Positions 1-57,264 of a stretch of 57,264 nt of DNA are shown piece after piece (within the stretch, counting starts at the first letter, position 1; each line of letters begins with the position of its first letter). The notes below the pieces were generated by a model, which saw nothing but the letters and a program-made list of their open reading frames with translations, made no database searches and was not told the origin of the DNA. Both the position numbers and the translations under genes were made by a program. The stretch spans positions 1 to 57,264 of IMG/VR virus record IMGVR_UViG_3300037248_000259; one strand, 5' to 3'. The DNA comes from a virus.

Positions 1-537
1 CGCACGCGAAAACTTCTCGACGTCGCGCTCGACCGCTTCGACCTGCCTCAGCAGGTCCTTGACTCGTTGCTCGAACAGAACCCGCATCTTGTTCGGGGCG
101 CCCTTCTTCTTGACCTTGAACCGCGCCGCCAGCCGTTTCAACATCTCGGCGTTGTCGAGCGCGTCGCGTTTCGACTTCTCGGCGCCGGCGCGCTGCTGGC
201 GCAGGAACGTCTTGGCGTCAGCCACAATATCATACTGGTCATAATTGCCGCCGCGCGCCGTGATGCCTTCGAATACGTGGTCGATCGCCGCCACCACGCA
301 ATTCATCGCGTGCGCGTCGCGATCGTCGGGCCGCGTCTCGTCGATCACGCCATCGCGGTCGAACCGCGCCCGCCGCTCAGCGTCGCTGAGCACATCGCGC
401 GCCAGCACCAGCGCCGCAAACTTTTCCGCCTTGCCTCCGCGATCGGGATGCGCCACCTTGGCCTTCGACCGATAGGCGCGGCGCACCTCGTCAACCGTCG
501 CGTCCGGCGCGACGCCAAGCTCGTCGTAGGGATTCAT
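1..537 (-). CDS. J-domain (DnaJ-like) co-chaperone, interrupted by the window edge
   Basis: The reading frame is open from the ATG at 537 to base 1 (179 codons) and is cut by the window edge. The first 70 residues form a classic J domain: it opens with MNPYDELGVAPDATVDEV, has the HPD signature at residues 30-32 (AHPDRGG), and continues with a conserved helix rich in Arg and Ala. The C-terminal half is charged and helical. J domains stimulate the ATPase of Hsp70 (DnaK), so this protein probably recruits the host chaperone for replication or virion assembly. The start is supported by AGGGAAG a few bases upstream. The frame continues exactly in phase from base 57264 with a short tail ending VGFMGAW, giving a 194-residue protein if the molecule is circular. 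Confidence 0.85.
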   Translation of the reverse strand, partial: MNPYDELGVAPDATVDEVRRAYRSKAKVAHPDRGGKAEKFAALVLARDVLSDAERRARFDRDGVIDETRPDDRDAHAMNCVVAAIDHVFEGITARGGNYDQYDIVADAKTFLRQQRAGAEKSKRDALDNAEMLKRLAARFKVKKKGAPNKMRVLFEQRVKDLLRQVEAVERDVEKFSRA

Positions 538-643
538 GTTCTTCCCTTCGCAATCTTTCCCGTTTCGCCTGCAGCTTTTCGCGCAGCGTCAGTTCGGCGT
601 CGGTCTCGTCCTTTTTGTCCAACCGCCGGCTGTCGACCTTCAT
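491..643 (-). CDS. Small charged protein, 50 aa, unknown function
   Basis: The ATG overlaps the TGA of the upstream ribbon-helix-helix-like gene (ATGA), as is usual in this operon. The product is 50 residues, very rich in Lys, Arg, Glu and Asp, and probably a single helix (MKVDSRRLDKK at the start). Its last 47 bases overlap the start of the J-domain gene in another frame, and the J-gene ribosome-binding site lies within it. No family is recognised. The start overlap supports it, but the length and low-complexity composition leave doubt. Confidence 0.5.
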   Translation of the reverse strand: MKVDSRRLDKKDETDAELTLREKLQAKRERLRREEHESLRRAWRRAGRDG

Positions 644-870
644 CTCAACCCCATCCGCTCCCGCCACGTCTCCTCGACCGGCGCCGCGGCGGCGCTCTCC
701 GCAGCCGACGTCTCGACAGCATCAATATACGCTAAGCATATCCCACGCAGATAGACAGCGACCGGCTCGCCCATCCGCAACGCCAGCTGCTTAATAGCGC
801 CCATCTCAGCCTCGGTAAAATTTAACGACACGGCCTCGGATCGCGTCTCGGTCTTCTTATGCGCCGGCAT
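640..870 (-). CDS. Ribbon-helix-helix-like small DNA-binding protein
   Basis: A 76-residue protein. After a basic N-terminus (MPAHKK) it has a strand-like segment (EAVSLNFTEAEM) followed by two helices (IKQLALRMG and VAVYLRGICLAYID). This order resembles CopG/Arc-type ribbon-helix-helix repressors, which dimerise and insert a beta ribbon into the major groove. The C-terminal third is Ala- and Glu-rich and probably disordered. It overlaps both neighbours by a few bases. Assignment is by pattern only; a regulatory role in the early operon is inferred. Confidence 0.55.
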   Translation of the reverse strand: MPAHKKTETRSEAVSLNFTEAEMGAIKQLALRMGEPVAVYLRGICLAYIDAVETSAAESAAAAPVEETWRERMGLR

Positions 871-1075
871 CTTGCTTCTCCCGTTTCGCCAACCCGTCCA
901 GGTAACCGTCATCATAGCCGCGGCGGTAAGACCCGTCCTCGTCTTCCGGTTCGGTGTAGTTAACAATCACGTCGACGACGCGCGCCCATTGCGTTTCCGG
1001 CATGCCGGGCGGACGCTTCCCCAAACGGTAAGCGTTGAAATAGATTTCGTCGCCTTCAATTTTCAATTCTCCCAC
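857..1075 (-). CDS. Hypothetical protein, 72 aa
   Basis: The product is 72 residues and acidic in the middle, with an aromatic repeat-like segment (YRRGYDDGYLDGLAKREK) near the end. No family is recognised. It overlaps the upstream HTH gene and the downstream ribbon-helix-helix-like gene by 13-14 bases, so it is part of the translationally coupled early leftward operon. Confidence 0.6.
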   Translation of the reverse strand: MGELKIEGDEIYFNAYRLGKRPPGMPETQWARVVDVIVNYTEPEDEDGSYRRGYDDGYLDGLAKREKQDAGA

Positions 1076-1281
1076 TTGCCTTCCTCCTTTTGCGTCACCA
1101 GCCGCTCAACCCTCGCCTCGAGATCATCATGCGCCCGCATGCGCCCCGTCAGCATCTGGTTCAGGCTGGCTCGCGGCACCCCAAGCTCAATCGCCATGCC
1201 CGCTTGGGTGGTCTTGCCGCGCGCGATCAATTCCGTGACGCGGCGGCCGAGACCGGTGTCGTAACGTGTGCGGCGGCTCAT
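1063..1281 (-). CDS. HTH (Cro/CI-type) transcription regulator, 72 aa
   Basis: Starting at the ATG at 1281 (MSRRTRYDTG), the product carries a compact helix-turn-helix: VTELIARGKTTQAGMAIEL followed by GVPRASLNQMLTGRMRAH, the spacing seen in Cro/CI-type DNA-binding domains. A longer frame upstream is discarded because it would overlap the DUF3310 gene completely. The four-base start/stop overlap with that gene supports the chosen start. It probably regulates early phage transcription by binding operator DNA as a dimer. Confidence 0.7.
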   Translation of the reverse strand: MSRRTRYDTGLGRRVTELIARGKTTQAGMAIELGVPRASLNQMLTGRMRAHDDLEARVERLVTQKEEGKWEN

Positions 1282-1508
1282 TCTTTCTTCCGATACACAA
1301 CTAGTTTCCTGCGATTGATCTCGTGGCTCAGATACCAAGCCGCTTTCTCCAAGTCCTGAATATCGTCGCCGTTCTTGAGCCCGGCGCGCCAGATGTATTT
1401 GACAGCATTCCCAAGATTGAACCCGAAATGTTCGACAATCGTGATGCATTCGACGCCGGACGGGTGCGACGCATAATGCTTCGGATGGTTGACCGGATCG
1501 TCGTTCAC
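1278..1508 (-). CDS. DUF3310 (SaV-like) protein
   Basis: The 76-residue product matches the DUF3310 pattern well: NHPKHYASHPSGVECI near the N-terminus, then a helix with NAVKYIWRAGLK and DLEKAAWYLSHEI. These small phage proteins are sometimes labelled nucleotide kinases and sometimes predicted to act with nucleotide pools, but their activity is not settled. It sits between two HTH proteins and overlaps each by four bases. Confidence 0.85.
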   Translation of the reverse strand: MNDDPVNHPKHYASHPSGVECITIVEHFGFNLGNAVKYIWRAGLKNGDDIQDLEKAAWYLSHEINRRKLVVYRKKE

Positions 1509-1858
1509 TCCGCCGCCTCCCTGCGCAGCCGCGCGATGATGGTGTCTACCGTCGACTTGCTCACATTGAACGCATCAATCATGGCGCGCCGCGTCATGCC
1601 GGCGGCGTGGCCGTCACGAATCCGAGCCGCGCGCCAGCGCTCCAGCTCTTGAATGGCGGCGCGCGCTTCTCGCTTCCTTTTATTTTCAATCATCGCCGCC
1701 AGCTTGCGATTAGTATACGGCGACACGAACCCGAAATTCTTAGCATGGTAAGCAACCGCCGCGTCGCTCACCCCAAACTCACGCGCGATCGACGCGAACG
1801 TACGGGTGGGATGCATCTTCAACGCGCGGCGAATGAGGATCGGGTTGCGGCCGGTCAT
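1505..1858 (-). CDS. Protein with two helix-turn-helix motifs, 118 aa
   Basis: The chosen ATG at 1858 gives MTGRNPILIRRALKMHP. Two HTH-like segments can be seen: TFASIAREFGVSDAAVAYHAK near residues 17-38, and MTRRAMIDAFNVSKSTVDTI near residues 86-105, joined by a charged helix. The pattern resembles resolvase-type or sigma-like HTH arrangements used for sequence recognition, and no catalytic domain is present. It is probably a phage regulator or DNA-organising protein. It overlaps the DUF3310 gene by four bases. Confidence 0.65.
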   Translation of the reverse strand: MTGRNPILIRRALKMHPTRTFASIAREFGVSDAAVAYHAKNFGFVSPYTNRKLAAMIENKRKREARAAIQELERWRAARIRDGHAAGMTRRAMIDAFNVSKSTVDTIIARLRREAAE

Positions 1859-1979
1859 TTCTGTCTCGCGATAGGAACAACACCGGGATGCTTGCTCTTC
1901 ATATGCGCCGCAAGCGTCGCGACATTTTGACCTGAATAAGATCGTTGCGGCGAGCCACAAATACGAGCGGGTCGATCAT
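1855..1979 (-). pseudogene. Probable frameshifted small zinc-finger-like gene
   Basis: An ATG at 1979 follows a perfect GGAGGAGG ribosome-binding site and overlaps the stop of the upstream gene (TAATG), but its frame closes after 26 codons. A different frame of the same segment encodes the much more protein-like ICGSPQRSYSGQNVATL then AAHMKSKHPG, which resembles one half of a C2H2 finger and ends exactly at the next gene by ATGA overlap. That frame has no ATG, GTG or TTG start of its own in this segment. A single indel would join the two frames. A sequencing error or programmed frameshift are alternatives. Confidence 0.4.
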
Positions 1980-2266
1980 TATTCCTCCTCCGGCGCGAGA
2001 GGCAACGCGCGGATAATTGCAACGTCGCTCTCTCGCTGAACAGCCGCGCCGTCCGTTCGCGCAACGCCAAGCATGTTGTCTTTTTCGTCAAGGGCGACCC
2101 TATTCATCGCGACGGACTCCGCCGCTCTTTCCCGCATCTCCGCTGCCCCGGCTGCATAGGCGCGGCGCAGGGCGCGTTCGATCGCCTTTTGATAATCATC
2201 GCGATCTTCGTACGCGCCGATCGTGAGTGCCCGCGCCTCGCGCTCAATGTCGAATGGCTCAGTCAT
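1979..2266 (-). CDS. Hypothetical charged helical protein, 95 aa
   Basis: The start MTEPFDIEREARAL is preceded by GGAGGGAC. The product is helical and rich in Arg, Glu and Ala (DRDDYQKAIERALRRAYAAG). Proteins of this composition are common in phage early operons, and no function is recognised. It overlaps the upstream membrane-protein gene by four bases. Confidence 0.6.
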   Translation of the reverse strand: MTEPFDIEREARALTIGAYEDRDDYQKAIERALRRAYAAGAAEMRERAAESVAMNRVALDEKDNMLGVARTDGAAVQRESDVAIIRALPLAPEEE

Positions 2267-2454
2267 TGTCCCTCCTTCGGCCGCGCGGCGAGACATTCCA
2301 CTAAAAACGCCGCGCAAATAAAATCCAGTAACCCTAATAAATCGCCTTGCATCAGAAGCATAAGCCCAAGGCCGATATTGAAGCCAACGATCGCCGCGAT
2401 AATTTCCCGTTTCCGCGCCGTCCGCTCGACCAGCTTCTCGTAGTCATCGGTCAT
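2263..2454 (-). CDS. Small membrane protein, 63 aa
   Basis: Starting at the ATG at 2454 (MTDDYEKLVERTARKRE), a charged N-terminus is followed by two adjacent hydrophobic segments (IIAAIVGFNIGLGLMLLM and LLGLLDFICAAFLVECL), so the product is probably a two-pass inner-membrane protein. A TTG at 2463 overlapping the previous stop is an alternative start, but the GGAG sequence is better spaced for the ATG. It could act as an antiholin or superinfection factor; nothing in the sequence decides this. Confidence 0.55.
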   Translation of the reverse strand: MTDDYEKLVERTARKREIIAAIVGFNIGLGLMLLMQGDLLGLLDFICAAFLVECLAARPKEGQ

Positions 2455-2459
2455 GGGCG

Positions 2460-2720
2460 TCAATCTCCATTCAGCTCAATCATATCAAGGATGAAACTGT
2501 CCATCGGTTGATCCGCCACATCGTCACAAGTCCGATGCGTTCGGTAGAAATAGCTCCGGGCGGCATATTCACCGGCGTGCGTAAAGGAATGAGTTCTCAC
2601 GTCATCAGGGCGCAAGGGAAAACCACAAAACAGACACGGCGCGTCGCGCGGCGGCTCATAGGCCGGCGTGGTTTGTGTGGCGTCCTCGAACCAGCCATAG
2701 AAAGCGTTGCCCTCACTCAT
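2460..2720 (-). CDS. Hypothetical zinc-binding-like protein, 86 aa
   Basis: The start MSEGNAFYGWFED overlaps the stop of the upstream gene by eight bases. The product has CLFCG followed by several His residues and a final Cys (THSFTHAGEY ... RTHRTCDD), the pattern of a small Cys/His zinc-binding domain. Its function is unknown. Confidence 0.6.
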   Translation of the reverse strand: MSEGNAFYGWFEDATQTTPAYEPPRDAPCLFCGFPLRPDDVRTHSFTHAGEYAARSYFYRTHRTCDDVADQPMDSFILDMIELNGD

Positions 2721-3738
2721 GGGCGGCGTCCTTGGATGGGAGCGGTTCGAAGCGGCCGTCCATAAATTCGCTGTACGGTCGCGCCCACAACTCTCCTGTC
2801 TGCTCGCACTGATAGATGACAAGTTGCACCATGTCAGCCAGTGGTTTGCTCGTTTGAAGCTTTCCTCTTTGTGTCAAAATGCGATACGTCGTCCCGCGCT
2901 TCTTGTGGCGCACGCGCTCTCCCCGTTCTCCCGCTAGGGCGGCGTCGATGCCCACGTGCTCAAACGCGACTAGCTCGTTTTTGAAACTATCCAGCGCGCG
3001 ACGTATTTCCACAAAGGCGTCTTCTTCGGAGGAAAATCGTTCGGCTCGGCCTACATCCGTCGTTACATTGTGATAGTCGCCCCTACCGCGCAACCATTGA
3101 GGCGGAGAACAACCACGGCGCTCAATAAGCCAATACGTTTTTTGTCTCGCTATGGCGGCATCGATGACGACTTGCACATCGGCGCATTTGCGCCAATCTG
3201 GCGGGTCTTCTGGATTCAGTGCCTCCCTGGCCATGCACAGCGCTTCATCTCTCGGATCGGCGACGGGCTTTCCAACAAGGGCGGCGTCGAGGGCGGCGAT
3301 GCCTTTGCAAGCTATCTTGCCAATTAGCTCAGGAACCGGCTCGGCGCTGAAGTCGCGTATTAACTCCAGCGCCTCCCTCGCCGTGCGCAGGGCTGCTATC
3401 TCAACCGAGTTGTCGGACAGGACTTTAATGTCGATGTTAAGATGTTTTACTAAACGGCGCAGGTTGCTTTCTTTTTCCTCCGCGGTGCGCAGGGCGGATT
3501 CCAGCGCGGCTTGTTTCGCCATGAAGTTCTGATGCATGGTAGATGGCGAGCCAAGTTCTTCTATATGCTTTCGCAAGCGTTCGATCTCGTTAGCGGCTTC
3601 AATGCAAGCGTGCGGCGTCATATCAGGCCATTTGTGCAGTCTAGCAACAATGTCCATTGGATTTGCCTCACGTTCGCGCCGCTTGTGCTGTCCTTCAACC
3701 ATGTTTGAAGTGTCGCGAATTGGTTTTCCTTTAGTCAT
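2713..3738 (-). CDS. Coiled-coil protein with C-terminal DUF1653-like domain, 341 aa
   Basis: This is the largest gene of the leftward early operon. Residues about 45-190 are coiled-coil-rich (EIERLRKHIEELG, ALESALRTAEEKESNLRRLV). The last 55 residues, beginning VRHKKRGTTYRI and ending WARPYSEFMDGRFEPL, look like the DUF1653-type module often found alone in phages as a short 'hypothetical protein'. The ATG overlaps the upstream stop as TGATG, and a GTG one codon earlier is also possible. The role is unknown; the modular build suggests fusion of a small domain to a coiled coil. Confidence 0.6.
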   Translation of the reverse strand: MTKGKPIRDTSNMVEGQHKRREREANPMDIVARLHKWPDMTPHACIEAANEIERLRKHIEELGSPSTMHQNFMAKQAALESALRTAEEKESNLRRLVKHLNIDIKVLSDNSVEIAALRTAREALELIRDFSAEPVPELIGKIACKGIAALDAALVGKPVADPRDEALCMAREALNPEDPPDWRKCADVQVVIDAAIARQKTYWLIERRGCSPPQWLRGRGDYHNVTTDVGRAERFSSEEDAFVEIRRALDSFKNELVAFEHVGIDAALAGERGERVRHKKRGTTYRILTQRGKLQTSKPLADMVQLVIYQCEQTGELWARPYSEFMDGRFEPLPSKDAAHE

Positions 3739-3923
3739 CACATTCCTCCAGCCGTAATGTCGGCGCGCGCCTTGGAAAAATTATCATCCGTATAGGGGAG
3801 ATTTCTCGCATCGCACCAGCGCTGCAACTGACGGCGGGTCGGGCCGAGGCCGAGAGCATGGTGGACGGAAGTCGCCAAAGCGAGCACCGCGCCGCTTATC
3901 ATTTGCGCCAGCAAGCTAGCCAT
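3738..3923 (-). CDS. Small membrane-anchored protein, 61 aa
   Basis: The N-terminus MASLLAQMISGAVLALATSV is hydrophobic and can span the membrane or act as a signal anchor. The rest (TRRQLQRWCDARNLPYTDDN) is soluble and helical. No family is recognised. It ends by overlapping the start of the coiled-coil protein gene. Confidence 0.5.
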   Translation of the reverse strand: MASLLAQMISGAVLALATSVHHALGLGPTRRQLQRWCDARNLPYTDDNFSKARADITAGGM

Positions 3924-3936
3924 TCGGCCCCTCCGC

Positions 3937-4161
3937 TCATTCGTGGCTCAGCCAATCGGGTAACCCTTGCAGCATGTAGCGCACCATCTCAGTCGCCTGC
4001 CCAGCGTCGAAAAGATTTGTGCCCGTTGGCCAATCGTGATCGGCTGGTTCGTGCGCATAGTTCGGCCTTCGGTAGCTGATCCCATTGTCGGGATTCCAGG
4101 GCTGCGGCAATCGCCAAATAAGAAAGCGGTCGACCATGTGTTTGATTTGAGCGTCGGTCAT
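3937..4161 (-). CDS. Conserved-type phage hypothetical protein, 74 aa
   Basis: The product begins MTDAQIKHMVDRFLIWRLP, then a Trp/Pro/Asp-rich segment (NPDNGISYRRPNYA) and a helix ending MVRYMLQGLP. This resembles small early proteins seen in many alpha- and betaproteobacterial phages, but no function is known. It is separated from the next downstream gene by 13 bases. Confidence 0.65.
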   Translation of the reverse strand: MTDAQIKHMVDRFLIWRLPQPWNPDNGISYRRPNYAHEPADHDWPTGTNLFDAGQATEMVRYMLQGLPDWLSHE

Positions 4162-4210
4162 TTTGTTACCATCATCTCAAGATAGCGAGAAATTCTCGGC
4201 GCGCCGCCTG

Positions 4211-4381
4211 CTATTTCTCATCAGCCTCCCGCAAAAGCCTATCGCTGATGCGGTCTTGGCCATCCATTTGCCAGAAGCGCGCGTGTGCGGTCTCGAACTT
4301 GCGGAACGCTGCGCCTGCCGGCGTTTCATTCCACTCGCGTTCCTTTGCCGCGTACTCCTGCTACGACTCAGATGTTGTCAT
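4211..4381 (-). pseudogene. Small gene interrupted by an in-frame amber codon (TAG)
   Basis: An ATG directly after the upstream TAG stop has a strong GGAGGGG ribosome-binding site. The frame reads MTTSES, then TAG, then QEYAAKEREWNETPAGAAF and on to a normal stop, for 56 codons if the amber is read through. The codon after the amber is CAG, so the TAG itself could be a CAG with one C-to-T change. The part after the amber has no other start codon before residue Met in FWQMDGQ. It is most simply a nonsense mutation in a helical protein with an acidic and basic C-terminus. Readthrough in a suppressor host cannot be excluded. Confidence 0.5.
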
Positions 4382-4645
4382 CTACCCCTCCTCTTTCTCT
4401 CCCCGCACGGCCTTGACCGCGTCGGTAAGCGCCGCTGCCACCTTACATGGCACCCAGACATATCCAGGCGCGCTCGCATCGGCGTCATAGAGCTTGCGCG
4501 CGCCTTCCCATTGCTGGGCGATGGGCCCCGCCGCCTCTATCAGCGCATAAAGGCGTGCATTCTTTTCTGCCAGCTCCTCGCGTAGACGAGCAATCAGCAA
4601 CGTAGTCACCATGGCCTCTTTTATTTCCTGCGATCGCTCAGTCAT
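4382..4645 (-). CDS. Coiled-coil hypothetical protein, 87 aa
   Basis: Starting at MTERSQEIKEAMVTTLL, the protein has a central coiled-coil-like helix (LREELAEKNARLYALIEAA) and a final helix (AALTDAVKAVRGEKEEG). It partly resembles the next upstream gene product, which also has an 'ADLRAEIAKLRAVLEAAAPI' helix, so the two may be distant duplicates. Function unknown. Confidence 0.6.
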   Translation of the reverse strand: MTERSQEIKEAMVTTLLIARLREELAEKNARLYALIEAAGPIAQQWEGARKLYDADASAPGYVWVPCKVAAALTDAVKAVRGEKEEG

Positions 4646-5012
4646 TTTTCTCCTCCTTGTAGAATGCGGCGAGGGCATCTAGTTGTATCGTTGAAATTGA
4701 TGTAGTACCGGTTCTCGCCCAATCACGACCGACCATCGCAGTTTTATCGAGCGCGACTATTCGCTCCACAATCGGCGCCGCCGCCTCCAAGACTGCGCGC
4801 AGCTTCGCAATCTCAGCGCGCAGATCGGCGATGATGGTTTGCTCCTCGATCGCGGCGTTGAGCGCCGAGGCGATGGCGGAGGCGATCTCCCGTCGCGGTC
4901 CCGGCCCATACACGGTTGCACAAAAAAGCGGCTCATCACACATTACTTCGGAGCCACAAGACGTTAACGGCCCCATCGCGCGGATCACATCGCGCCAGTT
5001 GCGGTCAGTCAT
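4638..5012 (-). CDS. Coiled-coil hypothetical protein, 124 aa
   Basis: The start MTDRNWRDVIRAMGPL is followed by a Cys-containing segment (SCGSEVMCDEPLFC) and a long helix (LRAEIAKLRAVLEAAAP). The Ala-Pro-Ile pattern after the helix matches the neighbouring 87-residue protein. It overlaps that gene by eight bases. No function is recognised. Confidence 0.6.
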   Translation of the reverse strand: MTDRNWRDVIRAMGPLTSCGSEVMCDEPLFCATVYGPGPRREIASAIASALNAAIEEQTIIADLRAEIAKLRAVLEAAAPIVERIVALDKTAMVGRDWARTGTTSISTIQLDALAAFYKEEKND

Positions 5013-5025
5013 TTCCGTTCCTTCC

Positions 5026-5367
5026 CTAAACGTCCCGCCACATCGTGGCCGGAGGAACAGAAAAGAAATGTGGTTCGCGCGTCAGGTCAACCGCGACATC
5101 GTCGCTCCACTCGACGTTATCGGGCGGCCCCGCCTGCCCGCCATTACGATCTTGGATGAAACGGTAGAGCCACGACGGCGGTGGGGCGTCGACCAGCTTT
5201 TTCAAGTCGCGCACCCGCATAGACGGCTCCATCGTGCGGAACTTCTTCGTATTGTACCAGAAGTAGTGCGGGCCGAGATGATTGGCTGCAAGGTGCTCAT
5301 TGCGATCCGCAACCGCAACGACCTTTCCGCAAACGACACAAGTAGCACTATCAACGTCGCTCATCAT
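5026..5367 (-). CDS. C2H2-type zinc-finger-like protein, 113 aa
   Basis: The N-terminal 32 residues contain CVVCGKVVAVADRNEHL followed by AANH, the Cys-X2-Cys ... His-X4-His layout of a C2H2 finger. The remainder is rich in Trp, Pro and Asp and has no recognised domain. The ATG overlaps the stop of the upstream gene by four bases. It may bind nucleic acid or another protein through the finger. Confidence 0.65.
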   Translation of the reverse strand: MMSDVDSATCVVCGKVVAVADRNEHLAANHLGPHYFWYNTKKFRTMEPSMRVRDLKKLVDAPPPSWLYRFIQDRNGGQAGPPDNVEWSDDVAVDLTREPHFFSVPPATMWRDV

Positions 5368-5639
5368 GGTTGCTCCATTTTCTTCAAAGCCTCGGCGAGG
5401 GCAAAGGCATCTTTGGTCGAAATCATTATAGCGTCAACGCGCGATGTTTGAGCTATTTCGAGATAGCGTTCCAACTCTTCTACTTGCTCCCTGATTGGTG
5501 CACATGCCGCCAGCAGTTCGCCAAGCCCGGAGGCGACAAGAGCATCGCGCGCGATTTCCGCAGGGGGAGCATCAGCCCAAAAGCTGTTGTGGATTGCCTT
5601 CCTAGCCCGTTCCACCGCCGCCTCGGGAATGTCAGCCAT
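5364..5639 (-). CDS. Helical hypothetical protein, 91 aa
   Basis: The product begins MADIPEAAVERARKAIHN and is helical throughout, with a leucine-rich C-terminal half (LGELLAACAPIREQVEELER). CGAGGAT stands about eight bases before the ATG. It is the first clear gene downstream of the leftward promoter region, apart from a possible 21-codon leader ORF. Confidence 0.6.
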   Translation of the reverse strand: MADIPEAAVERARKAIHNSFWADAPPAEIARDALVASGLGELLAACAPIREQVEELERYLEIAQTSRVDAIMISTKDAFALAEALKKMEQP

Positions 5640-5677
5640 AGTATCCTCGCTGCGGCCAAGGGTTCCGATTCCGAGCG

Positions 5678-5743
5678 TCAGCCGCCGATGAATAGCAGCA
5701 CAGACGCTAAAATCGTCAGGGGCCGCGGGAAACGTGGTTTCAT
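5678..5743 (-). CDS. Possible 21-aa hydrophobic leader peptide
   Basis: The short frame MKPRFPRPLTILASVLLF ending in IGG has a basic start and a single hydrophobic stretch, like a minimal membrane peptide. It lies between the leftward promoter and the first long gene. Its ATG falls about where transcription would begin from the candidate promoter, so it would be nearly leaderless. There is no strong ribosome-binding site. Confidence 0.35.
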   Translation of the reverse strand: MKPRFPRPLTILASVLLFIGG

Positions 5744-5750
5744 CTTTTAT

Positions 5751-5779
5751 ATGATGGGCTCGATTAAGGTGGATGTCAA
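5751..5779 (-). promoter_or_regulatory. Candidate sigma70-type promoter of the leftward early operon
   Basis: The minus strand has a perfect TTGACA (-35), 17 bases of spacer and CATCAT (-10, four of six matches). It is the best-placed signal to drive the long run of leftward genes ending, on a circular map, at the terminase region. The -10 box is weak, so another start point is possible. Confidence 0.45.
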
Positions 5780-6094
5780 CCCCGCCGTAGCGAACTGCCC
5801 TTGATCGGCCGGCTGGGTCGACGCGGCTGGGACGACCGGACGCCGCAACTATTAAGGCTAATAACCTGGATTTACAGAATTTTTTGGGGCGGGGGGTCGA
5901 AGGGAGGAAACTTCACGCGGGTCCTCGCGACCCAACGCGCGCACGGATTCGCACTCGCGAGCCGCGCCTGGCGCCTGCAGCCGCCTCGAGGCCGCCCCGA
6001 CCCGGCGCCCGCCCTCTCGTTCACGTTTTCGTGATTAAATTGTGTCTCGCTTGAGTACACGCAACGAGGACAGAAAATAATTGTCTCATACGGC
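5780..6094. other. Divergent intergenic region with a G-rich tract and hairpin
   Basis: No convincing gene is seen in this stretch between the leftward and rightward operons. It holds a G-rich run near 5885-5908 (a GGGG and a GGGGGG block, then GGG and GG) that could fold as a G-quadruplex, and a GGGTC/GACCC hairpin at 5919-5933. Very GC-rich sequence follows up to 6025. An origin or operator region would fit here, but no repeats or iterons were recognised. Confidence 0.4.
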
Positions 6095-6123
6095 TTGACA
6101 CGCGGCTATTCGAGACGTATTCT
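6095..6123 (+). promoter_or_regulatory. Rightward early promoter
   Basis: TTGACA (perfect -35) is followed by a 17-base spacer and TATTCT (-10, four of six). The sequence TTGACACGC at its 5' end is shared with the two repeated promoters upstream of genes at 7039 and 7433, and the leader ends with the same CGGAGACAA ribosome-binding block. This is a strong candidate for the main rightward early promoter. Confidence 0.6.
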
Positions 6124-6156
6124 CACGCCGTCATAGAGACAACGGAGACAACGCAC

Positions 6157-6417
6157 ATGCAGATGTATCCTCGTTACTACAAAGTCTCACCCCGCGGTTT
6201 CGCGAACGAGACTATCTATCTTATCGCGCGAAACAGCGTTGAGGCCGCTATCTATGAGCGCGACTATGACAGCCTGCCCGACAGGCAACCCGGAGCAATA
6301 ACAGGGTGGACGCGAGATCGTCAGGCTCGCATTCCTGGCGTAGCCGTCGCGTTCGATATGCGTCATTGGGTTCTGAATTTGACCATCCCACCACGAGGTA
6401 ACGGAGTACCACAATGA
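6157..6417 (+). CDS. Hypothetical early protein, 86 aa
   Basis: The first rightward gene starts MQMYPRYYKVSPRGFANET, with GGAGAC upstream of the ATG; a second in-frame ATG two codons later is possible. The protein mixes a strand-rich beginning with a middle segment SLPDRQPGAITGWTRDRQAR. No family is recognised. It overlaps the following small membrane protein gene by ATGA. Confidence 0.6.
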   Translation: MQMYPRYYKVSPRGFANETIYLIARNSVEAAIYERDYDSLPDRQPGAITGWTRDRQARIPGVAVAFDMRHWVLNLTIPPRGNGVPQ

Positions 6418-6551
6418 GGTATCGAAATACCACACTCACGCGCATCTACTTTTTCCAGGTCGCTCAATACCTTACGCTGGCGCTTGAGCTGGCGTGCGAG
6501 CTGATGATCGCCGGCGCGATCGTGGTTTGCGTCTATGCGCTGGTTAGATAA
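6414..6551 (+). CDS. Small single-pass membrane protein, 45 aa
   Basis: The ATG overlaps the preceding stop codon. After a polar start (MRYRNTTLTRIYFFQ) the product has a long hydrophobic segment running from LTLALELACELMIAGAIVVC to the end, so it is probably a membrane peptide with a very short tail (VYALVR). Function unknown; early membrane peptides of phages often block superinfection or host functions. Confidence 0.55.
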   Translation: MRYRNTTLTRIYFFQVAQYLTLALELACELMIAGAIVVCVYALVR

Positions 6552-6622
6552 TCGAGTGATCGCGCGGGACGACGCCAAAACGATACCGTTTCGTTTTGTA
6601 CTTTTTGTACCACCTAGCCTCG

Positions 6623-6673
6623 CGCGTACGTCGTGTAGCCTCGTAAACCTATACCGTCGACAAGCCGTACCGA
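6623..6673 (+). repeat. 51-bp repeat, copy 1 (leader of the 70-aa gene)
   Basis: The sequence begins CGCGTACGTCGTGTAGCC and ends AAGCCGTACCGA. A second copy at 6905-6955 differs at only two positions. Copy 1 ends 15 bases before the start codon of the 70-residue gene and runs directly into its ribosome-binding site, so it acts as that gene's leader. It contains the palindromes CGTACG and GTCGAC and a TATACC box that could be a -10 element. Confidence 0.7.
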
Positions 6674-6688
6674 CAGGAGAGAACGAAA

Positions 6689-6901
6689 ATGGCAAAGCAC
6701 CACGACCTAATCAATCTTTTCCACACTTGCCGCAGTATGATAAGGGCCGAAAACAAATCGACAAACGTGAATCATGACGCGATGCTTCGCGCCGCAAAAG
6801 AATTTACTAAGAAATATCCGAGCTGCAGCGAAAACCGCGCTTATAAAGAACTGTCTCGGATGCGCGACAACGCTAGCTACATCCCCGCTTTCCCCGATTG
6901 A
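6689..6901 (+). CDS. Hypothetical early protein, 70 aa
   Basis: AGGAGAG is well spaced before the ATG. The protein (MAKHHDLINLFHTCRSMIRA onward) is helical and basic with several Cys. It is flanked on both sides by near-identical 51-bp repeats, which makes it look like a cassette. No family is recognised. Confidence 0.6.
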   Translation: MAKHHDLINLFHTCRSMIRAENKSTNVNHDAMLRAAKEFTKKYPSCSENRAYKELSRMRDNASYIPAFPD

Positions 6902-6904
6902 TTA

Positions 6905-6955
6905 CGCGTACGTCGTGTAGCCTCGTAAACCTATACCATCGACAAGTCGTACCGA
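6905..6955 (+). repeat. 51-bp repeat, copy 2 (orphan leader)
   Basis: This copy matches copy 1 at 49 of 51 positions and begins four bases after the 70-residue gene. It is followed by an AGGAG sequence but no reading frame, so it looks like the leader of a gene that has been lost. Confidence 0.7.
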
Positions 6956-6971
6956 TGACAAGGAGCCTTTA

Positions 6972-7012
6972 AATCCCACTTGACACGCCTACCAAGATAC
7001 GAGACAATACCG
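6972..7012 (+). promoter_or_regulatory. Repeated early promoter, copy A
   Basis: A 41-base block identical to 7364-7404 contains TTGACA (6980-6985), a 17-base spacer and GACAAT (four of six -10 matches). It is followed about 20 bases later by CCTACGGAGACAA, the ribosome-binding block of the gene at 7039. Confidence 0.6.
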
Positions 7013-7038
7013 CCTCGTTCTAACCTACGGAGACAACG

Positions 7039-7365
7039 ATGAACAAGCCCGACATGATACTTTGGTTAGATGATGCCCGTGGCGTCTATATTCTACGCGA
7101 TTTCGCCACCTCGTTTCAAAACCGTAACGAATCAGTCTCCGGAGTATCGGACGAAGACTGGGAAATCTTAGAAGCCGGTCCTGATCATGAGTGTTATTGG
7201 GATACATGGAGCGATGTGGAACAAAACGCTCAAGTAATCGACGAAAACGGCGTCAAATACCGCCTATACATGAACGGCGATTTATGGCTGGTTCCCGAGG
7301 GAATGGAATATAACGAAGAAACCGACTCGTTCGAATGGCCAAACGACGATCTCATAGACGACTAA
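7039..7365 (+). CDS. Very acidic early protein, 108 aa
   Basis: The protein opens MNKPDMILWLDDARGVYILR and contains SDEDWEILEAGPDHECYWDT, NGVKYRLYMNGDLWLVPEG and an acidic end (WPNDDLIDD). This series of motifs recurs in small early proteins of many proteobacterial phages, though without known function. Asp and Glu far outnumber basic residues, so a DNA-mimic or inhibitor role is conceivable; that is inference. It has its own repeated promoter and a GGAGACAA ribosome-binding site. Confidence 0.7.
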   Translation: MNKPDMILWLDDARGVYILRDFATSFQNRNESVSGVSDEDWEILEAGPDHECYWDTWSDVEQNAQVIDENGVKYRLYMNGDLWLVPEGMEYNEETDSFEWPNDDLIDD

Positions 7366-7404
7366 TCCCACTTGACACGCCTACCAAGATACGAGACAAT
7401 ACCG
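7364..7404 (+). promoter_or_regulatory. Repeated early promoter, copy B
   Basis: This is an exact second copy of the 41-base promoter block at 6972-7012. Its first two bases overlap the stop codon of the acidic-protein gene. The -35 TTGACA is at 7372-7377 and the -10 GACAAT at 7395-7400, 17 bases apart. Confidence 0.6.
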
Positions 7405-7432
7405 TCCCGTTCGAACCTACGGAGACAAAACC

Positions 7433-7729
7433 ATGGATTACGGTTTCATTCACGAAGGCCGCGTTTTTACTCCGAACGCAACACCGGCGATCGCCCCGGA
7501 CGCGCGCAACGCCGAAATCGAACAGCTCGAGCTCGCGCAATGGGCCGAGCAGCCGGAGCGTTTCCACTGCTACGTCGACCGGTCGAATCTCGTCACAACC
7601 TGGCGCGGGAAGCCGCTTGGCAAGATCGTCTCCGAGGGCATGGACGACGCGCAATGCGATCGGGCTGCAAATGAACTAGAAACTTATTACCGAATTCACA
7701 TCCAAGAATGTAACGATCAACCGGAGTAA
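7433..7729 (+). CDS. Conserved-type early protein, 98 aa
   Basis: The product begins MDYGFIHEGRVFTPNATP and continues with RNAEIEQLELAQWAEQPER and VTTWRGKPLGKIV. These motifs are familiar from small proteins in early regions of proteobacterial phages, with no known role. It has the GGAGACAA leader and its own copy of the repeated promoter. Confidence 0.7.
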   Translation: MDYGFIHEGRVFTPNATPAIAPDARNAEIEQLELAQWAEQPERFHCYVDRSNLVTTWRGKPLGKIVSEGMDDAQCDRAANELETYYRIHIQECNDQPE

Positions 7730-7734
7730 CCACC

Positions 7735-7929
7735 ATAAAATTCACGCTTGAAATCAAATGCGACAACGCGGCGTTCGAAGGACCGGGACTTGGCGAGGAA
7801 CTAAAACGTCTTCTTCGCTCAGTATCAACACACGTTGAGTCCTTTCATTCGCAAAAGGGCGCCGTATCTTCAAAGCCGCTTCGCGACAGCAATGGGAACG
7901 CCGTTGGATGGTGGAGGCTTACACAATGA
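7735..7929 (+). CDS. Conserved-type 64-aa protein apparently starting at ATA
   Basis: A reading frame with clear protein character (KFTLEIKCDNAAFEGPGL, then a helix LGEELKRLLRSVSTHVES and an ending RDSNGNAVGWWRLTQ) runs to a stop that overlaps the recombinase start by ATGA. It has no ATG, GTG or TTG codon anywhere, and an in-frame TAA lies eight codons upstream. The codon at the expected start is ATA, nine bases after GGAG, where related phage proteins begin MKFTL. An ATG-to-ATA change or use of a rare start explains this best. Confidence 0.6.
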   Translation: MKFTLEIKCDNAAFEGPGLGEELKRLLRSVSTHVESFHSQKGAVSSKPLRDSNGNAVGWWRLTQ

Positions 7930-8489
7930 AATACGGATACGCCCGCGTCTCGTCGCACGGCCAATCGCTAGACGAGCAAATCGCCAAACTACGCGCCGCG
8001 GGGTGCGAAATCATCCGCGCGGAGAAAGTTTCCGGTAAATCGCTGGAAAGCCGTGACGAACTCGAAACCCTGCTGCAGTTCGCCAGGAGCGGCGACGAAG
8101 TCTGGATCACCCGCATCGACCGCGCCGCCCGCTCCTTGCGCGACCTGCTATCGATCGTCGAGCGCCTGCGCGAGCGCGGAGCCGCGTTGCGCGCCACCGA
8201 CCAGGCGCTTGGCGACCCTGATACGCCAGCCGGCGCCGCCTTCCTGTCGATGCTCGGAGTCTTCGCGCAATTCGAGCGCGACCTGATCCTTGAGCGCCAA
8301 CGCGAAGGCATCGCTCGCGCCAAGCGCGAAGGCAAGATGAACGGGCGCCCGGGCCCGCGCGTCGAACGTGGGGCGGTCGCGCGTCTGCTTGCTGAACAAG
8401 TGCGGCCAGTCGACATCGCCAAGCGCCTGAAAATCGGCCGCGCCACCGTTTACCGGATCATCGATGAACTATCAGGGGCCGCAACATGA
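7926..8489 (+). CDS. Serine recombinase (resolvase/invertase family), 187 aa
   Basis: Starting at MKYGYARVSSHGQSLDEQ, the protein has the catalytic serine in the ARVSS motif (Ser9/10), the DRAARS segment with conserved Arg residues near 65-70, the FAQFERDLILERQREG helix, and a C-terminal HTH (RPVDIAKRLKIGRATVYRII). This is the standard layout of small resolvase/invertases of about 180-200 residues. It could invert or resolve phage DNA; no recombination site pair was found in the window. The start is chosen from the family's usual N-terminus and the ATGA overlap. Confidence 0.9.
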   Translation: MKYGYARVSSHGQSLDEQIAKLRAAGCEIIRAEKVSGKSLESRDELETLLQFARSGDEVWITRIDRAARSLRDLLSIVERLRERGAALRATDQALGDPDTPAGAAFLSMLGVFAQFERDLILERQREGIARAKREGKMNGRPGPRVERGAVARLLAEQVRPVDIAKRLKIGRATVYRIIDELSGAAT

Positions 8490-8519
8490 AAAATAAAATA
8501 AAAAACGTCTCAACCACCG

Positions 8520-9023
8520 TCACCTTTGGATAACCTTGGCTCGCGCCGCCCGTTCGCCGGGCGGCGCCGGCCTGTCTGCTCGCTCCCGCTCCTTGACCGG
8601 TGAAAAATCAGGCGCGGCGACGCCCTTTTTTGCCAACGCCGCCGCACGTACCCGCGCTCCGCCGTTATGCGCTGCGATCTTAAGTTGGCGTCGAGATGTC
8701 ACCCTAAAATTAAAATACTCGTCGAGATAAGGCTTGATGTCTCGAAAAAGCTCCATAATGTCAATGCGGTGCATTCGCCACGTCGTTCCGTGCGCCCGAC
8801 AAATCGAAAATAACTCGCTAGAACTAATCGGTAAATCTCGACATTCTGTGAGCCAATAGTGTTCAACAATACTCCAAAGCATGCCGCGCCCCGCCGCCGG
8901 AAGCGCTCTGTAAATCGGATGCTCAACTATAGGCTGAATCGGTATCGGGTACACAACCCTGCGCTGCTTTTTCATATCCGCGAAAAGCCGCCCTGCCGTC
9001 CCCTTGTCAAGGCCAGGGATCAT
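8520..9023 (-). CDS. DUF1376-like protein, possible replication accessory or regulator
   Basis: This isolated minus-strand gene converges on the recombinase. The segment YRALPAAGRGMLWSIVEHYW, then LPISSSELFSICRAHGTTW, resembles the DUF1376 domain found at the N-terminus of many phage replication initiator proteins. The C-terminal part is basic and low-complexity (RERADRPAPPGERAARAK). The start is uncertain: MIPGLDKG at 9023 is used here, while a GTG at 9125 beside GAGGA would add 34 residues. A CGCCGCCCG/CGGGCGGCG hairpin at 8544-8566 lies within its 3' end. Confidence 0.6.
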   Translation of the reverse strand: MIPGLDKGTAGRLFADMKKQRRVVYPIPIQPIVEHPIYRALPAAGRGMLWSIVEHYWLTECRDLPISSSELFSICRAHGTTWRMHRIDIMELFRDIKPYLDEYFNFRVTSRRQLKIAAHNGGARVRAAALAKKGVAAPDFSPVKERERADRPAPPGERAARAKVIQR

Positions 9024-9125
9024 TAACCGACGCTGATGTCCACCTTCAATCCGATCCGCCCCGAGGTCGATCCGTCGTGTTGACGTCCACCGCGACTTGA
9101 CAAACCGTCGCTTCGTCGCTATCAC

Positions 9126-9281
9126 TCCTCAGACCGGTACTCTACCGAGATACGACGCAACTCGAAACGAAACAGTACCCTATAGTCCGCTGTTCGCCTC
9201 TTTGTTTTATTCAGGGCACCCTTAAGGGGGTCCCTAATAAAGTGACGGAACCCGAAGTCGCGCGCGCGAGGAGATTTCCCG
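9126..9281. other. Divergent intergenic region with a CCCTTAAGGG palindrome
   Basis: This stretch separates the leftward DUF1376-like gene from the rightward replication block. The 10-base palindrome CCCTTAAGGG (9219-9228) could be an operator. AGGAG near its end is the ribosome-binding site of the next gene. No clear promoter was recognised in it. Confidence 0.35.
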
Positions 9282-10022
9282 ATGTACTCTAAGACCTGGC
9301 CGAGACTGGTGGATAACGGCGCCGCGCCGGAAAATGCGATATGGATGCGGTCGCGAAAATGGGTTGGGCGCGTGAATTTTTTTCGAAGCTCGGCTGTAGG
9401 ACTTAGCGTAAACGAGGCGCAGTGCGCTCGGCTCGAGAATTTACGGCGGCTGATCGGCTGGTGGGAAAAGGATGTTTACCGCGACGTTCTCGCCGCAGCG
9501 TTAAAATGGCCGCGGATGCGGCGCGAGAAAACCAATAAAAAAGGTAAAGTCAGCGTCAGGACGGCGATGTCGTGGCCGGATGACTTCTCGCGCAACGTGC
9601 TTGCCGTGGTCAACATGAGCATCGCTCGCGAATGGGAAAAACGCGACGACGGGCCGCCGGCGTTTCTGGCTCCGATCCAGCCGGGCGGGTGGGAATGGAC
9701 GGCGCTGACGCGCTCGCTGACGCGCGAGCTCGGCGAATTCGAGCGCCAGGTGAAGAACGGTCAGACGCCGACCCGATCGCTATCGGCGATTACCACCGTC
9801 CGGCTCGGGGGCGGGATTTTGTACGGGGCGCCGCTTACGCAAGAAAAAGACTTCCTGGAGATCGAAGGACTTGGGCGCGTTTACGTCCCCGACGCGCCTG
9901 AGAGCGTCGAACTCGCGTGGTACTGCGAAGTTGCGTTGATCCGGCGCACCTGGATGATTCGTTTCGTGTTCACTTCGGAAAAACGGGTTCCCGCAACCTT
10001 TTCAGTGTCGAGGGTGAAATGA
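9282..10022 (+). CDS. Hypothetical protein opening the replication block, 246 aa
   Basis: AGGAG precedes the ATG by eight bases. The protein is Trp- and Arg-rich (YSKTWPRLVDNGAAPE; LRRLIGWWEKDVYRDVLAA; WPRMRREKTNKKGK) and seems to be a single mixed alpha/beta domain with no recognised motif. It overlaps the next gene by ATGA, so it is co-translated with the AT-hook protein and probably serves early DNA metabolism. Confidence 0.6.
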   Translation: MYSKTWPRLVDNGAAPENAIWMRSRKWVGRVNFFRSSAVGLSVNEAQCARLENLRRLIGWWEKDVYRDVLAAALKWPRMRREKTNKKGKVSVRTAMSWPDDFSRNVLAVVNMSIAREWEKRDDGPPAFLAPIQPGGWEWTALTRSLTRELGEFERQVKNGQTPTRSLSAITTVRLGGGILYGAPLTQEKDFLEIEGLGRVYVPDAPESVELAWYCEVALIRRTWMIRFVFTSEKRVPATFSVSRVK

Positions 10023-10450
10023 CTACGAAAACCGACCAGCTGACCGCCATGCTGACTTGTGAGATTTTGAACACGCTGCACCGCTACGGGCGGGCGGCGC
10101 GCGAGCTTGGTTGCGAGCTCGGACGCGCACTTAGGCCTGGGAAGCGCAGCGAGCTTCCGGCGCTGCTCGAGGCGCTGGGCGGGACGGTCGAGACCGAGGC
10201 TGCCTTGATCGCCAAGCTGGTCGAGGCTGAAAGCACGGGACAGGAACTGATCAAGCCGAAACGCGGCCGGCCGCCGACGCAGGCCGACGCCGCGCTGCTG
10301 TACGGCCTCGTGAAAGACTTGCACGCCGTCTGGCGAGGGCGCGAAATCATTCCCTCGCCCGCCTACCTGGGGCAGATCGACAGCCGGGTGGCGGTCGCCG
10401 ACGACCTGATGGCGGCGCTGCGGGGCGAAACGATCGGTCAACGACGCTGA
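10019..10450 (+). CDS. AT-hook-like DNA-binding protein, 143 aa
   Basis: Starting at MTTKTDQLTAMLTCEILNTL, the protein is helical and contains KPKRGRPPTQ at residues about 80-90, the core (R/K)GRP of an AT-hook that inserts into the minor groove. The final third (DDLMAALRGETIGQRR) is acidic then basic. It is coupled to the preceding gene by ATGA. A role in DNA organisation or initiation is inferred. Confidence 0.55.
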   Translation: MTTKTDQLTAMLTCEILNTLHRYGRAARELGCELGRALRPGKRSELPALLEALGGTVETEAALIAKLVEAESTGQELIKPKRGRPPTQADAALLYGLVKDLHAVWRGREIIPSPAYLGQIDSRVAVADDLMAALRGETIGQRR

Positions 10451-10483
10451 CCCTTGCGTGACGAAAATACGACACCACTACCG

Positions 10484-10504
10484 GCAGCGGCTTGACGCCG
10501 CTGC
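10484..10504 (+). other. RNA hairpin in the leader of the primase gene
   Basis: GCAGCGGC and GCCGCTGC form a perfect 8-bp stem with the loop TTGAC. No T-run follows, so it is not a simple terminator. It stands about 45 bases before a short leader ORF with a perfect ribosome-binding site and may regulate its transcript. Confidence 0.45.
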
Positions 10505-10547
10505 GATTGCGAGCGTCAAATCGACCTTCCCGCCAGGAGGAAATCTC

Positions 10548-10628
10548 ATGCTCGAATTCCGTTTTGCGCTTTTGAGCTCCGTTTCCTTCCGCGCGCTTAC
10601 CTTCGCCCGCTGGCCGCTTTACGCCTAG
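10548..10628 (+). CDS. 26-aa leader peptide upstream of the primase
   Basis: A perfect AGGAGG site is spaced correctly before the ATG. The peptide (MLEFRFALLSSVSFRALTF onward, then ARWPLYA) is hydrophobic and basic. Its stop lies seven bases before the GTG of the primase gene, which has no good ribosome-binding site of its own, so the primase is probably translated by re-initiation after this peptide. Confidence 0.5.
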   Translation: MLEFRFALLSSVSFRALTFARWPLYA

Positions 10629-10635
10629 CCGCGCC

Positions 10636-12534
10636 GTGGTCCCCTTATCCGAGACTGAAACATTGTTCGCCTGGGCGCTCGGCGAGCGGCTGGCGCTGTT
10701 TCCGATTCCAGCCAATCGCAAGCGCCCGCAAGGCATCGTCCGCTCGCACGCCGAGGACTGGTCGAAGGATCGCGACCAGTGGCGGCGCTGGCGCGACGGG
10801 ACGAAGGGCTGCAACTTTGGAATTCCGGCCGGCGCGTCGGGACTGATCTTTGTGGACGTCGACGTCGATTCCGAAGGCCGCCCCTGGCTCGCCGATTATG
10901 TCAATTGGGACAGTAGTGCTGACCGATCGGCCTGCGTGCATACGCCGAGCGGCGGCCTGCACTTCTATTACCGAGCCGACGACGCCGCTAATTTACGCCA
11001 GCCGGATATTTTGCGCCGCCGCATCAACGTGCGCGCCGGCCGCGGCTACGTGCTGGCGCCCGGCTGCCGCACGCTCAACGCCGTCGACGACCAGGCGTCC
11101 GACGGCTGCTATGCGGCGGAAGCGGCCTTCCGGCTGATCCCGCCGGCCACCGCCAAGCTGCTTACGCATTGCGCCGGCGTGATTGACCGGCCGCGGGTCG
11201 ATCACGCTCCCGGCAAGCTCGACGGCGACGGCCTGCCGGCCGATCCGGTGGCGCGCCTGGAGGCCGAGACGCGCGAGCGGGCGATCCTCGAGCGGCTGCG
11301 CGGCGCGGGACGCGGCGAGCGCAACAACCGCCTCAACGAGGCGGCGTTCGCGCTTGGCGGGCTGGTTTCCCGCGGCCTGCTCGAACTTGGCCGCGCCGAG
11401 GCGGCGTTGCGCGCCGAGGGCGAAGCCTTGGGCCTGCCGCGCGAAGAAGTTCGCGACACGGTGCGCTCTGGTCTGCGCGCCGGCCCGCGCGCCGAGGAGC
11501 CGCGCAGCGCCCTGGGGGCCCTGTTCGCCACCGCCGCGCCGATTAAGGCGTTTCCTGAAAAACCCTCGCCAGCGGCTCCCGCCGACGGTTTTACGGCCGT
11601 TCCCGAGCCGATCGTCGAGCGGTTGCTGCTCGAGGGGGCGGTGACGACGCTTTCCGGCGCGTCGGGCTCCGGCAAGACGACGCTGGCAGCCTCGCTGGTG
11701 GCGGCGTCATGCGCTGACTGCTGGGATTTCAATCTCGGCTTCGCTCCGAACATGAGCAACGTCGGGATACGACCGGCCGCCTGGCTGTTCGTCAGTTACG
11801 AGGGCGGCCAGCACATCGCCCGCTCGACGGCGGCCTGGCACGCCGGGACAGGACTACGTCCTGTCCGCTCGGAGCGCTGCGAGATGCTATGGCCGCGCTC
11901 GGGTCCGCTGGTCGCCTCGCACAAGCGCGAGGTCGTCATCGACGAGCGGCAGGTCAAGGAACTGACGGCGCGGCTCGAGATTCTGCGCAAGCTCGGCCTG
12001 CCGATCGCCGTCGTCATCGACAACGCCACCGCGGCGGTCGAGGACGCCACTGACAACGTCCAGGTCAGCGTCTTCATGCGCGCCATGAAATCGCTGGCCG
12101 AGCAGGGCTGCTCGGTGCTGATCCTGGCGCATCCGCCGAAAGCCCGCACGTCGACGGTTTACGGCTCGCATATCTTTCTGGCGCTGGCCGATATCGTCGG
12201 CGACATCAGCCTGCTGCGGCGCGACGTCGACGGCGGCTGGCTGCAGTGGGTTTCGTTCGAAAAGCATCGCGACGCGCCGAACGGCAAGTGCCTCGAATTG
12301 CGTTCGCGGCGACTGAGCTACCCGATCATCGAGCTTCCGGAAAATTGGGGCCACGGCAATTCGCAGATGCGTCAGCGCCAGATCGAGGATTTGCATATTC
12401 CGTATATCTACTCGATTCGCGTCCGCGCCGGAACTGATCGCGAAAACGCCGTCGCCGGCGTCGAGCGCGCGAGCGAAGTTTCGCCAAAAGAAGTGCAAAA
12501 CTTTAGCGTCAAAAAAGATGGAGAACAAAAATGA
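10636..12534 (+). CDS. Bifunctional primase-polymerase with RepA-type AAA ATPase, 632 aa
   Basis: The N-terminal 200 residues are a prim-pol domain: FVDVDVDSEG near residues 72-80 gives the catalytic DxD, and TPSGGLHFYY is the conserved His-containing strand. After a linker, a RecA-like ATPase follows with Walker A SGASGSGKTTLA near residue 340, then VAVVIDNATAAVEDATDN and the motif LILAHPPK, as in RepA-type hexameric helicases. The protein probably primes phage replication and unwinds the fork. The GTG start is uncertain, and translation may depend on the preceding leader peptide. It overlaps the next small gene by ATGA. Confidence 0.85.
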   Translation: MVPLSETETLFAWALGERLALFPIPANRKRPQGIVRSHAEDWSKDRDQWRRWRDGTKGCNFGIPAGASGLIFVDVDVDSEGRPWLADYVNWDSSADRSACVHTPSGGLHFYYRADDAANLRQPDILRRRINVRAGRGYVLAPGCRTLNAVDDQASDGCYAAEAAFRLIPPATAKLLTHCAGVIDRPRVDHAPGKLDGDGLPADPVARLEAETRERAILERLRGAGRGERNNRLNEAAFALGGLVSRGLLELGRAEAALRAEGEALGLPREEVRDTVRSGLRAGPRAEEPRSALGALFATAAPIKAFPEKPSPAAPADGFTAVPEPIVERLLLEGAVTTLSGASGSGKTTLAASLVAASCADCWDFNLGFAPNMSNVGIRPAAWLFVSYEGGQHIARSTAAWHAGTGLRPVRSERCEMLWPRSGPLVASHKREVVIDERQVKELTARLEILRKLGLPIAVVIDNATAAVEDATDNVQVSVFMRAMKSLAEQGCSVLILAHPPKARTSTVYGSHIFLALADIVGDISLLRRDVDGGWLQWVSFEKHRDAPNGKCLELRSRRLSYPIIELPENWGHGNSQMRQRQIEDLHIPYIYSIRVRAGTDRENAVAGVERASEVSPKEVQNFSVKKDGEQK

Positions 12535-12683
12535 TAAAAAGACCATCTCTTGATGTGCAAATGCTTGATCTGATTCGCATCATGAACGAAGACGAGCCGA
12601 TGCTTCCAGAACAGCTCAAACGCGCCGTCATAGCGACGCGGCAAATGGATCAGCGTCGCGCGAAACGTCAACGAAAAAAATAA
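12531..12683 (+). CDS. Small basic helical protein, 50 aa
   Basis: The ATG overlaps the stop of the primase gene, with GGAG seven bases before it. The product (MIKRPSLDVQMLDLIRIMNE onward) has a helical body and a very basic tail (DQRRAKRQRKK). The tail suggests nucleic-acid binding. It fills the gap between primase and helicase exactly, ending one base before the helicase ATG. Confidence 0.65.
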   Translation: MIKRPSLDVQMLDLIRIMNEDEPMLPEQLKRAVIATRQMDQRRAKRQRKK

Positions 12684-12684
12684 A

Positions 12685-14343
12685 ATGCCTCTCCTCCGCT
12701 ATCACGACGGCGCGTTTTTCGCGACCGGCCTCTCGACCGACGCGATTCGCGCCGTCATGTCGTTGCAATGGCGCTCGCATCCCGATTCGACCTACGCTAA
12801 TCCGCTTTGGATGACGCGCTCGCCGTATCTGGCGGCGCCGTTCTGGGATTGGGTCGGCGACGAGGCGACCCGCCAGGCGCTCGGGCCGTTCGCCTGGAAC
12901 TACCAGACTTCGTTCGCCAAGTTTCCGATCGCCGGGACCGGCGTCGATTCGATCCGCCTGCCGGTCGACGAAACTCCATATCCGTTCCAGATCGCCGGCG
13001 TGCAGCGCGGGTTGTTGCGCGACCGGCTGCTGATCGCCGACCAGCCGGGCTGTGGAAAAACGGTAGAAGCGCTCGGCGTCGCCAATATGACGCGACCGCG
13101 GCGCACCGTCATCGCCTGCCCGACGTTCCTGACCGAAAATTGGGCCAACGAATGCGAGCGCTGGCTGGTCGATCCGCAGCCGATCACCATTCTGGACCGC
13201 GCTAAAAAATCACTCGGCGAGCGCGGCATCGTCATCGTTCCTTATTCGCGCGGCCACACGTTTCACGCGCAGCTCGCCGCCGGCCCGCCGATCGACCTGC
13301 TGATCATGGACGAACTGCATCTATTAAAATCCGGATCGGCGCGCCGCACCGCCCCCTGGCTGGGCGGAAACGGCCTCGCGCGCGCGGCCAAGCGGGCGAT
13401 CGGCCTGACCGGCACGCCGACGCCGAATCATCCCGGCGAACTCTACGGCCCGCTATCGGTGCTGGCGCCGGAGCTGGTGCGCGGCGTCAGCGCCGCGCAA
13501 TTCGCTGATATCTATTGCGCCACGACTGAATTCAAGAAAAAGGTCACGCTCAAAAGCGGACGCGATAAGCAAATTGAAATCAAGAAGATAGAGAGCAAGA
13601 ACGAGCTCGTATTGAACGCCGAGCTGCGCGCTTCCGGCGTCATGGTGCGCCGGCTCAAGAACGACGTGCTCGAGCAGCTGCCGCCGAAGAACGTCTATTT
13701 CGTGCACATGACGCCCACTGCGGAAATCGACGCGCTGGTGCGCGAGGAGGCCGATCTTTACCAGCAATTGGAAATGCGGATCGTCACGTCGACGGAATTG
13801 ATTGCGCTCAAAGGCCACATCGCCAGCGTGCGGGCGCGGCTCGGTCTCTTGAAAGCTCCGAAGATCGCCGAGTATGTGCAATCGATCTTTGACGCTGGCG
13901 AGGACCGTGTCGTGCTGTTCATGCTGCATCTGGCGGCGATCGACGCCGTGGCGCGGCATTTTGCGGCGGGCGACGTCGTGGTGCATCCGCTGACCGGCGC
14001 CGAATCGCCGCTGACGCGCCAGAATCGGGTCGCCGACTTTCAAAAGCCGGGCGGTCGCAAGCTGGCGATCGGCCAGATTCGGGCCGCCGGGCTCGGCTTG
14101 ACGATGACTGCGGCGCGCTGGGGCGTGCTGGGCGAAATCTCGTGGACGTGGGATGACAACAGCCAGGCGATCGACCGTCTCCACAGAGTGACGCAAACGA
14201 GACAGGTAGAGGCGCCCGTACTCACGTTTCCTCATGCGGTTGAACAACGCGTCGTCCGAGCTAACGCCAGAAAGGCGCTTTCGTCGCGAAATGTTTTGGA
14301 TATTAATCTTCAGCGAATGATTAACAACGGGGCGGCGGCTTAA
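12685..14343 (+). CDS. SNF2/SF2-type DNA helicase, 552 aa
   Basis: An N-terminal domain of about 110 residues precedes the ATPase. Walker A is DQPGCGKT (residues 119-126), motif II is MDELH (about 208-212), and motif III-like LTGTPTPNHPGELY follows. The second RecA domain ends with NSQAIDRLHRVTQTRQ (motif VI). It is in the family of short SNF2-like helicases that sit next to DUF2800, DUF2815 and family A polymerase genes in many phages. It probably remodels or unwinds DNA during replication or recombination. Confidence 0.85.
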   Translation: MPLLRYHDGAFFATGLSTDAIRAVMSLQWRSHPDSTYANPLWMTRSPYLAAPFWDWVGDEATRQALGPFAWNYQTSFAKFPIAGTGVDSIRLPVDETPYPFQIAGVQRGLLRDRLLIADQPGCGKTVEALGVANMTRPRRTVIACPTFLTENWANECERWLVDPQPITILDRAKKSLGERGIVIVPYSRGHTFHAQLAAGPPIDLLIMDELHLLKSGSARRTAPWLGGNGLARAAKRAIGLTGTPTPNHPGELYGPLSVLAPELVRGVSAAQFADIYCATTEFKKKVTLKSGRDKQIEIKKIESKNELVLNAELRASGVMVRRLKNDVLEQLPPKNVYFVHMTPTAEIDALVREEADLYQQLEMRIVTSTELIALKGHIASVRARLGLLKAPKIAEYVQSIFDAGEDRVVLFMLHLAAIDAVARHFAAGDVVVHPLTGAESPLTRQNRVADFQKPGGRKLAIGQIRAAGLGLTMTAARWGVLGEISWTWDDNSQAIDRLHRVTQTRQVEAPVLTFPHAVEQRVVRANARKALSSRNVLDINLQRMINNGAAA

Positions 14344-14540
14344 AATGGTAGCGGGAATTTACAAAATAGCCATTCATCGTTCCGATTACGATATCTAGCG
14401 CGCTGTGTTAGAATGTCAGAAATCGCTACCGCCACCCAGACCCGTAAACAGCTCGAACGCCAACGAGAACAAAATAACTGTTGACGTCAACCTATCTCGC
14501 ATGCTACTCGATGCGGCGGAATAGCCGAGACCGATTCGCG

Positions 14541-14882
14541 ATGAAATCTCCCAGGCCGTTGAAATTTAAGATGGTTCTCGACAATGGCGATATCGAGATT
14601 GTTCCTGGATGGGAATCGTCGCTGGTGCTCGGAATCCTGAAAGAGGAAGACGAGACTTTCTCTAGCATCATGTTGATGTCAGGCCGGCGTCTGTGGACGG
14701 CTTTCGAAACCGTCGACCAAGCCCACGAATTTAATCTTGCGGTGCTGCGTCATAATCGGCTGTTTCCCGGCACGCCTGACATCAATGAGTTTTTTGAGCG
14801 CGCCGGCAGTCGCGCGCGGGCGCTGGAATACGTGTCCGACGTGGCGCGCAGGGTCTTGAAGCGGAAGGAGCAGGCAGCATGA
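14541..14882 (+). CDS. Hypothetical protein, 113 aa
   Basis: Starting at MKSPRPLKFKMVLDNGD, the protein has a strand-rich first half (IEIVPGWESSLVLGILKEED) and a helical second half ending VLKRKEQAA. An ATG ten codons earlier is also possible. The 197 bases before it contain only very short frames. It overlaps the next gene by ATGA and lies inside the replication block. Confidence 0.6.
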   Translation: MKSPRPLKFKMVLDNGDIEIVPGWESSLVLGILKEEDETFSSIMLMSGRRLWTAFETVDQAHEFNLAVLRHNRLFPGTPDINEFFERAGSRARALEYVSDVARRVLKRKEQAA

Positions 14883-15475
14883 TTCAGGTATCAAAAAAGA
14901 TTATCGTCGACGGCGAACCGATTATCGTCACCGCTGACGGCGGGTCGTGGGCGGAAGCGCTCAGCTTGGTCGAAGCGGCGGCCGAAGAACTCGGGGCAGC
15001 CCCGGTTGCTTCCGCTGCGGCGGAAGGCGGCCCGAAAAAGCGCGGCCGCCGCACCAAGGCTGAAATGGAAGCGGCGAAGGCTGCGGCGGCTGCGGCCGGC
15101 GCCGGCCTGCCGCCACACGCCAACGGTCAGGCGCCGTTGTTGCCGCCCGGACCCGCCACTGTGTTCGGCCCCGGCGTGCATTTCGCGCCGGAAGACCCGG
15201 CGCCGATCGGCGAGCGCTCGGTCGGTTTCGACGGGCCCCCGGATTTCGAGACTTCGCCGCCTCCGATCGAACAGGCCGACCCTTTCCAACAAATCAAAGA
15301 ACAGATCGCCCAAGAGGTCGGCGAGCAGGTGCGGATCGCCCCGGAATGGGAAGGCGCCATCTGCACGATGCGCGACAAGGCGCTGGTCGAGCATCCGAGC
15401 GACCTGCAGCTGGCGCTCGGCGACATCCGTCGCTACGGCGATCGCGTGCGGCAGGCCAAGGGAGTGGCGCGATAA
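14879..15475 (+). CDS. Hypothetical replication-block protein with basic Ala-rich linker, 198 aa
   Basis: The first 45 residues form a small folded unit (MIQVSKKIIVDGEPIIVTAD). A basic, Ala-rich linker follows (KKRGRRTKAEMEAAKAAAAA), then a Pro-rich stretch and a C-terminal helical domain (EWEGAICTMRDKALVEHPS). Such GRRTKAEME linkers are frequent in phage DNA-binding or replication proteins. It ends by overlapping the DUF2800 start (TAATG). Function not known. Confidence 0.6.
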   Translation: MIQVSKKIIVDGEPIIVTADGGSWAEALSLVEAAAEELGAAPVASAAAEGGPKKRGRRTKAEMEAAKAAAAAAGAGLPPHANGQAPLLPPGPATVFGPGVHFAPEDPAPIGERSVGFDGPPDFETSPPPIEQADPFQQIKEQIAQEVGEQVRIAPEWEGAICTMRDKALVEHPSDLQLALGDIRRYGDRVRQAKGVAR

Positions 15476-16617
15476 TGAACGACCACGCGCGCTTCGCCCC
15501 ATCCGCCGCCCACCGTTGGCTTAATTGTACGGCCAGCGTCAGCGCGGCGGAATGCTATCACGACGAGCACGGCGAAGCCGCGATGGAAGGCACGGCGGCG
15601 CACTGGCTGCTCGAGCGCTGTCTTGTGGATGGCGGCGATCCGGTCGACTTTCTCGGCCGGACGATCGTCGTGCGCGAGGATGCGGTCGAGCGCCGGTTCG
15701 TCGTCACCAAGGAAATGGCCTACGACGTCGAGACCGGCGTCGGCTTCATTCGCGAGGTTGCGAGCGCGCCGGGTTTATCCGGCGTCGAAGCGCGCATTGA
15801 TCTGTCGTTTATCGAAGTCAACCAATTCGGCACCTGCGACTTATGGCACTGGTCACAAGATGGCGTATTGACGATTTGCGATTTCAAATACGGCCGCACG
15901 AACGTCGAGGCTGAAAATAACCCGCAGCTGATGATTTACGCTGCGGGCGTCATGAATAATGAATTTTTGCGGGCGAGGTTAGACGTCATAAAATCGGTTC
16001 GCCTTGTCATCTTGCAGCCGCGCTCGGTCGCCGCCGTTCCGCGCATCAAAACGTGGACCGTCACGCCGGACGTGATCGCGGCGATCGTTCCGCTGGCGCA
16101 GGAGCGTATTCTTGAGGCCAACCATCAGCCGCGGTTCGAAATGGGCGAATGGTGCAAGTATTGTCCGGCGCTTGGCGACTGTCCGGCGTCGCAGCGCGAA
16201 TCGCTGGCGCTGGTGCCGCTGATCAATAGCCTGCCCGACCTGACGCCGAAGGACGCGGCGCGCATTCTGGCGAAAAAGGACCTGTTGGAAAAGATCGTCA
16301 AGAAAGCCGAAGCCGTGGCGCTCGACGCCATGCTGCATGGAACGAAACTGCCGGGCCTCAAGCTGGTCACCAGTCGACGGCATCGGCAATGGCGGGACGA
16401 ATCTTTGGCGCGTCAGGCTTTGGTCGACGTCGCAGGCGACGAGGCTTTGCAACTCGTAACGCCGGCGCAAGCGGATAAACTTGGCGCGGAAGCGAAGCGC
16501 GTCGTGGCCGAGTTCGCCTTTACGCCGGACGGCGATCCGGCTGTCGGAGCCGAGAACGATCGGCGCGCACTGTACGTGCCGAAAACAGCAACTGCAATGT
16601 TTGGAGCAGGAGGTTAA
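15475..16617 (+). CDS. DUF2800 Cas4-like nuclease, 380 aa
   Basis: The N-terminus RFAPSAAHRWLNCTASV is typical of DUF2800. The PD-(D/E)XK core is visible as GTCDLWHW near residue 120, then TICDFKYG (D..EXK equivalent) and NPQLMIYAAG. A C-terminal cluster with WCKYCPALGDCPAS supplies the cysteines expected for an iron-sulfur cluster, as in Cas4 and AddB. It is probably a 5'-3' exonuclease or recombination nuclease acting with the adjacent ssDNA-binding protein. The ATG at 15475 is chosen over an upstream frame because it gives the family's conserved start. Confidence 0.85.
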   Translation: MNDHARFAPSAAHRWLNCTASVSAAECYHDEHGEAAMEGTAAHWLLERCLVDGGDPVDFLGRTIVVREDAVERRFVVTKEMAYDVETGVGFIREVASAPGLSGVEARIDLSFIEVNQFGTCDLWHWSQDGVLTICDFKYGRTNVEAENNPQLMIYAAGVMNNEFLRARLDVIKSVRLVILQPRSVAAVPRIKTWTVTPDVIAAIVPLAQERILEANHQPRFEMGEWCKYCPALGDCPASQRESLALVPLINSLPDLTPKDAARILAKKDLLEKIVKKAEAVALDAMLHGTKLPGLKLVTSRRHRQWRDESLARQALVDVAGDEALQLVTPAQADKLGAEAKRVVAEFAFTPDGDPAVGAENDRRALYVPKTATAMFGAGG

Positions 16618-16619
16618 GC

Positions 16620-17576
16620 ATGCCGTCGGTCAAAACTGAATTCTTTCTGACGCCGGAAGGACGATTCGTCTATCCGTTTTTAGACTTGCCACGCACCAAG
16701 GACCCGGCCGGCAAGCCGCTCGACGCACCAAAATATGAAGTTCGGATGTATATTCCGAAAACTTCACCGGACTGGCGGCAGTGCAAGGTTTACGCGATGC
16801 TCGCCGCCAAGGTGCAGGAGGTGCTCAACGCCGCGTTTCGCGGCCAATGGCCGATGCGCAACGGCGAGAATTGGCCGATCATTGATTGCGACGCCGACCC
16901 TCAGCGCCTGGAACGCGAACCGTGGAGCGCCGGCCACTGGGCGATCGCGCTGCACGCAGGGCAATTCCGCCCCAAGGTCGTCGACCAAGGCAACAACGAA
17001 ATTCCGGTTGATATCACAGGCCGTTTCCGCGACTTCAAAAGCGGCGACTACGGCTACGCTTCGATCAACTGCTATTCCTACGACAACATCAACAAAGGCG
17101 TGTCGTTCGGCGTCGAGGGCGTCAAGAAAACACGCGACGGCGAGATGGTGGGCGGCGGCCAGCGATCAGTCGAGCAGATGTTCGGCGGGCCGCCGGCCGG
17201 TCAGCCAGCCTTCCCGTCTGCGCCCTCCGGCTACGGGGCGGCGCAAGGCAGCTTTTCGCAGAACCCAGCCGGGTACGGCGCGCCGTTCAGTCCGCCGCCC
17301 GGTCAGCCTCCGCAACAGCAGCCTCCGCAGCAACAGTACGGCGCTCCGCCGCCTCCGCAGCAACAATACGGCGCTCCGCCGCCTCCGCAGCAACAATACG
17401 GCGCTCCGCCGCCTCCGCAGCAAGTTTACGGAGGAGCGCCGCCGGCGGGTCCGAATGGGCCGCCTCCGCAATACGCACCCGCGGGATTGCCTCCGCAGCA
17501 GCCGGGCTATGGCCAGCAAGGCGGGCCGGGCATGCCGCCCCCGCCGCCTATGGGACCGCCCATCGGCTCGCGATGA
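16620..17576 (+). CDS. DUF2815 single-strand DNA-binding protein with Pro/Gln-rich tail, 318 aa
   Basis: Residues 1-185 match the DUF2815 pattern (VKTEFFLTPEGRFVYPFLDL, later PVDITGRFRDFKSGDYGYAS, and a conserved GVEGVKKTRDGEMVGGG), a phage family thought to bind ssDNA with an OB-like fold. The final 130 residues are low-complexity and rich in Gly, Pro, Gln and Tyr, including three copies of QQYGAPPPPQ. Such tails commonly recruit partner replication proteins. It starts three bases after the DUF2800 gene, and the two probably act together. Confidence 0.85.
   Translation: MPSVKTEFFLTPEGRFVYPFLDLPRTKDPAGKPLDAPKYEVRMYIPKTSPDWRQCKVYAMLAAKVQEVLNAAFRGQWPMRNGENWPIIDCDADPQRLEREPWSAGHWAIALHAGQFRPKVVDQGNNEIPVDITGRFRDFKSGDYGYASINCYSYDNINKGVSFGVEGVKKTRDGEMVGGGQRSVEQMFGGPPAGQPAFPSAPSGYGAAQGSFSQNPAGYGAPFSPPPGQPPQQQPPQQQYGAPPPPQQQYGAPPPPQQQYGAPPPPQQVYGGAPPAGPNGPPPQYAPAGLPPQQPGYGQQGGPGMPPPPPMGPPIGSR
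17331..17420 (+). repeat. Three 30-bp tandem repeats in the ssDNA-binding protein gene
   Basis: Three nearly identical 30-base units each encode QQYGAPPPPQ; units 2 and 3 are identical and unit 1 differs at one base. A degenerate fourth copy follows. Replication slippage probably sets the copy number of this linker. Confidence 0.85.
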
Positions 17577-17580
17577 TACT

Positions 17581-19614
17581 ATGCGATTGGTGAGGGATTT
17601 TGAGACACGCTGCGACGTCTCGGTCGTCGACGTAGGGCCGAGGCGTTATGCGGCCGACCCCAGTCTTGAGCTGCTGTGCGTGGGGTTTTGCGTCCACGAC
17701 GGCTCGAGCTGGGGCCGGCCGCTGGTGGCGGTCGGCGTTGGGGGAACGGATGGACGAGCGGCGATTGAGCGACGTGTCCGCGAAGCTGGATTTCATACGT
17801 GTACTCTTGACGACTATCGCGATTGGTATTTTGCTAGTGATGTTTGCGTTGCTCATAATAGCTCATTCGAACGCGCCATCGAAGCCCGTCTCTTTCCCGA
17901 GTTCGCAGCATTAAAAAAGCGCCAGTCCTGTACGGCGGCGCGCTCGCGGCGGCTGAGTCTTCCGGGCTCCCTCGAAGACGTGTGCAAGGTGTTGCGGACG
18001 CCGCATCAGAAGTCCATGGATGGTCATCGCATCATGCTGCAAGTGTCACAGCCGCGGCCGACCTGGGTCTCGAAACGCCAGGGCGCCAAGTATTTTGAAG
18101 ACGCCGAGCGGCTGGCCGCGACGGCAATCTATTGCGCGCAGGATATTTTGGCGGAATGCGATCTCGATTCTTATTTGCCAGAGCTTCCACCCGAGGAATA
18201 CGCCCGCTGGCTGCATACCGAGTTGTGCAACGAACGCGGCGTGCAGCTCGACGTGGAATTGATCAACGCCATGTCGGCGGCGGTCAAGCGCGACGTGGAA
18301 AGCGCGTTGGAGATGGCGCGCAAGGCGTCCGGCGTGCAAGACCTAGAACTGACCAACCCGGCGCGCATCCGCGACTGGTGCGCGACGCGCGGCGTCTATC
18401 TTCCCGACATGCGCGCCAATACGCTCGCCACTGTGCTGGCGGCCCAGGAGAACGGCGCCAAGCCGCTACCGCCCGACGTGCTGACCGTCCTCGAGGCCAG
18501 GCGCACCGTCGGCGGCAAGTCGTCGCTTGGCAAGCTGCCGACGATGCGCGCCAGGGTCATGGACGACAGCCGCGCGCGCGACCTGACGATTTACCACGGG
18601 GCCCATACCGGCCGCACCACCGGAGACGGCATCAACGTGCTGAACCTGCCGCGGCCGTATCGCGGCTTCGATCAGGATTTTGTTATCGCTTCGATCTTGA
18701 AAGGCGACGATCAGGCAATTCGAGTGAAGCAAAAAGTTTCGCCTTCGACCGCGGTCTCGGCCGCGTTGCGCGGCGTCATTATCCCTTCGAACGGCAATCG
18801 TCTGGTCGTCGGCGATTACTCAAGCGTCGAGCCGTGCTGCCTATTTACGTTGGCTAAACAATGGGATGTGGTTGAGATTTTACGACGTAAAGGCGATCTT
18901 TACTGCGAGTTTGCATCGCAGGTTCTTCAACGTGAGATCACAGAAAATGATCCCATCGAGCGTACTTTATTCAAGCAAGTAGTGCTTGGGTGCGGGTATG
19001 GGCTTTCCGAAGATGGATTCGTAATTAAATGCAACAGCGAAGGCGTTACTGCATCGGAAGAAATGATTCGTTTTGGCCACAAGTCGTATCGAACTCGATT
19101 TACGCAAGTGCCTAAATTATGGCGTGGTTTTGAGACGGCTATGAAGGCGGCAATAAGAAATCCTCACGTAGCCTATGCCTATAACGGCGTAAATTTTATG
19201 TTTGACGGCTGGTGGATGGTAATGACGCTGCCGGGCGGTCAATCGATGTATTACCCAAACACGCGTCTTGTCGACGGACGGTACGGAGACGACATCGTTT
19301 ACGAGGGCTGGATGCGAATAGATGGTCGTCCGGCTGGGTGGGGGGACGTTAGAACGTTCGGAGCTCGCATCGTCGAAAACGCCGTTCAGAAAATTTGCAG
19401 AGAAATTATGGAGGAAGATCAACAGGAAATTGAAGCCATCCCTGGCTGGGAAGTGCGGCTGACCGTCTATGACGAAATTGTCGCCGAGGCTCCGCGTTCC
19501 GACAACTATGCAAAGGAACGGATGACTCACATCATGTCGCAGTCGTCGACCTCGATGCCGGAGATGCCGGTGAGCGCGAAAGTTTTTCTCACTGATAGGT
19601 ATGTGAAAAAGTGA
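17581..19614 (+). CDS. Family A DNA polymerase with 3'-5' exonuclease domain, 677 aa
   Basis: Exonuclease motifs are DFETR (residues 6-10), AHNSSFE, and Y-C-A-Q-D near 190. The polymerase motif A is GDYSSVEPCC (about 411-420), motif B is RTLFKQVVLGCGYG (about 461-474), and motif C is VYDEIV (about 629-634). All key acidic residues are present, though motif A continues as EPCCLF instead of the usual EGRVL. This is a replicative phage polymerase of the type paired with DUF2800 and DUF2815. The ATG follows the previous gene by four bases and removes an upstream frame-shadow extension. Confidence 0.9.
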   Translation: MRLVRDFETRCDVSVVDVGPRRYAADPSLELLCVGFCVHDGSSWGRPLVAVGVGGTDGRAAIERRVREAGFHTCTLDDYRDWYFASDVCVAHNSSFERAIEARLFPEFAALKKRQSCTAARSRRLSLPGSLEDVCKVLRTPHQKSMDGHRIMLQVSQPRPTWVSKRQGAKYFEDAERLAATAIYCAQDILAECDLDSYLPELPPEEYARWLHTELCNERGVQLDVELINAMSAAVKRDVESALEMARKASGVQDLELTNPARIRDWCATRGVYLPDMRANTLATVLAAQENGAKPLPPDVLTVLEARRTVGGKSSLGKLPTMRARVMDDSRARDLTIYHGAHTGRTTGDGINVLNLPRPYRGFDQDFVIASILKGDDQAIRVKQKVSPSTAVSAALRGVIIPSNGNRLVVGDYSSVEPCCLFTLAKQWDVVEILRRKGDLYCEFASQVLQREITENDPIERTLFKQVVLGCGYGLSEDGFVIKCNSEGVTASEEMIRFGHKSYRTRFTQVPKLWRGFETAMKAAIRNPHVAYAYNGVNFMFDGWWMVMTLPGGQSMYYPNTRLVDGRYGDDIVYEGWMRIDGRPAGWGDVRTFGARIVENAVQKICREIMEEDQQEIEAIPGWEVRLTVYDEIVAEAPRSDNYAKERMTHIMSQSSTSMPEMPVSAKVFLTDRYVKK

Positions 19615-20351
19615 CTTACGACGGGCACTATAAGTATTGCGTCGATCCGGCCTGGACGGTGATCCGGGCGCTCGGCGGCGTGCGCTCGGTGTCCAAAATC
19701 CTCAACACTAGCCCGGAAACGGTGTCGCGCTGGAACCGGCCCGCCGCGCAGGACGGAACCGGCGGCTACATTCCGGAAAAGTATTGGGAAGCGATCCTGG
19801 CCGCGGCGCAGAAACGCGATCGTCGCGACGTCGACCAGGAATTGCTCGCCAGCGGAGCCATGGAGGTTCTGGACGTGGTTAATCGGCAGAAAGTCAAAGG
19901 AACGCGGTTCGAACGGCAGGTCGCCGACGATCTGTGCGATGCGGGTTTTGACGCGGTGCGCGTGCCGTTGTCGGGAGCTCTGAAAGAATTGCCGGGCGAT
20001 GTCGAGATCAGGCGCTCGCCGACCGGCCGCTGGCTGATCCAATGCAAGATCGGCGGCCGTGGCCCGGACATGAACGGCCGTCAGCGCGTCGCCAACATGC
20101 TCGACGAGGCGATCATCGGCTACGTCATCATCCTCGAGAAGCAATACGTGGCGATGCACCAGCGGGTGTTCGAGGACCTGGTGCGCGGAAAGACTTTGAA
20201 TACGCTGCATATTCCGACCGTGCAAATCCCCGGCAAGACAATCATTAAGCAGCTGCACGGCCACGATGCGCTGGTGTTCCGAAAGTCGGGAAACCGAAAT
20301 TGGTACGTCGTTATCGACGGCGACAAATATAAAGCGCAAGATGATCAATGA
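19611..20351 (+). CDS. HTH plus Hjc-like Holliday-junction nuclease fusion, 246 aa
   Basis: The GTG start overlaps the polymerase stop. Residues about 20-65 form an HTH of the YdaS type (GGVRSVSKILNTSPETVSRW). From residue about 98 a PD-(D/E)XK fold follows with FERQVADDLCDAGFDAVRVP, LSGALKELPGDVEI and WLIQCKIGG, like archaeal Hjc resolvases. A DNA-recognition module is thus joined to a structure-specific nuclease; it probably resolves branched DNA before packaging. It overlaps the last late gene by seven bases at its end. Confidence 0.75.
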   Translation: MTYDGHYKYCVDPAWTVIRALGGVRSVSKILNTSPETVSRWNRPAAQDGTGGYIPEKYWEAILAAAQKRDRRDVDQELLASGAMEVLDVVNRQKVKGTRFERQVADDLCDAGFDAVRVPLSGALKELPGDVEIRRSPTGRWLIQCKIGGRGPDMNGRQRVANMLDEAIIGYVIILEKQYVAMHQRVFEDLVRGKTLNTLHIPTVQIPGKTIIKQLHGHDALVFRKSGNRNWYVVIDGDKYKAQDDQ

Positions 20352-20941
20352 TGTGTTACGATAAATACGACGCCGCTTATGACCAGCGACAGAATGACGG
20401 CCGCCGCCATCGCTGCGGAAAGAGCGACGCTCCAAACACTGGAAGATTCGCCGCGGCTACGATCAGCTTGCAGCATCAACCCGTCGCTTCTGTCCAAGCG
20501 TGACTTGACGTCTTCCAGCTTGGCGTCGAATGCAGCGCCCATGTCCGACAGACGTAAGAGGATCGAATCGATCTGCTTGGTGACCGCAACCTCGCTCTTG
20601 GCGATCGAAGCCGCGTTGCTTTCATTCTGCGCGCCGGCCGCCTCCTTTTGCGCCTGCAGAGCAGCCGCTATGGCGGTGGAGCTGGCTAGGGACAGTTGCT
20701 CGGTGCGCTTGTCGCGTTCTTCGAATTGCAGTCTTATGCCAGCGAACTGTTCATTCCTGAGCAGTGCCAAAGCCTCGAATCTCGATTCCACCAGGTCGAG
20801 GAGGTGCTTGATCTCCCGGTCAATCTGAGTCGGGACCCGGACAGTGTCCTCGTGCTGAAGTGTGATCGCCTTTTCGATGGCTCGCAAGCGAGCCAGTATG
20901 GCGCCTTGAGTATATTCCTGGTCGGATATTTCCTCGGTCAT
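20345..20941 (-). CDS. Coiled-coil protein with C-terminal transmembrane anchor, 198 aa
   Basis: Starting at MTEEISDQEYTQGAILARLR, the protein is almost entirely helical and coiled-coil-like (IRLQFEERDKRTEQL; IDSILLRLSDMGAAF) and ends with a transmembrane segment (VILSLVISGVVFIVTHH). It is last in the leftward late operon. This topology resembles phage proteins of lysis regions and possible spanin-like or host-membrane factors; no family is certain. Confidence 0.6.
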   Translation of the reverse strand: MTEEISDQEYTQGAILARLRAIEKAITLQHEDTVRVPTQIDREIKHLLDLVESRFEALALLRNEQFAGIRLQFEERDKRTEQLSLASSTAIAAALQAQKEAAGAQNESNAASIAKSEVAVTKQIDSILLRLSDMGAAFDAKLEDVKSRLDRSDGLMLQADRSRGESSSVWSVALSAAMAAAVILSLVISGVVFIVTHH

Positions 20942-21426
20942 TGCGAAGCAACAGTAAAAAACAGCGGACGCGTCGTCAGGTACCTCGACCGCATGTAATC
21001 GAGGCCGTTGCAAAAATATTGAATTTTCGAGAAAATCTCGTATTGACCCGGCGGCGTCATTGAAGGGATTTGCACCGTATAATGATCGGTGACCGGATGC
21101 GGCGTTTTCTCGACAGCCTTGACGACGAATTGCACTTGGTATTTCGGATAGCCGAGAACCGGAACCTGGTCTGCTCGTTCGATAAATCTCCATATGTCGA
21201 GCGTGCAAGTACGGAACCTGTAGGCTGTAAAATCAACGCGCAAGGTCGCTCCGGGTTTTACCGTTGCGGGACTGCCGAGATGTTCTAACTCAATCTGCGT
21301 CGAAGGCACGAGCGTGTCCTGCAGCCACCACGTCGCTACCTGCAGTGTCCAGGCGGCGATAATAAACATCCACGCCCATGCAAAAAGTCGATAAACGAGC
21401 TTGACCGGATGTAACAGAAACCTCAT
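20938..21426 (-). CDS. N-terminally membrane-anchored protein, 162 aa
   Basis: Starting at MRFLLHPVKLVYRLF, the N-terminal region has a hydrophobic segment (WAWMFIIAAWTLQVATWWL) followed by a periplasmic-looking beta-rich domain (TLRVDFTAYRFRTCTLDIWR). It overlaps neighbouring genes by four bases on each side. Location in the lysis and membrane gene cluster suggests a role at the cell envelope. Confidence 0.6.
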   Translation of the reverse strand: MRFLLHPVKLVYRLFAWAWMFIIAAWTLQVATWWLQDTLVPSTQIELEHLGSPATVKPGATLRVDFTAYRFRTCTLDIWRFIERADQVPVLGYPKYQVQFVVKAVEKTPHPVTDHYTVQIPSMTPPGQYEIFSKIQYFCNGLDYMRSRYLTTRPLFFTVASQ

Positions 21427-21731
21427 TTTGGAACTCCGATGTGCACTCCCTGAAAATAGAGCGCCACACCGGTCAGCAAGATCGCTAGGACCATCGCCCA
21501 AACGGCGTTGCGAACAAGCTTATATTCGCTTTGTCTGACGAACGGGTCATCCGGCTCATAGGCCGCCTCGAGCTTAGCGATCTTGACTTTAATCTCGGAA
21601 AAATCAGTCAATATAACATTGTCGAATTTTCGCGATAAATTCGACATATCGCTACGAATCAGGTCAAGGTTTCGAAAAACGTCACGTTCGAAGGCAGTGC
21701 CACCTCGGTTCGGGTCCTCCATTTCCGGCAT
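21423..21731 (-). CDS. Coiled-coil protein with C-terminal membrane helix, 102 aa
   Basis: The protein starts MPEMEDPNRGGTAFERDVF, has a coiled-coil region (LDLIRSDMSNLSRKFDNVIL), and ends with a hydrophobic span (AVWAMVLAILLTGVALYFQG). This single-pass topology fits an antiholin, pinholin or spanin-like component. The family is not recognised. Confidence 0.6.
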   Translation of the reverse strand: MPEMEDPNRGGTAFERDVFRNLDLIRSDMSNLSRKFDNVILTDFSEIKVKIAKLEAAYEPDDPFVRQSEYKLVRNAVWAMVLAILLTGVALYFQGVHIGVPK

Positions 21732-21747
21732 GATTCCGTTCCATTTT

Positions 21748-22041
21748 TTACGCCGCAGCCGGAAAGCTGGCCGCTTTCAGAAAGTTTTCGATCGCCGTCA
21801 CCTCTTCCGGCGTCGGGTTCAGGTGCTCGATTTCAAATCCGTCCACCGAGACGGTTAGCGCGTCGGAAAACAGCTGCAGCGTCAGGTCTACGCCCGGGTC
21901 TTCGTCGACGTCGCAGGTCAGCGTCCAGTCGCTCTGTTGAATTCCGGTCAGGTGATAGACGCCGCTCGAGGCGGTCAACGTCACGCTGGCCGGACCCGTC
22001 TGCTCGAGCGTGACGCCCTCTATCGTGACTTGATTGGTCAC
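21748..22041 (-). CDS. Hypothetical beta-rich protein, 97 aa
   Basis: The GTG start overlaps the previous stop (GTGA). The product (VTNQVTIEGVTLEQTGPASV, then SSGVYHLTGIQQSDWTL) looks like a single beta-rich domain with an acidic tail. It could be a virion decoration or a periplasmic factor. No family is recognised. Confidence 0.55.
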   Translation of the reverse strand: MTNQVTIEGVTLEQTGPASVTLTASSGVYHLTGIQQSDWTLTCDVDEDPGVDLTLQLFSDALTVSVDGFEIEHLNPTPEEVTAIENFLKAASFPAAA

Positions 22042-22448
22042 AGGAAATTCACCTGCACGCCGTCCACGGTGACCGATTTCGCCGGCGTCACGATCGCTCC
22101 GAACCGCGTACTGAAATGCCGGCTGAATCGGCGCGCCGCCACCTGCGGCGCCACGGCGTTGCAAATCTGATTGGCGGCCGTCTCGAGCGCCGCCAGACTG
22201 AGGCCGGTGATAACGTCGCCGTACTCCTGCTGGAGGAGGTTGAGCGACGAATCGACGGTCGGAACCACCGAGCAGGCTTTTTGTGCGATCGCCTGAAACT
22301 CGGCGATAACATTCGCCGTGTCGGTTTCGATCGCGGTGATCGTCGTCGGCAGGCTGGCGCAGCCGGCGACAGTCAGGTAGGCGGCGAACGCGCCGCAGAG
22401 CGGGATCAGCCGGCTACTTCGATCCGCCTTGAAGATCGACGTGCGCAT
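22038..22448 (-). CDS. Lipoprotein, 136 aa
   Basis: The N-terminus has a basic start, a hydrophobic core and the lipobox LTVAGC (Cys30), so it is exported and lipid-anchored. The mature part is helical (TDTANVIAEFQAIAQKACSV) then Ala-rich. A lipoprotein beside holin-like and membrane proteins is consistent with a spanin outer-membrane subunit or superinfection-exclusion factor; which one is not shown. Confidence 0.65.
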   Translation of the reverse strand: MRTSIFKADRSSRLIPLCGAFAAYLTVAGCASLPTTITAIETDTANVIAEFQAIAQKACSVVPTVDSSLNLLQQEYGDVITGLSLAALETAANQICNAVAPQVAARRFSRHFSTRFGAIVTPAKSVTVDGVQVNFL

Positions 22449-22449
22449 G

Positions 22450-22659
22450 TCAGCTCCTGTCGCTGTCCGGATCGTCGTCAGTAACCGGCGGTTCGGCGCC
22501 GTGAACGTGACTTTCCACCCAGGCCACGGCTTCGTCGATCTTTTCCTTGGCCTTCGTGAGCTCGTCTGAGGCGCCGATCTGGTCCAGCCAGGACTTGAAT
22601 TCGGAAGCTAGAGCTTTGGCGCGAGCTTCGGCAGCCTGGACGTCGCTGGAAATGGTCAT
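22450..22659 (-). CDS. Small helical protein, 69 aa
   Basis: The product (MTISSDVQAAEARAKALASE onward) is helical and acidic at its end (DDDPDSDRS). It sits between the lipoprotein and cysteine-protease-like genes. No family is recognised. Confidence 0.55.
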   Translation of the reverse strand: MTISSDVQAAEARAKALASEFKSWLDQIGASDELTKAKEKIDEAVAWVESHVHGAEPPVTDDDPDSDRS

Positions 22660-22668
22660 GCTGGTCTC

Positions 22669-23430
22669 CTATGCGGCTTCCTGCCGAAGAACCGTCAAAT
22701 CGTCGGATAGTTGCTGGTAGTCGAAGCCCTCAAGCGACTTTGTGCTATCGAGCATATCACGAGACAATGGAACAATCGAGCCTATGCCGTTATCGGCCAA
22801 GTAGGCGTCGGTGACTTCCTGCTCCCAGCGAGCCCAGGTGGTCGCCAGCGGCACGCCGTTCCGCTGTCCCTTGATCCCGAAGCAGTGTGCCCCCGGATTG
22901 GTCGCCGGGGCGCCGGACCATGGCTGGCCGGTCAGGAATTGCCGCTCCTGTTCGTCGCCGACGATCGCCCCGCAGGCCGGGAATTCGAACAGGTAGGAAG
23001 CGACGATCAGCATATCGAGGTCGGACTTGTCGACCCAGAGATAGTCGTCGATCTTGTGGACTTGGCCGTCTGAGCTTTGAACGCCGTTGGCTTTCCAATA
23101 GACCGCGGCGGCCGACATATCGGTTCCCCGGTCGGTCGAGGGATCGTTCGGGTCGTAGTGAGCTTCTTCTTCGTAGAGCGTGATGGCGCTTTGCGTCGTG
23201 AAGGCAGGAAGGACGCCTCGAGCCCAGTTCCAGACGATCGTCGCGTTGAGCTGATAGGCGGGGACGCAATCTCCGACGCGGTCGTTATCCCACATCTGGC
23301 ACGTCACGCCGGACATGTCACGCCCGAAAGTTGCCGGCGGCGTCGGCAGGCGCGAGAGGCTGACGTAATTGCGCAACCGCAAGCCGGCTGGCCGCCGCGG
23401 CAGGATCAATCCCTTTTTGAATTGGCTCAT
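22669..23430 (-). CDS. Papain-like cysteine protease-like protein, 253 aa
   Basis: The segment CQMWDNDRVGDCVPAYQLNA carries the Gly-Asp-Cys pattern of papain-fold cysteine peptidase-like proteins found in phages. It is followed by YDPNDPSTDRGTDMSAAAV and, near residue 200, GAHCFGIKGQ with a His and TTWARWEQEV with a Trp near the C-terminus. This Cys/His layout and order match that group. It could process the cell wall, a structural protein or host proteins; activity is inferred. It lies between two holin candidates and the lipoprotein. Confidence 0.6.
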   Translation of the reverse strand: MSQFKKGLILPRRPAGLRLRNYVSLSRLPTPPATFGRDMSGVTCQMWDNDRVGDCVPAYQLNATIVWNWARGVLPAFTTQSAITLYEEEAHYDPNDPSTDRGTDMSAAAVYWKANGVQSSDGQVHKIDDYLWVDKSDLDMLIVASYLFEFPACGAIVGDEQERQFLTGQPWSGAPATNPGAHCFGIKGQRNGVPLATTWARWEQEVTDAYLADNGIGSIVPLSRDMLDSTKSLEGFDYQQLSDDLTVLRQEAA

Positions 23431-23669
23431 TTCAGGTTTGCTTCCATCGCCGCCTTGACGTTCGGCGGGTCGGGCGGCGCCAGCGGGCCCGGCTCGGATG
23501 AGCTAAAGGCGTGGACGACGATGTTCAGCACGGCGGCGATAGCGCCCGCCCAGGCGAGAACGATCTGATAGTTTGAAATTCCGAGCGATTGAAGCGTCTG
23601 CGCCGTGATTCCTGATAAAATCACATAAATGACGTTCAGCCAGATGGCGACTTTCGGATTGATCTGCAC
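23427..23669 (-). CDS. Holin-like membrane protein, 80 aa
   Basis: Two hydrophobic helices (VAIWLNVIYVILSGITAQTL and IVLAWAGAIAAVLNIVVHAF) are followed by a Pro-rich tail (SSSEPGPLAPPDPPNVK). This layout and tail are typical of a known group of phage holin-like proteins. It probably permeabilises the inner membrane for the endolysin. It overlaps the cysteine-protease-like gene by four bases. Confidence 0.7.
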   Translation of the reverse strand: MQINPKVAIWLNVIYVILSGITAQTLQSLGISNYQIVLAWAGAIAAVLNIVVHAFSSSEPGPLAPPDPPNVKAAMEANLK

Positions 23670-23678
23670 GGCTCGCTC

Positions 23679-23843
23679 CTATCGCGTCTTGAATGCGTAA
23701 ACGACCCAACCAATAAAAATCCCAACCGCCAGCCCGAATATAGCGCCCATCGAGCGCGGCGCCCAGGTCACCAAGGCGTACGTTCCGAGCCCGGTGAAGC
23801 CGCCAGCGGCGATAGCCGGCGGCAGGTGCGGCCGATCAAACAT
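23679..23843 (-). CDS. Small membrane protein, 54 aa
   Basis: The ATG at 23843 (MFDRPHLPPAIAAGG) is chosen because it overlaps the preceding small gene by eight bases. The product has one to two hydrophobic spans (GFTGLGTYALVTWAPRS, IFGLAVGIFIGWVVYAF). It is one of four consecutive small membrane proteins and a holin or antiholin candidate. Confidence 0.55.
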   Translation of the reverse strand: MFDRPHLPPAIAAGGFTGLGTYALVTWAPRSMGAIFGLAVGIFIGWVVYAFKTR

Positions 23844-23961
23844 AGTGCAGCGCCAGCAGAAACAACCCGACAATAACGACCAGCGCGAAGACAACGACCG
23901 ACGCCGCGATCCAACGTACTTCCCGATCGCCCGGGTAATAGTTGAGCGGTTTCCATCTCAT
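23836..23961 (-). CDS. Small single-pass membrane protein, 41 aa
   Basis: This gene fills an otherwise empty gap. Its ATG overlaps the previous stop (ATGA) and its stop overlaps the next gene. The product (MRWKPLNYYPGDREVRWIAA, then a hydrophobic run VVVFALVVIVGLFLLALHYV) is a single-pass membrane peptide. Function unknown, perhaps part of the lysis control set. Confidence 0.6.
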   Translation of the reverse strand: MRWKPLNYYPGDREVRWIAASVVVFALVVIVGLFLLALHYV

Positions 23962-24191
23962 TGCGCCGCCTTTTCCCATTCGTCATAAGCGATCGCGTGT
24001 AGCTGCTTCAAAAGCTGGGCTCTGGTCATCGTGTCGATGTTGCGGCCAGCCCAGGTGACAGTCCGCCCGTCGTTGCTGATCTGAACCATGACGCCGCCGT
24101 ACGAAAACGAAATGACGGCCGGCTCCTGCGCGTGCGTCGTCTCTGCGAGAAAGAAGAACGACAGCGCGGCGAAAGCGACACGGCCCATCAT
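23958..24191 (-). CDS. Small secreted or periplasmic protein, 77 aa
   Basis: The N-terminus VAFAALSFFFLAETTHAQEP is a typical Sec signal with a THAQ cleavage site. The mature part (ISFSYGGVMVQISNDGRTVT, then a helix) is about 55 residues. ATGs at 24191 and 24188 are both possible. It follows directly the endolysin and holin-like genes. Confidence 0.6.
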   Translation of the reverse strand: MMGRVAFAALSFFFLAETTHAQEPAVISFSYGGVMVQISNDGRTVTWAGRNIDTMTRAQLLKQLHAIAYDEWEKAAQ

Positions 24192-24367
24192 ATGAAACTC
24201 TCCAAAGCGAAAGCGACGCCGCCGATCGCCATCAAAACCACGCCGAGAAAAAACGCCCAGATAGCCGTGTCGCCGATGTCATCCCTGGCCGAGCCACGAA
24301 TGAGACCGGTCAACGAAGCCACGGCCCCAAAAATGACGACGCCCCGCGTTGCGTTAAGAATGATCAT
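24188..24367 (-). CDS. Holin candidate, two transmembrane segments, 59 aa
   Basis: The ATG overlaps the endolysin stop (ATGA). The protein has two hydrophobic stretches (MIILNATRGVVIFGAVASL; AIWAFFLGVVLMAIGGVAF) separated by a charged loop (RGSARDDIGDT). Two helices and a position directly after the endolysin make it a good holin candidate, competing with the 80-residue protein at 23427. Confidence 0.6.
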   Translation of the reverse strand: MIILNATRGVVIFGAVASLTGLIRGSARDDIGDTAIWAFFLGVVLMAIGGVAFALESFI

Positions 24368-24915
24368 GCCGCCAAAGCCTGTAGGAACGAATTCGCATAT
24401 TCGGCTATGTCCTTGGCGTTGTCCAGTCCGTTCACGCATCGCCTAGCGTTATAAAAATCACACTTCGTCGCGTTGATGTATCTCGGAAGACCGACGCCGG
24501 TGAACAATCCTTCGTTCATCCCGAGGACCAGGATTTTGGCGGCGATCGGCGGCTCGAGCGCTTTATCGGGGAACTGCACGAGGTCTTCGCCGGTCAACTT
24601 GCCAGCTTTTTCATAATTAGTTTGCCAAGTCAGCTGCACGAAACCGCGCCCATAATAGACTTGTCCATAGGGCGGCTCGGCATAGCCGTAGGGACGGCCG
24701 CGCCCTAGGCCGATCTCACGAATCGGCACCACCGTATATTCAGTCTCGTAGTATGCGGTCGCCAGATCGTAGGCCAGCTGACGGGTGTCGGACAGCGTTT
24801 CAGCTTCCCAACAAGTCAGGATCGCGTTCATTCCATCGGCCGCCGATTGCGCGAGACCGTGCGCAAACAGGGTGCTTCGAATATGCGCATAAAAGTTATC
24901 GTGATTGATTGGCAT
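24364..24915 (-). CDS. Endolysin, glycoside hydrolase 19-like, 183 aa
   Basis: The pattern LATAYYETEYTVVPIRE places the catalytic Glu at residue 57 and a second Glu near 67. GRGFVQLTWQTNYEKAGK (residues 89-106) is the GH19/chitinase-class substrate-groove motif of many phage endolysins. The protein probably cleaves the glycan strands of peptidoglycan. No signal sequence is present, so release should depend on a holin. It starts two bases after a fibre gene on the same strand. Confidence 0.8.
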   Translation of the reverse strand: MPINHDNFYAHIRSTLFAHGLAQSAADGMNAILTCWEAETLSDTRQLAYDLATAYYETEYTVVPIREIGLGRGRPYGYAEPPYGQVYYGRGFVQLTWQTNYEKAGKLTGEDLVQFPDKALEPPIAAKILVLGMNEGLFTGVGLPRYINATKCDFYNARRCVNGLDNAKDIAEYANSFLQALAA

Positions 24916-24916
24916 A

Positions 24917-26602
24917 TTAGTGCACCGATTTTATAAATGTTGGAGTTACGCTATACGTAGGCGTAAAGGATTCGCCGGGGCCGAGAGCTATCGTGCAGGG
25001 CGTTGCGGAGCAGATTGCGTGGCCGCCGATTGTTACGCTGGATAACGTTCCGCCGGTAAGATAATCGGTTTCCGGTGACAATCCGGCCGTGTAGGCGCTT
25101 CCCGAAGACGGCAAGGTTCCGACGCTGGCGCCGACCGGATTATAGCCGTTGAGGTTAAGCACTTCGTTTCCTACTCCACTAGACGTATTGGCGACCGTCG
25201 TCGAGTTCGAGCTGATTGATCCGGTATCGACGATGTTCCCGGCGGAATTAGACTGGAAGTTAATAGCGTTGGCTTCGTTATTAGTTGCCGCGTATGAAGT
25301 CACCGTATTTCCAGTCGCTGTATCGGTGAATAGTAGACCGTCTCCTGTTCCGTAAGTTGAACTGATACTAGAAAACGTATTGTAGCTCGATGCGCCGCCG
25401 ACGTAAAAACAAACGGCTCCGGCTGCGGCGCCGGTTCCATTAACGTCGCCGTAGCATTGGTCAGCCGCCCAGCTGCCGTTTGATGTATTATCCAAGAGCC
25501 AAGCGTTTCCGGCCACCAGTGAGGTTTGCGAGCCAACAACCGTATACCTGGTTACGCTGTTAAGTTTTACGCCGCCGCCAATAGTCGAATCCATAAGAAC
25601 TCGATCGAAATAAACATTTGTGCCAGTTTCGATATCCAACCCCCAAACACCGCTGTTATAAGCGCGCGTCCCGCTGCCCCATCCGGTAACGTCAAATTTT
25701 ATTAAATCCAAGCCGCCAACATTGTCGAATTCCGCACCGGTCCAATTAACGAGTTGCGCATCTTGCGAAAAATCGACTGTCGTTTGATAAAAGAAAATGT
25801 AACCGCCGGTACGACTGAGGTACAACTGGCGGCCTCGAGTTTTCTGCATAAGAATATTCGAGGCATAAAGATCGAACACTTGATTGGCGGAGTGGTCATC
25901 ACCAATCGCTTCGACGCAATTTGTGAACCAGAGATTTCCTAGATTTATTTTATCGACGTTTTCTATTGACGTGGCGAACCGTAACGCCGTCGTTCCCGAC
26001 CCGGCTCCCGTCATGTCGATATGCAAATTCCAAGTGTACGTCATCTGGCCGGCGGCTTCGTCATATAGAAATGGCCCCGAGGACACCGAGCTTTCCAACT
26101 CGACTTGTTCATCGGATGTAATGCAACCGCCGTTTGGAATGACTATTTCATTCGTGCCGAAATTATAGCCGCTTGCCGTATATGGAATAAGCGCACAGTT
26201 TCCTGTCGCTAAAGCGTTTGTGAGTGCGGTCGCGTTAACCGAAGCGTGGCTTATATTTCCGTCACCGACGGCTCCGAGCCAGGTGATGTTGACGGGTATG
26301 CCTTTCGAGCACGCCCATACGCCTGTAAACCGCGCGATAAGATACCCGACCGTATTACAAAACGTCGCGTCGAGAGTGCTTGTATTGACGTTCGCAGGAA
26401 GATTGCCGACTGTTACCTTTTTTGAAACTCCGCCTTGAACGACATAAGTAAGCTCATTTCCGGAGAGAGGCACCGAAGCGTTCGGGCAGGACGAGATCGT
26501 ACCGCAAACTTGTTGCGCTTGAGTCGGAAGATTAAAAAATTCTACTCCCAATGCGGAAGCCGAAATCAAGAATGAAATAAGCCAGAATTTAATCCCTCGC
26601 AT
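24917..26602 (-). CDS. Tail spike-like protein with signal peptide, 561 aa
   Basis: A clear Sec signal (KFWLISFLISASALGVEFF ... TQAQQ) precedes a shared module (CGTISSCPNASVPLSGNEL and QGGVSKKVTVGNL) found in two other proteins here. The rest resembles a beta-helical spike, with LGAVGDGNISHASVNATAL and many parallel-strand-like repeats through to the end. Spikes of this type bind or degrade host surface sugars. A signal peptide on a virion spike is unusual. It is upstream of and nearly adjacent to the endolysin gene. Confidence 0.65.
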   Translation of the reverse strand: MRGIKFWLISFLISASALGVEFFNLPTQAQQVCGTISSCPNASVPLSGNELTYVVQGGVSKKVTVGNLPANVNTSTLDATFCNTVGYLIARFTGVWACSKGIPVNITWLGAVGDGNISHASVNATALTNALATGNCALIPYTASGYNFGTNEIVIPNGGCITSDEQVELESSVSSGPFLYDEAAGQMTYTWNLHIDMTGAGSGTTALRFATSIENVDKINLGNLWFTNCVEAIGDDHSANQVFDLYASNILMQKTRGRQLYLSRTGGYIFFYQTTVDFSQDAQLVNWTGAEFDNVGGLDLIKFDVTGWGSGTRAYNSGVWGLDIETGTNVYFDRVLMDSTIGGGVKLNSVTRYTVVGSQTSLVAGNAWLLDNTSNGSWAADQCYGDVNGTGAAAGAVCFYVGGASSYNTFSSISSTYGTGDGLLFTDTATGNTVTSYAATNNEANAINFQSNSAGNIVDTGSISSNSTTVANTSSGVGNEVLNLNGYNPVGASVGTLPSSGSAYTAGLSPETDYLTGGTLSSVTIGGHAICSATPCTIALGPGESFTPTYSVTPTFIKSVH

Positions 26603-26603
26603 C

Positions 26604-27317
26604 TTATACCTCGACCAGAACGACTTGAAGATTTCCGAACACGAAACCTGTTGACCCGACTGCTTGCGCAGCCAGATCGAACCAGTAGCTTGTTCCTATT
26701 CCAAGATTGAGCGCCAATCCCGTGAGACTGAATGGATTTATCGAATCATCCGTAGTAGCTGTCGCCGATAAAGAAAACGTTTGCTGCGGCGTCAAAGCCG
26801 TGCCGATTAAACCAGCCCCATTTCCAGGGGCGGCCCCGGACCCGTAATTTACGGTCCACCGTATCCCGTCTCCAACCGTCGTGACCGACCCGTTGAAGGT
26901 GTAGCCACATATCGTCGCCAGAACGCGGCCTGTAACGACGGGCTTGATTAATGCGCCAAGTCCCTGCATCGTAAAAGATGAAGTACCGGCTGGTCCGGTC
27001 GGGTTAGCCGGTTGCGAAGCTGAAACAGCCCCCGGGCCGGTAAGTCGTGACCAGCATCCGGACGTCGATCCGCCCGGAACAATCGTAGTCGCGCCGTTGT
27101 CGTCGACTGGACTTGACGCAGAGTAATTCCACCAGAAGACGCCCTGGCCGCCATCGCCTGGCGCGCTGAATCCTCGCAAGAAAGTTTGCTGCCCTTGCGC
27201 GCCGGTAAAGGCGCGTAATTGAGCAGCGCTGTCGCACGTCTGCTCGAACGTGTTCAAACCGTCGGCCGGAACGACGCCTTGCCCCTGGACGTAGGTCGTG
27301 AGATTCGGCGCGGTCAT
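26604..27317 (-). CDS. Tail fibre-like protein, 237 aa
   Basis: The N-terminus TTYVQGQGVVPADGLNTFEQ and DSAAQLRAFTGAQGQQTF match a module common in phage tail fibre proteins. The C-terminal half is beta-rich with a Gly/Pro linker (SQPANPTGPAGTSSF). It has no signal peptide, unlike several neighbouring fibre-like proteins. It overlaps the adjacent small gene by ATGA. Confidence 0.65.
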   Translation of the reverse strand: MTAPNLTTYVQGQGVVPADGLNTFEQTCDSAAQLRAFTGAQGQQTFLRGFSAPGDGGQGVFWWNYSASSPVDDNGATTIVPGGSTSGCWSRLTGPGAVSASQPANPTGPAGTSSFTMQGLGALIKPVVTGRVLATICGYTFNGSVTTVGDGIRWTVNYGSGAAPGNGAGLIGTALTPQQTFSLSATATTDDSINPFSLTGLALNLGIGTSYWFDLAAQAVGSTGFVFGNLQVVLVEV

Positions 27318-27529
27318 CGTTTATTCCTTCGCGAACGGCGGCCCGGATGACGCCACTTGGCCATTGTTTGGGCTCGGATCGCCATTCGACGCTTCTCAGG
27401 GTCGTCGGAGCGCGCCGCGGCGGCCAGTTTGGCGGCGGGAATTTTCTCGCCTTCCGGAATTCCCATGGTACGGTGAAGCTTGCCTTTCTGCCCGCCGGGA
27501 TGGAAATTTTTGGTGCGACGCTTCGCCAT
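27314..27529 (-). CDS. Small basic conserved-type phage protein, 71 aa
   Basis: MAKRRTKNFHPGGQKGKLHR and IPEGEKIPAAKLAAAARS are conserved features of a widely occurring small phage protein. It is strongly basic and ends RRSRRNKR. It may bind DNA or be a minor virion component; function is unknown. Confidence 0.7.
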   Translation of the reverse strand: MAKRRTKNFHPGGQKGKLHRTMGIPEGEKIPAAKLAAAARSDDPEKRRMAIRAQTMAKWRHPGRRSRRNKR

Positions 27530-27538
27530 TCGAACCTC

Positions 27539-27799
27539 CTACTTCCGTCTTTTCGCCTCCGGTTTTTTCGGGTCTGCCATCTGCTTTTTGAGATCGGCGA
27601 CCTGCTTAGTCAAGTCGGCGATCTGGCTTTGATCGAACTGAACCTGGGCTTGCAGATTGGAATTCGAGATGACGAGGTTTCCCATCATCTCCTGGATTCG
27701 CTGCGATTGCGTCGCTTGGAGCGAGGCCGGCGACTGCGCGCGCGCAAGCGATGGCTGCAAAAGAATCGTCAGGCACACGATAATTAAAGCTCGGTACAT
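27539..27799 (-). CDS. Secreted coiled-coil protein, 86 aa
   Basis: A Sec signal (RALIIVCLTILLQPSLARAQ) precedes a coiled coil (LQAQVQFDQSQIADLTKQVA, DLKKQMADPKK). This layout suggests a trimerising stalk or chaperone for adjacent fibres. It lies between the basic protein and the Gly-rich fibre gene. Confidence 0.6.
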   Translation of the reverse strand: MYRALIIVCLTILLQPSLARAQSPASLQATQSQRIQEMMGNLVISNSNLQAQVQFDQSQIADLTKQVADLKKQMADPKKPEAKRRK

Positions 27800-27811
27800 T
27801 TAGCGCTCTCC

Positions 27812-29455
27812 CTATAAACCTGTGTTCGTAATAAGCATGATCTCACCGGTACAGCCAGTGCCAGCCGTGCTTGCGACTCCGGCTCCGCCACCGCCCCCAC
27901 CGCCGCCGGGCCAGCCGCAAGCCCCACCCGTTGCGTCAGCCGCAGTCGTGTTGTGGCCACCGCCCCCGCCGCCTGAGCCGCCGAGGGCTCCATTGGAAGT
28001 TCCCGCGCCGCCTGGGCCAGTGACGCCAGTGCCGTTGTTAGTCCCGCCCGTTCCGCCGGCGACATTGCCGTTATCGGCCGTGCCTCCAGCCCCGCCGTTG
28101 CCGGTGCCTGAATTGTTGCCCGCGACGCCGGTCCCGCCGGCCCCTGACGGCCCTGCTGCGCCGGCGCCGCCGCCAGCGCCCGCGGTCGAGGCCGAGACGC
28201 CCGCGCCGCCAGTCGCGCCTGCGTAGGCGTGGGTTGTGCCGGTGCCCGCTGCGCCGCCTGCGCCGCCGGTGACCGTCGATCCGTTCGAGCCATGGTTGGC
28301 GACGACGACGGTCGCGGAGATCGTCGAGTTGGTTGCGGCTGCGCCCACGGCGACAGTGAGCGTGCCTCCGGCGGTGACGGTGAGGGTGTCATCTTCGGAA
28401 TAGCCCGAGCTGCCGCCACCGGCTCCGCCGCGGGAAGTTGTGCCGGCTACGCCATTGCCGCCGCCGGCCCAGACCTTGGCGGTTGCCGTCGAGGTCCAGG
28501 AAGATGGGATGTCGAGGGTTGTGATCGAGCCGAGGGCGATAATTTCGTCGGCGTCGGTTCCGGTGTAGGTGATGAGGATTTCGCCATAGCCACCTTTGCC
28601 TCCAGTGACAGTCGATCCGCCTCCACCACCGCCGGGAGTCCCGCCAACTCCGCCCGTAGCGCCGGAGCCGGTAGTCATCGCGCCACCGCCCGCCCCGCCG
28701 CCGTTTATGTAATCGTCGCCGCCCGCTCCGCCGGTTCCTCCTGTCGCGCCATAGGCTCCGCCGCCGCCCGCACCCGCTGCGCCGGCTCCACCAGCCGGCG
28801 AGCCGCTTGTCCCGGCTGCGCCGCCGAGATTGCCGTTGGCTGCATTGCCGCCCGCGCTGGGCTCCGGAGTACCGCCCGCCGAGCCGCCGCCATTGCCGCC
28901 GCCGCCGGTACCGGCATTATTACCGATATTAGTTGAAGCGCCGCCGTTTGCCCCGACGCCACCGGGGCCGCCAGCGCCGCCACCGCCAGAGGTGCCGTTG
29001 CCTGAAACAGTACCGGCCGAGCCTCCAGCGTGATTGATATCGCCAACCCGAGATGTGGCCGAGCCGCCGCCGTTAGCGACGCAGGCGCTGGAATTCCAGT
29101 TGGTGTCGCCGCCAGTTGTGCCAGCAGCGCCAAGGGTGAAAGGAATCGGCGTGCCGGCGGTGAGGTTGACGTCAGCGTTAAGCTTAGCGAAGCCAGCTCC
29201 GGCGCCTCCGACACCGGATGTTTTACCGTTCGCCCCAGCGCCCCAGCATTCAACCGTGGCCCCGGTAACGGTAGACGGTGGGGTGAAGGCCCCGGTTCCG
29301 TTGCCGACGATGATGATGGTGACGGTGTGGGTCGAGGCGGTCGATTTAGGATATTGGGCGGTGTAGAAGCCTGGGCCTGAACCGATCCACTGCGCCTGCA
29401 CCGGCCAGATAGCCAGGAGCGTGGCGAGGAAGGAAAAGAGGGCTCGACGAATCAT
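27812..29455 (-). CDS. Glycine-rich adhesin-like fibre with signal peptide, 547 aa
   Basis: After a signal peptide (IRRALFSFLATLLAIWPVQA) come two related beta units (TVTGATVECWGAGANGKTSG and STATAKVWAGGGNGVAGTT), each followed by long runs rich in Gly (such as GGGGAGGPGGVGANGGAS). Poly-glycine stretches like these occur in receptor-binding adhesins of some tailed phages, where they form a polyglycine core. The antisense strand gives long Pro-rich open frames, an effect of the GC-rich code. The start is the ATG that overlaps the upstream stop by ATGA. Confidence 0.6.
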   Translation of the reverse strand: MIRRALFSFLATLLAIWPVQAQWIGSGPGFYTAQYPKSTASTHTVTIIIVGNGTGAFTPPSTVTGATVECWGAGANGKTSGVGGAGAGFAKLNADVNLTAGTPIPFTLGAAGTTGGDTNWNSSACVANGGGSATSRVGDINHAGGSAGTVSGNGTSGGGGAGGPGGVGANGGASTNIGNNAGTGGGGNGGGSAGGTPEPSAGGNAANGNLGGAAGTSGSPAGGAGAAGAGGGGAYGATGGTGGAGGDDYINGGGAGGGAMTTGSGATGGVGGTPGGGGGGSTVTGGKGGYGEILITYTGTDADEIIALGSITTLDIPSSWTSTATAKVWAGGGNGVAGTTSRGGAGGGSSGYSEDDTLTVTAGGTLTVAVGAAATNSTISATVVVANHGSNGSTVTGGAGGAAGTGTTHAYAGATGGAGVSASTAGAGGGAGAAGPSGAGGTGVAGNNSGTGNGGAGGTADNGNVAGGTGGTNNGTGVTGPGGAGTSNGALGGSGGGGGGHNTTAADATGGACGWPGGGGGGGGAGVASTAGTGCTGEIMLITNTGL

Positions 29456-30048
29456 CCGCCCACCCAAGCCGTGCCGTTGTAGAAGACGGGGCAGACAGTC
29501 GAACCGCCGCCGGTCAAGGTGGCGAGGAAGGTGCAGGCGACTGCGTCAGTGACGTAGGCTAAGGCTCCTTCCGACGCGGCGGGGAGGGTTGAGACAGTGT
29601 AGCCGGGGAGTTGGATTGGAGCAGGGGCGCCACCGGCGCATTGGAGGGTCGCCGAGGTATCGGCGACGCAGGAGATCGTGGTCTTAGCGCCGGCGCCAGT
29701 ATTAAGGATAGGAGCGACGCCGGAGAGCCAGGCGTAGTCGCCGGAATAAGCAAGGGTATAATTATAAGTCCCGCCGATAGCCGGCTGGGAGACGATGAAG
29801 GTTACGGGCTCGCCGGCGACGAGGTTGGTTGGATTGCCGAGGGTCCGGTTGCCGCCGAGGGTGACGGTGAAGACGTTGCTTTGCGAGGCGTCGACGGTGA
29901 TCGTCGCGGCGTCGGCGAGGGCGTAAGCCGCGGAGGTTTGGCCCTTGGTGAAGGTTTGCGGAACGACGAGGACCGCGCCATTCAGGCTGGCGGCCAGGGC
30001 GAAGCCGGGCCAGAGGAAGCCGAGGACGAAGGCTAGAAGACGTTCCAT
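29452..30048 (-). CDS. Fibre-like beta protein with signal peptide, 198 aa
   Basis: The N-terminus ERLLAFVLGFLWPGFALAAS is signal-peptide-like. The mature part reads as repeated strands (YALADAATITVDASQSNVFT, TVTLGGNRTLGNPTN) that resemble a fibre C-terminal domain. It ends with SEGALAYVTDAVACTFL, a motif often seen in phage fibre or spike proteins that carry a short C-terminal 'data' domain. It overlaps the upstream fibre gene by 16 bases. Confidence 0.6.
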   Translation of the reverse strand: MERLLAFVLGFLWPGFALAASLNGAVLVVPQTFTKGQTSAAYALADAATITVDASQSNVFTVTLGGNRTLGNPTNLVAGEPVTFIVSQPAIGGTYNYTLAYSGDYAWLSGVAPILNTGAGAKTTISCVADTSATLQCAGGAPAPIQLPGYTVSTLPAASEGALAYVTDAVACTFLATLTGGGSTVCPVFYNGTAWVGG

Positions 30049-31160
30049 TGGGTCCCGTTATAGACGAGGTTGACCGATTCGTAGGGAACGTTCTCGACGA
30101 AGGTCGAAGACCCGTCGATGTTACCGGCTGCGGGGGTGACGGTGATGTTGTTCGTGTTGGCGTCACCCTTGCCGTCTTTGATGACAAAGACAGTGCCGGT
30201 TATCGGCGAGCCGGGAAGGTTGACCGTGGTGGCGGCGCCGGTCGTTTTATCGACGACGACGATGTAATCGGAGGTAGCTACGGTCACGGCGCCCGAAGCG
30301 GTGACGACGCGGATTTGGTCGACTTGGCCGGAGGTGTAGGTAAGAATCGCCGAAAAGGTCTGGGCGAGGTTGGTTTCGGCGATCGTTCCGGTGTTGGCCG
30401 GAAGGGACGCAGTGACCGTGCCGAGGGCGCCGGTCACCGGCGCAAGAGTGATCGATCCAGACGTCGCATTCGAAAAATTGACCGAGCCGACCGAAGTCCC
30501 GGCGACGCCGAGCGTGATCTGGCTGGTGCCATTATAAGTGAAGCCGGAATTGCCGGCGAAAGTCGAAGACGAATTGTACTGGACGTCGCTCGACGAGCCG
30601 CCCGGCGTGCCGGAGCTCGAAATCGTGTTGCACCCGAAAGCTGACGTGCCGCCGGAAGTGGTCCATGTCAGGGCGTTGCTCGCCCCGGAGCACGACGGCA
30701 TGGTGAGATATTCCGGCGCGGCGCCCGAGCCGGTGCCGTTACCGAGAACCGTATTGGCCGTTTCATTGGCGAGATCAGCGAGCGTAACGAGACCGGTCGC
30801 TGTGAATGACGACGTCACCGTGAGCCCACTGAGGGTCCCGACGGAAGTAAGAGACGAGGAGACGACGTTTGAAGCCAGCGTCGTCCCGGTCAAAGTCCCC
30901 GCCGGGGCCACGACTGCCGCAGTCGTGATGGTCGTGGAAAGTCCCTTGCCGTTGACGGTAATAATCGGAATGGCCGTCGAAGAACCAAAGGTTCCAGGGC
31001 TGGCGTTGACGGTCGCCAAAGTCGCCGCGGCTGCGCCGTAGGCCGAGGTCGTGACATCTCCGGTCAGAGACGTCAAACCAGTAAGATTGGAGGCGTCTCC
31101 AACTTGCGTCGCAAACAGGATGGCGACGGAAGTCGCCAAGGCCAAACGCAAAGCTTTCAT
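30033..31160 (-). CDS. Fibre-like protein with signal peptide, 375 aa
   Basis: A Sec signal (KALRLALATSVAILFATQVG) is followed by Ser/Thr/Gly-rich strands (SLTSVGTLSGLTVTSSFTAT) and the module SSSDVQYNSSSTFAGNSGF. The C-terminal 90 residues (SGAVTVATSDYIVVVDKTTG to GTQWNV) are paralogous to the C-terminus of the protein encoded at 31170-32606. The composition is typical of trimeric tail fibres, and the export signal is unexpected. It overlaps the downstream fibre gene by 16 bases. Confidence 0.65.
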   Translation of the reverse strand: MKALRLALATSVAILFATQVGDASNLTGLTSLTGDVTTSAYGAAAATLATVNASPGTFGSSTAIPIITVNGKGLSTTITTAAVVAPAGTLTGTTLASNVVSSSLTSVGTLSGLTVTSSFTATGLVTLADLANETANTVLGNGTGSGAAPEYLTMPSCSGASNALTWTTSGGTSAFGCNTISSSGTPGGSSSDVQYNSSSTFAGNSGFTYNGTSQITLGVAGTSVGSVNFSNATSGSITLAPVTGALGTVTASLPANTGTIAETNLAQTFSAILTYTSGQVDQIRVVTASGAVTVATSDYIVVVDKTTGAATTVNLPGSPITGTVFVIKDGKGDANTNNITVTPAAGNIDGSSTFVENVPYESVNLVYNGTQWNVF

Positions 31161-31169
31161 GACGGTCTC

Positions 31170-32606
31170 CTAGAGCACATCCCACTGCGTTCCGTCGTAT
31201 TGAAGCATAACAGCTTCGTAAGCTGTCGTCATGACGAAGGTCGTCAGGCCGTCGATATTTCCGGCCGCCGGCACGACGGTGATATTGTTGGTCGCCGCAT
31301 CGCCTTTTCCGTCCTTGATGGTGACGATCATGCCGGTCGGCGGTGAAGCCAGAAGATCGACCGAAGTCGCCGCCCCGACTGTTTTTCGAATGATTACGGT
31401 GCCATCGGACGACGTTACGTTGACCGTTCCCGAAGCCGTGACGACGCGGATAGGCGCGTTTGCTCCGCAGGCCGCGCCTGACCCGATAACTACGCCGGAA
31501 GTGTTTGCTTCTAAACATTGCGTCGATCCAGTCACGCCACCAAGAACTAATTCATTGGCGTTGAATGTTTGCGCAGCGGACCATGTTTGCGCTAAATTTA
31601 ATTCCGCTAGCGTCCCTGTGTTCGCTGGTAAAGTAGCGGTCACCGAGCCCAGCGCGCCCGTCACAGGCGAAACCGTTATCGAGCCAGACGTCGCATTAGC
31701 AAAAACAATCGATCCTACTGATGTTCCAGAAACGCCAACATCCACAGTTTTTAACGCCAGCGTTCCAGATTTGTCGCTCGCGCTTCCATTCCCGAGAGCG
31801 ATCACGCCGGCGGAAACACGAGAGATTCCAGTGTCGCCATTTGGTCCGCTGTAAGAATTGACCGAGAAACCAAAAACCGATCCGGAACCTATTGTAAAAT
31901 TTCCATTATTACCGTTCGCTACAAAACCAAGATTGCTGGTGTCATCATAGACCCCAAACATGTTCGCGCCGTATGTATTGACCGGTCCAGTGGAAAAAAA
32001 CGCCCAATTATGCCCCGCAGAATTAAAAAGATTAAAAACAACAACATTCGACTGGTTTCCAGTCAAGGTGAGACTTGACCCAGACGAATAAGTAAGCCCG
32101 CTGTCTCCGCCGAATGAACCCGACGAATTATATTGAACGTCCGTAGAGCTGCCGCCCGGCGTGCCGCCTCCGGTCGAAGATATAGTAACTCCACCAGATG
32201 AATTAGTGATCGAGATATTCGACCCGGCCGTCAGCGTCGAAAGCGAAAAGCCGGACCCGTTGCCGATCAGCAATTGGCCGTTCGCCGCGGCTGACGCATT
32301 GACGCCGGTCCCGCCCTGCGCCGCGCTGGCCGTGCCGCTGATCTGCGAGAAACTGTAATCGTTCGTGACTGGAACGACGATGCCTGAGCGCCCATTGAAC
32401 GACGTGACGCCGGCGCCGATCCCGCTCAACATCTGGCTTAAAGTGATCTTCGTGGTCACCCCGTTCTGATACATAAAAAACAATTCGTTGCCGGTCAGCG
32501 GCGGAACGAACGGGGGGCAAGTCGGAACCGTTCCGCAAGCTTGTCCGTAAGCCGCGGTGGAAAGCAGCAAAAACAAGAAGCATAGGGCGCTTCTTAATCC
32601 GACCAC
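31170..32606 (-). CDS. Fibre-like protein with signal peptide, 478 aa
   Basis: The GTG start is six bases after AGGAGG. The protein has a Sec signal (ALCFLFLLLSTAAYGQACGT), the shared module CPPFVPPLTGNELFFMYQNG and VTTKITLSQM, a fibre body with SSTDVQYNSSGSFGGDSGL, and a C-terminal domain paralogous to the protein encoded at 30033-31160 (IKDGKGDAATNNITVVPAAG). These shared ends suggest exchange or duplication among fibres. It overlaps the next gene by 13 bases. Confidence 0.7.
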   Translation of the reverse strand: MVGLRSALCFLFLLLSTAAYGQACGTVPTCPPFVPPLTGNELFFMYQNGVTTKITLSQMLSGIGAGVTSFNGRSGIVVPVTNDYSFSQISGTASAAQGGTGVNASAAANGQLLIGNGSGFSLSTLTAGSNISITNSSGGVTISSTGGGTPGGSSTDVQYNSSGSFGGDSGLTYSSGSSLTLTGNQSNVVVFNLFNSAGHNWAFFSTGPVNTYGANMFGVYDDTSNLGFVANGNNGNFTIGSGSVFGFSVNSYSGPNGDTGISRVSAGVIALGNGSASDKSGTLALKTVDVGVSGTSVGSIVFANATSGSITVSPVTGALGSVTATLPANTGTLAELNLAQTWSAAQTFNANELVLGGVTGSTQCLEANTSGVVIGSGAACGANAPIRVVTASGTVNVTSSDGTVIIRKTVGAATSVDLLASPPTGMIVTIKDGKGDAATNNITVVPAAGNIDGLTTFVMTTAYEAVMLQYDGTQWDVL

Positions 32607-33280
32607 ATGTAGCCTCCTGCTTGAGAGCGCAGGGGACAGTTATCGGGATTGCTTAGCATAAGTTCATGATAAGTCTTTGGAATCGACGCAAAAATAGGGT
32701 TCGGATTTTGCGCGGCCTGGATTTGCTGAACGACCGAATAGGGAACCGGCATGTAGGCTGTCGACCTCGCGTAGAGCGGCGCCAGGTAAAGCACCATATC
32801 AGCTTGGTCGTAAAAATTGGGAACGGAATAATCGTAGCGAACCTGCGGCCAGAGATAGATCGCTGGACAAGGCTGAAAAACCGGCTGCTGACCCTGCGGC
32901 GTCGTCCAGATGTATTGTCCGCTTTCAAATCGAAGCGGGCAGTTGTTCACTTCGTTGAGCGCCAGGGCATGGAACGACGGGACGACGCTTTGATTGTAAA
33001 TCGGCAAAGCGTTCGAACCGAGCGTCGAGGCTTGCGTGAACAATTTCATTACGTTGAGCGGAACGCCAGAAAACACCGATGCCCTGTTGTTTGTGAAAGA
33101 AACATATAGCAGTTGATTATTCTGGTCATAAAGAACGTGAACGATCGGCCCGACGTTGAATTGCGCAGACATCGAGATCGTCGAATACGGGCAAGCGCGA
33201 AACGGCGGTTGCGCCGCGGACGCTTGCTGCGACAGGGCCGGCGTGGCGAGAAGAAGGAGGGAGAGAGTGAGAAGTTTCAT
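32594..33280 (-). CDS. Secreted KTSC-like protein, paralogue A, 228 aa
   Basis: The signal KLLTLSLLLLATPALSQQAS precedes FRACPYSTISMSAQFNVGP. A central segment (VLYDQNNQLLYVSFTNNRAS, FSGVPLNVMKLFTQAS) resembles the KTSC domain. The C-terminal part repeats an NNCPL and NPDNCPL motif (VNNCPLRFESGQYIWTTPQG; SNPDNCPLRSQAGGYMWSD). It is clearly paralogous to the protein encoded at 34970-35644, with the same signal and layout. The two may form dimeric or disulfide-bonded extracellular parts; function is unknown. Confidence 0.65.
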   Translation of the reverse strand: MKLLTLSLLLLATPALSQQASAAQPPFRACPYSTISMSAQFNVGPIVHVLYDQNNQLLYVSFTNNRASVFSGVPLNVMKLFTQASTLGSNALPIYNQSVVPSFHALALNEVNNCPLRFESGQYIWTTPQGQQPVFQPCPAIYLWPQVRYDYSVPNFYDQADMVLYLAPLYARSTAYMPVPYSVVQQIQAAQNPNPIFASIPKTYHELMLSNPDNCPLRSQAGGYMWSD

Positions 33281-33290
33281 GGGTTCTCAT

Positions 33291-34982
33291 TTATTCAGTC
33301 AGATAAGAGCCGTTAACTATGTAGTACGTCGCGTTCGATCCAGGATAAGTTCCATCATATTTGCAAGTCGTAGCGGTGGTCGAATATTGCGCGATCTGTA
33401 CGCTCATGGCGTAGTGGTAGCCGAAAACAAGGCCCGCTGCGGTGTCACTTTCAGAAGGCGTTGTCGGGAGCGTGAATGTGAAACATCCGGTACCGCCGCT
33501 GTCCGTTACATCTTCGAAATCAAGATGGAACCTAACTTCATTATTGATGACATTGTAGAAGCTGGAAATCAGAGAAAAGGTCGGTTGCGTTCCGCCAGAT
33601 GAGGCAAGCGTTGGTGTCCACGCTGTCCAATTCGGATATGTGCCAGGTCCTCCAACTTGCGATTGAATGTTCGTCAAGTCAGAACGATAAACCCAAATCG
33701 AACCAGTTCCCGCTGTCGGCGTCGGAGTTCCGTTGCCGACGTCAAGCGTGTCAATTAGGGTCGACCCGCCAGCCGTCACACCGCTATCGCTCGTCCCTTG
33801 GGAGTATATCGACTGCGTGGTGGAAAGATTGCCGAAATGATTACTGCTGTTTCCGCCGACCGTAAAGGTTGACGTAGGTCCGTCCATCTGGATTGCGCGT
33901 CCAGATGAGCAGGAAGACCCGCCTTTTCCGACTCTTACCTGAGGTAAATAGTTGTTATCAGCACTCTGAAACTCGACTCCTATCCCATTGCAGTTCTGAA
34001 TATCGAGCTTGACATCTGTGTTGAACGAGAAGTTAGCGTTAGACGATCCGGTGAACAGCACGCCGCCAATGCTCTGCGGAGTTCCTGTACCTAGCTGTCT
34101 GATCTTCAGATTGATATGTTCGCGCTGATCGTCGCACGCTTCTCCGCATGCGGTTCCACTTACTCCAGACGTGAACTCCGCGGCAGCGACCGAAACGCTA
34201 TCCTCCAAAAATAGATCATACGTTCCGTCAGTAATTGAATTCACATAAAGCAGCGGACCGGCGACGCCGTTACCAATCGCCATCATATTGACGAAACCGC
34301 CACCGTTGAACGTCGAAGTTGTGGAAGACGGCGGCGTGTAATGCTCTAGAACGGGGCCGCTCATCGTCGGGACAATTTCCGTAGCTACCCCGCCGTTCGT
34401 CCCGGCGTTGTGGAATGTTGGCGAAGACGGCCAGCAGCCTGAGACGAGGACGCCTGGAACGTTGTTCAGGAGCGCCGAGCCGACAAAGACCGGACCGCAA
34501 GGGAGATAAATCGTTCCGCCGCCCAGCGCGTATATATCTTGGATTGCGTTGTTGATCTTCGTGGCGTTGGCGGATGCGGCTCCAGAGCTGTTCGCGATCA
34601 CGCCGTATTCCGGCCCGGCATAGATGGCCTGGGCGTTCAGTACATTGGCGTATGGCGAACTGATCGCGTTAGTCCCGGCGAACGTGTAAGGAGCAACCCC
34701 CAGCACTCCCCCCGACAATTGCAGGGTGGAGTTGATGTCGGCTGGATTGAACGGCGTATATCCGAGCGCGCTGATAATTTGCGCTGACGTCACCGACGAC
34801 AGTTGCAATGCAGAAAAATTTACCTGTTTCGTGTTACCGCCCTGCACAACCATAAAAAGATCGGTCGCCCCGAGCGGCGTCGTCGCCGTCGGGCACGTCT
34901 GCAACGCGCCGCACGCCTGGCCAAACGCTGTTGCGGGCAACAACATGAAGACGATAAATAGCAAACGTCTCAATGCGTCCAT
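33291..34982 (-). CDS. Pectate-lyase-like tail spike with signal peptide, 563 aa
   Basis: The signal ALRRLLFIVFMLLPATAFGQ leads into the shared module ACGALQTCPTATTPLGATDL and VQGGNTKQVNFSALQ. Then a beta-helix motif of the pectate lyase/glycosidase spike type (INNAIQDIYALGGGTIYLPC) is seen, followed by repeated strand-turns typical of a right-handed beta-helix. It may bind or depolymerise a host polysaccharide. The chosen ATG overlaps the downstream end of the neighbouring KTSC-like gene. Confidence 0.65.
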   Translation of the reverse strand: MDALRRLLFIVFMLLPATAFGQACGALQTCPTATTPLGATDLFMVVQGGNTKQVNFSALQLSSVTSAQIISALGYTPFNPADINSTLQLSGGVLGVAPYTFAGTNAISSPYANVLNAQAIYAGPEYGVIANSSGAASANATKINNAIQDIYALGGGTIYLPCGPVFVGSALLNNVPGVLVSGCWPSSPTFHNAGTNGGVATEIVPTMSGPVLEHYTPPSSTTSTFNGGGFVNMMAIGNGVAGPLLYVNSITDGTYDLFLEDSVSVAAAEFTSGVSGTACGEACDDQREHINLKIRQLGTGTPQSIGGVLFTGSSNANFSFNTDVKLDIQNCNGIGVEFQSADNNYLPQVRVGKGGSSCSSGRAIQMDGPTSTFTVGGNSSNHFGNLSTTQSIYSQGTSDSGVTAGGSTLIDTLDVGNGTPTPTAGTGSIWVYRSDLTNIQSQVGGPGTYPNWTAWTPTLASSGGTQPTFSLISSFYNVINNEVRFHLDFEDVTDSGGTGCFTFTLPTTPSESDTAAGLVFGYHYAMSVQIAQYSTTATTCKYDGTYPGSNATYYIVNGSYLTE

Positions 34983-35644
34983 AGATAATACCCCGCCGAC
35001 GTTTTGATCGGACAATTGTCCGGAGTGCTCAAAAGAATTGTATGATAAGTTCCAGCTAGGGAATCAAATACCTGCTGCGGGTTCTGCAACTGCTGGAGCT
35101 GCTGCACGACAGAAAACGGGACGCTTAGATAAGCTTTCGAAATCGCGTAGCCGTAATCCAGGTAGAGGATACCCGGACCGTTCTGATAATAAAGCGGCGG
35201 CGAAAAGCCCGGCCGAACTTGCGGACCGAACGCCAAAGCCGGACACGGAACGGCGCCCGGCCGAACCTTCCCCTGATTGCCAGTCCAGATATAGGTTCCG
35301 TTTTCATATTCGAGCGGGCAGTTGTCGACTTCGGCTAGCGCCAGCGAAGGATAAGATGGAAGAACCGTCCCTTGGTAAATCGCTTGCGCCTGCGCCTCGG
35401 TCGCGGCAGTGCTGAAAGCCTGCTGAACGCCGATCGGAACATTCGAAAACGCCGAAGCCGCCGTCCCGAACACGACGTACATGATCTGGTGACTAGAATC
35501 GTACTGGACGCTGGTCAGCGGGCCCGGATATTGGACACTCCAGCCGATCGTCAGGTAAGGACAGGCGCGAAATGGCGGCTGGGCGGCGCGCGCGGGAAAA
35601 CTTGCGCCAAGGAGAAGTACGACGGCCGCCAGCAGCCGCCGCAT
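34970..35644 (-). CDS. Secreted KTSC-like protein, paralogue B, 224 aa
   Basis: The signal RRLLAAVVLLLGASFPARAA is followed by QPPFRACPYLTIGWSVQYPG, nearly the same start as paralogue A. VQYDSSHQIMYVVFGTAASA and FSNVPIGVQQAFSTA make a KTSC-like segment. The repeated NNCPL motifs and a C-terminal TYHTILLSTPDNCPIKTSAG also match paralogue A. The pair bracket the spike gene at 33291-34982. Confidence 0.65.
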   Translation of the reverse strand: MRRLLAAVVLLLGASFPARAAQPPFRACPYLTIGWSVQYPGPLTSVQYDSSHQIMYVVFGTAASAFSNVPIGVQQAFSTAATEAQAQAIYQGTVLPSYPSLALAEVDNCPLEYENGTYIWTGNQGKVRPGAVPCPALAFGPQVRPGFSPPLYYQNGPGILYLDYGYAISKAYLSVPFSVVQQLQQLQNPQQVFDSLAGTYHTILLSTPDNCPIKTSAGYYLWTH

Positions 35645-35645
35645 G

Positions 35646-36296
35646 TCAGTCAGACCAGCGAACGGTGAACTTCGAAGTCGTCGTGGCGCAGAACACGGCG
35701 ATCGCCGCCGTCGGGCAGAAGGTGGCGTCAAACCTGAGCGACGCGCCGGCCGCCAGGGAAAACCCCGCGCCGCTTCCGACGGAAGGATCGGCGACGCCGT
35801 TCGGGTCGAGATCGCTGCTCTCGAGAAAAACCATCGGCGGACACAAGTAGCCCGCCCCGCCGTCAATGATCGTCACCGAGCTCACTTTCAGGCCGGTGCT
35901 CGCCGCCGTCATGACCGCCAGCCCTTGCGCCGGCCGCCCGCCGCCCGAGCCGGCCTGAGGCGACGGCGCGTTGGGCTGGCCGAGGCCGACGTAGCTGGAA
36001 TTGCCGCCGAACGGCTGGCCGCCGCCCAAAAACCGCACCAACGGCGGGTTGGTGTAGTTGAAACCGGCGTTGTCGATCGTCACCGAGCTGACGACGCCGC
36101 TGGTCAGCGCGCAATGCGCGCGGGCGCCGCCGATCTCGAAAAACATCACGGCGGTGGAAATGTTCTGGATGATCAGGAAGGAGCGTGAAAGCGAGCGGCC
36201 AAGCACCAGCTGCGGATTGGTCGCGGAGGCGATCGCCCCGTCCGCGGCGTAAAGGAAATGTTTGGCCTGCTGCTGGTTCGAGTTTCCGAGTTTCAT
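35646..36296 (-). CDS. Virion protein with G-x-G-Y-x-x-P repeats, 216 aa
   Basis: Starting at MKLGNSNQQQAKHFL, residues about 75-180 contain two copies of a repeat (VSSVTIDNAGFNYTNPPLV and VSSVTIIDGGAGYLCPPMV) that is abundant in the tail protein at 44799 and in the protein at 48567. Such beta repeats probably form trimeric or adhesive surface structures. It overlaps the next small gene by four bases. Confidence 0.65.
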   Translation of the reverse strand: MKLGNSNQQQAKHFLYAADGAIASATNPQLVLGRSLSRSFLIIQNISTAVMFFEIGGARAHCALTSGVVSSVTIDNAGFNYTNPPLVRFLGGGQPFGGNSSYVGLGQPNAPSPQAGSGGGRPAQGLAVMTAASTGLKVSSVTIIDGGAGYLCPPMVFLESSDLDPNGVADPSVGSGAGFSLAAGASLRFDATFCPTAAIAVFCATTTSKFTVRWSD

Positions 36297-36406
36297 CCCA
36301 AAATTGCTTTCATATGTTGAGAACAATTCTCAGCAGCAACCAGTATGTCCTTGATTCGTAAACGATTTACGAAACTTCCACGGAAAGCAAAATTCTGTTC
36401 GCTCAT
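36293..36406 (-). CDS. Small protein, 37 aa
   Basis: The ATG overlaps the stop of the upstream gene (ATGA) and the stop overlaps the next gene (ATGA), so the frame fits the operon exactly. The sequence (MSEQNFAFRGSFVNRLRIKD onward) is a single basic-hydrophobic unit. No family is recognised. Confidence 0.5.
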   Translation of the reverse strand: MSEQNFAFRGSFVNRLRIKDILVAAENCSQHMKAILG

Positions 36407-36594
36407 TTGCGGCGCGACTTCCGGCTGGTTTTCTGGACGGAGGCATTCACCGCGGCGTTGCCGGCGCGCACGGCGCGCCCCTCGTCGCCGGTCGATTTCA
36501 AGACGCTGTTTGCGGCATGCGCGAAAGCTCGCTTCTCTTTCGGAGTGCGAGCCTTTTTCGTATGACGGGTAGCGTCGCTTGCGCTCCAAGGCAT
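36403..36594 (-). CDS. Conserved-type small phage protein, 63 aa
   Basis: MPWSASDATRHTKKARTPKE and the helix with GDEGRAVRAGNAAVNAS match a small protein widely found in phages ('MPWS...DEGRAIR' type). It ends with a basic tail (KTSRKSRRK). The function is not known; members often lie among virion genes. Confidence 0.7.
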   Translation of the reverse strand: MPWSASDATRHTKKARTPKEKRAFAHAANSVLKSTGDEGRAVRAGNAAVNASVQKTSRKSRRK

Positions 36595-36909
36595 TCAACC
36601 GCTCCGCCGCTTAACCTCGAGGACGACAATCGGAATCACCACCAGCACGCAATAGGAGACCAGCACCCACGGAAGTTGAGCCGCCAGCATAGTCATCACG
36701 GCGAGCACGAAGGCCCCAACGATCGCCAGCAGCAGCAGCATGCGCGCCGAAAGCGCATAGCCGGCGGCTCGAAACACGGCGATCGCGCTGACGAGCTCTT
36801 TTTCAGGTGCAGGCGGCGGGGCTGGGGGCGGCGTGACGAGAATCGGCCGCTCAGGCGTCGGCTTCCTCGGGAGCGGAGGAAGCTCCTCGACGCTTAGCCG
36901 CGTTACCAT
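36595..36909 (-). CDS. Membrane protein with two transmembrane helices, 104 aa
   Basis: Starting at MVTRLSVEELPPLPRKP, the protein has a Pro-rich cytoplasmic part (PPPAPPPAPEK) and two hydrophobic helices at the C-terminus (ARMLLLLAIVGAFVLAVMTM; WVLVSYCVLVVIPIVVLEV). It overlaps the upstream gene by 59 bases. It may be a virion membrane-interacting or injection component, which is inferred from its place. Confidence 0.55.
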   Translation of the reverse strand: MVTRLSVEELPPLPRKPTPERPILVTPPPAPPPAPEKELVSAIAVFRAAGYALSARMLLLLAIVGAFVLAVMTMLAAQLPWVLVSYCVLVVIPIVVLEVKRRSG

Positions 36910-37150
36910 TGACTCGGTTTGCGATGCCACGGAACGTCGACTCCTTCGGCGGAGCCACAACCAGTTCTTTCCTGGCCTCGGCCCATTTGACCACGGCTTC
37001 GAATGCTTTCACCTGCTCGACCAGCGGCGCCGGCGGGTCTTCGTCGACCGGCGGCGCGGCCCCAGGAATAGTAGCTTCTCCCCTGGCTCGCCGCAATAGA
37101 GCCTGAGCGGCGACGTCAAGCTCCTCGATCAAGTTCAGCTTGTCGGTCAA
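36851..37150 (-). CDS. Hypothetical protein, 99 aa
   Basis: A TTG start overlaps the stop of the large internal virion protein gene (TTGA). The product begins LTDKLNLIEELDVAAQALLR when read with the TTG as Leu (translated as Met), with an Ala-rich helix (VEQVKAFEAVVKWAEARKEL). No family is recognised. The TTG start is weakly supported; the frame is open and follows the operon order. Confidence 0.5.
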   Translation of the reverse strand: MTDKLNLIEELDVAAQALLRRARGEATIPGAAPPVDEDPPAPLVEQVKAFEAVVKWAEARKELVVAPPKESTFRGIANRVNGNAAKRRGASSAPEEADA

Positions 37151-40100
37151 AGCAGCCCCGCCAGATAATTGTAACCCTGCTCGAGCAGCCCGACCGGCTT
37201 GCGATGCCGAGACCGCGCCTCGATATCCTGATAATGCAACGCTTTCTGCCGCGCCGCCAGCTGTTGCGGCGTCGGCTCCTGAATCCCGAGGATCTGGTCG
37301 CGAATCGCTGTCGGCAGGTCTTTGCCAGCGTGCGCCATCTGATCAATCATCTGATAGGGCTCGATCAAATTCGAGGCCGCGTGCTCCGCCTCCTGGCTCA
37401 GCACATGGCCGACGTCACCGTGTCGGATGTCGGCCGGCTCGGCGATCGGGCGGCCGCTGAAAAAACTGCGGTTGACCAGGGTCTCGGTTCCGGTTTTGAG
37501 CAGTGGCGCGATGGTAAAAATGTTGGAGATCGACGAGATCAGGTCTCTGTTGCCGTTGTAAAGGTCGATCAAGTCCTGCGGAATGGCCGTCAACCCCGGC
37601 GCGCTCGACTTCGCCGCCTTGTTGCCGGTCGCCTCTTGCACGGCGTAGTTGAGCAACGGGTAAGCCAGGGTGGTCAGCATGCCGAGCACGAGAATACGGC
37701 CCATCGCGTCGACCCGTTCCTCGGGAGAGCCCTTGGCGAGATCGCGCGCCATCGATGCGTAGGCTTTCCACGACCCGTAGTGGTAGGGACTGAACTCGAC
37801 GATCATCGGGTTTTTGAGCGCCTGGGCGATCAGGCGCTGCCCCATAACTTGTGACGGGATGCGATAGTTATGGATCGTCTTTTCGGCATTTTTGATCGCC
37901 TGGCGCACCGGCATGCCTTTACGCTCAAGCTCCAGCACCCGTTGCATCATCAGGACGTCGCTGTAGGCCCAAAGGACTTTCGAGGAGCCGCGCCATAGCA
38001 CATGCATCATGTCGGCGGGACCGCTCAACCCCAGCGCCCGGATGATCGGACTCCAGCGCTGCGGATTCTTCTGCACGTCCTCGCCGGCGTGCCGTAGCAG
38101 CGTCTCGTAGAACTCGTCGTTACGGACGGCGCTGTACTGAAGCGCGCTGCCCTCGCGCGCGAGATCACGGTATTTCGGACCGCGCGTCACAACTTCATGG
38201 ACGGCGCGCGCGCCGTCCATGGCGACGCTCCAGTAAGCGTTCGGCTTGAACCAGTCCCAGCCTCTCGCCACCGCCCAGTCCGCAGTCACGTTCTTCATAT
38301 GGACGATCGGCGACCAGTAGAGCGACATCACCGAAAACCGGTTGATGGCGGCGAGCGTCTTCAAAGCTCCGTTCTTTGGGTAATTCTTATAGATGTCGTC
38401 GAGGACGTCGGCCCAATGCGGCTCCATGACGCGGTCGCGAAACAGCGGCATCTTCGGAACCCGCCAATCGGACGGCGGCTTCGGGCCGTGCCAATCGAGG
38501 CTCAGCGACTGAGCCGGGAAAGTGTACTGGTCAAACTCGGGCAAAGATCGAATGCGCTGCGTCTCTTGAATTGCTCGCACGACGCTACGGAGACGGGCCA
38601 CGTTGTCGACCGTGACCGCCAATGCGTTCTGGTAGTAGCGGTTAGGCGTGACGGATTCTATTTCCGGAGTGCGGGCCTGAACGACCTTCCAGGGTCCCTC
38701 GTCGCTTTCGAGTTCGGCGCCCGGCCGCAATTCGTCAACAGGCGAAGTCGTCGATAGGCGCGCGTTCGGAACCTCGAAATCGGATTTCGTGTCGATCACC
38801 TTGCCGTCGTGAAAGTGAACGACGCGGCGTTCGCCTTGCGGGTTTTCGATCGCGAAGTATTTTCGATCCTGGAGCGAGCTGGTCGTCCGCCGCATGACGC
38901 CGGTCCCGCCAATCGGATCGCCGCGACCCGTCTCGCCGAGTATCGGATCAAACTGCGACGATTTGCCGCGTATCATTCTGTGGACGTAGCCTTCGTTTTT
39001 GAAGCCGGCGTTCGTCGCTGCGTTCGCCAGCGCCTGCTCCTCCGTCTTCAAAGGGACCATGTACTGCTGGAAGGCGGCGCGCTCCTCCGGCGAAAAAGTC
39101 TTGATCAGGTCCGGGTTTTCCATTGCCTGATAGAATTTTTTCTGGAGATCGGCGTCCTTCAACTCAGGCGGCAACCGGTCGGCGTATTGCAGCAACTCCT
39201 CGCGATCCATCCGCTGACCTTGCTGCAATCGGTAAAGACTGTCCGACTGCTCGGCCAGGAATTGCTTGGTCGGCGCTTCGAATGTCGGATATTGAACGGG
39301 CGCGCGCGCGGCCGACAGCGTGCTTTCTCCGGGCCGCGCTTCCGCCGCCGCCGGAACGCCTTCCTTAGCTAGTTTTGGCGTATTCGGTCCGAACTTGGCG
39401 GTCTGCAAGTCGTACACTTCTTGCAGCGTACGCGATGATCCGTCGTGGTTGAAAAAGATATTCCGGTTCGCCGCCGCCTCTTTCGGAAACAACTCGGCGG
39501 CGTTGGCGTTCGGGTCGTCGACAGTCTCCTTGATAAACTTCTCAGCGCCATCCGCGCCAAGAAAATGCTCCATGTAAAGATTTTTTTCAGTCGGCGTAAT
39601 GCCGGCGAGCTGCAACTGGCGCGCATTGTCAGCAGTCAACGCATTAAATGCGCGCGTCGATTGCGCCGGATCGAACCGGCCGTCAGTCGTCAAATTCAAC
39701 TCCGGATGCTCGCGTCGGATCGAATTCCAAGTGCTGCGAACAAACTGGTAGAGGCCGCCGGCCGATCCGGTCGGCGCGTGCGCCAACGTCCTTCCGCCGG
39801 ATTCGTGCTCAGCGACTTTAGACGCAAAACTTCCTTCCTCCGGCAAAACGCCCGGATCGATAAATTGCGGAGCAATGTCCAGGCCAGCCGCATAAACCGG
39901 CGACAAGAGCACGTTCAAACCGCCCGCTACGTCCTTAGTCAGGCCGCCGATCGCTTCGCCTGGCTGTAAGCCAACGACTCCGGATTTCATCTCCTGGGCG
40001 CCAGACTTCATCATTTCACGCGCTTGATGATACCGGCGAGACACCGCTTCGCCGACCATTCCGGGCAGTTCTTTCGGTATGCGCCCAAGCTCCTCCGCGC

Positions 40101-40272
40101 TGGTGCTCAGATAATTGCTCACTGCGGAAGGCTGCGCCTTTACCGGCGTATCCGACGAACTCCAGGGCGAGCCGGAGGACGGTCCTTTAACGACCGCATC
40201 CTTGGCCCAAAAATCACCACCGCCAGCAGGCGCGCTGTTTACTGCGGTATCTTGAGGATCGAAACCGGGCAT
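37147..40272 (-). CDS. Internal virion protein with lytic transglycosylase domain, 1041 aa
   Basis: Residues about 148-190 hold an SLT-type lytic transglycosylase signature (KVAEHESGGRTLAHAPTGSA, then GGLYQFVRSTWNSI), with Glu157 as the likely catalytic residue. A long helical region follows through to residue ~1040 with no other recognised domain. Such giant internal proteins of short-tailed phages are ejected with the DNA and locally cut peptidoglycan. The gene lies next to two other internal proteins, as in T7-like ejectosome clusters. Start and stop overlap neighbours by four bases or fewer. Confidence 0.75.
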   Translation of the reverse strand: MPGFDPQDTAVNSAPAGGGDFWAKDAVVKGPSSGSPWSSSDTPVKAQPSAVSNYLSTSAEELGRIPKELPGMVGEAVSRRYHQAREMMKSGAQEMKSGVVGLQPGEAIGGLTKDVAGGLNVLLSPVYAAGLDIAPQFIDPGVLPEEGSFASKVAEHESGGRTLAHAPTGSAGGLYQFVRSTWNSIRREHPELNLTTDGRFDPAQSTRAFNALTADNARQLQLAGITPTEKNLYMEHFLGADGAEKFIKETVDDPNANAAELFPKEAAANRNIFFNHDGSSRTLQEVYDLQTAKFGPNTPKLAKEGVPAAAEARPGESTLSAARAPVQYPTFEAPTKQFLAEQSDSLYRLQQGQRMDREELLQYADRLPPELKDADLQKKFYQAMENPDLIKTFSPEERAAFQQYMVPLKTEEQALANAATNAGFKNEGYVHRMIRGKSSQFDPILGETGRGDPIGGTGVMRRTTSSLQDRKYFAIENPQGERRVVHFHDGKVIDTKSDFEVPNARLSTTSPVDELRPGAELESDEGPWKVVQARTPEIESVTPNRYYQNALAVTVDNVARLRSVVRAIQETQRIRSLPEFDQYTFPAQSLSLDWHGPKPPSDWRVPKMPLFRDRVMEPHWADVLDDIYKNYPKNGALKTLAAINRFSVMSLYWSPIVHMKNVTADWAVARGWDWFKPNAYWSVAMDGARAVHEVVTRGPKYRDLAREGSALQYSAVRNDEFYETLLRHAGEDVQKNPQRWSPIIRALGLSGPADMMHVLWRGSSKVLWAYSDVLMMQRVLELERKGMPVRQAIKNAEKTIHNYRIPSQVMGQRLIAQALKNPMIVEFSPYHYGSWKAYASMARDLAKGSPEERVDAMGRILVLGMLTTLAYPLLNYAVQEATGNKAAKSSAPGLTAIPQDLIDLYNGNRDLISSISNIFTIAPLLKTGTETLVNRSFFSGRPIAEPADIRHGDVGHVLSQEAEHAASNLIEPYQMIDQMAHAGKDLPTAIRDQILGIQEPTPQQLAARQKALHYQDIEARSRHRKPVGLLEQGYNYLAGLL

Positions 40273-41300
40273 TAGTTTTTCACGTACGTATTGCCGTCCG
40301 GCGCAACGTAGTGCGCGCCTTTCGGCAACTTGTCATAGTCTTCTTTCGTTTTCGGATGCGGGACGCTTTGGCTGCCGCCGATCCCGAGTTTACCAAGCAG
40401 AGATTGCCAAATGCCACCCGTATTCGTCGAGCCCGAAGCTTTCGCCTTGGCGAGCTCCGACTGCGCATTGGTAACAAAATCCTCAGCATCGCTAGCGTTC
40501 ATCGATCCGACGGCTTTTTCAATCGCCAACTTCTGCTGATATGTAAGCGAAGGATCATTAAACTCCGGCATCTGCCGCACCAACATCAGCGCCTGGCCTT
40601 GTCTCGCTTTCAACTCGGAAGCGTTTGCCGCCTTGTTCGCCGTATCGAGGACCTTTTGCTGACGTTCGATCTCCAGTTGCGCCTCGCGTTGGTTAGCCAA
40701 AGCCAGCCGTTGCGCCATAAAATCGTTGCCAAGCCCGCGCGCTGCCGCTGACAAGTCAGCCCGCAGCGCCGAAAGCTCCATCGAGCCTTCTCGCAAATCT
40801 GTTCCTTGGCGACGCGCTGCGTCGGACGTGATGGAGCGATAAGTCTGAAGTTCGTAGTTCATCGCTTTCGTCATGTTATCGTTAGCGATCTTCCAGCTCT
40901 CGAACGCCTGGTTCGTCAATTCCTGGTCATGCTGATGAAAGCCTTTAACGACGTTGGCTGCGGCATTCAAAGCCGTCGTCGCATGGCCGCGCGTGAGCAA
41001 GCCGCCAAGGCCAGCGATCAGCATCGCCATCGAACCCCATTGCTGCTCCGGCGGCGTATTGTAAACCTGCGGCGGAGGAACTTCCTTAAACTGTGGAATT
41101 TGAACGTTCGGCTGATCAGCGGCGACGCGCTCGGACGTACGCTGTTCTGTCTCACCAATCGCCTTTTCAATATCCGAGCTCTGCTGATCGTAAGCCGACT
41201 TACGTTTCGAAACTTCGTCCGGCGTCAACAACGGCGCGACCGGTTGCGGCGTCAAAGAGACGCCGGAGCCAGGGGCGGTAAGTGTCGATCCGGACGCCAT
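40272..41300 (-). CDS. Internal virion protein candidate, 342 aa
   Basis: The protein has a Pro/Gly-rich N-terminus, a hydrophobic and helical middle (SMAMLIAGLGGLLTRGHATT), a long helical segment rich in Ala/Gln (AQRLALANQREAQLEIERQQ) and a soluble C-terminus (KLPKGAHYVAPDGNTYV). It lies between the transglycosylase and the Ala/Gly-rich protein genes, so it probably belongs to the DNA-ejection apparatus. It overlaps the 1041-residue gene by one base (TAATG). Confidence 0.65.
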   Translation of the reverse strand: MASGSTLTAPGSGVSLTPQPVAPLLTPDEVSKRKSAYDQQSSDIEKAIGETEQRTSERVAADQPNVQIPQFKEVPPPQVYNTPPEQQWGSMAMLIAGLGGLLTRGHATTALNAAANVVKGFHQHDQELTNQAFESWKIANDNMTKAMNYELQTYRSITSDAARRQGTDLREGSMELSALRADLSAAARGLGNDFMAQRLALANQREAQLEIERQQKVLDTANKAANASELKARQGQALMLVRQMPEFNDPSLTYQQKLAIEKAVGSMNASDAEDFVTNAQSELAKAKASGSTNTGGIWQSLLGKLGIGGSQSVPHPKTKEDYDKLPKGAHYVAPDGNTYVKN

Positions 41301-41301
41301 C

Positions 41302-42321
41302 TTAAACCGCCGTCGACGTTTGCGCTTGACGCACGCCGCCTAACGCCAATGCGCCCGCGAAGTTGCCGACCGCCTGCGACAACTGCTGGTCCTGCTGCAA
41401 ACTCGTCTGCATCAACTGCGCGTAAATTTGATCCGAAAGCTGAGTCTGACTGAGCCCCGTCTGATAAAGGTTCATCGCTATATTGGCGCCCAGGCTCGCA
41501 ACCTGCGTCGAAACGTTCTGCAAGTCCTGCGACTCCGCACTCGACCCGCTCATGCCGCGCGTCGCATACTGCGACCTGATCGACGCCTTCGCCGCATCAG
41601 CCGCCGCGTCGAGTGACGACTGCAAACCAGACGGCAGAACGCCGGACTGCAGATAGCTCTCAAGCTGAGCGCCTTGCTGATTGGCCGCCGCCGCTTGCGA
41701 TTCGAGCGTGTTATAATTGGCCGGCTTCTGATTGCCCTTCAAAAGATCAAGCCCGAGCACGCCGGCTCCGAGCAGCGTCGAAGGCGAAGTCAACGTCGAG
41801 CCGATCCCGGACAAAAGCCCGCCGCTTCCCGCCGCACCGCCAGCCCCGCCCGCCGCGATTCCCGGAATGCTCTCTCCGGCCGTACCGGCCGCCGCCGCTG
41901 CGCCGGGAAGCGCCGTGAGATCGGGCGTCGCCGCCGCGCCGGCCGCCGCGGGGGCTGCGGCGCTGATTGCGCTCGCTCCCGTTCCGCCGGCCGCGCCTGC
42001 CGAGCCTGCAGCCGCCGCAGGAGCAGCCGCGCCACTGAGCAAGGACGACCCGGCCCCCAAAATGCCGCCGCCGAGCCCGCCGAGTAAAGCTCCGGTTCCT
42101 AATTTACCGCCGGTGACGGCGCTGGTCGCCGCGCCGAGCCCAGCCCCGAGCGCCGCATCGGTCAAGCCGCTACCGATCGTCCCGGCGATGCCGGCTGGAA
42201 TGGTCAAGCCAAGATCGGCCGCCCCGCCAGCCAGAGCGCCGCCGACGCCCGCGCCGATACCGCCCAAAGCTGAGCCGACGCCGCCGATCAAAGCTGGAAC
42301 GGCCGCTATAACTTCGGGCAC
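41302..42321 (-). CDS. Ala/Gly-rich internal virion or pore protein candidate, 339 aa
   Basis: The GTG start follows GGAGGCTTTGA. The N-terminal half is extremely Ala- and Gly-rich (LIGGVGSALGGIGAGVGGAL; GGAAGSGGLLSGIGSTL), and the C-terminal 150 residues are helical with many Gln (DQIYAQLMQTSLQQDQQLSQ). This composition is typical of short-tailed phage core proteins that pass through the host envelope on DNA ejection. It is the first of the three internal virion genes downstream of the unusual insert. Confidence 0.65.
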   Translation of the reverse strand: MPEVIAAVPALIGGVGSALGGIGAGVGGALAGGAADLGLTIPAGIAGTIGSGLTDAALGAGLGAATSAVTGGKLGTGALLGGLGGGILGAGSSLLSGAAAPAAAAGSAGAAGGTGASAISAAAPAAAGAAATPDLTALPGAAAAAGTAGESIPGIAAGGAGGAAGSGGLLSGIGSTLTSPSTLLGAGVLGLDLLKGNQKPANYNTLESQAAAANQQGAQLESYLQSGVLPSGLQSSLDAAADAAKASIRSQYATRGMSGSSAESQDLQNVSTQVASLGANIAMNLYQTGLSQTQLSDQIYAQLMQTSLQQDQQLSQAVGNFAGALALGGVRQAQTSTAV

Positions 42322-42771
42322 TCAAAGCCTCCGAGAGTAGGCGGACGAGCTAAGCTCGTACCCTGCAGCGACAAGAAGTCGCATCATCTTTTGATCCTTC
42401 GGCGGAGCCGGGATGGTCAAAAGTATCACGCCCCTGTCGCGAAGACTACTCTCGCAGAATCGGATCATTCGAGAAGCGACGCGCGGCCGACGAGCTGTTT
42501 TGTCAAGCCAAAACCCATCGCCGCCCGCCCAAGGAATCGAATAGTGCATATGGTTCATGACGAGAAAAATAGCGTAGCCGCATAGTCGCCTGTCTTCCCT
42601 GGCGATTACGTTAAGCAAGGCCCCGACTTCATCAAGCTTCGCATAGGTCTCAAGATTCGGATTTAACTTAAATTGATTGTCGTAACGATTGACTTCTTTC
42701 TCATGCGCGAACGATGCGGCGAACATTTCTTCGCCGCACGCCGCCCATCTTTCAACGGAAAAAATAATCAC
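42322..42771 (-). CDS. GNAT-like acetyltransferase family protein, 149 aa
   Basis: The sequence resembles a group of phage GNAT-type proteins: NPNLETYAKLDEVGALLNVI, CGYAIFLVMNHMHYSIPWAG, then PRVASRMIRFCESSLRDRG with the usual acetyl-CoA-site position, and AAGYELSSSAYSRRL at the end. The canonical Q/RxxGxG/A loop is not clear (KTARRPRVASRMI), so acetyltransferase activity is uncertain. The GTG start, giving MIIFSVERW, lies inside the final GG pentamer of the adjacent array. An ATG 15 codons later is an alternative, but would lose the conserved N-terminus. Confidence 0.65.
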   Translation of the reverse strand: MIIFSVERWAACGEEMFAASFAHEKEVNRYDNQFKLNPNLETYAKLDEVGALLNVIAREDRRLCGYAIFLVMNHMHYSIPWAGGDGFWLDKTARRPRVASRMIRFCESSLRDRGVILLTIPAPPKDQKMMRLLVAAGYELSSSAYSRRL

Positions 42772-43132
42772 CGCACCTTACCATACCCCACCGAACCGCT
42801 GCCTACCGCACCGCGCCATAGCCCCGCGCACCCTGTCCATACCCAGCCGGCTCAAAGAGCCCGAACCATGCCATACCCGGCCACACCCGGCCTCGCCTAC
42901 GCTCACCAGTCCTTGACTAACCCGGCCTGACCAAATCCATCCGCGGCCGACCATGGGGAACCAATCCAAACCGGCTCAAAGAGCCCGAACCGTGGCGTGC
43001 CTCGCCACCCCCTAACCAACCTAGCCCGAACATGCCATACCACGCCGCAACCGACCCCACCCAATCGAGCCCGACCCTACCAGTCCGTACCGTGCCAAAA
43101 CGGGCCAACCCATGCCACGCCTAGCCCCGGCC
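42768..43132 (-). repeat. G-rich array with GG about every five bases (GGNNN)n, long copy
   Basis: On the minus strand the interval is built almost wholly of five-base units beginning GG, for example GGTTC, GGTGG, GGTAT, GGTAA, GGTGC, GGTGA next to the GNAT gene. Occasional units are 4, 6 or 10 bases long. The units differ in sequence, so this is a phase-conserved but base-variable array of roughly 45-50 units, not a simple microsatellite. It begins about ten bases after the RAMP-like gene and ends inside the GNAT start codon region. It interrupts itself with hairpins, described separately. It could be a structured RNA or two-layer G-quadruplex series. Confidence 0.9.
42847..43008 (-). other. 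Hairpins embedded in the GG-pentamer array
   Basis: The same 21-base segment occurs at 42847-42867 and 42971-42991. On the transcribed strand each contains GGCTC-TTT-GAGCC, a 5-bp hairpin with a three-base loop (42849-42861 and 42973-42985). A third hairpin with stem GTGGCG/CGCCAC and loop AGGCA lies at 42992-43008. GGTTC pentamers lie directly beside them. The exact repetition suggests a deliberate RNA element. Confidence 0.75.
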
Positions 43133-43141
43133 TAGCTCGAC

Positions 43142-43750
43142 TTATAGAACTTTGTAGCCGACGATGCCGTACCGTCCAAACGTCGGTCGAAAATCCGCCA
43201 CTCCGATCAATCGGCCAGCCGCTTCGATGGTTTCGCGAAGAACGTTTTCGTCGATGTATTCCGGCAGCAAAACCAGAACATCAAACTCGGCTTTCCATCC
43301 CGCCCGCATCGCGGGACGAACGCGATTGATCCCGTTCCGCTGAACCATGACCCGTCGTTTATCCAGGTAGTTCCAAGACTTGGTTCCAAGGGAAGCGAGT
43401 TGCGTCGTGACGATGACGCCAGCCTTGAAAAGGTCCATCGCCGACTTTCGCGGCGACCGAGGGTCTTGTCGAAACTTCGCAGCGTTCACGACGCTTCCAC
43501 GAAGGTATTCGCCCGGAAGACAGATGTCGCCGGCATCATTCCGATACACGTAGGATTCGAGGTTGTCGGTTTTCCGCCCCCTGCTGTTTTTTGCAGTCGC
43601 CGCTTTTTCATCGACGGCCTCTGCATTCCAAGCATGAAACAAAAGATCAGCCGAACCTTGGATAGTTACGCGAACCGAATAAGGCTCGGAGTAGGCAATA
43701 GCTTCATTGCCTGCATCCGTCGGCTCTACAATCGCGACAACTTTAGCCAT
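43142..43750 (-). CDS. RAMP/Cas7-like putative RNA-binding protein, 202 aa
   Basis: GGAGGAG precedes the ATG by six bases. The protein starts MAKVVAIVEP and has a first strand YSVRVTIQGSADLLFHAW, then DICLPGEYLRGSVVNAAKF (residues 75-93), which resembles the 'IPGSSLKG' loop and helix of Cas7-like (RAMP) proteins, and VADFRPTFGRYGIVGYKV near the end (184-201), similar to their glycine-rich loop. Cas7 proteins coat RNA at a fixed base period. Here the gene is flanked by GG-every-five-base arrays. Similarity is by eye and may be superficial, but it is the best reading of this protein. Confidence 0.6.
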   Translation of the reverse strand: MAKVVAIVEPTDAGNEAIAYSEPYSVRVTIQGSADLLFHAWNAEAVDEKAATAKNSRGRKTDNLESYVYRNDAGDICLPGEYLRGSVVNAAKFRQDPRSPRKSAMDLFKAGVIVTTQLASLGTKSWNYLDKRRVMVQRNGINRVRPAMRAGWKAEFDVLVLLPEYIDENVLRETIEAAGRLIGVADFRPTFGRYGIVGYKVL

Positions 43751-43812
43751 AACAAGTCTCCTCCGCGCCCGGCCGATCAAGCCCGGAAACGCGGTTCAGG
43801 GGTCACATTAAT

Positions 43813-43849
43813 GCGACACCGAGCGCGGAGAAGTGCTGGAAGGTGTCGC
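43813..43849 (-). other. Hairpin in the 5' leader of the RAMP-like gene
   Basis: GCGACACC (43813-43820) and GGTGTCGC (43842-43849) form an eight-base stem with a 21-base loop, about 60 bases before the RAMP-like start codon. It is part of the RNA leader between the short array and the gene and may regulate translation or processing. Confidence 0.45.
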
Positions 43850-43881
43850 GTTTCTATCGCGTTGATCGCCGCGATTCATCA

Positions 43882-43910
43882 AACGTAGCTACGTCGCCTT
43901 AAATTGTCAA
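43882..43910 (-). promoter_or_regulatory. Second candidate promoter with a 12-bp palindrome
   Basis: The minus strand has TTGACA, a 17-base spacer and TACGTT (three of six -10 matches). The palindrome ACGTAGCTACGT at 43883-43894 overlaps the -10 region, and could be a repressor site. The main promoter is probably the one farther upstream. Confidence 0.35.
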
Positions 43911-43921
43911 TCGCTCATTAA

Positions 43922-43986
43922 GAACCAAACCACACCGCGGCTGACCATTCCTAATCCTACCCAGCCTGGGCCAACCGAACCAATCC
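43922..43986 (-). repeat. Short GG-pentamer array, leader copy
   Basis: On the minus strand the segment reads GGATT, GGTTC, GGTT, GGCCCA, GGCTG and so on to GGTGT, GGTTT, GGTTC. It starts about at the expected transcription start of the promoter just upstream. It shares GGATT-GGTTC and the sequence GGTC(A/G)GCCGCGG with the long array. Confidence 0.8.
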
Positions 43987-43997
43987 GTATAGTAAAA

Positions 43998-44026
43998 ACC
44001 ATAACAAGATTACTATTTAATGTCAA
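43998..44026 (-). promoter_or_regulatory. Promoter of the array and RAMP-like gene cassette
   Basis: The minus strand has a perfect TTGACA (-35) containing the stop codon of the upstream structural gene, a 17-base spacer, and TATGGT (-10, four of six). The predicted start is about 5 bases before the short array. A dedicated promoter inside a late operon marks the following cassette as an independent (moron-like) unit. Confidence 0.6.
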
Positions 44027-44361
44027 CTGCCAACGCCTAATCTTTGCTCGGCGGTTTGATGTTCGAGAAAATGTAAAAATATCCACGCCGTTTTCTGGCT
44101 TTCGTCTTGTAAATTAACGGTTTGCAAATCAGAAGCTTGCGCGCCGACGACGCCGTTCATCTCAATATGCGTCTGCTCATTGCGTTCCAACCAGCCAACG
44201 ACATCCGCTGCCGGAATTGGATCAAGTTCGTAATCGGTAAGCGACACGTTCTTTTGTGACAAAGCCGCTTGCCGGATCGCGGCGTGGCTCAGCCGATGAT
44301 GCCAAGACCAGACCTGCCACTCCTCCTCGGTCTTCGGAACGTTGAGAAGCTGAACGATCAT
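44023..44361 (-). CDS. Hypothetical structural-region protein, 112 aa
   Basis: The ATG overlaps the upstream stop by ATGA. The protein (MIVQLLNVPKTEEEWQVWSW onward) is helical and Gln-rich and has no recognised domain. Its stop codon lies within the -35 box of the next promoter. It is the last gene of the tail block before the insert. Confidence 0.6.
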   Translation of the reverse strand: MIVQLLNVPKTEEEWQVWSWHHRLSHAAIRQAALSQKNVSLTDYELDPIPAADVVGWLERNEQTHIEMNGVVGAQASDLQTVNLQDESQKTAWIFLHFLEHQTAEQRLGVGS

Positions 44362-44576
44362 GATAGATCGATCTTCTCTTTCGGCGCGGCGTCGAGCCGA
44401 ACCGCAACCCACTGGCCGTCCGCAAGAGGACCGACGCCGCTCACCGCTTGATCGACAAAATCCGTTTCATCTCCGTCGACGTCGATCAAATTTGTGAGCC
44501 TGACGATTTGGCCGCTGACAAGCCGCACGCATCGCGTCTGCGGACAAAACGCCGCCGCGTCGCTCCATCCGGGCAT
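44358..44576 (-). CDS. Small structural-region protein, 72 aa
   Basis: The protein (MPGWSDAAAFCPQTRCVRLV onward) has a Cys pair near its start and an acidic middle (IDVDGDETDFVDQAV). No family is recognised. It overlaps the next gene by four bases. Confidence 0.55.
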   Translation of the reverse strand: MPGWSDAAAFCPQTRCVRLVSGQIVRLTNLIDVDGDETDFVDQAVSGVGPLADGQWVAVRLDAAPKEKIDLS

Positions 44577-44579
44577 GAG

Positions 44580-44795
44580 CTATTCTCCCGTTCGGTTCCC
44601 GTTCCAGGGCGGAACCGGCTCAGTCTGCGGCATCGACCAATCCCATTGCCGATTCCAACCCGGCTGCACAACTTCCGGGGGCCCGACCTTGGCGGTCCCG
44701 TTCGCCGTCTGCGCGGTGAAACCCTTCGGGTTTTCGCCCTCGAGGATGATCTTTTCGAACCTCAGCCGTCGAAGCTTCTGACCATACTGCGCCAT
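44580..44795 (-). CDS. Small structural-region protein, 71 aa
   Basis: The protein (MAQYGQKLRRLRFEKIILEG onward) is basic at the start and Trp/Pro-rich at the end (QWDWSMPQTEPVPPWNG). It follows the large tail protein gene by three bases. No family is recognised. Confidence 0.55.
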   Translation of the reverse strand: MAQYGQKLRRLRFEKIILEGENPKGFTAQTANGTAKVGPPEVVQPGWNRQWDWSMPQTEPVPPWNGNRTGE

Positions 44796-44798
44796 GGA

Positions 44799-47369
44799 TC
44801 ACCCGATAAAGCCGACCGGCACATAGCCTAGCACGAGATTGGCGAGAACGAAATCAGGGCTGTTCGTCGTGAACCGAGCGCCAGCGTAAACGAAACTGAG
44901 TCCAACCGTTCCCGCCCACCACGTTCCCCAATATGGGTTCGGCGACGAGAAGTTGATCGACGAAATCAAAGAATTCTGGGCGACGCCGCTCTGGACGGCG
45001 CCATAGCCGGCCGCCTGCACGGCGAGGCCGGACGCCACATAACTCATCGAGCCTTGAACGCCCGCCGCGCCGCTCGACAAATCCTGGGCTGTCATCGAGG
45101 TGAACATTAAATCTTTTACAAGAAACGACGAGTCCGCCCCGTATTGCTTGGTGTCAAACCGCTTGGTAAGACTTGTCGACGGCGCATTGAACAACGGATA
45201 GAGATTTGTGCCGTTAGTCCCCCAAGCGTAAAACTTCGAACTGATCTTTTGCGACCCGATATAGGTCAACGTAACAGACTGACTAGTGACGATCCACTCC
45301 TTCTCATTCCACGTCACCATCGCGTTGCGGTACTGCTTCGTGTCCGGGTCTTGGATCGTCATCAGGCAAAGATAATGCTTGATGTCGAACAAAGTGGCGG
45401 TAGCTGCCGAAGGAAGCACCGCGTCGGCGGTCGGAGGAAAGATGGCGTTGACGAAAATATCATCCATCTTCGAGCTGACCTTAGCCAGATTGCCGCCGTA
45501 CAGACCGTAAATTCCAGTTGAATTTCCAGCCAGGATCGATCGGCCGAAATCCTGAATGGAATCGCGCCACGACAAACCGTTCTGCGGATCGACGTTTTGG
45601 TAATTGAAGGTTGTCGTCGCCGGCGTACCGGACGTGATCACGTTCGACACGACGCTAACCGATCCGTCGCCGAAGAAATAGAGGTAACCGTTCGACTGCC
45701 GGATCGCCACGTACTGCGTTTGCAGGAAACGATCCGAGTTGACAAACAGGCCGCCGCCGTCCGACGTCGCGAAGTCGGTGAGCGAACTCGCAGCGCTGTA
45801 CGAAAAATTGCCGCCCGGCGGCTGCGAGCCGTAAAGAGGCGGCGCCGGATTGCAAATCCACACCCGCGAGTTAAAAGTTTCGATCGACGATCCGCTGATC
45901 CCGTAAGGCATCAGCTCGACCGTCGCATAGGCCGCGTTGTTAGCCCCTGGCGTAATCTCGACCGCTGGCGCGTTCGTGTAGCCTGAGCCGGCGTTGGCGA
46001 TCGTCACCGAGGCGATCGACGTCGGCGTCAAAACCGCTTCCGCCGTCGCCTGCGAGCCGCCTGCGGGAGGCGCGGCGAGCGAAACGATCGGCGCCGAGTT
46101 GACCGAACTTCCGGACGCAGTGACCTGAATCGACGTCACCGTTCCCGTACCGTCGATGAATGAGTTGGCGGAAAAACCGGAAGGACTCGGCGTCAGAGTC
46201 ACGGCCGGCGGGCTGGCGTAACCGGAACCGCCGTTCGTCACGTTGATGCGAACTACCGGCGTCGGGGTAAGCAGAACCTGTCCCGTAGCCCCCGAGCCGC
46301 CGCCGCCGACAAATTTGATGATTGGATTGGTCGTGAAGCCGCTTCCCGCGTTCACCACCGTCACTGACTGCACGCCGGCCGGCGCGAGCAGCGCCGACGC
46401 CGAAGCGCCGGTTCCTGGGCCGCCGAAGGCAATCGTCGGCGCGCTGGTGTAGCCGGAGCCTTGGTTGGTGATGGTCACGCCGATCACGGCGCCGGCCGAA
46501 ACGAGCGCCGTCCCCGCCGCGCCAGTGCCGCCGCCGCCAGAGAACGAAACCGACGGCGCTACCGTGTAGCCGGTGCCGCCCGCAGTAACGTTGACCGCGC
46601 CGACCTGGCCACTGACCAGTTGCGCCGTGAGAATGGCGCTCGAATCCGAGCCGCCGCCGGAGAACGCCAGTTGCACGATGTCGCCAGGCTGATAGCCCGA
46701 GCCAGGATTGATGATCTGCAAGTTGACGACGGCGCCGCCGGAGACGCTTGCCGTAACCGCCAGTCCGGTTCCCGAGCCGCCAAACGGCGTCACCGTCGGC
46801 GCGGAAGCGTAATCGAGCCCGCTGGCGAGAATGTCGGGGTTGTTCTGCTGGTTCGGAGCCGCCGTGCCAGCCCCGTAAAGGATTGACCCATCCCAAGCCC
46901 AATAATCGTTCCCTGTATTACGATTGCTGATCAACAAAAACTGCGTACCGTACTGACTGAAGCCGGGAAGCATGCCGTTGGCTGACTGATAGAAAGTGCC
47001 CGCTGCGGCAATCGACGTCGTCGAGCCGGACGGATAGGCGACCTGCACCGCCGACCCGTCGCTTAAAAACACTACGAAATAATAGCTGGAACCGATCGTG
47101 TAGGCGAAAAACGCAACAATCGTCAATCCGCCAGACGCAGTGTAAAGCGGCGCGCCGACATCCCAGGCGGTTCGCAGCTTGCCGTCGCCGATGCGCAGGA
47201 AGTTTTCGACGTAGGAAAACTCCTTGTCGTCGACCGCGATCGCCGACGACTGCGTATTCATGCCACTGAAAGGAAACGGACTATAAGTCTTGAACCCGGT
47301 CGGAAGTCCAAGCGTCTGCTGCGCCCGCGCCGACATCTGACTCTTTTGCGGGTCGGCCACGACCGTCAC
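44799..47369 (-). CDS. Tail hub or tubular-B-like protein with inserted G-S-G-Y-T repeats, 856 aa
   Basis: Residues 1-180 and 520-856 look like a beta-propeller tail protein of short-tailed phages (YVENFLRIGDGKLRTAW; GYLYFFGDGSVSVVSN; QNGLSWRDSIQDFGRSILAG). Between about 185 and 520 there are at least eight units of a repeat such as VTITNQGSGYTSAPTIAFG and VTIANAGSGYTNAPAVEI. The repeats also occur in the proteins at 35646 and 48567. An insertion of a repeat array inside a tail protein is unusual and may form a surface extension. The GTG start overlaps the next gene by GTGA. Confidence 0.7.
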   Translation of the reverse strand: MTVVADPQKSQMSARAQQTLGLPTGFKTYSPFPFSGMNTQSSAIAVDDKEFSYVENFLRIGDGKLRTAWDVGAPLYTASGGLTIVAFFAYTIGSSYYFVVFLSDGSAVQVAYPSGSTTSIAAAGTFYQSANGMLPGFSQYGTQFLLISNRNTGNDYWAWDGSILYGAGTAAPNQQNNPDILASGLDYASAPTVTPFGGSGTGLAVTASVSGGAVVNLQIINPGSGYQPGDIVQLAFSGGGSDSSAILTAQLVSGQVGAVNVTAGGTGYTVAPSVSFSGGGGTGAAGTALVSAGAVIGVTITNQGSGYTSAPTIAFGGPGTGASASALLAPAGVQSVTVVNAGSGFTTNPIIKFVGGGGSGATGQVLLTPTPVVRINVTNGGSGYASPPAVTLTPSPSGFSANSFIDGTGTVTSIQVTASGSSVNSAPIVSLAAPPAGGSQATAEAVLTPTSIASVTIANAGSGYTNAPAVEITPGANNAAYATVELMPYGISGSSIETFNSRVWICNPAPPLYGSQPPGGNFSYSAASSLTDFATSDGGGLFVNSDRFLQTQYVAIRQSNGYLYFFGDGSVSVVSNVITSGTPATTTFNYQNVDPQNGLSWRDSIQDFGRSILAGNSTGIYGLYGGNLAKVSSKMDDIFVNAIFPPTADAVLPSAATATLFDIKHYLCLMTIQDPDTKQYRNAMVTWNEKEWIVTSQSVTLTYIGSQKISSKFYAWGTNGTNLYPLFNAPSTSLTKRFDTKQYGADSSFLVKDLMFTSMTAQDLSSGAAGVQGSMSYVASGLAVQAAGYGAVQSGVAQNSLISSINFSSPNPYWGTWWAGTVGLSFVYAGARFTTNSPDFVLANLVLGYVPVGFIG

Positions 47370-47704
47370 CTATCCAAAATGTGAACCAGCCTGCTATCAG
47401 TTTGGCTCGAATAAATCTCGTCGCTCAATTCGCGTGGCTCGTCCTTCCTGGCGTTCTCCTCGAGATTTCGCTTCTGCGTCTCGGCCTCGATATGCCTGAC
47501 CATCTCCTTGACGTTGCGAGATGAAATCTCGGCGATCTTCTGATGCGAGTGCGGTTCGAACTTGGCGATAAAATTGTCGAGCAGCAGAAGCAAGGACGCA
47601 GTCCGAACCTTCGTCTCGTCCTTATTCGGATCGATTGACATTCGAAGCGTTTTCGCCAGAGAAACAATAGACGCTTCCTGATCATGGACGGGCTTCCCGA
47701 TCAT
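47366..47704 (-). CDS. Hypothetical helical protein, 112 aa
   Basis: The protein (MIGKPVHDQEASIVSLAKTL onward) is helical and charged with a strongly helical middle (HQKIAEISSRNVKEMVRHIE). It lies between the adaptor and the tail hub genes and overlaps both by four bases. It is probably a minor tail or assembly factor. Confidence 0.6.
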   Translation of the reverse strand: MIGKPVHDQEASIVSLAKTLRMSIDPNKDETKVRTASLLLLLDNFIAKFEPHSHQKIAEISSRNVKEMVRHIEAETQKRNLEENARKDEPRELSDEIYSSQTDSRLVHILDR

Positions 47705-48495
47705 GATACGTTCCAGTAATAATTTGACGTCTTCCCTCTGTCGACCGCCACGCGAGAAACGCCGAGCCGATCCGCGAACTGGTTCTCCATCACCTGAGCA
47801 ATCTGGTACCGATATGTCGTCTGAAACGCCAACGACGCAGCGCCGAACTTGATCGTGTTCCTGAACGCGCGCGGAATCGCGTCGTAGTCCTCGTTCGTCC
47901 AGATATCAGATGGGATGACATAGGCGTCGAGCTCGATATCGCCGGTCGTCGAGGGCGCCGGGAACATCCAGATTTCACCATCCTCGCCGTCGTTATAGAC
48001 CGACCAGTAATAGGGGTATGACGTGACGAGCGTCGCGTAGGCGCGCCCGTAAGCCTGAAAGTCATCCCATGGAAGCCAGGCTAGAGTTGGCCGAATCGCC
48101 CCGCCCCAATTCACCGAAAGTGCGATCGTGTCGATGACGCGATCGCAGCCCGCATATTCAGCCTGCAGAACCGGGTTGAAAAAGCCGACATATGGATACC
48201 GCTCCTGACCAGGGATCGTCTGCAGCGGGTTCGACGCCGCGCCGTTCACCGTAAAAGCCGAGAAAGCGTTCGGCAGCGAGCCGGGCTGCATGCCGCCCGG
48301 CACGGCGACGCCCGGCTGCGCGCTGGCGCCGAACGCCGACTGGCCGGTCACCAAGCGGCGAATGCAGCCTGAGCGCTGCGCGCACTGGCGGCGCGCCTCA
48401 TTGATCCAGCGCACCACCTGCTTTTCGGGAGTGCCCTGCAAGCTGTAGTCGTGCAGCAGCGCCGAAGTGTCTTGGATATAGTCTGAGAGCGGCAT
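47701..48495 (-). CDS. Head-tail adaptor / tail tubular A-like protein, 264 aa
   Basis: The start MPLSDYIQDTSALLHDYSLQ resembles a common beginning of adaptor proteins of short-tailed phages. Later segments (IRPTLAWLPWDDFQAYGRAY, PRAFRNTIKFGAASLAF) agree with that group. It follows the capsid-region terminator and begins the tail block. The role as a dodecameric adaptor ring below the portal is inferred from family and position. Confidence 0.7.
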   Translation of the reverse strand: MPLSDYIQDTSALLHDYSLQGTPEKQVVRWINEARRQCAQRSGCIRRLVTGQSAFGASAQPGVAVPGGMQPGSLPNAFSAFTVNGAASNPLQTIPGQERYPYVGFFNPVLQAEYAGCDRVIDTIALSVNWGGAIRPTLAWLPWDDFQAYGRAYATLVTSYPYYWSVYNDGEDGEIWMFPAPSTTGDIELDAYVIPSDIWTNEDYDAIPRAFRNTIKFGAASLAFQTTYRYQIAQVMENQFADRLGVSRVAVDRGKTSNYYWNVS

Positions 48496-48504
48496 CGGTT
48501 CCTC

Positions 48505-48540
48505 TCAAAACAAAGGCCGGATGATCCTGTCACCCGGCCT
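48505..48540 (-). terminator. Rho-independent terminator between capsid and tail blocks
   Basis: On the minus strand AGGCCGG and CCGGCCT form a seven-base stem (48514-48540), followed by TTTGTTTTG. This is a good terminator placed after the repeat protein and before the adaptor gene. It may lower tail gene expression relative to the capsid gene. Confidence 0.7.
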
Positions 48541-48566
48541 ATCCAGTCTGGGCCCTGCAAGTCGCG

Positions 48567-49643
48567 TCAGGTGGTCAGAATCTCGCTGACGTCGGCCACG
48601 CCGCCCATCGTGAAGGCGAACGTCGCCGTCTGAGTGATCAGGGCGCCGTTAGTCGTCACCAGGGCCGTCGGCGTCGAAGTATAGATACCGCCGTCGTAGA
48701 ACACGGCGCCGGTCGCCGTCGGGGCGCCGCCAGATTCCGGCATCAGGATGCTGGCTCGCCGCGTCTTCACGAGGTTTTTCTGCGTCGAGACGTTGGTGTA
48801 GGCCGGGGCGGTGGTCGGGAAGGCGTCGAGCCCGGACAGTTCCGAAGGACCGGTGAAGCCGGTGCCGGCCGTCGGCGTGTAGGCGGTGATCGACCAGCAC
48901 ATGATTGCGGTCGCCGCCGCGGAAGACCCGCCGCCGCCGGTGAAAGACAAGGTCGGAACCGAAGTCAGCGGCGTGCCGTGATCGATGCAGAGCACGCCCG
49001 TCACGGTGCCGCTGCCGGTCAGGGACGCAACAGCCGTCGCGCCATAGCCTTGAGCGACGCCATTCACGCCTTCACGCGGATCGTTGACGAAAGAAATGGT
49101 CGGGGGCGACGTGTAGCCTGCGCCCTGATCGACGATCGTCACCGTCGACACCGCGCCGCCCGAGAGCGTGCAATAGCCGGTGGCCGGAATGCCGCCGGAA
49201 GGCGGCGGCGAGAACAGTACGGACGGCGGGTAGGTGTAGTTCGAGCCGCCGTTCGAAACGGTGACCGACGTGTTGACCGCGCCGCCGACGATCGCGCGCC
49301 AAATCGAGCTGCCCGCGGAAGCCGTCACGGTCGGAGCCGACGTGTAGCCGGAACCGGCGGTCGTCAACAGGGCGCCGACTGCGCATCCGGTCTGATTGGC
49401 GAACCGGTAGTTGTTGCCGTCGGAATACGTGTAGAACGGCGAAGCGTTGTAGCCGCCGCCGCCGACGTTAACCCAAACCTGCATGATCGGGTCGAATTCC
49501 TGCAGCGAGCAGTATTTGCCCGGCCGCACCAGATACCATTGCGGCGGCGTGATCTGCCAGCACTGGCCTGCCTCAAGCGAAATTCGATTGCTGACAAGAC
49601 CCTTGAGACTCGGGGTTACGCCAGGACCGCCAAAGAGACCCAT
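48567..49643 (-). CDS. Virion protein with G-S-G-Y-T repeats, 358 aa
   Basis: The protein has a conserved-looking start (LFGGPGVTPSLKGLVSNRIS and WVNVGGGGYNASPFYTYSDG) followed by several repeats (LLTTAGSGYTSAPTVTASAG; VTIVDQGAGYTSPPTISFV). The C-terminus is a different beta-rich domain. It lies directly downstream of the major capsid gene, so it may be a head decoration or fibre protein. It shares its repeats with the tail hub protein. Confidence 0.65.
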   Translation of the reverse strand: MGLFGGPGVTPSLKGLVSNRISLEAGQCWQITPPQWYLVRPGKYCSLQEFDPIMQVWVNVGGGGYNASPFYTYSDGNNYRFANQTGCAVGALLTTAGSGYTSAPTVTASAGSSIWRAIVGGAVNTSVTVSNGGSNYTYPPSVLFSPPPSGGIPATGYCTLSGGAVSTVTIVDQGAGYTSPPTISFVNDPREGVNGVAQGYGATAVASLTGSGTVTGVLCIDHGTPLTSVPTLSFTGGGGSSAAATAIMCWSITAYTPTAGTGFTGPSELSGLDAFPTTAPAYTNVSTQKNLVKTRRASILMPESGGAPTATGAVFYDGGIYTSTPTALVTTNGALITQTATFAFTMGGVADVSEILTT

Positions 49644-49655
49644 CTGTCACGCTCC

Positions 49656-50729
49656 TCAGATAACCGCCGGCGCAGTATTCGGTACATTCGGCCAGGCCGC
49701 ACCTTGAATGCCTGTCACTTGAGCTCCCGACGACGGCTTGGCGCAGACGAGATCGGCGCAGGAGATCAGCACCCCGATGTCGGCGATCTGGCCGACCGGA
49801 ATCTGGCTCTCGAACCCGGAGAACGTCATCGGCGCGTATTCCGACATGAACAGGCCGGTGTAGCGCGAGTTGACGATGAACGCCGTGCCGAGCGGGCAGA
49901 ACGGGTCGGGGAAGCAAGGCGTGTCGAGCACCCGGATCGCCCGGAAGCCGGTATTGACCATGTCGTCCTGGCCATAGATCGACCGCGGCTTGGTCGTGTA
50001 CATTTCGAGGCCCTGATAATCGGACATCAGGACCGCCCAATTGGCCGGATTCATGACCATAAAATCAGGCGCTTCGCCGCCGGCTCCGGCCTGGACGCGG
50101 ATCAGCAGCTGCGCGGCGCCGACCCGTGAGGTCGGCTGCGTCGGCACGTTGGCGATCAGCTGACCTTGCCACATCTGATTGCCGGAGCGGGTGATTCCGC
50201 CATAGGACGGAACGTTGGTCCCGTCGTCGTAGGCCATCGCCAGCGAATCCCAGGCTTGCGGGTTGGCGTAATTGTTGGAATAAAGCGCCTGCGCGTAAGC
50301 CTGCTTGATGACGACCGAAGCGTCCGACATCACGGCGCGCAGCTTCGGAATGACCACTTCGGAGGATTGCAGAATCGCTTCCATTCCGAAGAAGCCGATC
50401 GGCACCATGCCGAGCTTGAGGTTGAACTGAGCGTCCTGGATCGCCGCCGCATCGGTCGGCATCGGGAAATCGCCGGCGAACGATCCCCAGCTGAAAGATA
50501 CGAACGGCGAACCTTGAATCGGCACGGTGATCTGGCTTACGCCGCCACGCGCCGCCTTGGCGTTCGCCATGAACGCCGACAACATCGGGTGCGACTGGTA
50601 AACCTGAACATACACTGTTTCGATGAATGCCCTGCGCGTTATCGCCGCTAATTGTGCACCTAAAGCACCCCCAGGAACCAGTCCGTTCCCAGTAATCGGT
50701 CCTACGGGCGATGTCGGAAGCGGCGCCAT
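49656..50729 (-). CDS. Major capsid protein, HK97-fold type, 357 aa
   Basis: Length, position after a scaffold-like gene and sequence pattern fit a major capsid protein: GGVSQITVPIQGSPFVSFSW near the N-arm, a spine helix rich in small residues, and FRAIRVLDTPCFPDPFCPLG, TAFIVNSRYTGLFMSEYAPM in the axial region. The protein probably self-assembles on the internal scaffold encoded next to it. No protease or long N-terminal delta domain is seen. Confidence 0.75.
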   Translation of the reverse strand: MAPLPTSPVGPITGNGLVPGGALGAQLAAITRRAFIETVYVQVYQSHPMLSAFMANAKAARGGVSQITVPIQGSPFVSFSWGSFAGDFPMPTDAAAIQDAQFNLKLGMVPIGFFGMEAILQSSEVVIPKLRAVMSDASVVIKQAYAQALYSNNYANPQAWDSLAMAYDDGTNVPSYGGITRSGNQMWQGQLIANVPTQPTSRVGAAQLLIRVQAGAGGEAPDFMVMNPANWAVLMSDYQGLEMYTTKPRSIYGQDDMVNTGFRAIRVLDTPCFPDPFCPLGTAFIVNSRYTGLFMSEYAPMTFSGFESQIPVGQIADIGVLISCADLVCAKPSSGAQVTGIQGAAWPNVPNTAPAVI

Positions 50730-50739
50730 TTATCTTCCC

Positions 50740-51369
50740 TCAGTAGCCAAAATTGATACGCGCCAAGGGCTCGCCCATGACTTCCGCATAGTAGTCTCGA
50801 GCCGTCGACGGGTTGAGCGCCTTGGCGCACTCCGCATCAAAATACTTCTCGGGATCGCGCCACAGCGACTTCAGGCGATCGCTCGCCGCATCGTTCTGCG
50901 CAAAGTTGACATATTGCGGGCCGACGGTCGGGCCGGGAGACACCGGAGCCGGCATCTCGGAAAGAATGTAAGCGGCGGCAGCGGCCGGGTCCGTGTAATT
51001 TCCGGTCTCCTTCATCCGCGCGATCACCTTGTCGCGCGTCTCGTCGGTGAGGCCGTACTTCTTCACCACGGCGTCAAAAGTCGCCTGGAACGTCTGCTCC
51101 TGCTGTTTCTTGGCGTCGTCTTCGCGCTGCTTGCGATCGGCCTCGCGCTCGGCGGCGAGTTCGTCGAGGCGTTTCTGCAACGCTTCGTTCTGAGCGCGCA
51201 GCGGCGCGATCACCGGCTCAAGCTGATCATCGACGATCGGAACGCCGAACTTCTTGTTGGCGGTGCGGCGCACCTTCGGCCCAACTTCGGCGTCGTTCCA
51301 AAGCTCCTGCACCATGTCATAGGCGCGCTGCATCTGCTCCGGCGATACAGTTTGCGTATTCTCAGCCAC
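50740..51369 (-). CDS. Scaffolding-like protein, 209 aa
   Basis: The GTG start follows AGGACC. The protein is acidic and highly helical (QNEALQKRLDELAAEREADR, KQREDDAKKQQEQTFQATFD) with a basic and aromatic C-terminus (ARDYYAEVMGEPLARINFGY). This layout and its place before the capsid gene fit a scaffold protein that organises capsid assembly and is then lost. Confidence 0.7.
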   Translation of the reverse strand: MAENTQTVSPEQMQRAYDMVQELWNDAEVGPKVRRTANKKFGVPIVDDQLEPVIAPLRAQNEALQKRLDELAAEREADRKQREDDAKKQQEQTFQATFDAVVKKYGLTDETRDKVIARMKETGNYTDPAAAAAYILSEMPAPVSPGPTVGPQYVNFAQNDAASDRLKSLWRDPEKYFDAECAKALNPSTARDYYAEVMGEPLARINFGY

Positions 51370-51371
51370 GG

Positions 51372-51587
51372 TCAGGTCCTGTCATTACGGGCTCGCGAAC
51401 GCTTTGAGCCGCCAGCTTCGGCGTTGCCGCCGGTGTGATTGATCGGTTTCGGACCAATGGACACGCTGCGCGGCATGCCGGACGGCCGCGCGCCGTAGCC
51501 AAGGTTATCAAAGTCGACGTATTCCATCAGACCCTTGTCGCCCTCACGGGGGACGTCGTTGTCATACGCCTTGGGAAATCGGCTCAT
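51372..51587 (-). CDS. Small capsid-region protein, 71 aa
   Basis: Starting at MSRFPKAYDNDVPREGDKG, the protein is Gly/Asn-rich and ends basic (GGSKRSRARNDRT). It lies between two other small proteins and the scaffold gene. It may be a decoration or minor head protein. No family is recognised. Confidence 0.55.
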   Translation of the reverse strand: MSRFPKAYDNDVPREGDKGLMEYVDFDNLGYGARPSGMPRSVSIGPKPINHTGGNAEAGGSKRSRARNDRT

Positions 51588-51597
51588 AATCGTCTCC

Positions 51598-51972
51598 TCA
51601 GGCCGCCATCCGGGGCGGCATCGGCGGATAAGCTTGCTGCGGTTGCGGCGGAGCGCCGCCGCCGGCGAGGGCGGCAGGCGTCGCCTGCGTTTGCTGCTGG
51701 CGCGCAGCGAGCGCAAGCTGTTGAATGAGAGCGGCCGGATCATTGGCTCCGGCGACCTGCCCGACCTGCTTGGAAAGATCGGCCACTGCTTTGACGACTG
51801 CGCCGTGCAATTCAGACCCGAGCGGCAACATTGGGAGGGCTTTTTGAAGCGCTTCAAGCCCCATGCGCACAAGGTTGGTCCCCTGCGCGCCAGCTCCGGC
51901 CATCGCGGAAGGCTGCGCGGCCGGGCCAATTCCGCCGGGAGGACCTGCGGGTTGCGGCAGGGGACCGTCCAA
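51598..51972 (-). CDS. Small Pro/Ala-rich head-region protein, 124 aa
   Basis: The frame begins with a TTG just after a 12-codon leader ORF. The product is Pro/Gly-rich at both ends (MDGPLPQPAGPPGGIGPAA; GGGAPPQPQQAYPPMPPRMA) and helical in the middle (LVRMGLEALQKALPMLPLG). No family is recognised; it may be a minor head component. Confidence 0.5.
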   Translation of the reverse strand: MDGPLPQPAGPPGGIGPAAQPSAMAGAGAQGTNLVRMGLEALQKALPMLPLGSELHGAVVKAVADLSKQVGQVAGANDPAALIQQLALAARQQQTQATPAALAGGGAPPQPQQAYPPMPPRMAA

Positions 51973-51974
51973 GA

Positions 51975-52013
51975 CTACTTCCGACGCGATTTGCGAGAAT
52001 GCTTGCGGCGCAT
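51975..52013 (-). CDS. 12-aa basic leader peptide
   Basis: An AAAAGGAG site is well spaced before an ATG that encodes MRRKHSRKSRRK and then stops. The next gene starts two bases downstream with a TTG. It is the first start after the late promoter and could couple translation, or be a very small basic DNA-associated peptide. Confidence 0.4.
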   Translation of the reverse strand: MRRKHSRKSRRK

Positions 52014-52065
52014 GGTGGGCTCCTTTTGTTCGAACGGGAGAGCAATCCCAATCCCGGACAGCGCC

Positions 52066-52095
52066 ACATTAGACTTTTTTTGGAACAACTGTCAA
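52066..52095 (-). promoter_or_regulatory. Candidate late promoter for the capsid operon
   Basis: The minus strand has TTGACA (52095-52090), an 18-base spacer containing an A-run, and TAATGT (three of six -10 matches). It is the only such signal between the portal and the leftward late genes. A phage activator might be needed, since the -10 is weak. Confidence 0.45.
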
Positions 52096-52127
52096 TCTTA
52101 GGCCCCATATCTAGCGGCTGACCGACT

Positions 52128-53891
52128 ATGCAGATACCAAAACAGCGAATTGCACAGTTCACCCGCGACGTCGTCGACCAGTGCAACGCCAGCCGCCAAA
52201 GCCGTCTCAACCAGTACACTCTCTACGGCAATTACGCGCTGAGCGGTTCGGAACGCCCCGACATGGGCGCCATATATAATAAGACGTACGCCTACCTCGA
52301 CGACCTTGAAAGCCTGCTTTATTCACCGGTCGGCCTGCGCTTCCACATTTCCGATCCGGACCGCCCGACCATCCGCGACGAAGCGATGGGCCGCGCCGCC
52401 GCCGCCAAGCTTCGCCAATATGCTCGCTCGAACGACACCGACACCCGCATTTCACAGGCTGTCTGGTGGAGCCTAGTCAAGGGCAAGGCGTTCCTGAAAG
52501 CCAATCATCAGCGCCACAAATTCGGCTCCGATCTCGTGCAGCCGGAAAGCCTTGGCGTACGGCACGAAAATCACGTCACGCTCGACGAAAACATGGAAGC
52601 ATTCTGCCACTCCTACTTTATCTCGTTCGAGCAATTCGCTCGCCTAATATGGAACAGGAGCGACAAAGACAAACTGTTGAGACAGGCTCGCAATTTCGTA
52701 AATACGATCGAAATCGGCGCCCAGCACGGCGCCGATCGCCAGGTCGTCACCGGCGGGCTCTACCCATTCCAGCCAGCCGGGTCGGGCACCCCAAACCGGA
52801 CGTCCGGCATCGTCGACTGGATGGGCCTGCCGCGGCCGATCCTCGCCTCGAAAGTGCAAGCCAACCTGATCGAAATGCACGAGGCCTGGGTCTGGAACGA
52901 CGAACAGGAAGACTGGACTACGCTGCAGCTGATCGGCGACAACCTGCTGATCCTGGGCCAAGAGCAGCTGATGAACGCCTTCGCCTATGATACGCAGACC
53001 AAAATTTCGACTCCGGAATTGAAAGGCAAGCATCCGTTTCTGGAATTTTGCGCCAATCCGATCGCCGACTATTTCTGGGGACGCTCGGAAGTCGTCAACG
53101 TCGCCCTGCTGCAAGAGGCGATCAACACCCGCATCATCGGCATCAACAAAATCCTGCGCCTGCAGGAAGACCCGACCACCCGCTTCATCGGCTCGACCGG
53201 CGTCAACCAGCAGACGCTCTCGCGCTACCGCAAACCGGGCGGCTATTGGACCGACAGCAATCCGAACGCCAAGGTCGAAAAAGACCAGATCCAGCTACCG
53301 CCCGATCTCGCCGGCTGGCTGCACGAGCTCGAACGGATGTTCGACGAAATGGGCGGCCTGCCGCCGATCGCCCGCGGTCGCGGCGATTCTGGAGTGCGCA
53401 GCGGCAGCCACGCCGAGACCCTGGTGCGGATGTTCTCGCCGCGGTTCAAGGATCGCGCGCTGCTGATCGAACGCGACGTCGAAGCGCTCGGCGCTGTCTT
53501 TCTTGATATGGCGAAAGCACACGTGGACAAGAAACTAATCGCCTGGATTCCCGCCAACGCGGCGCCACTCGAAGGCGAAAAACCCGATCCGCTGATCGTC
53601 CCGCCGGCCCCCGGCTTCGTCGCGCTGCCATTCCAATTCAGCGACCTGGACGACGACGCCGTGGTGACGATCGACTCCCACTCCTCCTCACCAGCCTTTT
53701 CGGCGGAAGCCAAGCAGCTCGTCTTCGACCTGCTCAAGATCGGCGCCATGGCGGCCGAAGACGTCGTCCAGAAAGTCGACATCGACGATCCGGAAGGATT
53801 GGTGGCCGGCATTCAACGCCGCGCCATCGCCCGTCAAAAAATGGAGCAGGAAGCGCTTGCGCTCAAGGCGCAAACGCATTCCAAGAAATGA
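52128..53891 (+). CDS. Portal protein, 587 aa, transcribed opposite to its neighbours
   Basis: The sequence fits a portal protein of short-tailed phages: YSPVGLRFHISDPDRPTIR near residue 70, later VNVALLQEAINTRIIGINKI, then FDEMGGLPPIARGRGDSGVR, and SHAETLVRMFSPRFKDRALL. It should form the ring through which DNA is packaged by the terminase. Unlike terminase and capsid genes on either side, it is on the plus strand and alone. The ATG has no clear ribosome-binding site and an in-frame stop lies three codons upstream. It ends with a Lys-rich tail (LKAQTHSKK). Confidence 0.8.
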   Translation: MQIPKQRIAQFTRDVVDQCNASRQSRLNQYTLYGNYALSGSERPDMGAIYNKTYAYLDDLESLLYSPVGLRFHISDPDRPTIRDEAMGRAAAAKLRQYARSNDTDTRISQAVWWSLVKGKAFLKANHQRHKFGSDLVQPESLGVRHENHVTLDENMEAFCHSYFISFEQFARLIWNRSDKDKLLRQARNFVNTIEIGAQHGADRQVVTGGLYPFQPAGSGTPNRTSGIVDWMGLPRPILASKVQANLIEMHEAWVWNDEQEDWTTLQLIGDNLLILGQEQLMNAFAYDTQTKISTPELKGKHPFLEFCANPIADYFWGRSEVVNVALLQEAINTRIIGINKILRLQEDPTTRFIGSTGVNQQTLSRYRKPGGYWTDSNPNAKVEKDQIQLPPDLAGWLHELERMFDEMGGLPPIARGRGDSGVRSGSHAETLVRMFSPRFKDRALLIERDVEALGAVFLDMAKAHVDKKLIAWIPANAAPLEGEKPDPLIVPPAPGFVALPFQFSDLDDDAVVTIDSHSSSPAFSAEAKQLVFDLLKIGAMAAEDVVQKVDIDDPEGLVAGIQRRAIARQKMEQEALALKAQTHSKK

Positions 53892-53899
53892 CGGCTTGC

Positions 53900-54012
53900 G
53901 AGGTTTCACGGGGGCTGATGACATTCCGCGCTAGGTAAAACCCGAACCTCGCCTTGTAGCGCCTTGCACGCTCGCCCGTTGCCGCCGCGGATGCGGGTGG
54001 AGTACTACCCGC
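53900..54012 (+). terminator. Possible terminator region after the portal gene
   Basis: GAGGTT (53900-53905) pairs with AACCTC (53945-53950) around a wide loop, and a second hairpin GCGGGT/ACCCGC with an eight-base loop lies at 53993-54012. Neither is followed by a strong T-run. This short convergent region separates portal and terminase-block transcripts. Confidence 0.35.
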
Positions 54013-54032
54013 GCGAACTTGCTTCGCCCATC

Positions 54033-54608
54033 TTATTTTAGTTTCTCGGTTCGAACTAAACGCAGCGCCGGCTCGCCTTGCTGCTGCGGCAAGATCGCTT
54101 TCGGATTGAGCGCCATCTGCTTGAACGCGCCGGCCATGGCGCGACGTCCGAGCATATCCATCCGGTTCTTGAACCGCGGGCCGGCCATGCGCGCAACCTC
54201 GGAGCCGGAGAAGAAACTGTCGGCGGCGCGCTGCTGCGCGGCCGGCAGTTTCGGAGCCGCGATCTCGCCCTCGCGGATGTTGTCACGAAGATCAGTAAGT
54301 CCATGATCTTTCATGACTATCTGCGCCGTCTGATCGACCGCCTTGACGATCGGTTTGTCGCCGATATGGGCTGGCGGACGACCTTCTTCGATCATCGCCG
54401 CAACCCGCTCCTGCGCCCGCTCGCGCGCGATTTCTTCGCGCTGAACTTTACACGCGGCGTCGGGACAAGACGGCGGCTTGCGGCCGGGCTTAGTTGTCAC
54501 GCGACTATATTCGTTGCCGCATAGATTGCAGCGAAAGTGCTCGCGATAACGACGCGGCTGCAAGTAGCCGTCCGGCTCGAGATAATCAGTTGCAGTGTGA
54601 TCTTCCAT
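54033..54608 (-). CDS. Zinc-binding-like protein of the terminase block, 191 aa
   Basis: After MEDHTATDYLEPDGYLQPRR comes a four-cysteine motif (FRCNLCGNEYSRV ... PPSCPDAACKVQ), likely a zinc finger. A helical domain follows (IARERAQERVAAMIEEGRPP), and the C-terminus is basic and helical. It may bind DNA and could act as a packaging accessory or small-terminase substitute; this is inferred from its place next to terL. The start overlaps the previous gene by TGATG. Confidence 0.6.
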   Translation of the reverse strand: MEDHTATDYLEPDGYLQPRRYREHFRCNLCGNEYSRVTTKPGRKPPSCPDAACKVQREEIARERAQERVAAMIEEGRPPAHIGDKPIVKAVDQTAQIVMKDHGLTDLRDNIREGEIAAPKLPAAQQRAADSFFSGSEVARMAGPRFKNRMDMLGRRAMAGAFKQMALNPKAILPQQQGEPALRLVRTEKLK

Positions 54609-54826
54609 CAACTGGACTCCGATTTAATGTTGCCGGATTGTACGCCGTAAAATCTATTCGCGAAGTCACCATAAAACTGCTGCGGAGGAAAAAACGCCGA
54701 CGCGATCATCGACTTGGCGATCGTCTCCAGGGCTTTCATCTGTCGCCATGCAATGAACGCCACGAAGTCGTCCTGCCCCCGATAATCGCGTTTTTCCTTC
54801 ATGAAGTCGTCGAGCTGTTCGGTCAT
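54608..54826 (-). CDS. Hypothetical protein, 72 aa
   Basis: Starting at MTEQLDDFMKEKRDYRGQDD, the protein is helical with an aromatic C-terminus (FPPQQFYGDFANRFYGVQS). It lies between the terminase-adjacent gene and the zinc protein gene. No family is recognised. Confidence 0.6.
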   Translation of the reverse strand: MTEQLDDFMKEKRDYRGQDDFVAFIAWRQMKALETIAKSMIASAFFPPQQFYGDFANRFYGVQSGNIKSESS

Positions 54827-54839
54827 TACGCTCTCCCTC

Positions 54840-55112
54840 TTACAAACCCTGCCGCGTCGGCCGCCACTCGACCGGCTCGAATTCGATCGGCGACCGGTTG
54901 CCGAGCAGACGACAGTCGGTCCAAAACGATCGCGCAACCCACATCCGCTTCGCCGCGTCGCGCATCCGCGTATTGACCCATCGAACCCGCGTCCAATCGC
55001 GATTCGGCGCGCGCACTTCAATGATCTCACCATTTTTCGGAGCGGTATCCATTGTGCGCCGTTCCGAAACGTCGTTAATCGGCGGCGGAGCCTGCACTGC
55101 TGCTTTAGCCAT
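54840..55112 (-). CDS. Small terminase-associated hypothetical protein, 90 aa
   Basis: The ATG overlaps the terminase stop (TGATG). The product has a mostly strand-rich body (TAPKNGEIIEVRAPNRDW, SFWTDCRLLGNRSPIEFEPV) ending WRPTRQGL. It resembles small proteins often found directly after terL in phages, without known function. Confidence 0.6.
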   Translation of the reverse strand: MAKAAVQAPPPINDVSERRTMDTAPKNGEIIEVRAPNRDWTRVRWVNTRMRDAAKRMWVARSFWTDCRLLGNRSPIEFEPVEWRPTRQGL

Positions 55113-57022
55113 CACAATCCTCTCACATCTCGCCAGGTCACGAACTCAGGTGGATTATCGGTCCTTTCCTTGGCTTCTTGCAAGAACCGATAGACGACGC
55201 CGTTCATTCGCTGCGTGGTGCGGTTGGCGGTGCCCGCCTCTTCCGCCTCGACGCGGCCGCGCGTCAGACCAAGACCCAGCATTTCCGGCCGCCGCCAGTT
55301 GAGCCAGGCGCGGCAGGCCAGCGCGCAGGCGAACACCCGGTCATCCTTGCCGTTCGGATTGGTCGAGTCGGGGGCCCCGATCGTGTTGCCGTCCATTATC
55401 ACGTTATGCATCTCCTCGAGCAGACGCTTGGAGCGGATATCAAGTTCGTTGGTCGCGTAGGCGCCGCGCATCTGATGCATCAGCTCTCGCTTGGTCGAGA
55501 AAGTGGACTGGAAACAGTTCAAATAGCCGGCTCCGATCGAATCGGCGCGGTGATAGAGATACCAGCGCGCCCAGCCGAGCGCGTCTTCCCAATCACGCGA
55601 GCGCACGTGGTCGGCGTAGGCGGGCGAGCCGAGCAGCCCGCGCACCGTGTCAAACTCCATCAGGACGGTGCGCCCGCCGCCGTCAAGCTCGACGTTGAGA
55701 ATGCAGTCGCGATAAGCGCCGGCAAGGTGGAACAGAACCCAGCTCGCCCGCTTCAGCTCAACCTCGCTAGTGGCGTATTCGGCCACTTGCACCATCACGT
55801 CTGCGTAGCAGCGCCAAATTGAGATTACATTCCTATCGGAATGGTCTGTCCGCCCCCAGGCCGGATCGTAGCCGATCACGTAACGGCCATCTTCGACCGG
55901 TTCTTGCCAAACCTTGAGCTCAATCTGCGCGTCGACTTGCTCCGGCGGCAGGCTGGTGTCGACCGGCCTCAGCTTCATCGAAAAGAAGTCGCCGTCGAGA
56001 TCATATATATAAGGAGTGTAGGCGTAGTCCTCGGCGTGCTCGCTCATATGCTTAAGGTCACGCCCAATCTGCCGGGTCTGGAAGAACGAATAACCCGTCA
56101 GCACGAATGCCTGGTCTGCGGTAAAGGGCTGATTTTGCTCGAACATCAGCGAGTCTTCACCCGCCGTGGTCTCGCGCCGCCAGCGATACCAGGCCAGCTG
56201 CTCGGGCGAAATCTCATAGGCGTAGAGGGAACGCACCTGATTGATCAGCTCACGCTCCTCCGGATCGCGCGGCCGCTTGCCGTAAACGGCGAAACGGGCG
56301 TCCTTCCTCTCGATCCGGTTGACGTCGGAGGCCCACCAGCCAAGGAAATGGCTGCGCTTCGTCAACGGGTCCTCGAACCCGGACTTCCAGCGGTTGTGCC
56401 AGACGTTGTCGACGCCTTTGGCGGTTGATTCGTAGATCACCAGCCGGTTCTCATTGGTCTGGGCCAGGGACTCCTCGAACGAAGCTAAAGCTTCGGAGGA
56501 AGCGAAGTTGGCCAATTCCGTCGCGTGAGCCAGAACGAAGCCGGTGCCTTCCGCCCACGCCGAGCCCTTGGCGCGGGTGCCAGCCACCTTAAAATGCAGC
56601 TCCGATCCGTTCGAGAAACACATCATCTTGACGTTGTCTTTGCCTTTCAGAATGTAAAAATCGTCGCCAAAATAGCCGGGCGGGAAGCTCTCGATGTAGC
56701 TACGGATGGTCGACCGGTTCTTGTCCCGATTGGCCTCGGTGTCGGTAACCAGGGCCCCGAGCGTGTTCGGATGCACGGCCAGCCAGAATACGTCGATCGC
56801 CAGGCTGATGGTGGTCACCCCGAGCTGCCGCGACTTCAACCAGAAGTGCGTGCGAATGCCGTCGTCCAAGCCTTCCGCCAGCTGGGAGAGGAACCGCCGC
56901 TGGCTCTCCCACAAGATCAGCGGCGCGCCGCGCGGATCGGTCGAAGCGACTTCCTTCGACTTGATGCGCAAGTCTTTGACGAACTGCTTGAACGGGACGA
57001 TCCAACTTGAAGCCTTAGCCAC
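55112..57022 (-). CDS. terL: Terminase large subunit, 636 aa
   Basis: The ATPase has a Walker A-like KSRQLGVTT (residues about 63-71) of the terminase type, with FVLAHATELANFAS as the likely Walker B/adjacent loop. The nuclease domain shows YVIGYDPAWGRTDHSD (residues about 391-406) with a catalytic Asp, LNVELDGGGRTVLMEFD with a second acidic residue and conserved acidic residues near the C-terminus. It packages DNA through the portal. No obvious small subunit gene is beside it. The gene is on the leftward strand and, on a circular map, is continuous with the early operon. Confidence 0.9.
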   Translation of the reverse strand: MAKASSWIVPFKQFVKDLRIKSKEVASTDPRGAPLILWESQRRFLSQLAEGLDDGIRTHFWLKSRQLGVTTISLAIDVFWLAVHPNTLGALVTDTEANRDKNRSTIRSYIESFPPGYFGDDFYILKGKDNVKMMCFSNGSELHFKVAGTRAKGSAWAEGTGFVLAHATELANFASSEALASFEESLAQTNENRLVIYESTAKGVDNVWHNRWKSGFEDPLTKRSHFLGWWASDVNRIERKDARFAVYGKRPRDPEERELINQVRSLYAYEISPEQLAWYRWRRETTAGEDSLMFEQNQPFTADQAFVLTGYSFFQTRQIGRDLKHMSEHAEDYAYTPYIYDLDGDFFSMKLRPVDTSLPPEQVDAQIELKVWQEPVEDGRYVIGYDPAWGRTDHSDRNVISIWRCYADVMVQVAEYATSEVELKRASWVLFHLAGAYRDCILNVELDGGGRTVLMEFDTVRGLLGSPAYADHVRSRDWEDALGWARWYLYHRADSIGAGYLNCFQSTFSTKRELMHQMRGAYATNELDIRSKRLLEEMHNVIMDGNTIGAPDSTNPNGKDDRVFACALACRAWLNWRRPEMLGLGLTRGRVEAEEAGTANRTTQRMNGVVYRFLQEAKERTDNPPEFVTWRDVRGL

Positions 57023-57217
57023 TCATAGCTCCTTAAAAACCTTAGTTGACGTCGTCTTGAATTTTCCGACATCATTCGGCGCGTAGGCGTATTGAACGAC
57101 GAAGCCTTTCTCACGAGCAAAATCCATCGCTTGACAAAGCGCGTCAAGAGCGGCCTGCATTCGAGTGCGCACTTCATCCACGGTGTTCAAATCGATCAAC
57201 GCCTGATTCTTTTCCAT
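57023..57217 (-). CDS. Hypothetical protein preceding the terminase, 64 aa
   Basis: The chosen ATG at 57217 overlaps the stop of the gene whose end lies at the window edge (TGATG). The protein (MEKNQALIDLNTVDEVRTR onward) is a helical unit followed by YAYAPNDVGKFKTTSTKV. It directly precedes terL, the position of many small terminase subunits, but it has no HTH or other recognised feature. Confidence 0.6.
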   Translation of the reverse strand: MEKNQALIDLNTVDEVRTRMQAALDALCQAMDFAREKGFVVQYAYAPNDVGKFKTTSTKVFKEL

Positions 57218-57264
57218 CACCACGCTCCCATAAAACCGACCGGCTGCGTTTGCAGATTACAGTC
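57217..57264 (-). CDS. C-terminus of the J-domain gene, cut by the window edge
   Basis: The last 48 bases read DCNLQTQPVGFMGAW and then a TGA stop, which overlaps the next ATG. The frame joins exactly to the open frame of the J-domain gene at base 1. It is therefore read as the end of that gene on a circular or permuted molecule; otherwise it is the end of another upstream gene. Confidence 0.6.
   Translation of the reverse strand, partial: DCNLQTQPVGFMGAW

Follow-up and report, generated by a model that had tools for sequence, protein, structure and literature searches.

The 57,264-nt window (the whole stretch of DNA analysed here, IMG/VR virus record IMGVR_UViG_3300037248_000259) carries, with a probability of about 95%, a phage-borne VIPR locus, in which one small RAMP protein is flanked by tandem GGYNN repeats. 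The protein is homologous to Vipr and has a RAMP fold, the arrays have the GGY/NN composition and are linked to the protein family, and the guides of the clade follow a code with a one-base skip. VIPR (Viral Interference Programmable Repeat) was described in a bioRxiv preprint of April 2026 as an RNA-guided, DNA-targeting system in which a RAMP called Vipr binds vrRNAs made of alternating GGY and NN (PMC13142463). The vipr gene is flanked by non-coding RNAs of this composition, and discrete vrRNAs of ~100 nt, with 9-16 YNNGG repeats and a structured 3' tail, copurify with Vipr (PMC13142463). NN pairs recognise dsDNA as NNxNNx, with one target base skipped, and the outcome is transcriptional repression and an anti-phage effect, the targets lying in competing phages (PMC13142463). 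The tree of VIPR systems has seven types, and the characterised systems, of type II, are those of Escherichia phage SUSP1, where target-dependent repression is abolished by changing NN only, and of a Pseudomonas fulva prophage (PMC13142463). A vap accessory gene is 'typically' included in VIPR loci and is thus not strictly defining (PMC13142463).

An earlier note on this DNA, which knew of no described function for such a combination, was largely right in its core biological guess; since the locus fits published VIPR, it is no longer undescribed. VIPR is carried mainly by phages, and the window, with its terminase and structural genes, conforms to this.

Arrays and repeat unit

On the minus strand, autocorrelation of GG dinucleotides peaks at lags 5, 10, 15 and 20, in agreement with the five-base recurrence noted earlier. 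At lag 5 the long array has 43 GG pairs (z = 6.7; no more than 30 in any of 2000 dinucleotide-preserving shuffles), the leader (upstream) array reaches z = 4.0, and no comparable GG periodicity was found elsewhere in the window on either strand. The two arrays, of 65 bases (43986-43922) and ~365 bases (43137-42768), do lie on either side of the 202-aa protein as the note had it, and constitute the GGY/NN tracts beside the gene that are a feature of VIPR. Selection for five-base spacing also held up, with the refinement that the unit is GGYNN, constant in GGY and variable in NN, and not GG alone. In 260 unique runs, drawn almost entirely from related loci, each of the 16 possible NN dinucleotides occurs. 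Some units in the window are degenerate, with a G lost at one position and with phase breaks.

The promoter-like site ahead of U1 matches the consensus at 10/12 positions with the TG, one such site being found against 0.9 expected in shuffles of the region. Its end is placed aptly, 12 nt ahead of the first unit of U1, and it is a candidate promoter for U1, a consensus match being no proof of one. A coding role for the array was considered and rejected, the short ORFs across it being mechanical. No credible match to Rfam families or ribozymes was obtained in the window locus, and none in 16 related loci.

Table 1. Features of the vipr locus, in window coordinates
Feature	Position	Strand	Basis
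Promoter-like site, TTGACA / 17-nt spacer / extended -10 TATGGT with TG	43998..44026	-	consensus match
U1, upstream vrRNA repeat tract, 13 GGYNN-type units (65 nt), some degenerate	43922..43986	-	
Structured RNA element: hairpin, loop-tail pseudoknot, long helix over vipr Shine-Dalgarno region	43755..43876	-	covariation
vipr gene, 202 aa, RAMP/Cas7-like, phrog_4652	43142..43750	-	profile, fold, PHROGs
D1, downstream array block, about 28-30 GGYNN units	42986..43137	-	
GGCTC-TTT-GAGCC hairpin, first copy, breaks array	42973..42985	-	
D2, downstream array block, about 22 units	42862..42972	-	
GGCTC-TTT-GAGCC hairpin, second copy, breaks array	42849..42861	-	
D3, downstream array block, 16 units with one 1-nt phase break; T-rich stretch after	42768..42848	-	

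The Vipr protein

The vipr gene has an intact reading frame and a good ribosome site, and the motifs LPGEYLRG and FRPTFGRYG were confirmed in it. Pfam, NCBIfam and PADLOC gave no match to the 202-aa protein at their cut-offs; PHROGs assigns it to phrog_4652 (E 4e-16), a family of unknown function for which no RNA partner is recorded. Homologues of the protein came from IMG/VR, GTDB genomes and phages in GenBank. With a profile of the protein, PDB entry 36pp, 'SUSP1 Vipr protein', is found at an E-value of 1.9e-32; with the single sequence, at 1e-4. When an AF2 model built on an alignment of 34 sequences (mean pLDDT 89, pTM 0.80) is searched against the PDB with Foldseek, its top hits are type VII Cas7 and the Csm3 of type III-A complexes, with a probability of 1.00 and a TM of about 0.5. 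The RAMP, Cas7-like fold suspected from the motifs is thereby borne out, and together with the 36pp match it identifies the protein as a RAMP homologue of the Vipr lineage.

Linkage of array and gene

The proposed association between the array and this protein family was confirmed in both directions. Among 105 non-redundant homologues, picked by protein similarity and having enough flank, 99 have a coding-strand array within 700 nt, compared with 5/105 for an opposite-strand array and 13/710 (1.8%) for distant 700-nt tiles. In the reverse direction, 120 virus contigs, among the matches listed, were chosen solely by the presence of (GGYNN)8GGY; 86 of these listed contigs carry a phrog_4652-like gene, which lies on the strand of the array in 84 of the 86 cases at a median distance below 100 nt. 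The other 34 of the 120 listed contigs (among L190-L309) have GGYNN runs and no phrog_4652-like gene. At least three of them are simple repeats, some runs are situated at contig ends, and several have diverse NN; these last could be orphans, or the arrays of more distant Vipr types.

Among named phages, DSL-LC04 (L035) has a clear Vipr (5983-6600, 58% identity) with an upstream array (5655-5976); its GenBank label, helix-turn-helix transcriptional regulator, is an apparent misannotation. Pseudomonas phage Medea1 (L036) has a distant Vipr gene at 5974-6549 and a GG-periodic array at 7009-7152, and Pseudomonas phage vB_Pae_LESphi2 (L037) an array at 5544-5932 and a distant Vipr gene at 5995-6579. 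Both of these homologues, with 22-27% identity to the window Vipr, are annotated merely as hypothetical proteins. A helicase-like protein (MQLRPYQAEAVEAIYHHLRTR) occurs about 1.2 kb downstream of vipr in 18 loci, is absent at the window locus, and is a possible accessory gene of the subgroup that has it.

Guide code with a one-base skip

The collected sequence, with arrays masked, was searched for matches to the NN code of every array at skips of 0-4, with shuffles of NN order providing the control. The first set yielded 112 windows of 12 units that match at 22 or 23 of 24 positions at skip 1, two at skip 3, and none at other skips or in shuffles; the fair unit is the guide run, hit counts being inflated by related targets. 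In an enlarged set (skips 0-3), a score of at least 22/24 is reached by 10 guide runs at skip 1, by none at skip 0 or skip 2, and by two at skip 3. A score of 21/24 at skip 1 is attained by 24 guide runs, compared with 4-9 in shuffles; one of the 24 is the D1 run of the window, which we discount, as its target loci (L178/L179) were fetched with the D1 seed. The one-nucleotide-skip code of VIPR is therefore found for the clade, as distinct from the window's own guides.

In the sequence scanned, which is enriched for VIPR loci and so gives no estimate of the share of guides aimed at vipr in nature, seven guide runs in six loci match a vipr gene, on either strand, always that of another element and never their own. 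The skipped base is codon position 3 in all seven, and these guides fall on the codons of conserved motifs (ESYVYR, LFHRWN, AKKSDNVESYV, LPEYI and RPAFxAGW). The carrier's own vipr matches worse, at best 16-18/22 versus 20-22/22 for the foreign gene. A guide from one related locus (L028) matches the vipr of the window itself at 22/24 (43536-43571). Other targets in the clade, named by eye, are recombination ATPase-like, ParB/DNA methyltransferase-like and DUF669-like phage genes; in a few cases the skipped base does not fall at position 3 of the longest frame there.

By analogy with the published system, the 202-aa Vipr would coat the GGYNN-repeat transcripts (vrRNAs), RNA binding being taken from PMC13142463. 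The protein would grip GGY and leave the NN pairs exposed to base-pair with dsDNA, which would be read as NNxNNxNNx with the skipped base mostly at the codon wobble position (dsDNA binding likewise from PMC13142463). Together the NN bases would spell out which DNA is targeted, probably that of a competing phage, and binding would block transcription of competing phages' genes, vipr included, if the repression and anti-phage effect reported in PMC13142463 carry over.

A structured RNA element ahead of vipr

Between the upstream array and vipr is an element common to 10 distinct sequences. Nine of these, aligned by hand, share a hairpin, a loop-tail pseudoknot, a second hairpin (GTCGC/GTGAC) and a 12-bp helix, with compensatory changes throughout and 97-100% of positions paired; swapping partners between sequences lowers pairing to 72-74% in the long helix and the pseudoknot, and the two hairpins, with little variation among sequences, stay at 89% and 95%. 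All of these percentages lean in favour of the helices, which were located by eye and by a best-match search without a null for the search. In a fifth helix, which covaries too, one of the six positions scored is never paired, the register having been set one base off. The compensatory exchanges are stronger evidence for the element than the pairing percentages: in the pseudoknot, ATCAA/TTGAT is replaced by GCTAA/TTAGC, ACTAA/TTAGT, GTCAC/GTGAC and AGCTA/TAGCT.

Because the long helix takes in the vipr Shine-Dalgarno sequence in the window, the element may be a vrRNA tail or a translational (autoregulatory) switch. An array follows the element in three loci (L001, L014 and L019), and downstream arrays do not have the element. 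A broader proposal is that VIPR against VIPR is a main arena in this Vipr clade, with the own vipr escaping by mismatches, and that the pseudoknot over the ribosome site is a clade-peculiar autoregulatory switch or vrRNA tail. We put this forward tentatively, as possible though somewhat doubtful.

The window's own guides

The arrays of the window are presumably expressed and presumably have targets of their own. For U1, the best match in its own genome (44060-44098) scores 19/24 against a shuffle maximum of 18, and lies in codon phase, antisense to a 112-aa neighbour gene whose relatives are rare. It is suggestive only, and would be consistent with U1 being aimed at a rival's homologue of that gene. 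For D1, D2 and D3, no target rose above background in the collections scanned; four exact seeds searched against IMG/VR viral contigs gave about chance numbers with no extension, and tblastn with the peptide decoded from D1 returned nothing. No recognisable vap gene lies beside vipr, the neighbours being a GNAT protein and the orphan 112-aa ORF.

Against the VIPR reading, then, stand the want of a convincing target for the window's own guides in these collections, the lack of a recognisable vap, downstream runs longer than the published vrRNAs, and the low identity of the Medea1 and LESphi2 homologues to the window Vipr. The first of these, with the degenerate units, would also fit a VIPR that is decayed or idle, its gene intact and its guides left with no current target. 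This is unlikely in view of the intact vipr ORF and its ribosome site, the promoter-like site of U1, and the U1 match in codon phase on the neighbour gene.

A second alternative, close to the filament with a five-base register proposed in the earlier note, makes the arrays a protein-RNA scaffold with no guide role, in which GGY is read and NN is neutral. The constancy of GGY, the free use of NN and the window codes with no clear target are all compatible with it. When NN order is shuffled, however, high-scoring targets drop to background, the excess is confined to skip 1, and targets in vipr genes are in codon phase. Since NN order thus carries target information, a pure scaffold is rejected as highly improbable; what stands of the filament proposal is the selected spacing, to which NN as guide sequence has to be added. 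The same reasoning dismisses, as having almost no chance of being correct, two-layer G-quadruplexes of RNA or DNA with an unrelated protein: two-tetrad structures could arise from GG doublets spaced five bases apart, but against them stand the NN target code, the pyrimidine kept at position 3 and the two-way linkage to a single RAMP family, and the downstream array folds as RNA no better than shuffled sequence (z -0.08, in a model without quadruplexes).

Relation to known systems

We return to the VIPR reading. Like the type II systems of SUSP1 and P. fulva, the locus has one small RAMP protein, is phage-borne, and is flanked by non-coding GGY/NN tandem repeats; the one-base-skip target code is likewise shared, as are targets in competing elements, some of which are other VIPR systems. 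Unlike them, the window Vipr belongs to a divergent clade, from which SUSP1 Vipr is found by profile and only weakly by single sequence, there is no obvious vap gene, and the clade has its own structured RNA element. Repeat runs are long and uninterrupted, reaching 117 units in relatives. In the window, downstream runs with 22-30 units are longer than the 9-16 repeats per vrRNA reported (PMC13142463), and U1 has 13. We describe, then, a VIPR locus that has no evident vap and whose clade lies far from the characterised type II systems.

The RRM-like RAMP fold and periodic binding along a guide RNA are held in common with class 1 CRISPR RAMPs (type VII Cas7, type III-A Csm3), from which this Vipr differs in being a small single-domain protein with a pentanucleotide code in place of a contiguous spacer. 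The locus has no repeat-spacer array with cas genes of the class 1 kind, its repeat being a 5-nt unit, and PADLOC found no cas families in vipr and its two neighbours.

Elsewhere in the window, three large paralogues (24917-26602, 31170-32606 and 33291-35015) share a QxCGxxxxCPxxxxPLxGNE-like N-terminal motif and are probably tail-fibre or appendage proteins in a row. A 193-aa ORF at 7908-8489 is, by eye, serine recombinase/resolvase-like (YGYARVSSxGQSLxxQ).

Implications

VIPR has been in the literature for a few months, and the locus is of a kind already known. From sequence alone, and in a clade remote from SUSP1 and P. fulva, this locus and its relatives independently confirm that GGY/NN arrays are guides with a one-base skip. 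To this are added guides aimed at a rival's vipr that spare the carrier's own gene, and a covarying RNA element. Many uncultured phages have homologues, and so do the named phages DSL-LC04 and, more distantly, Medea1 and LESphi2.
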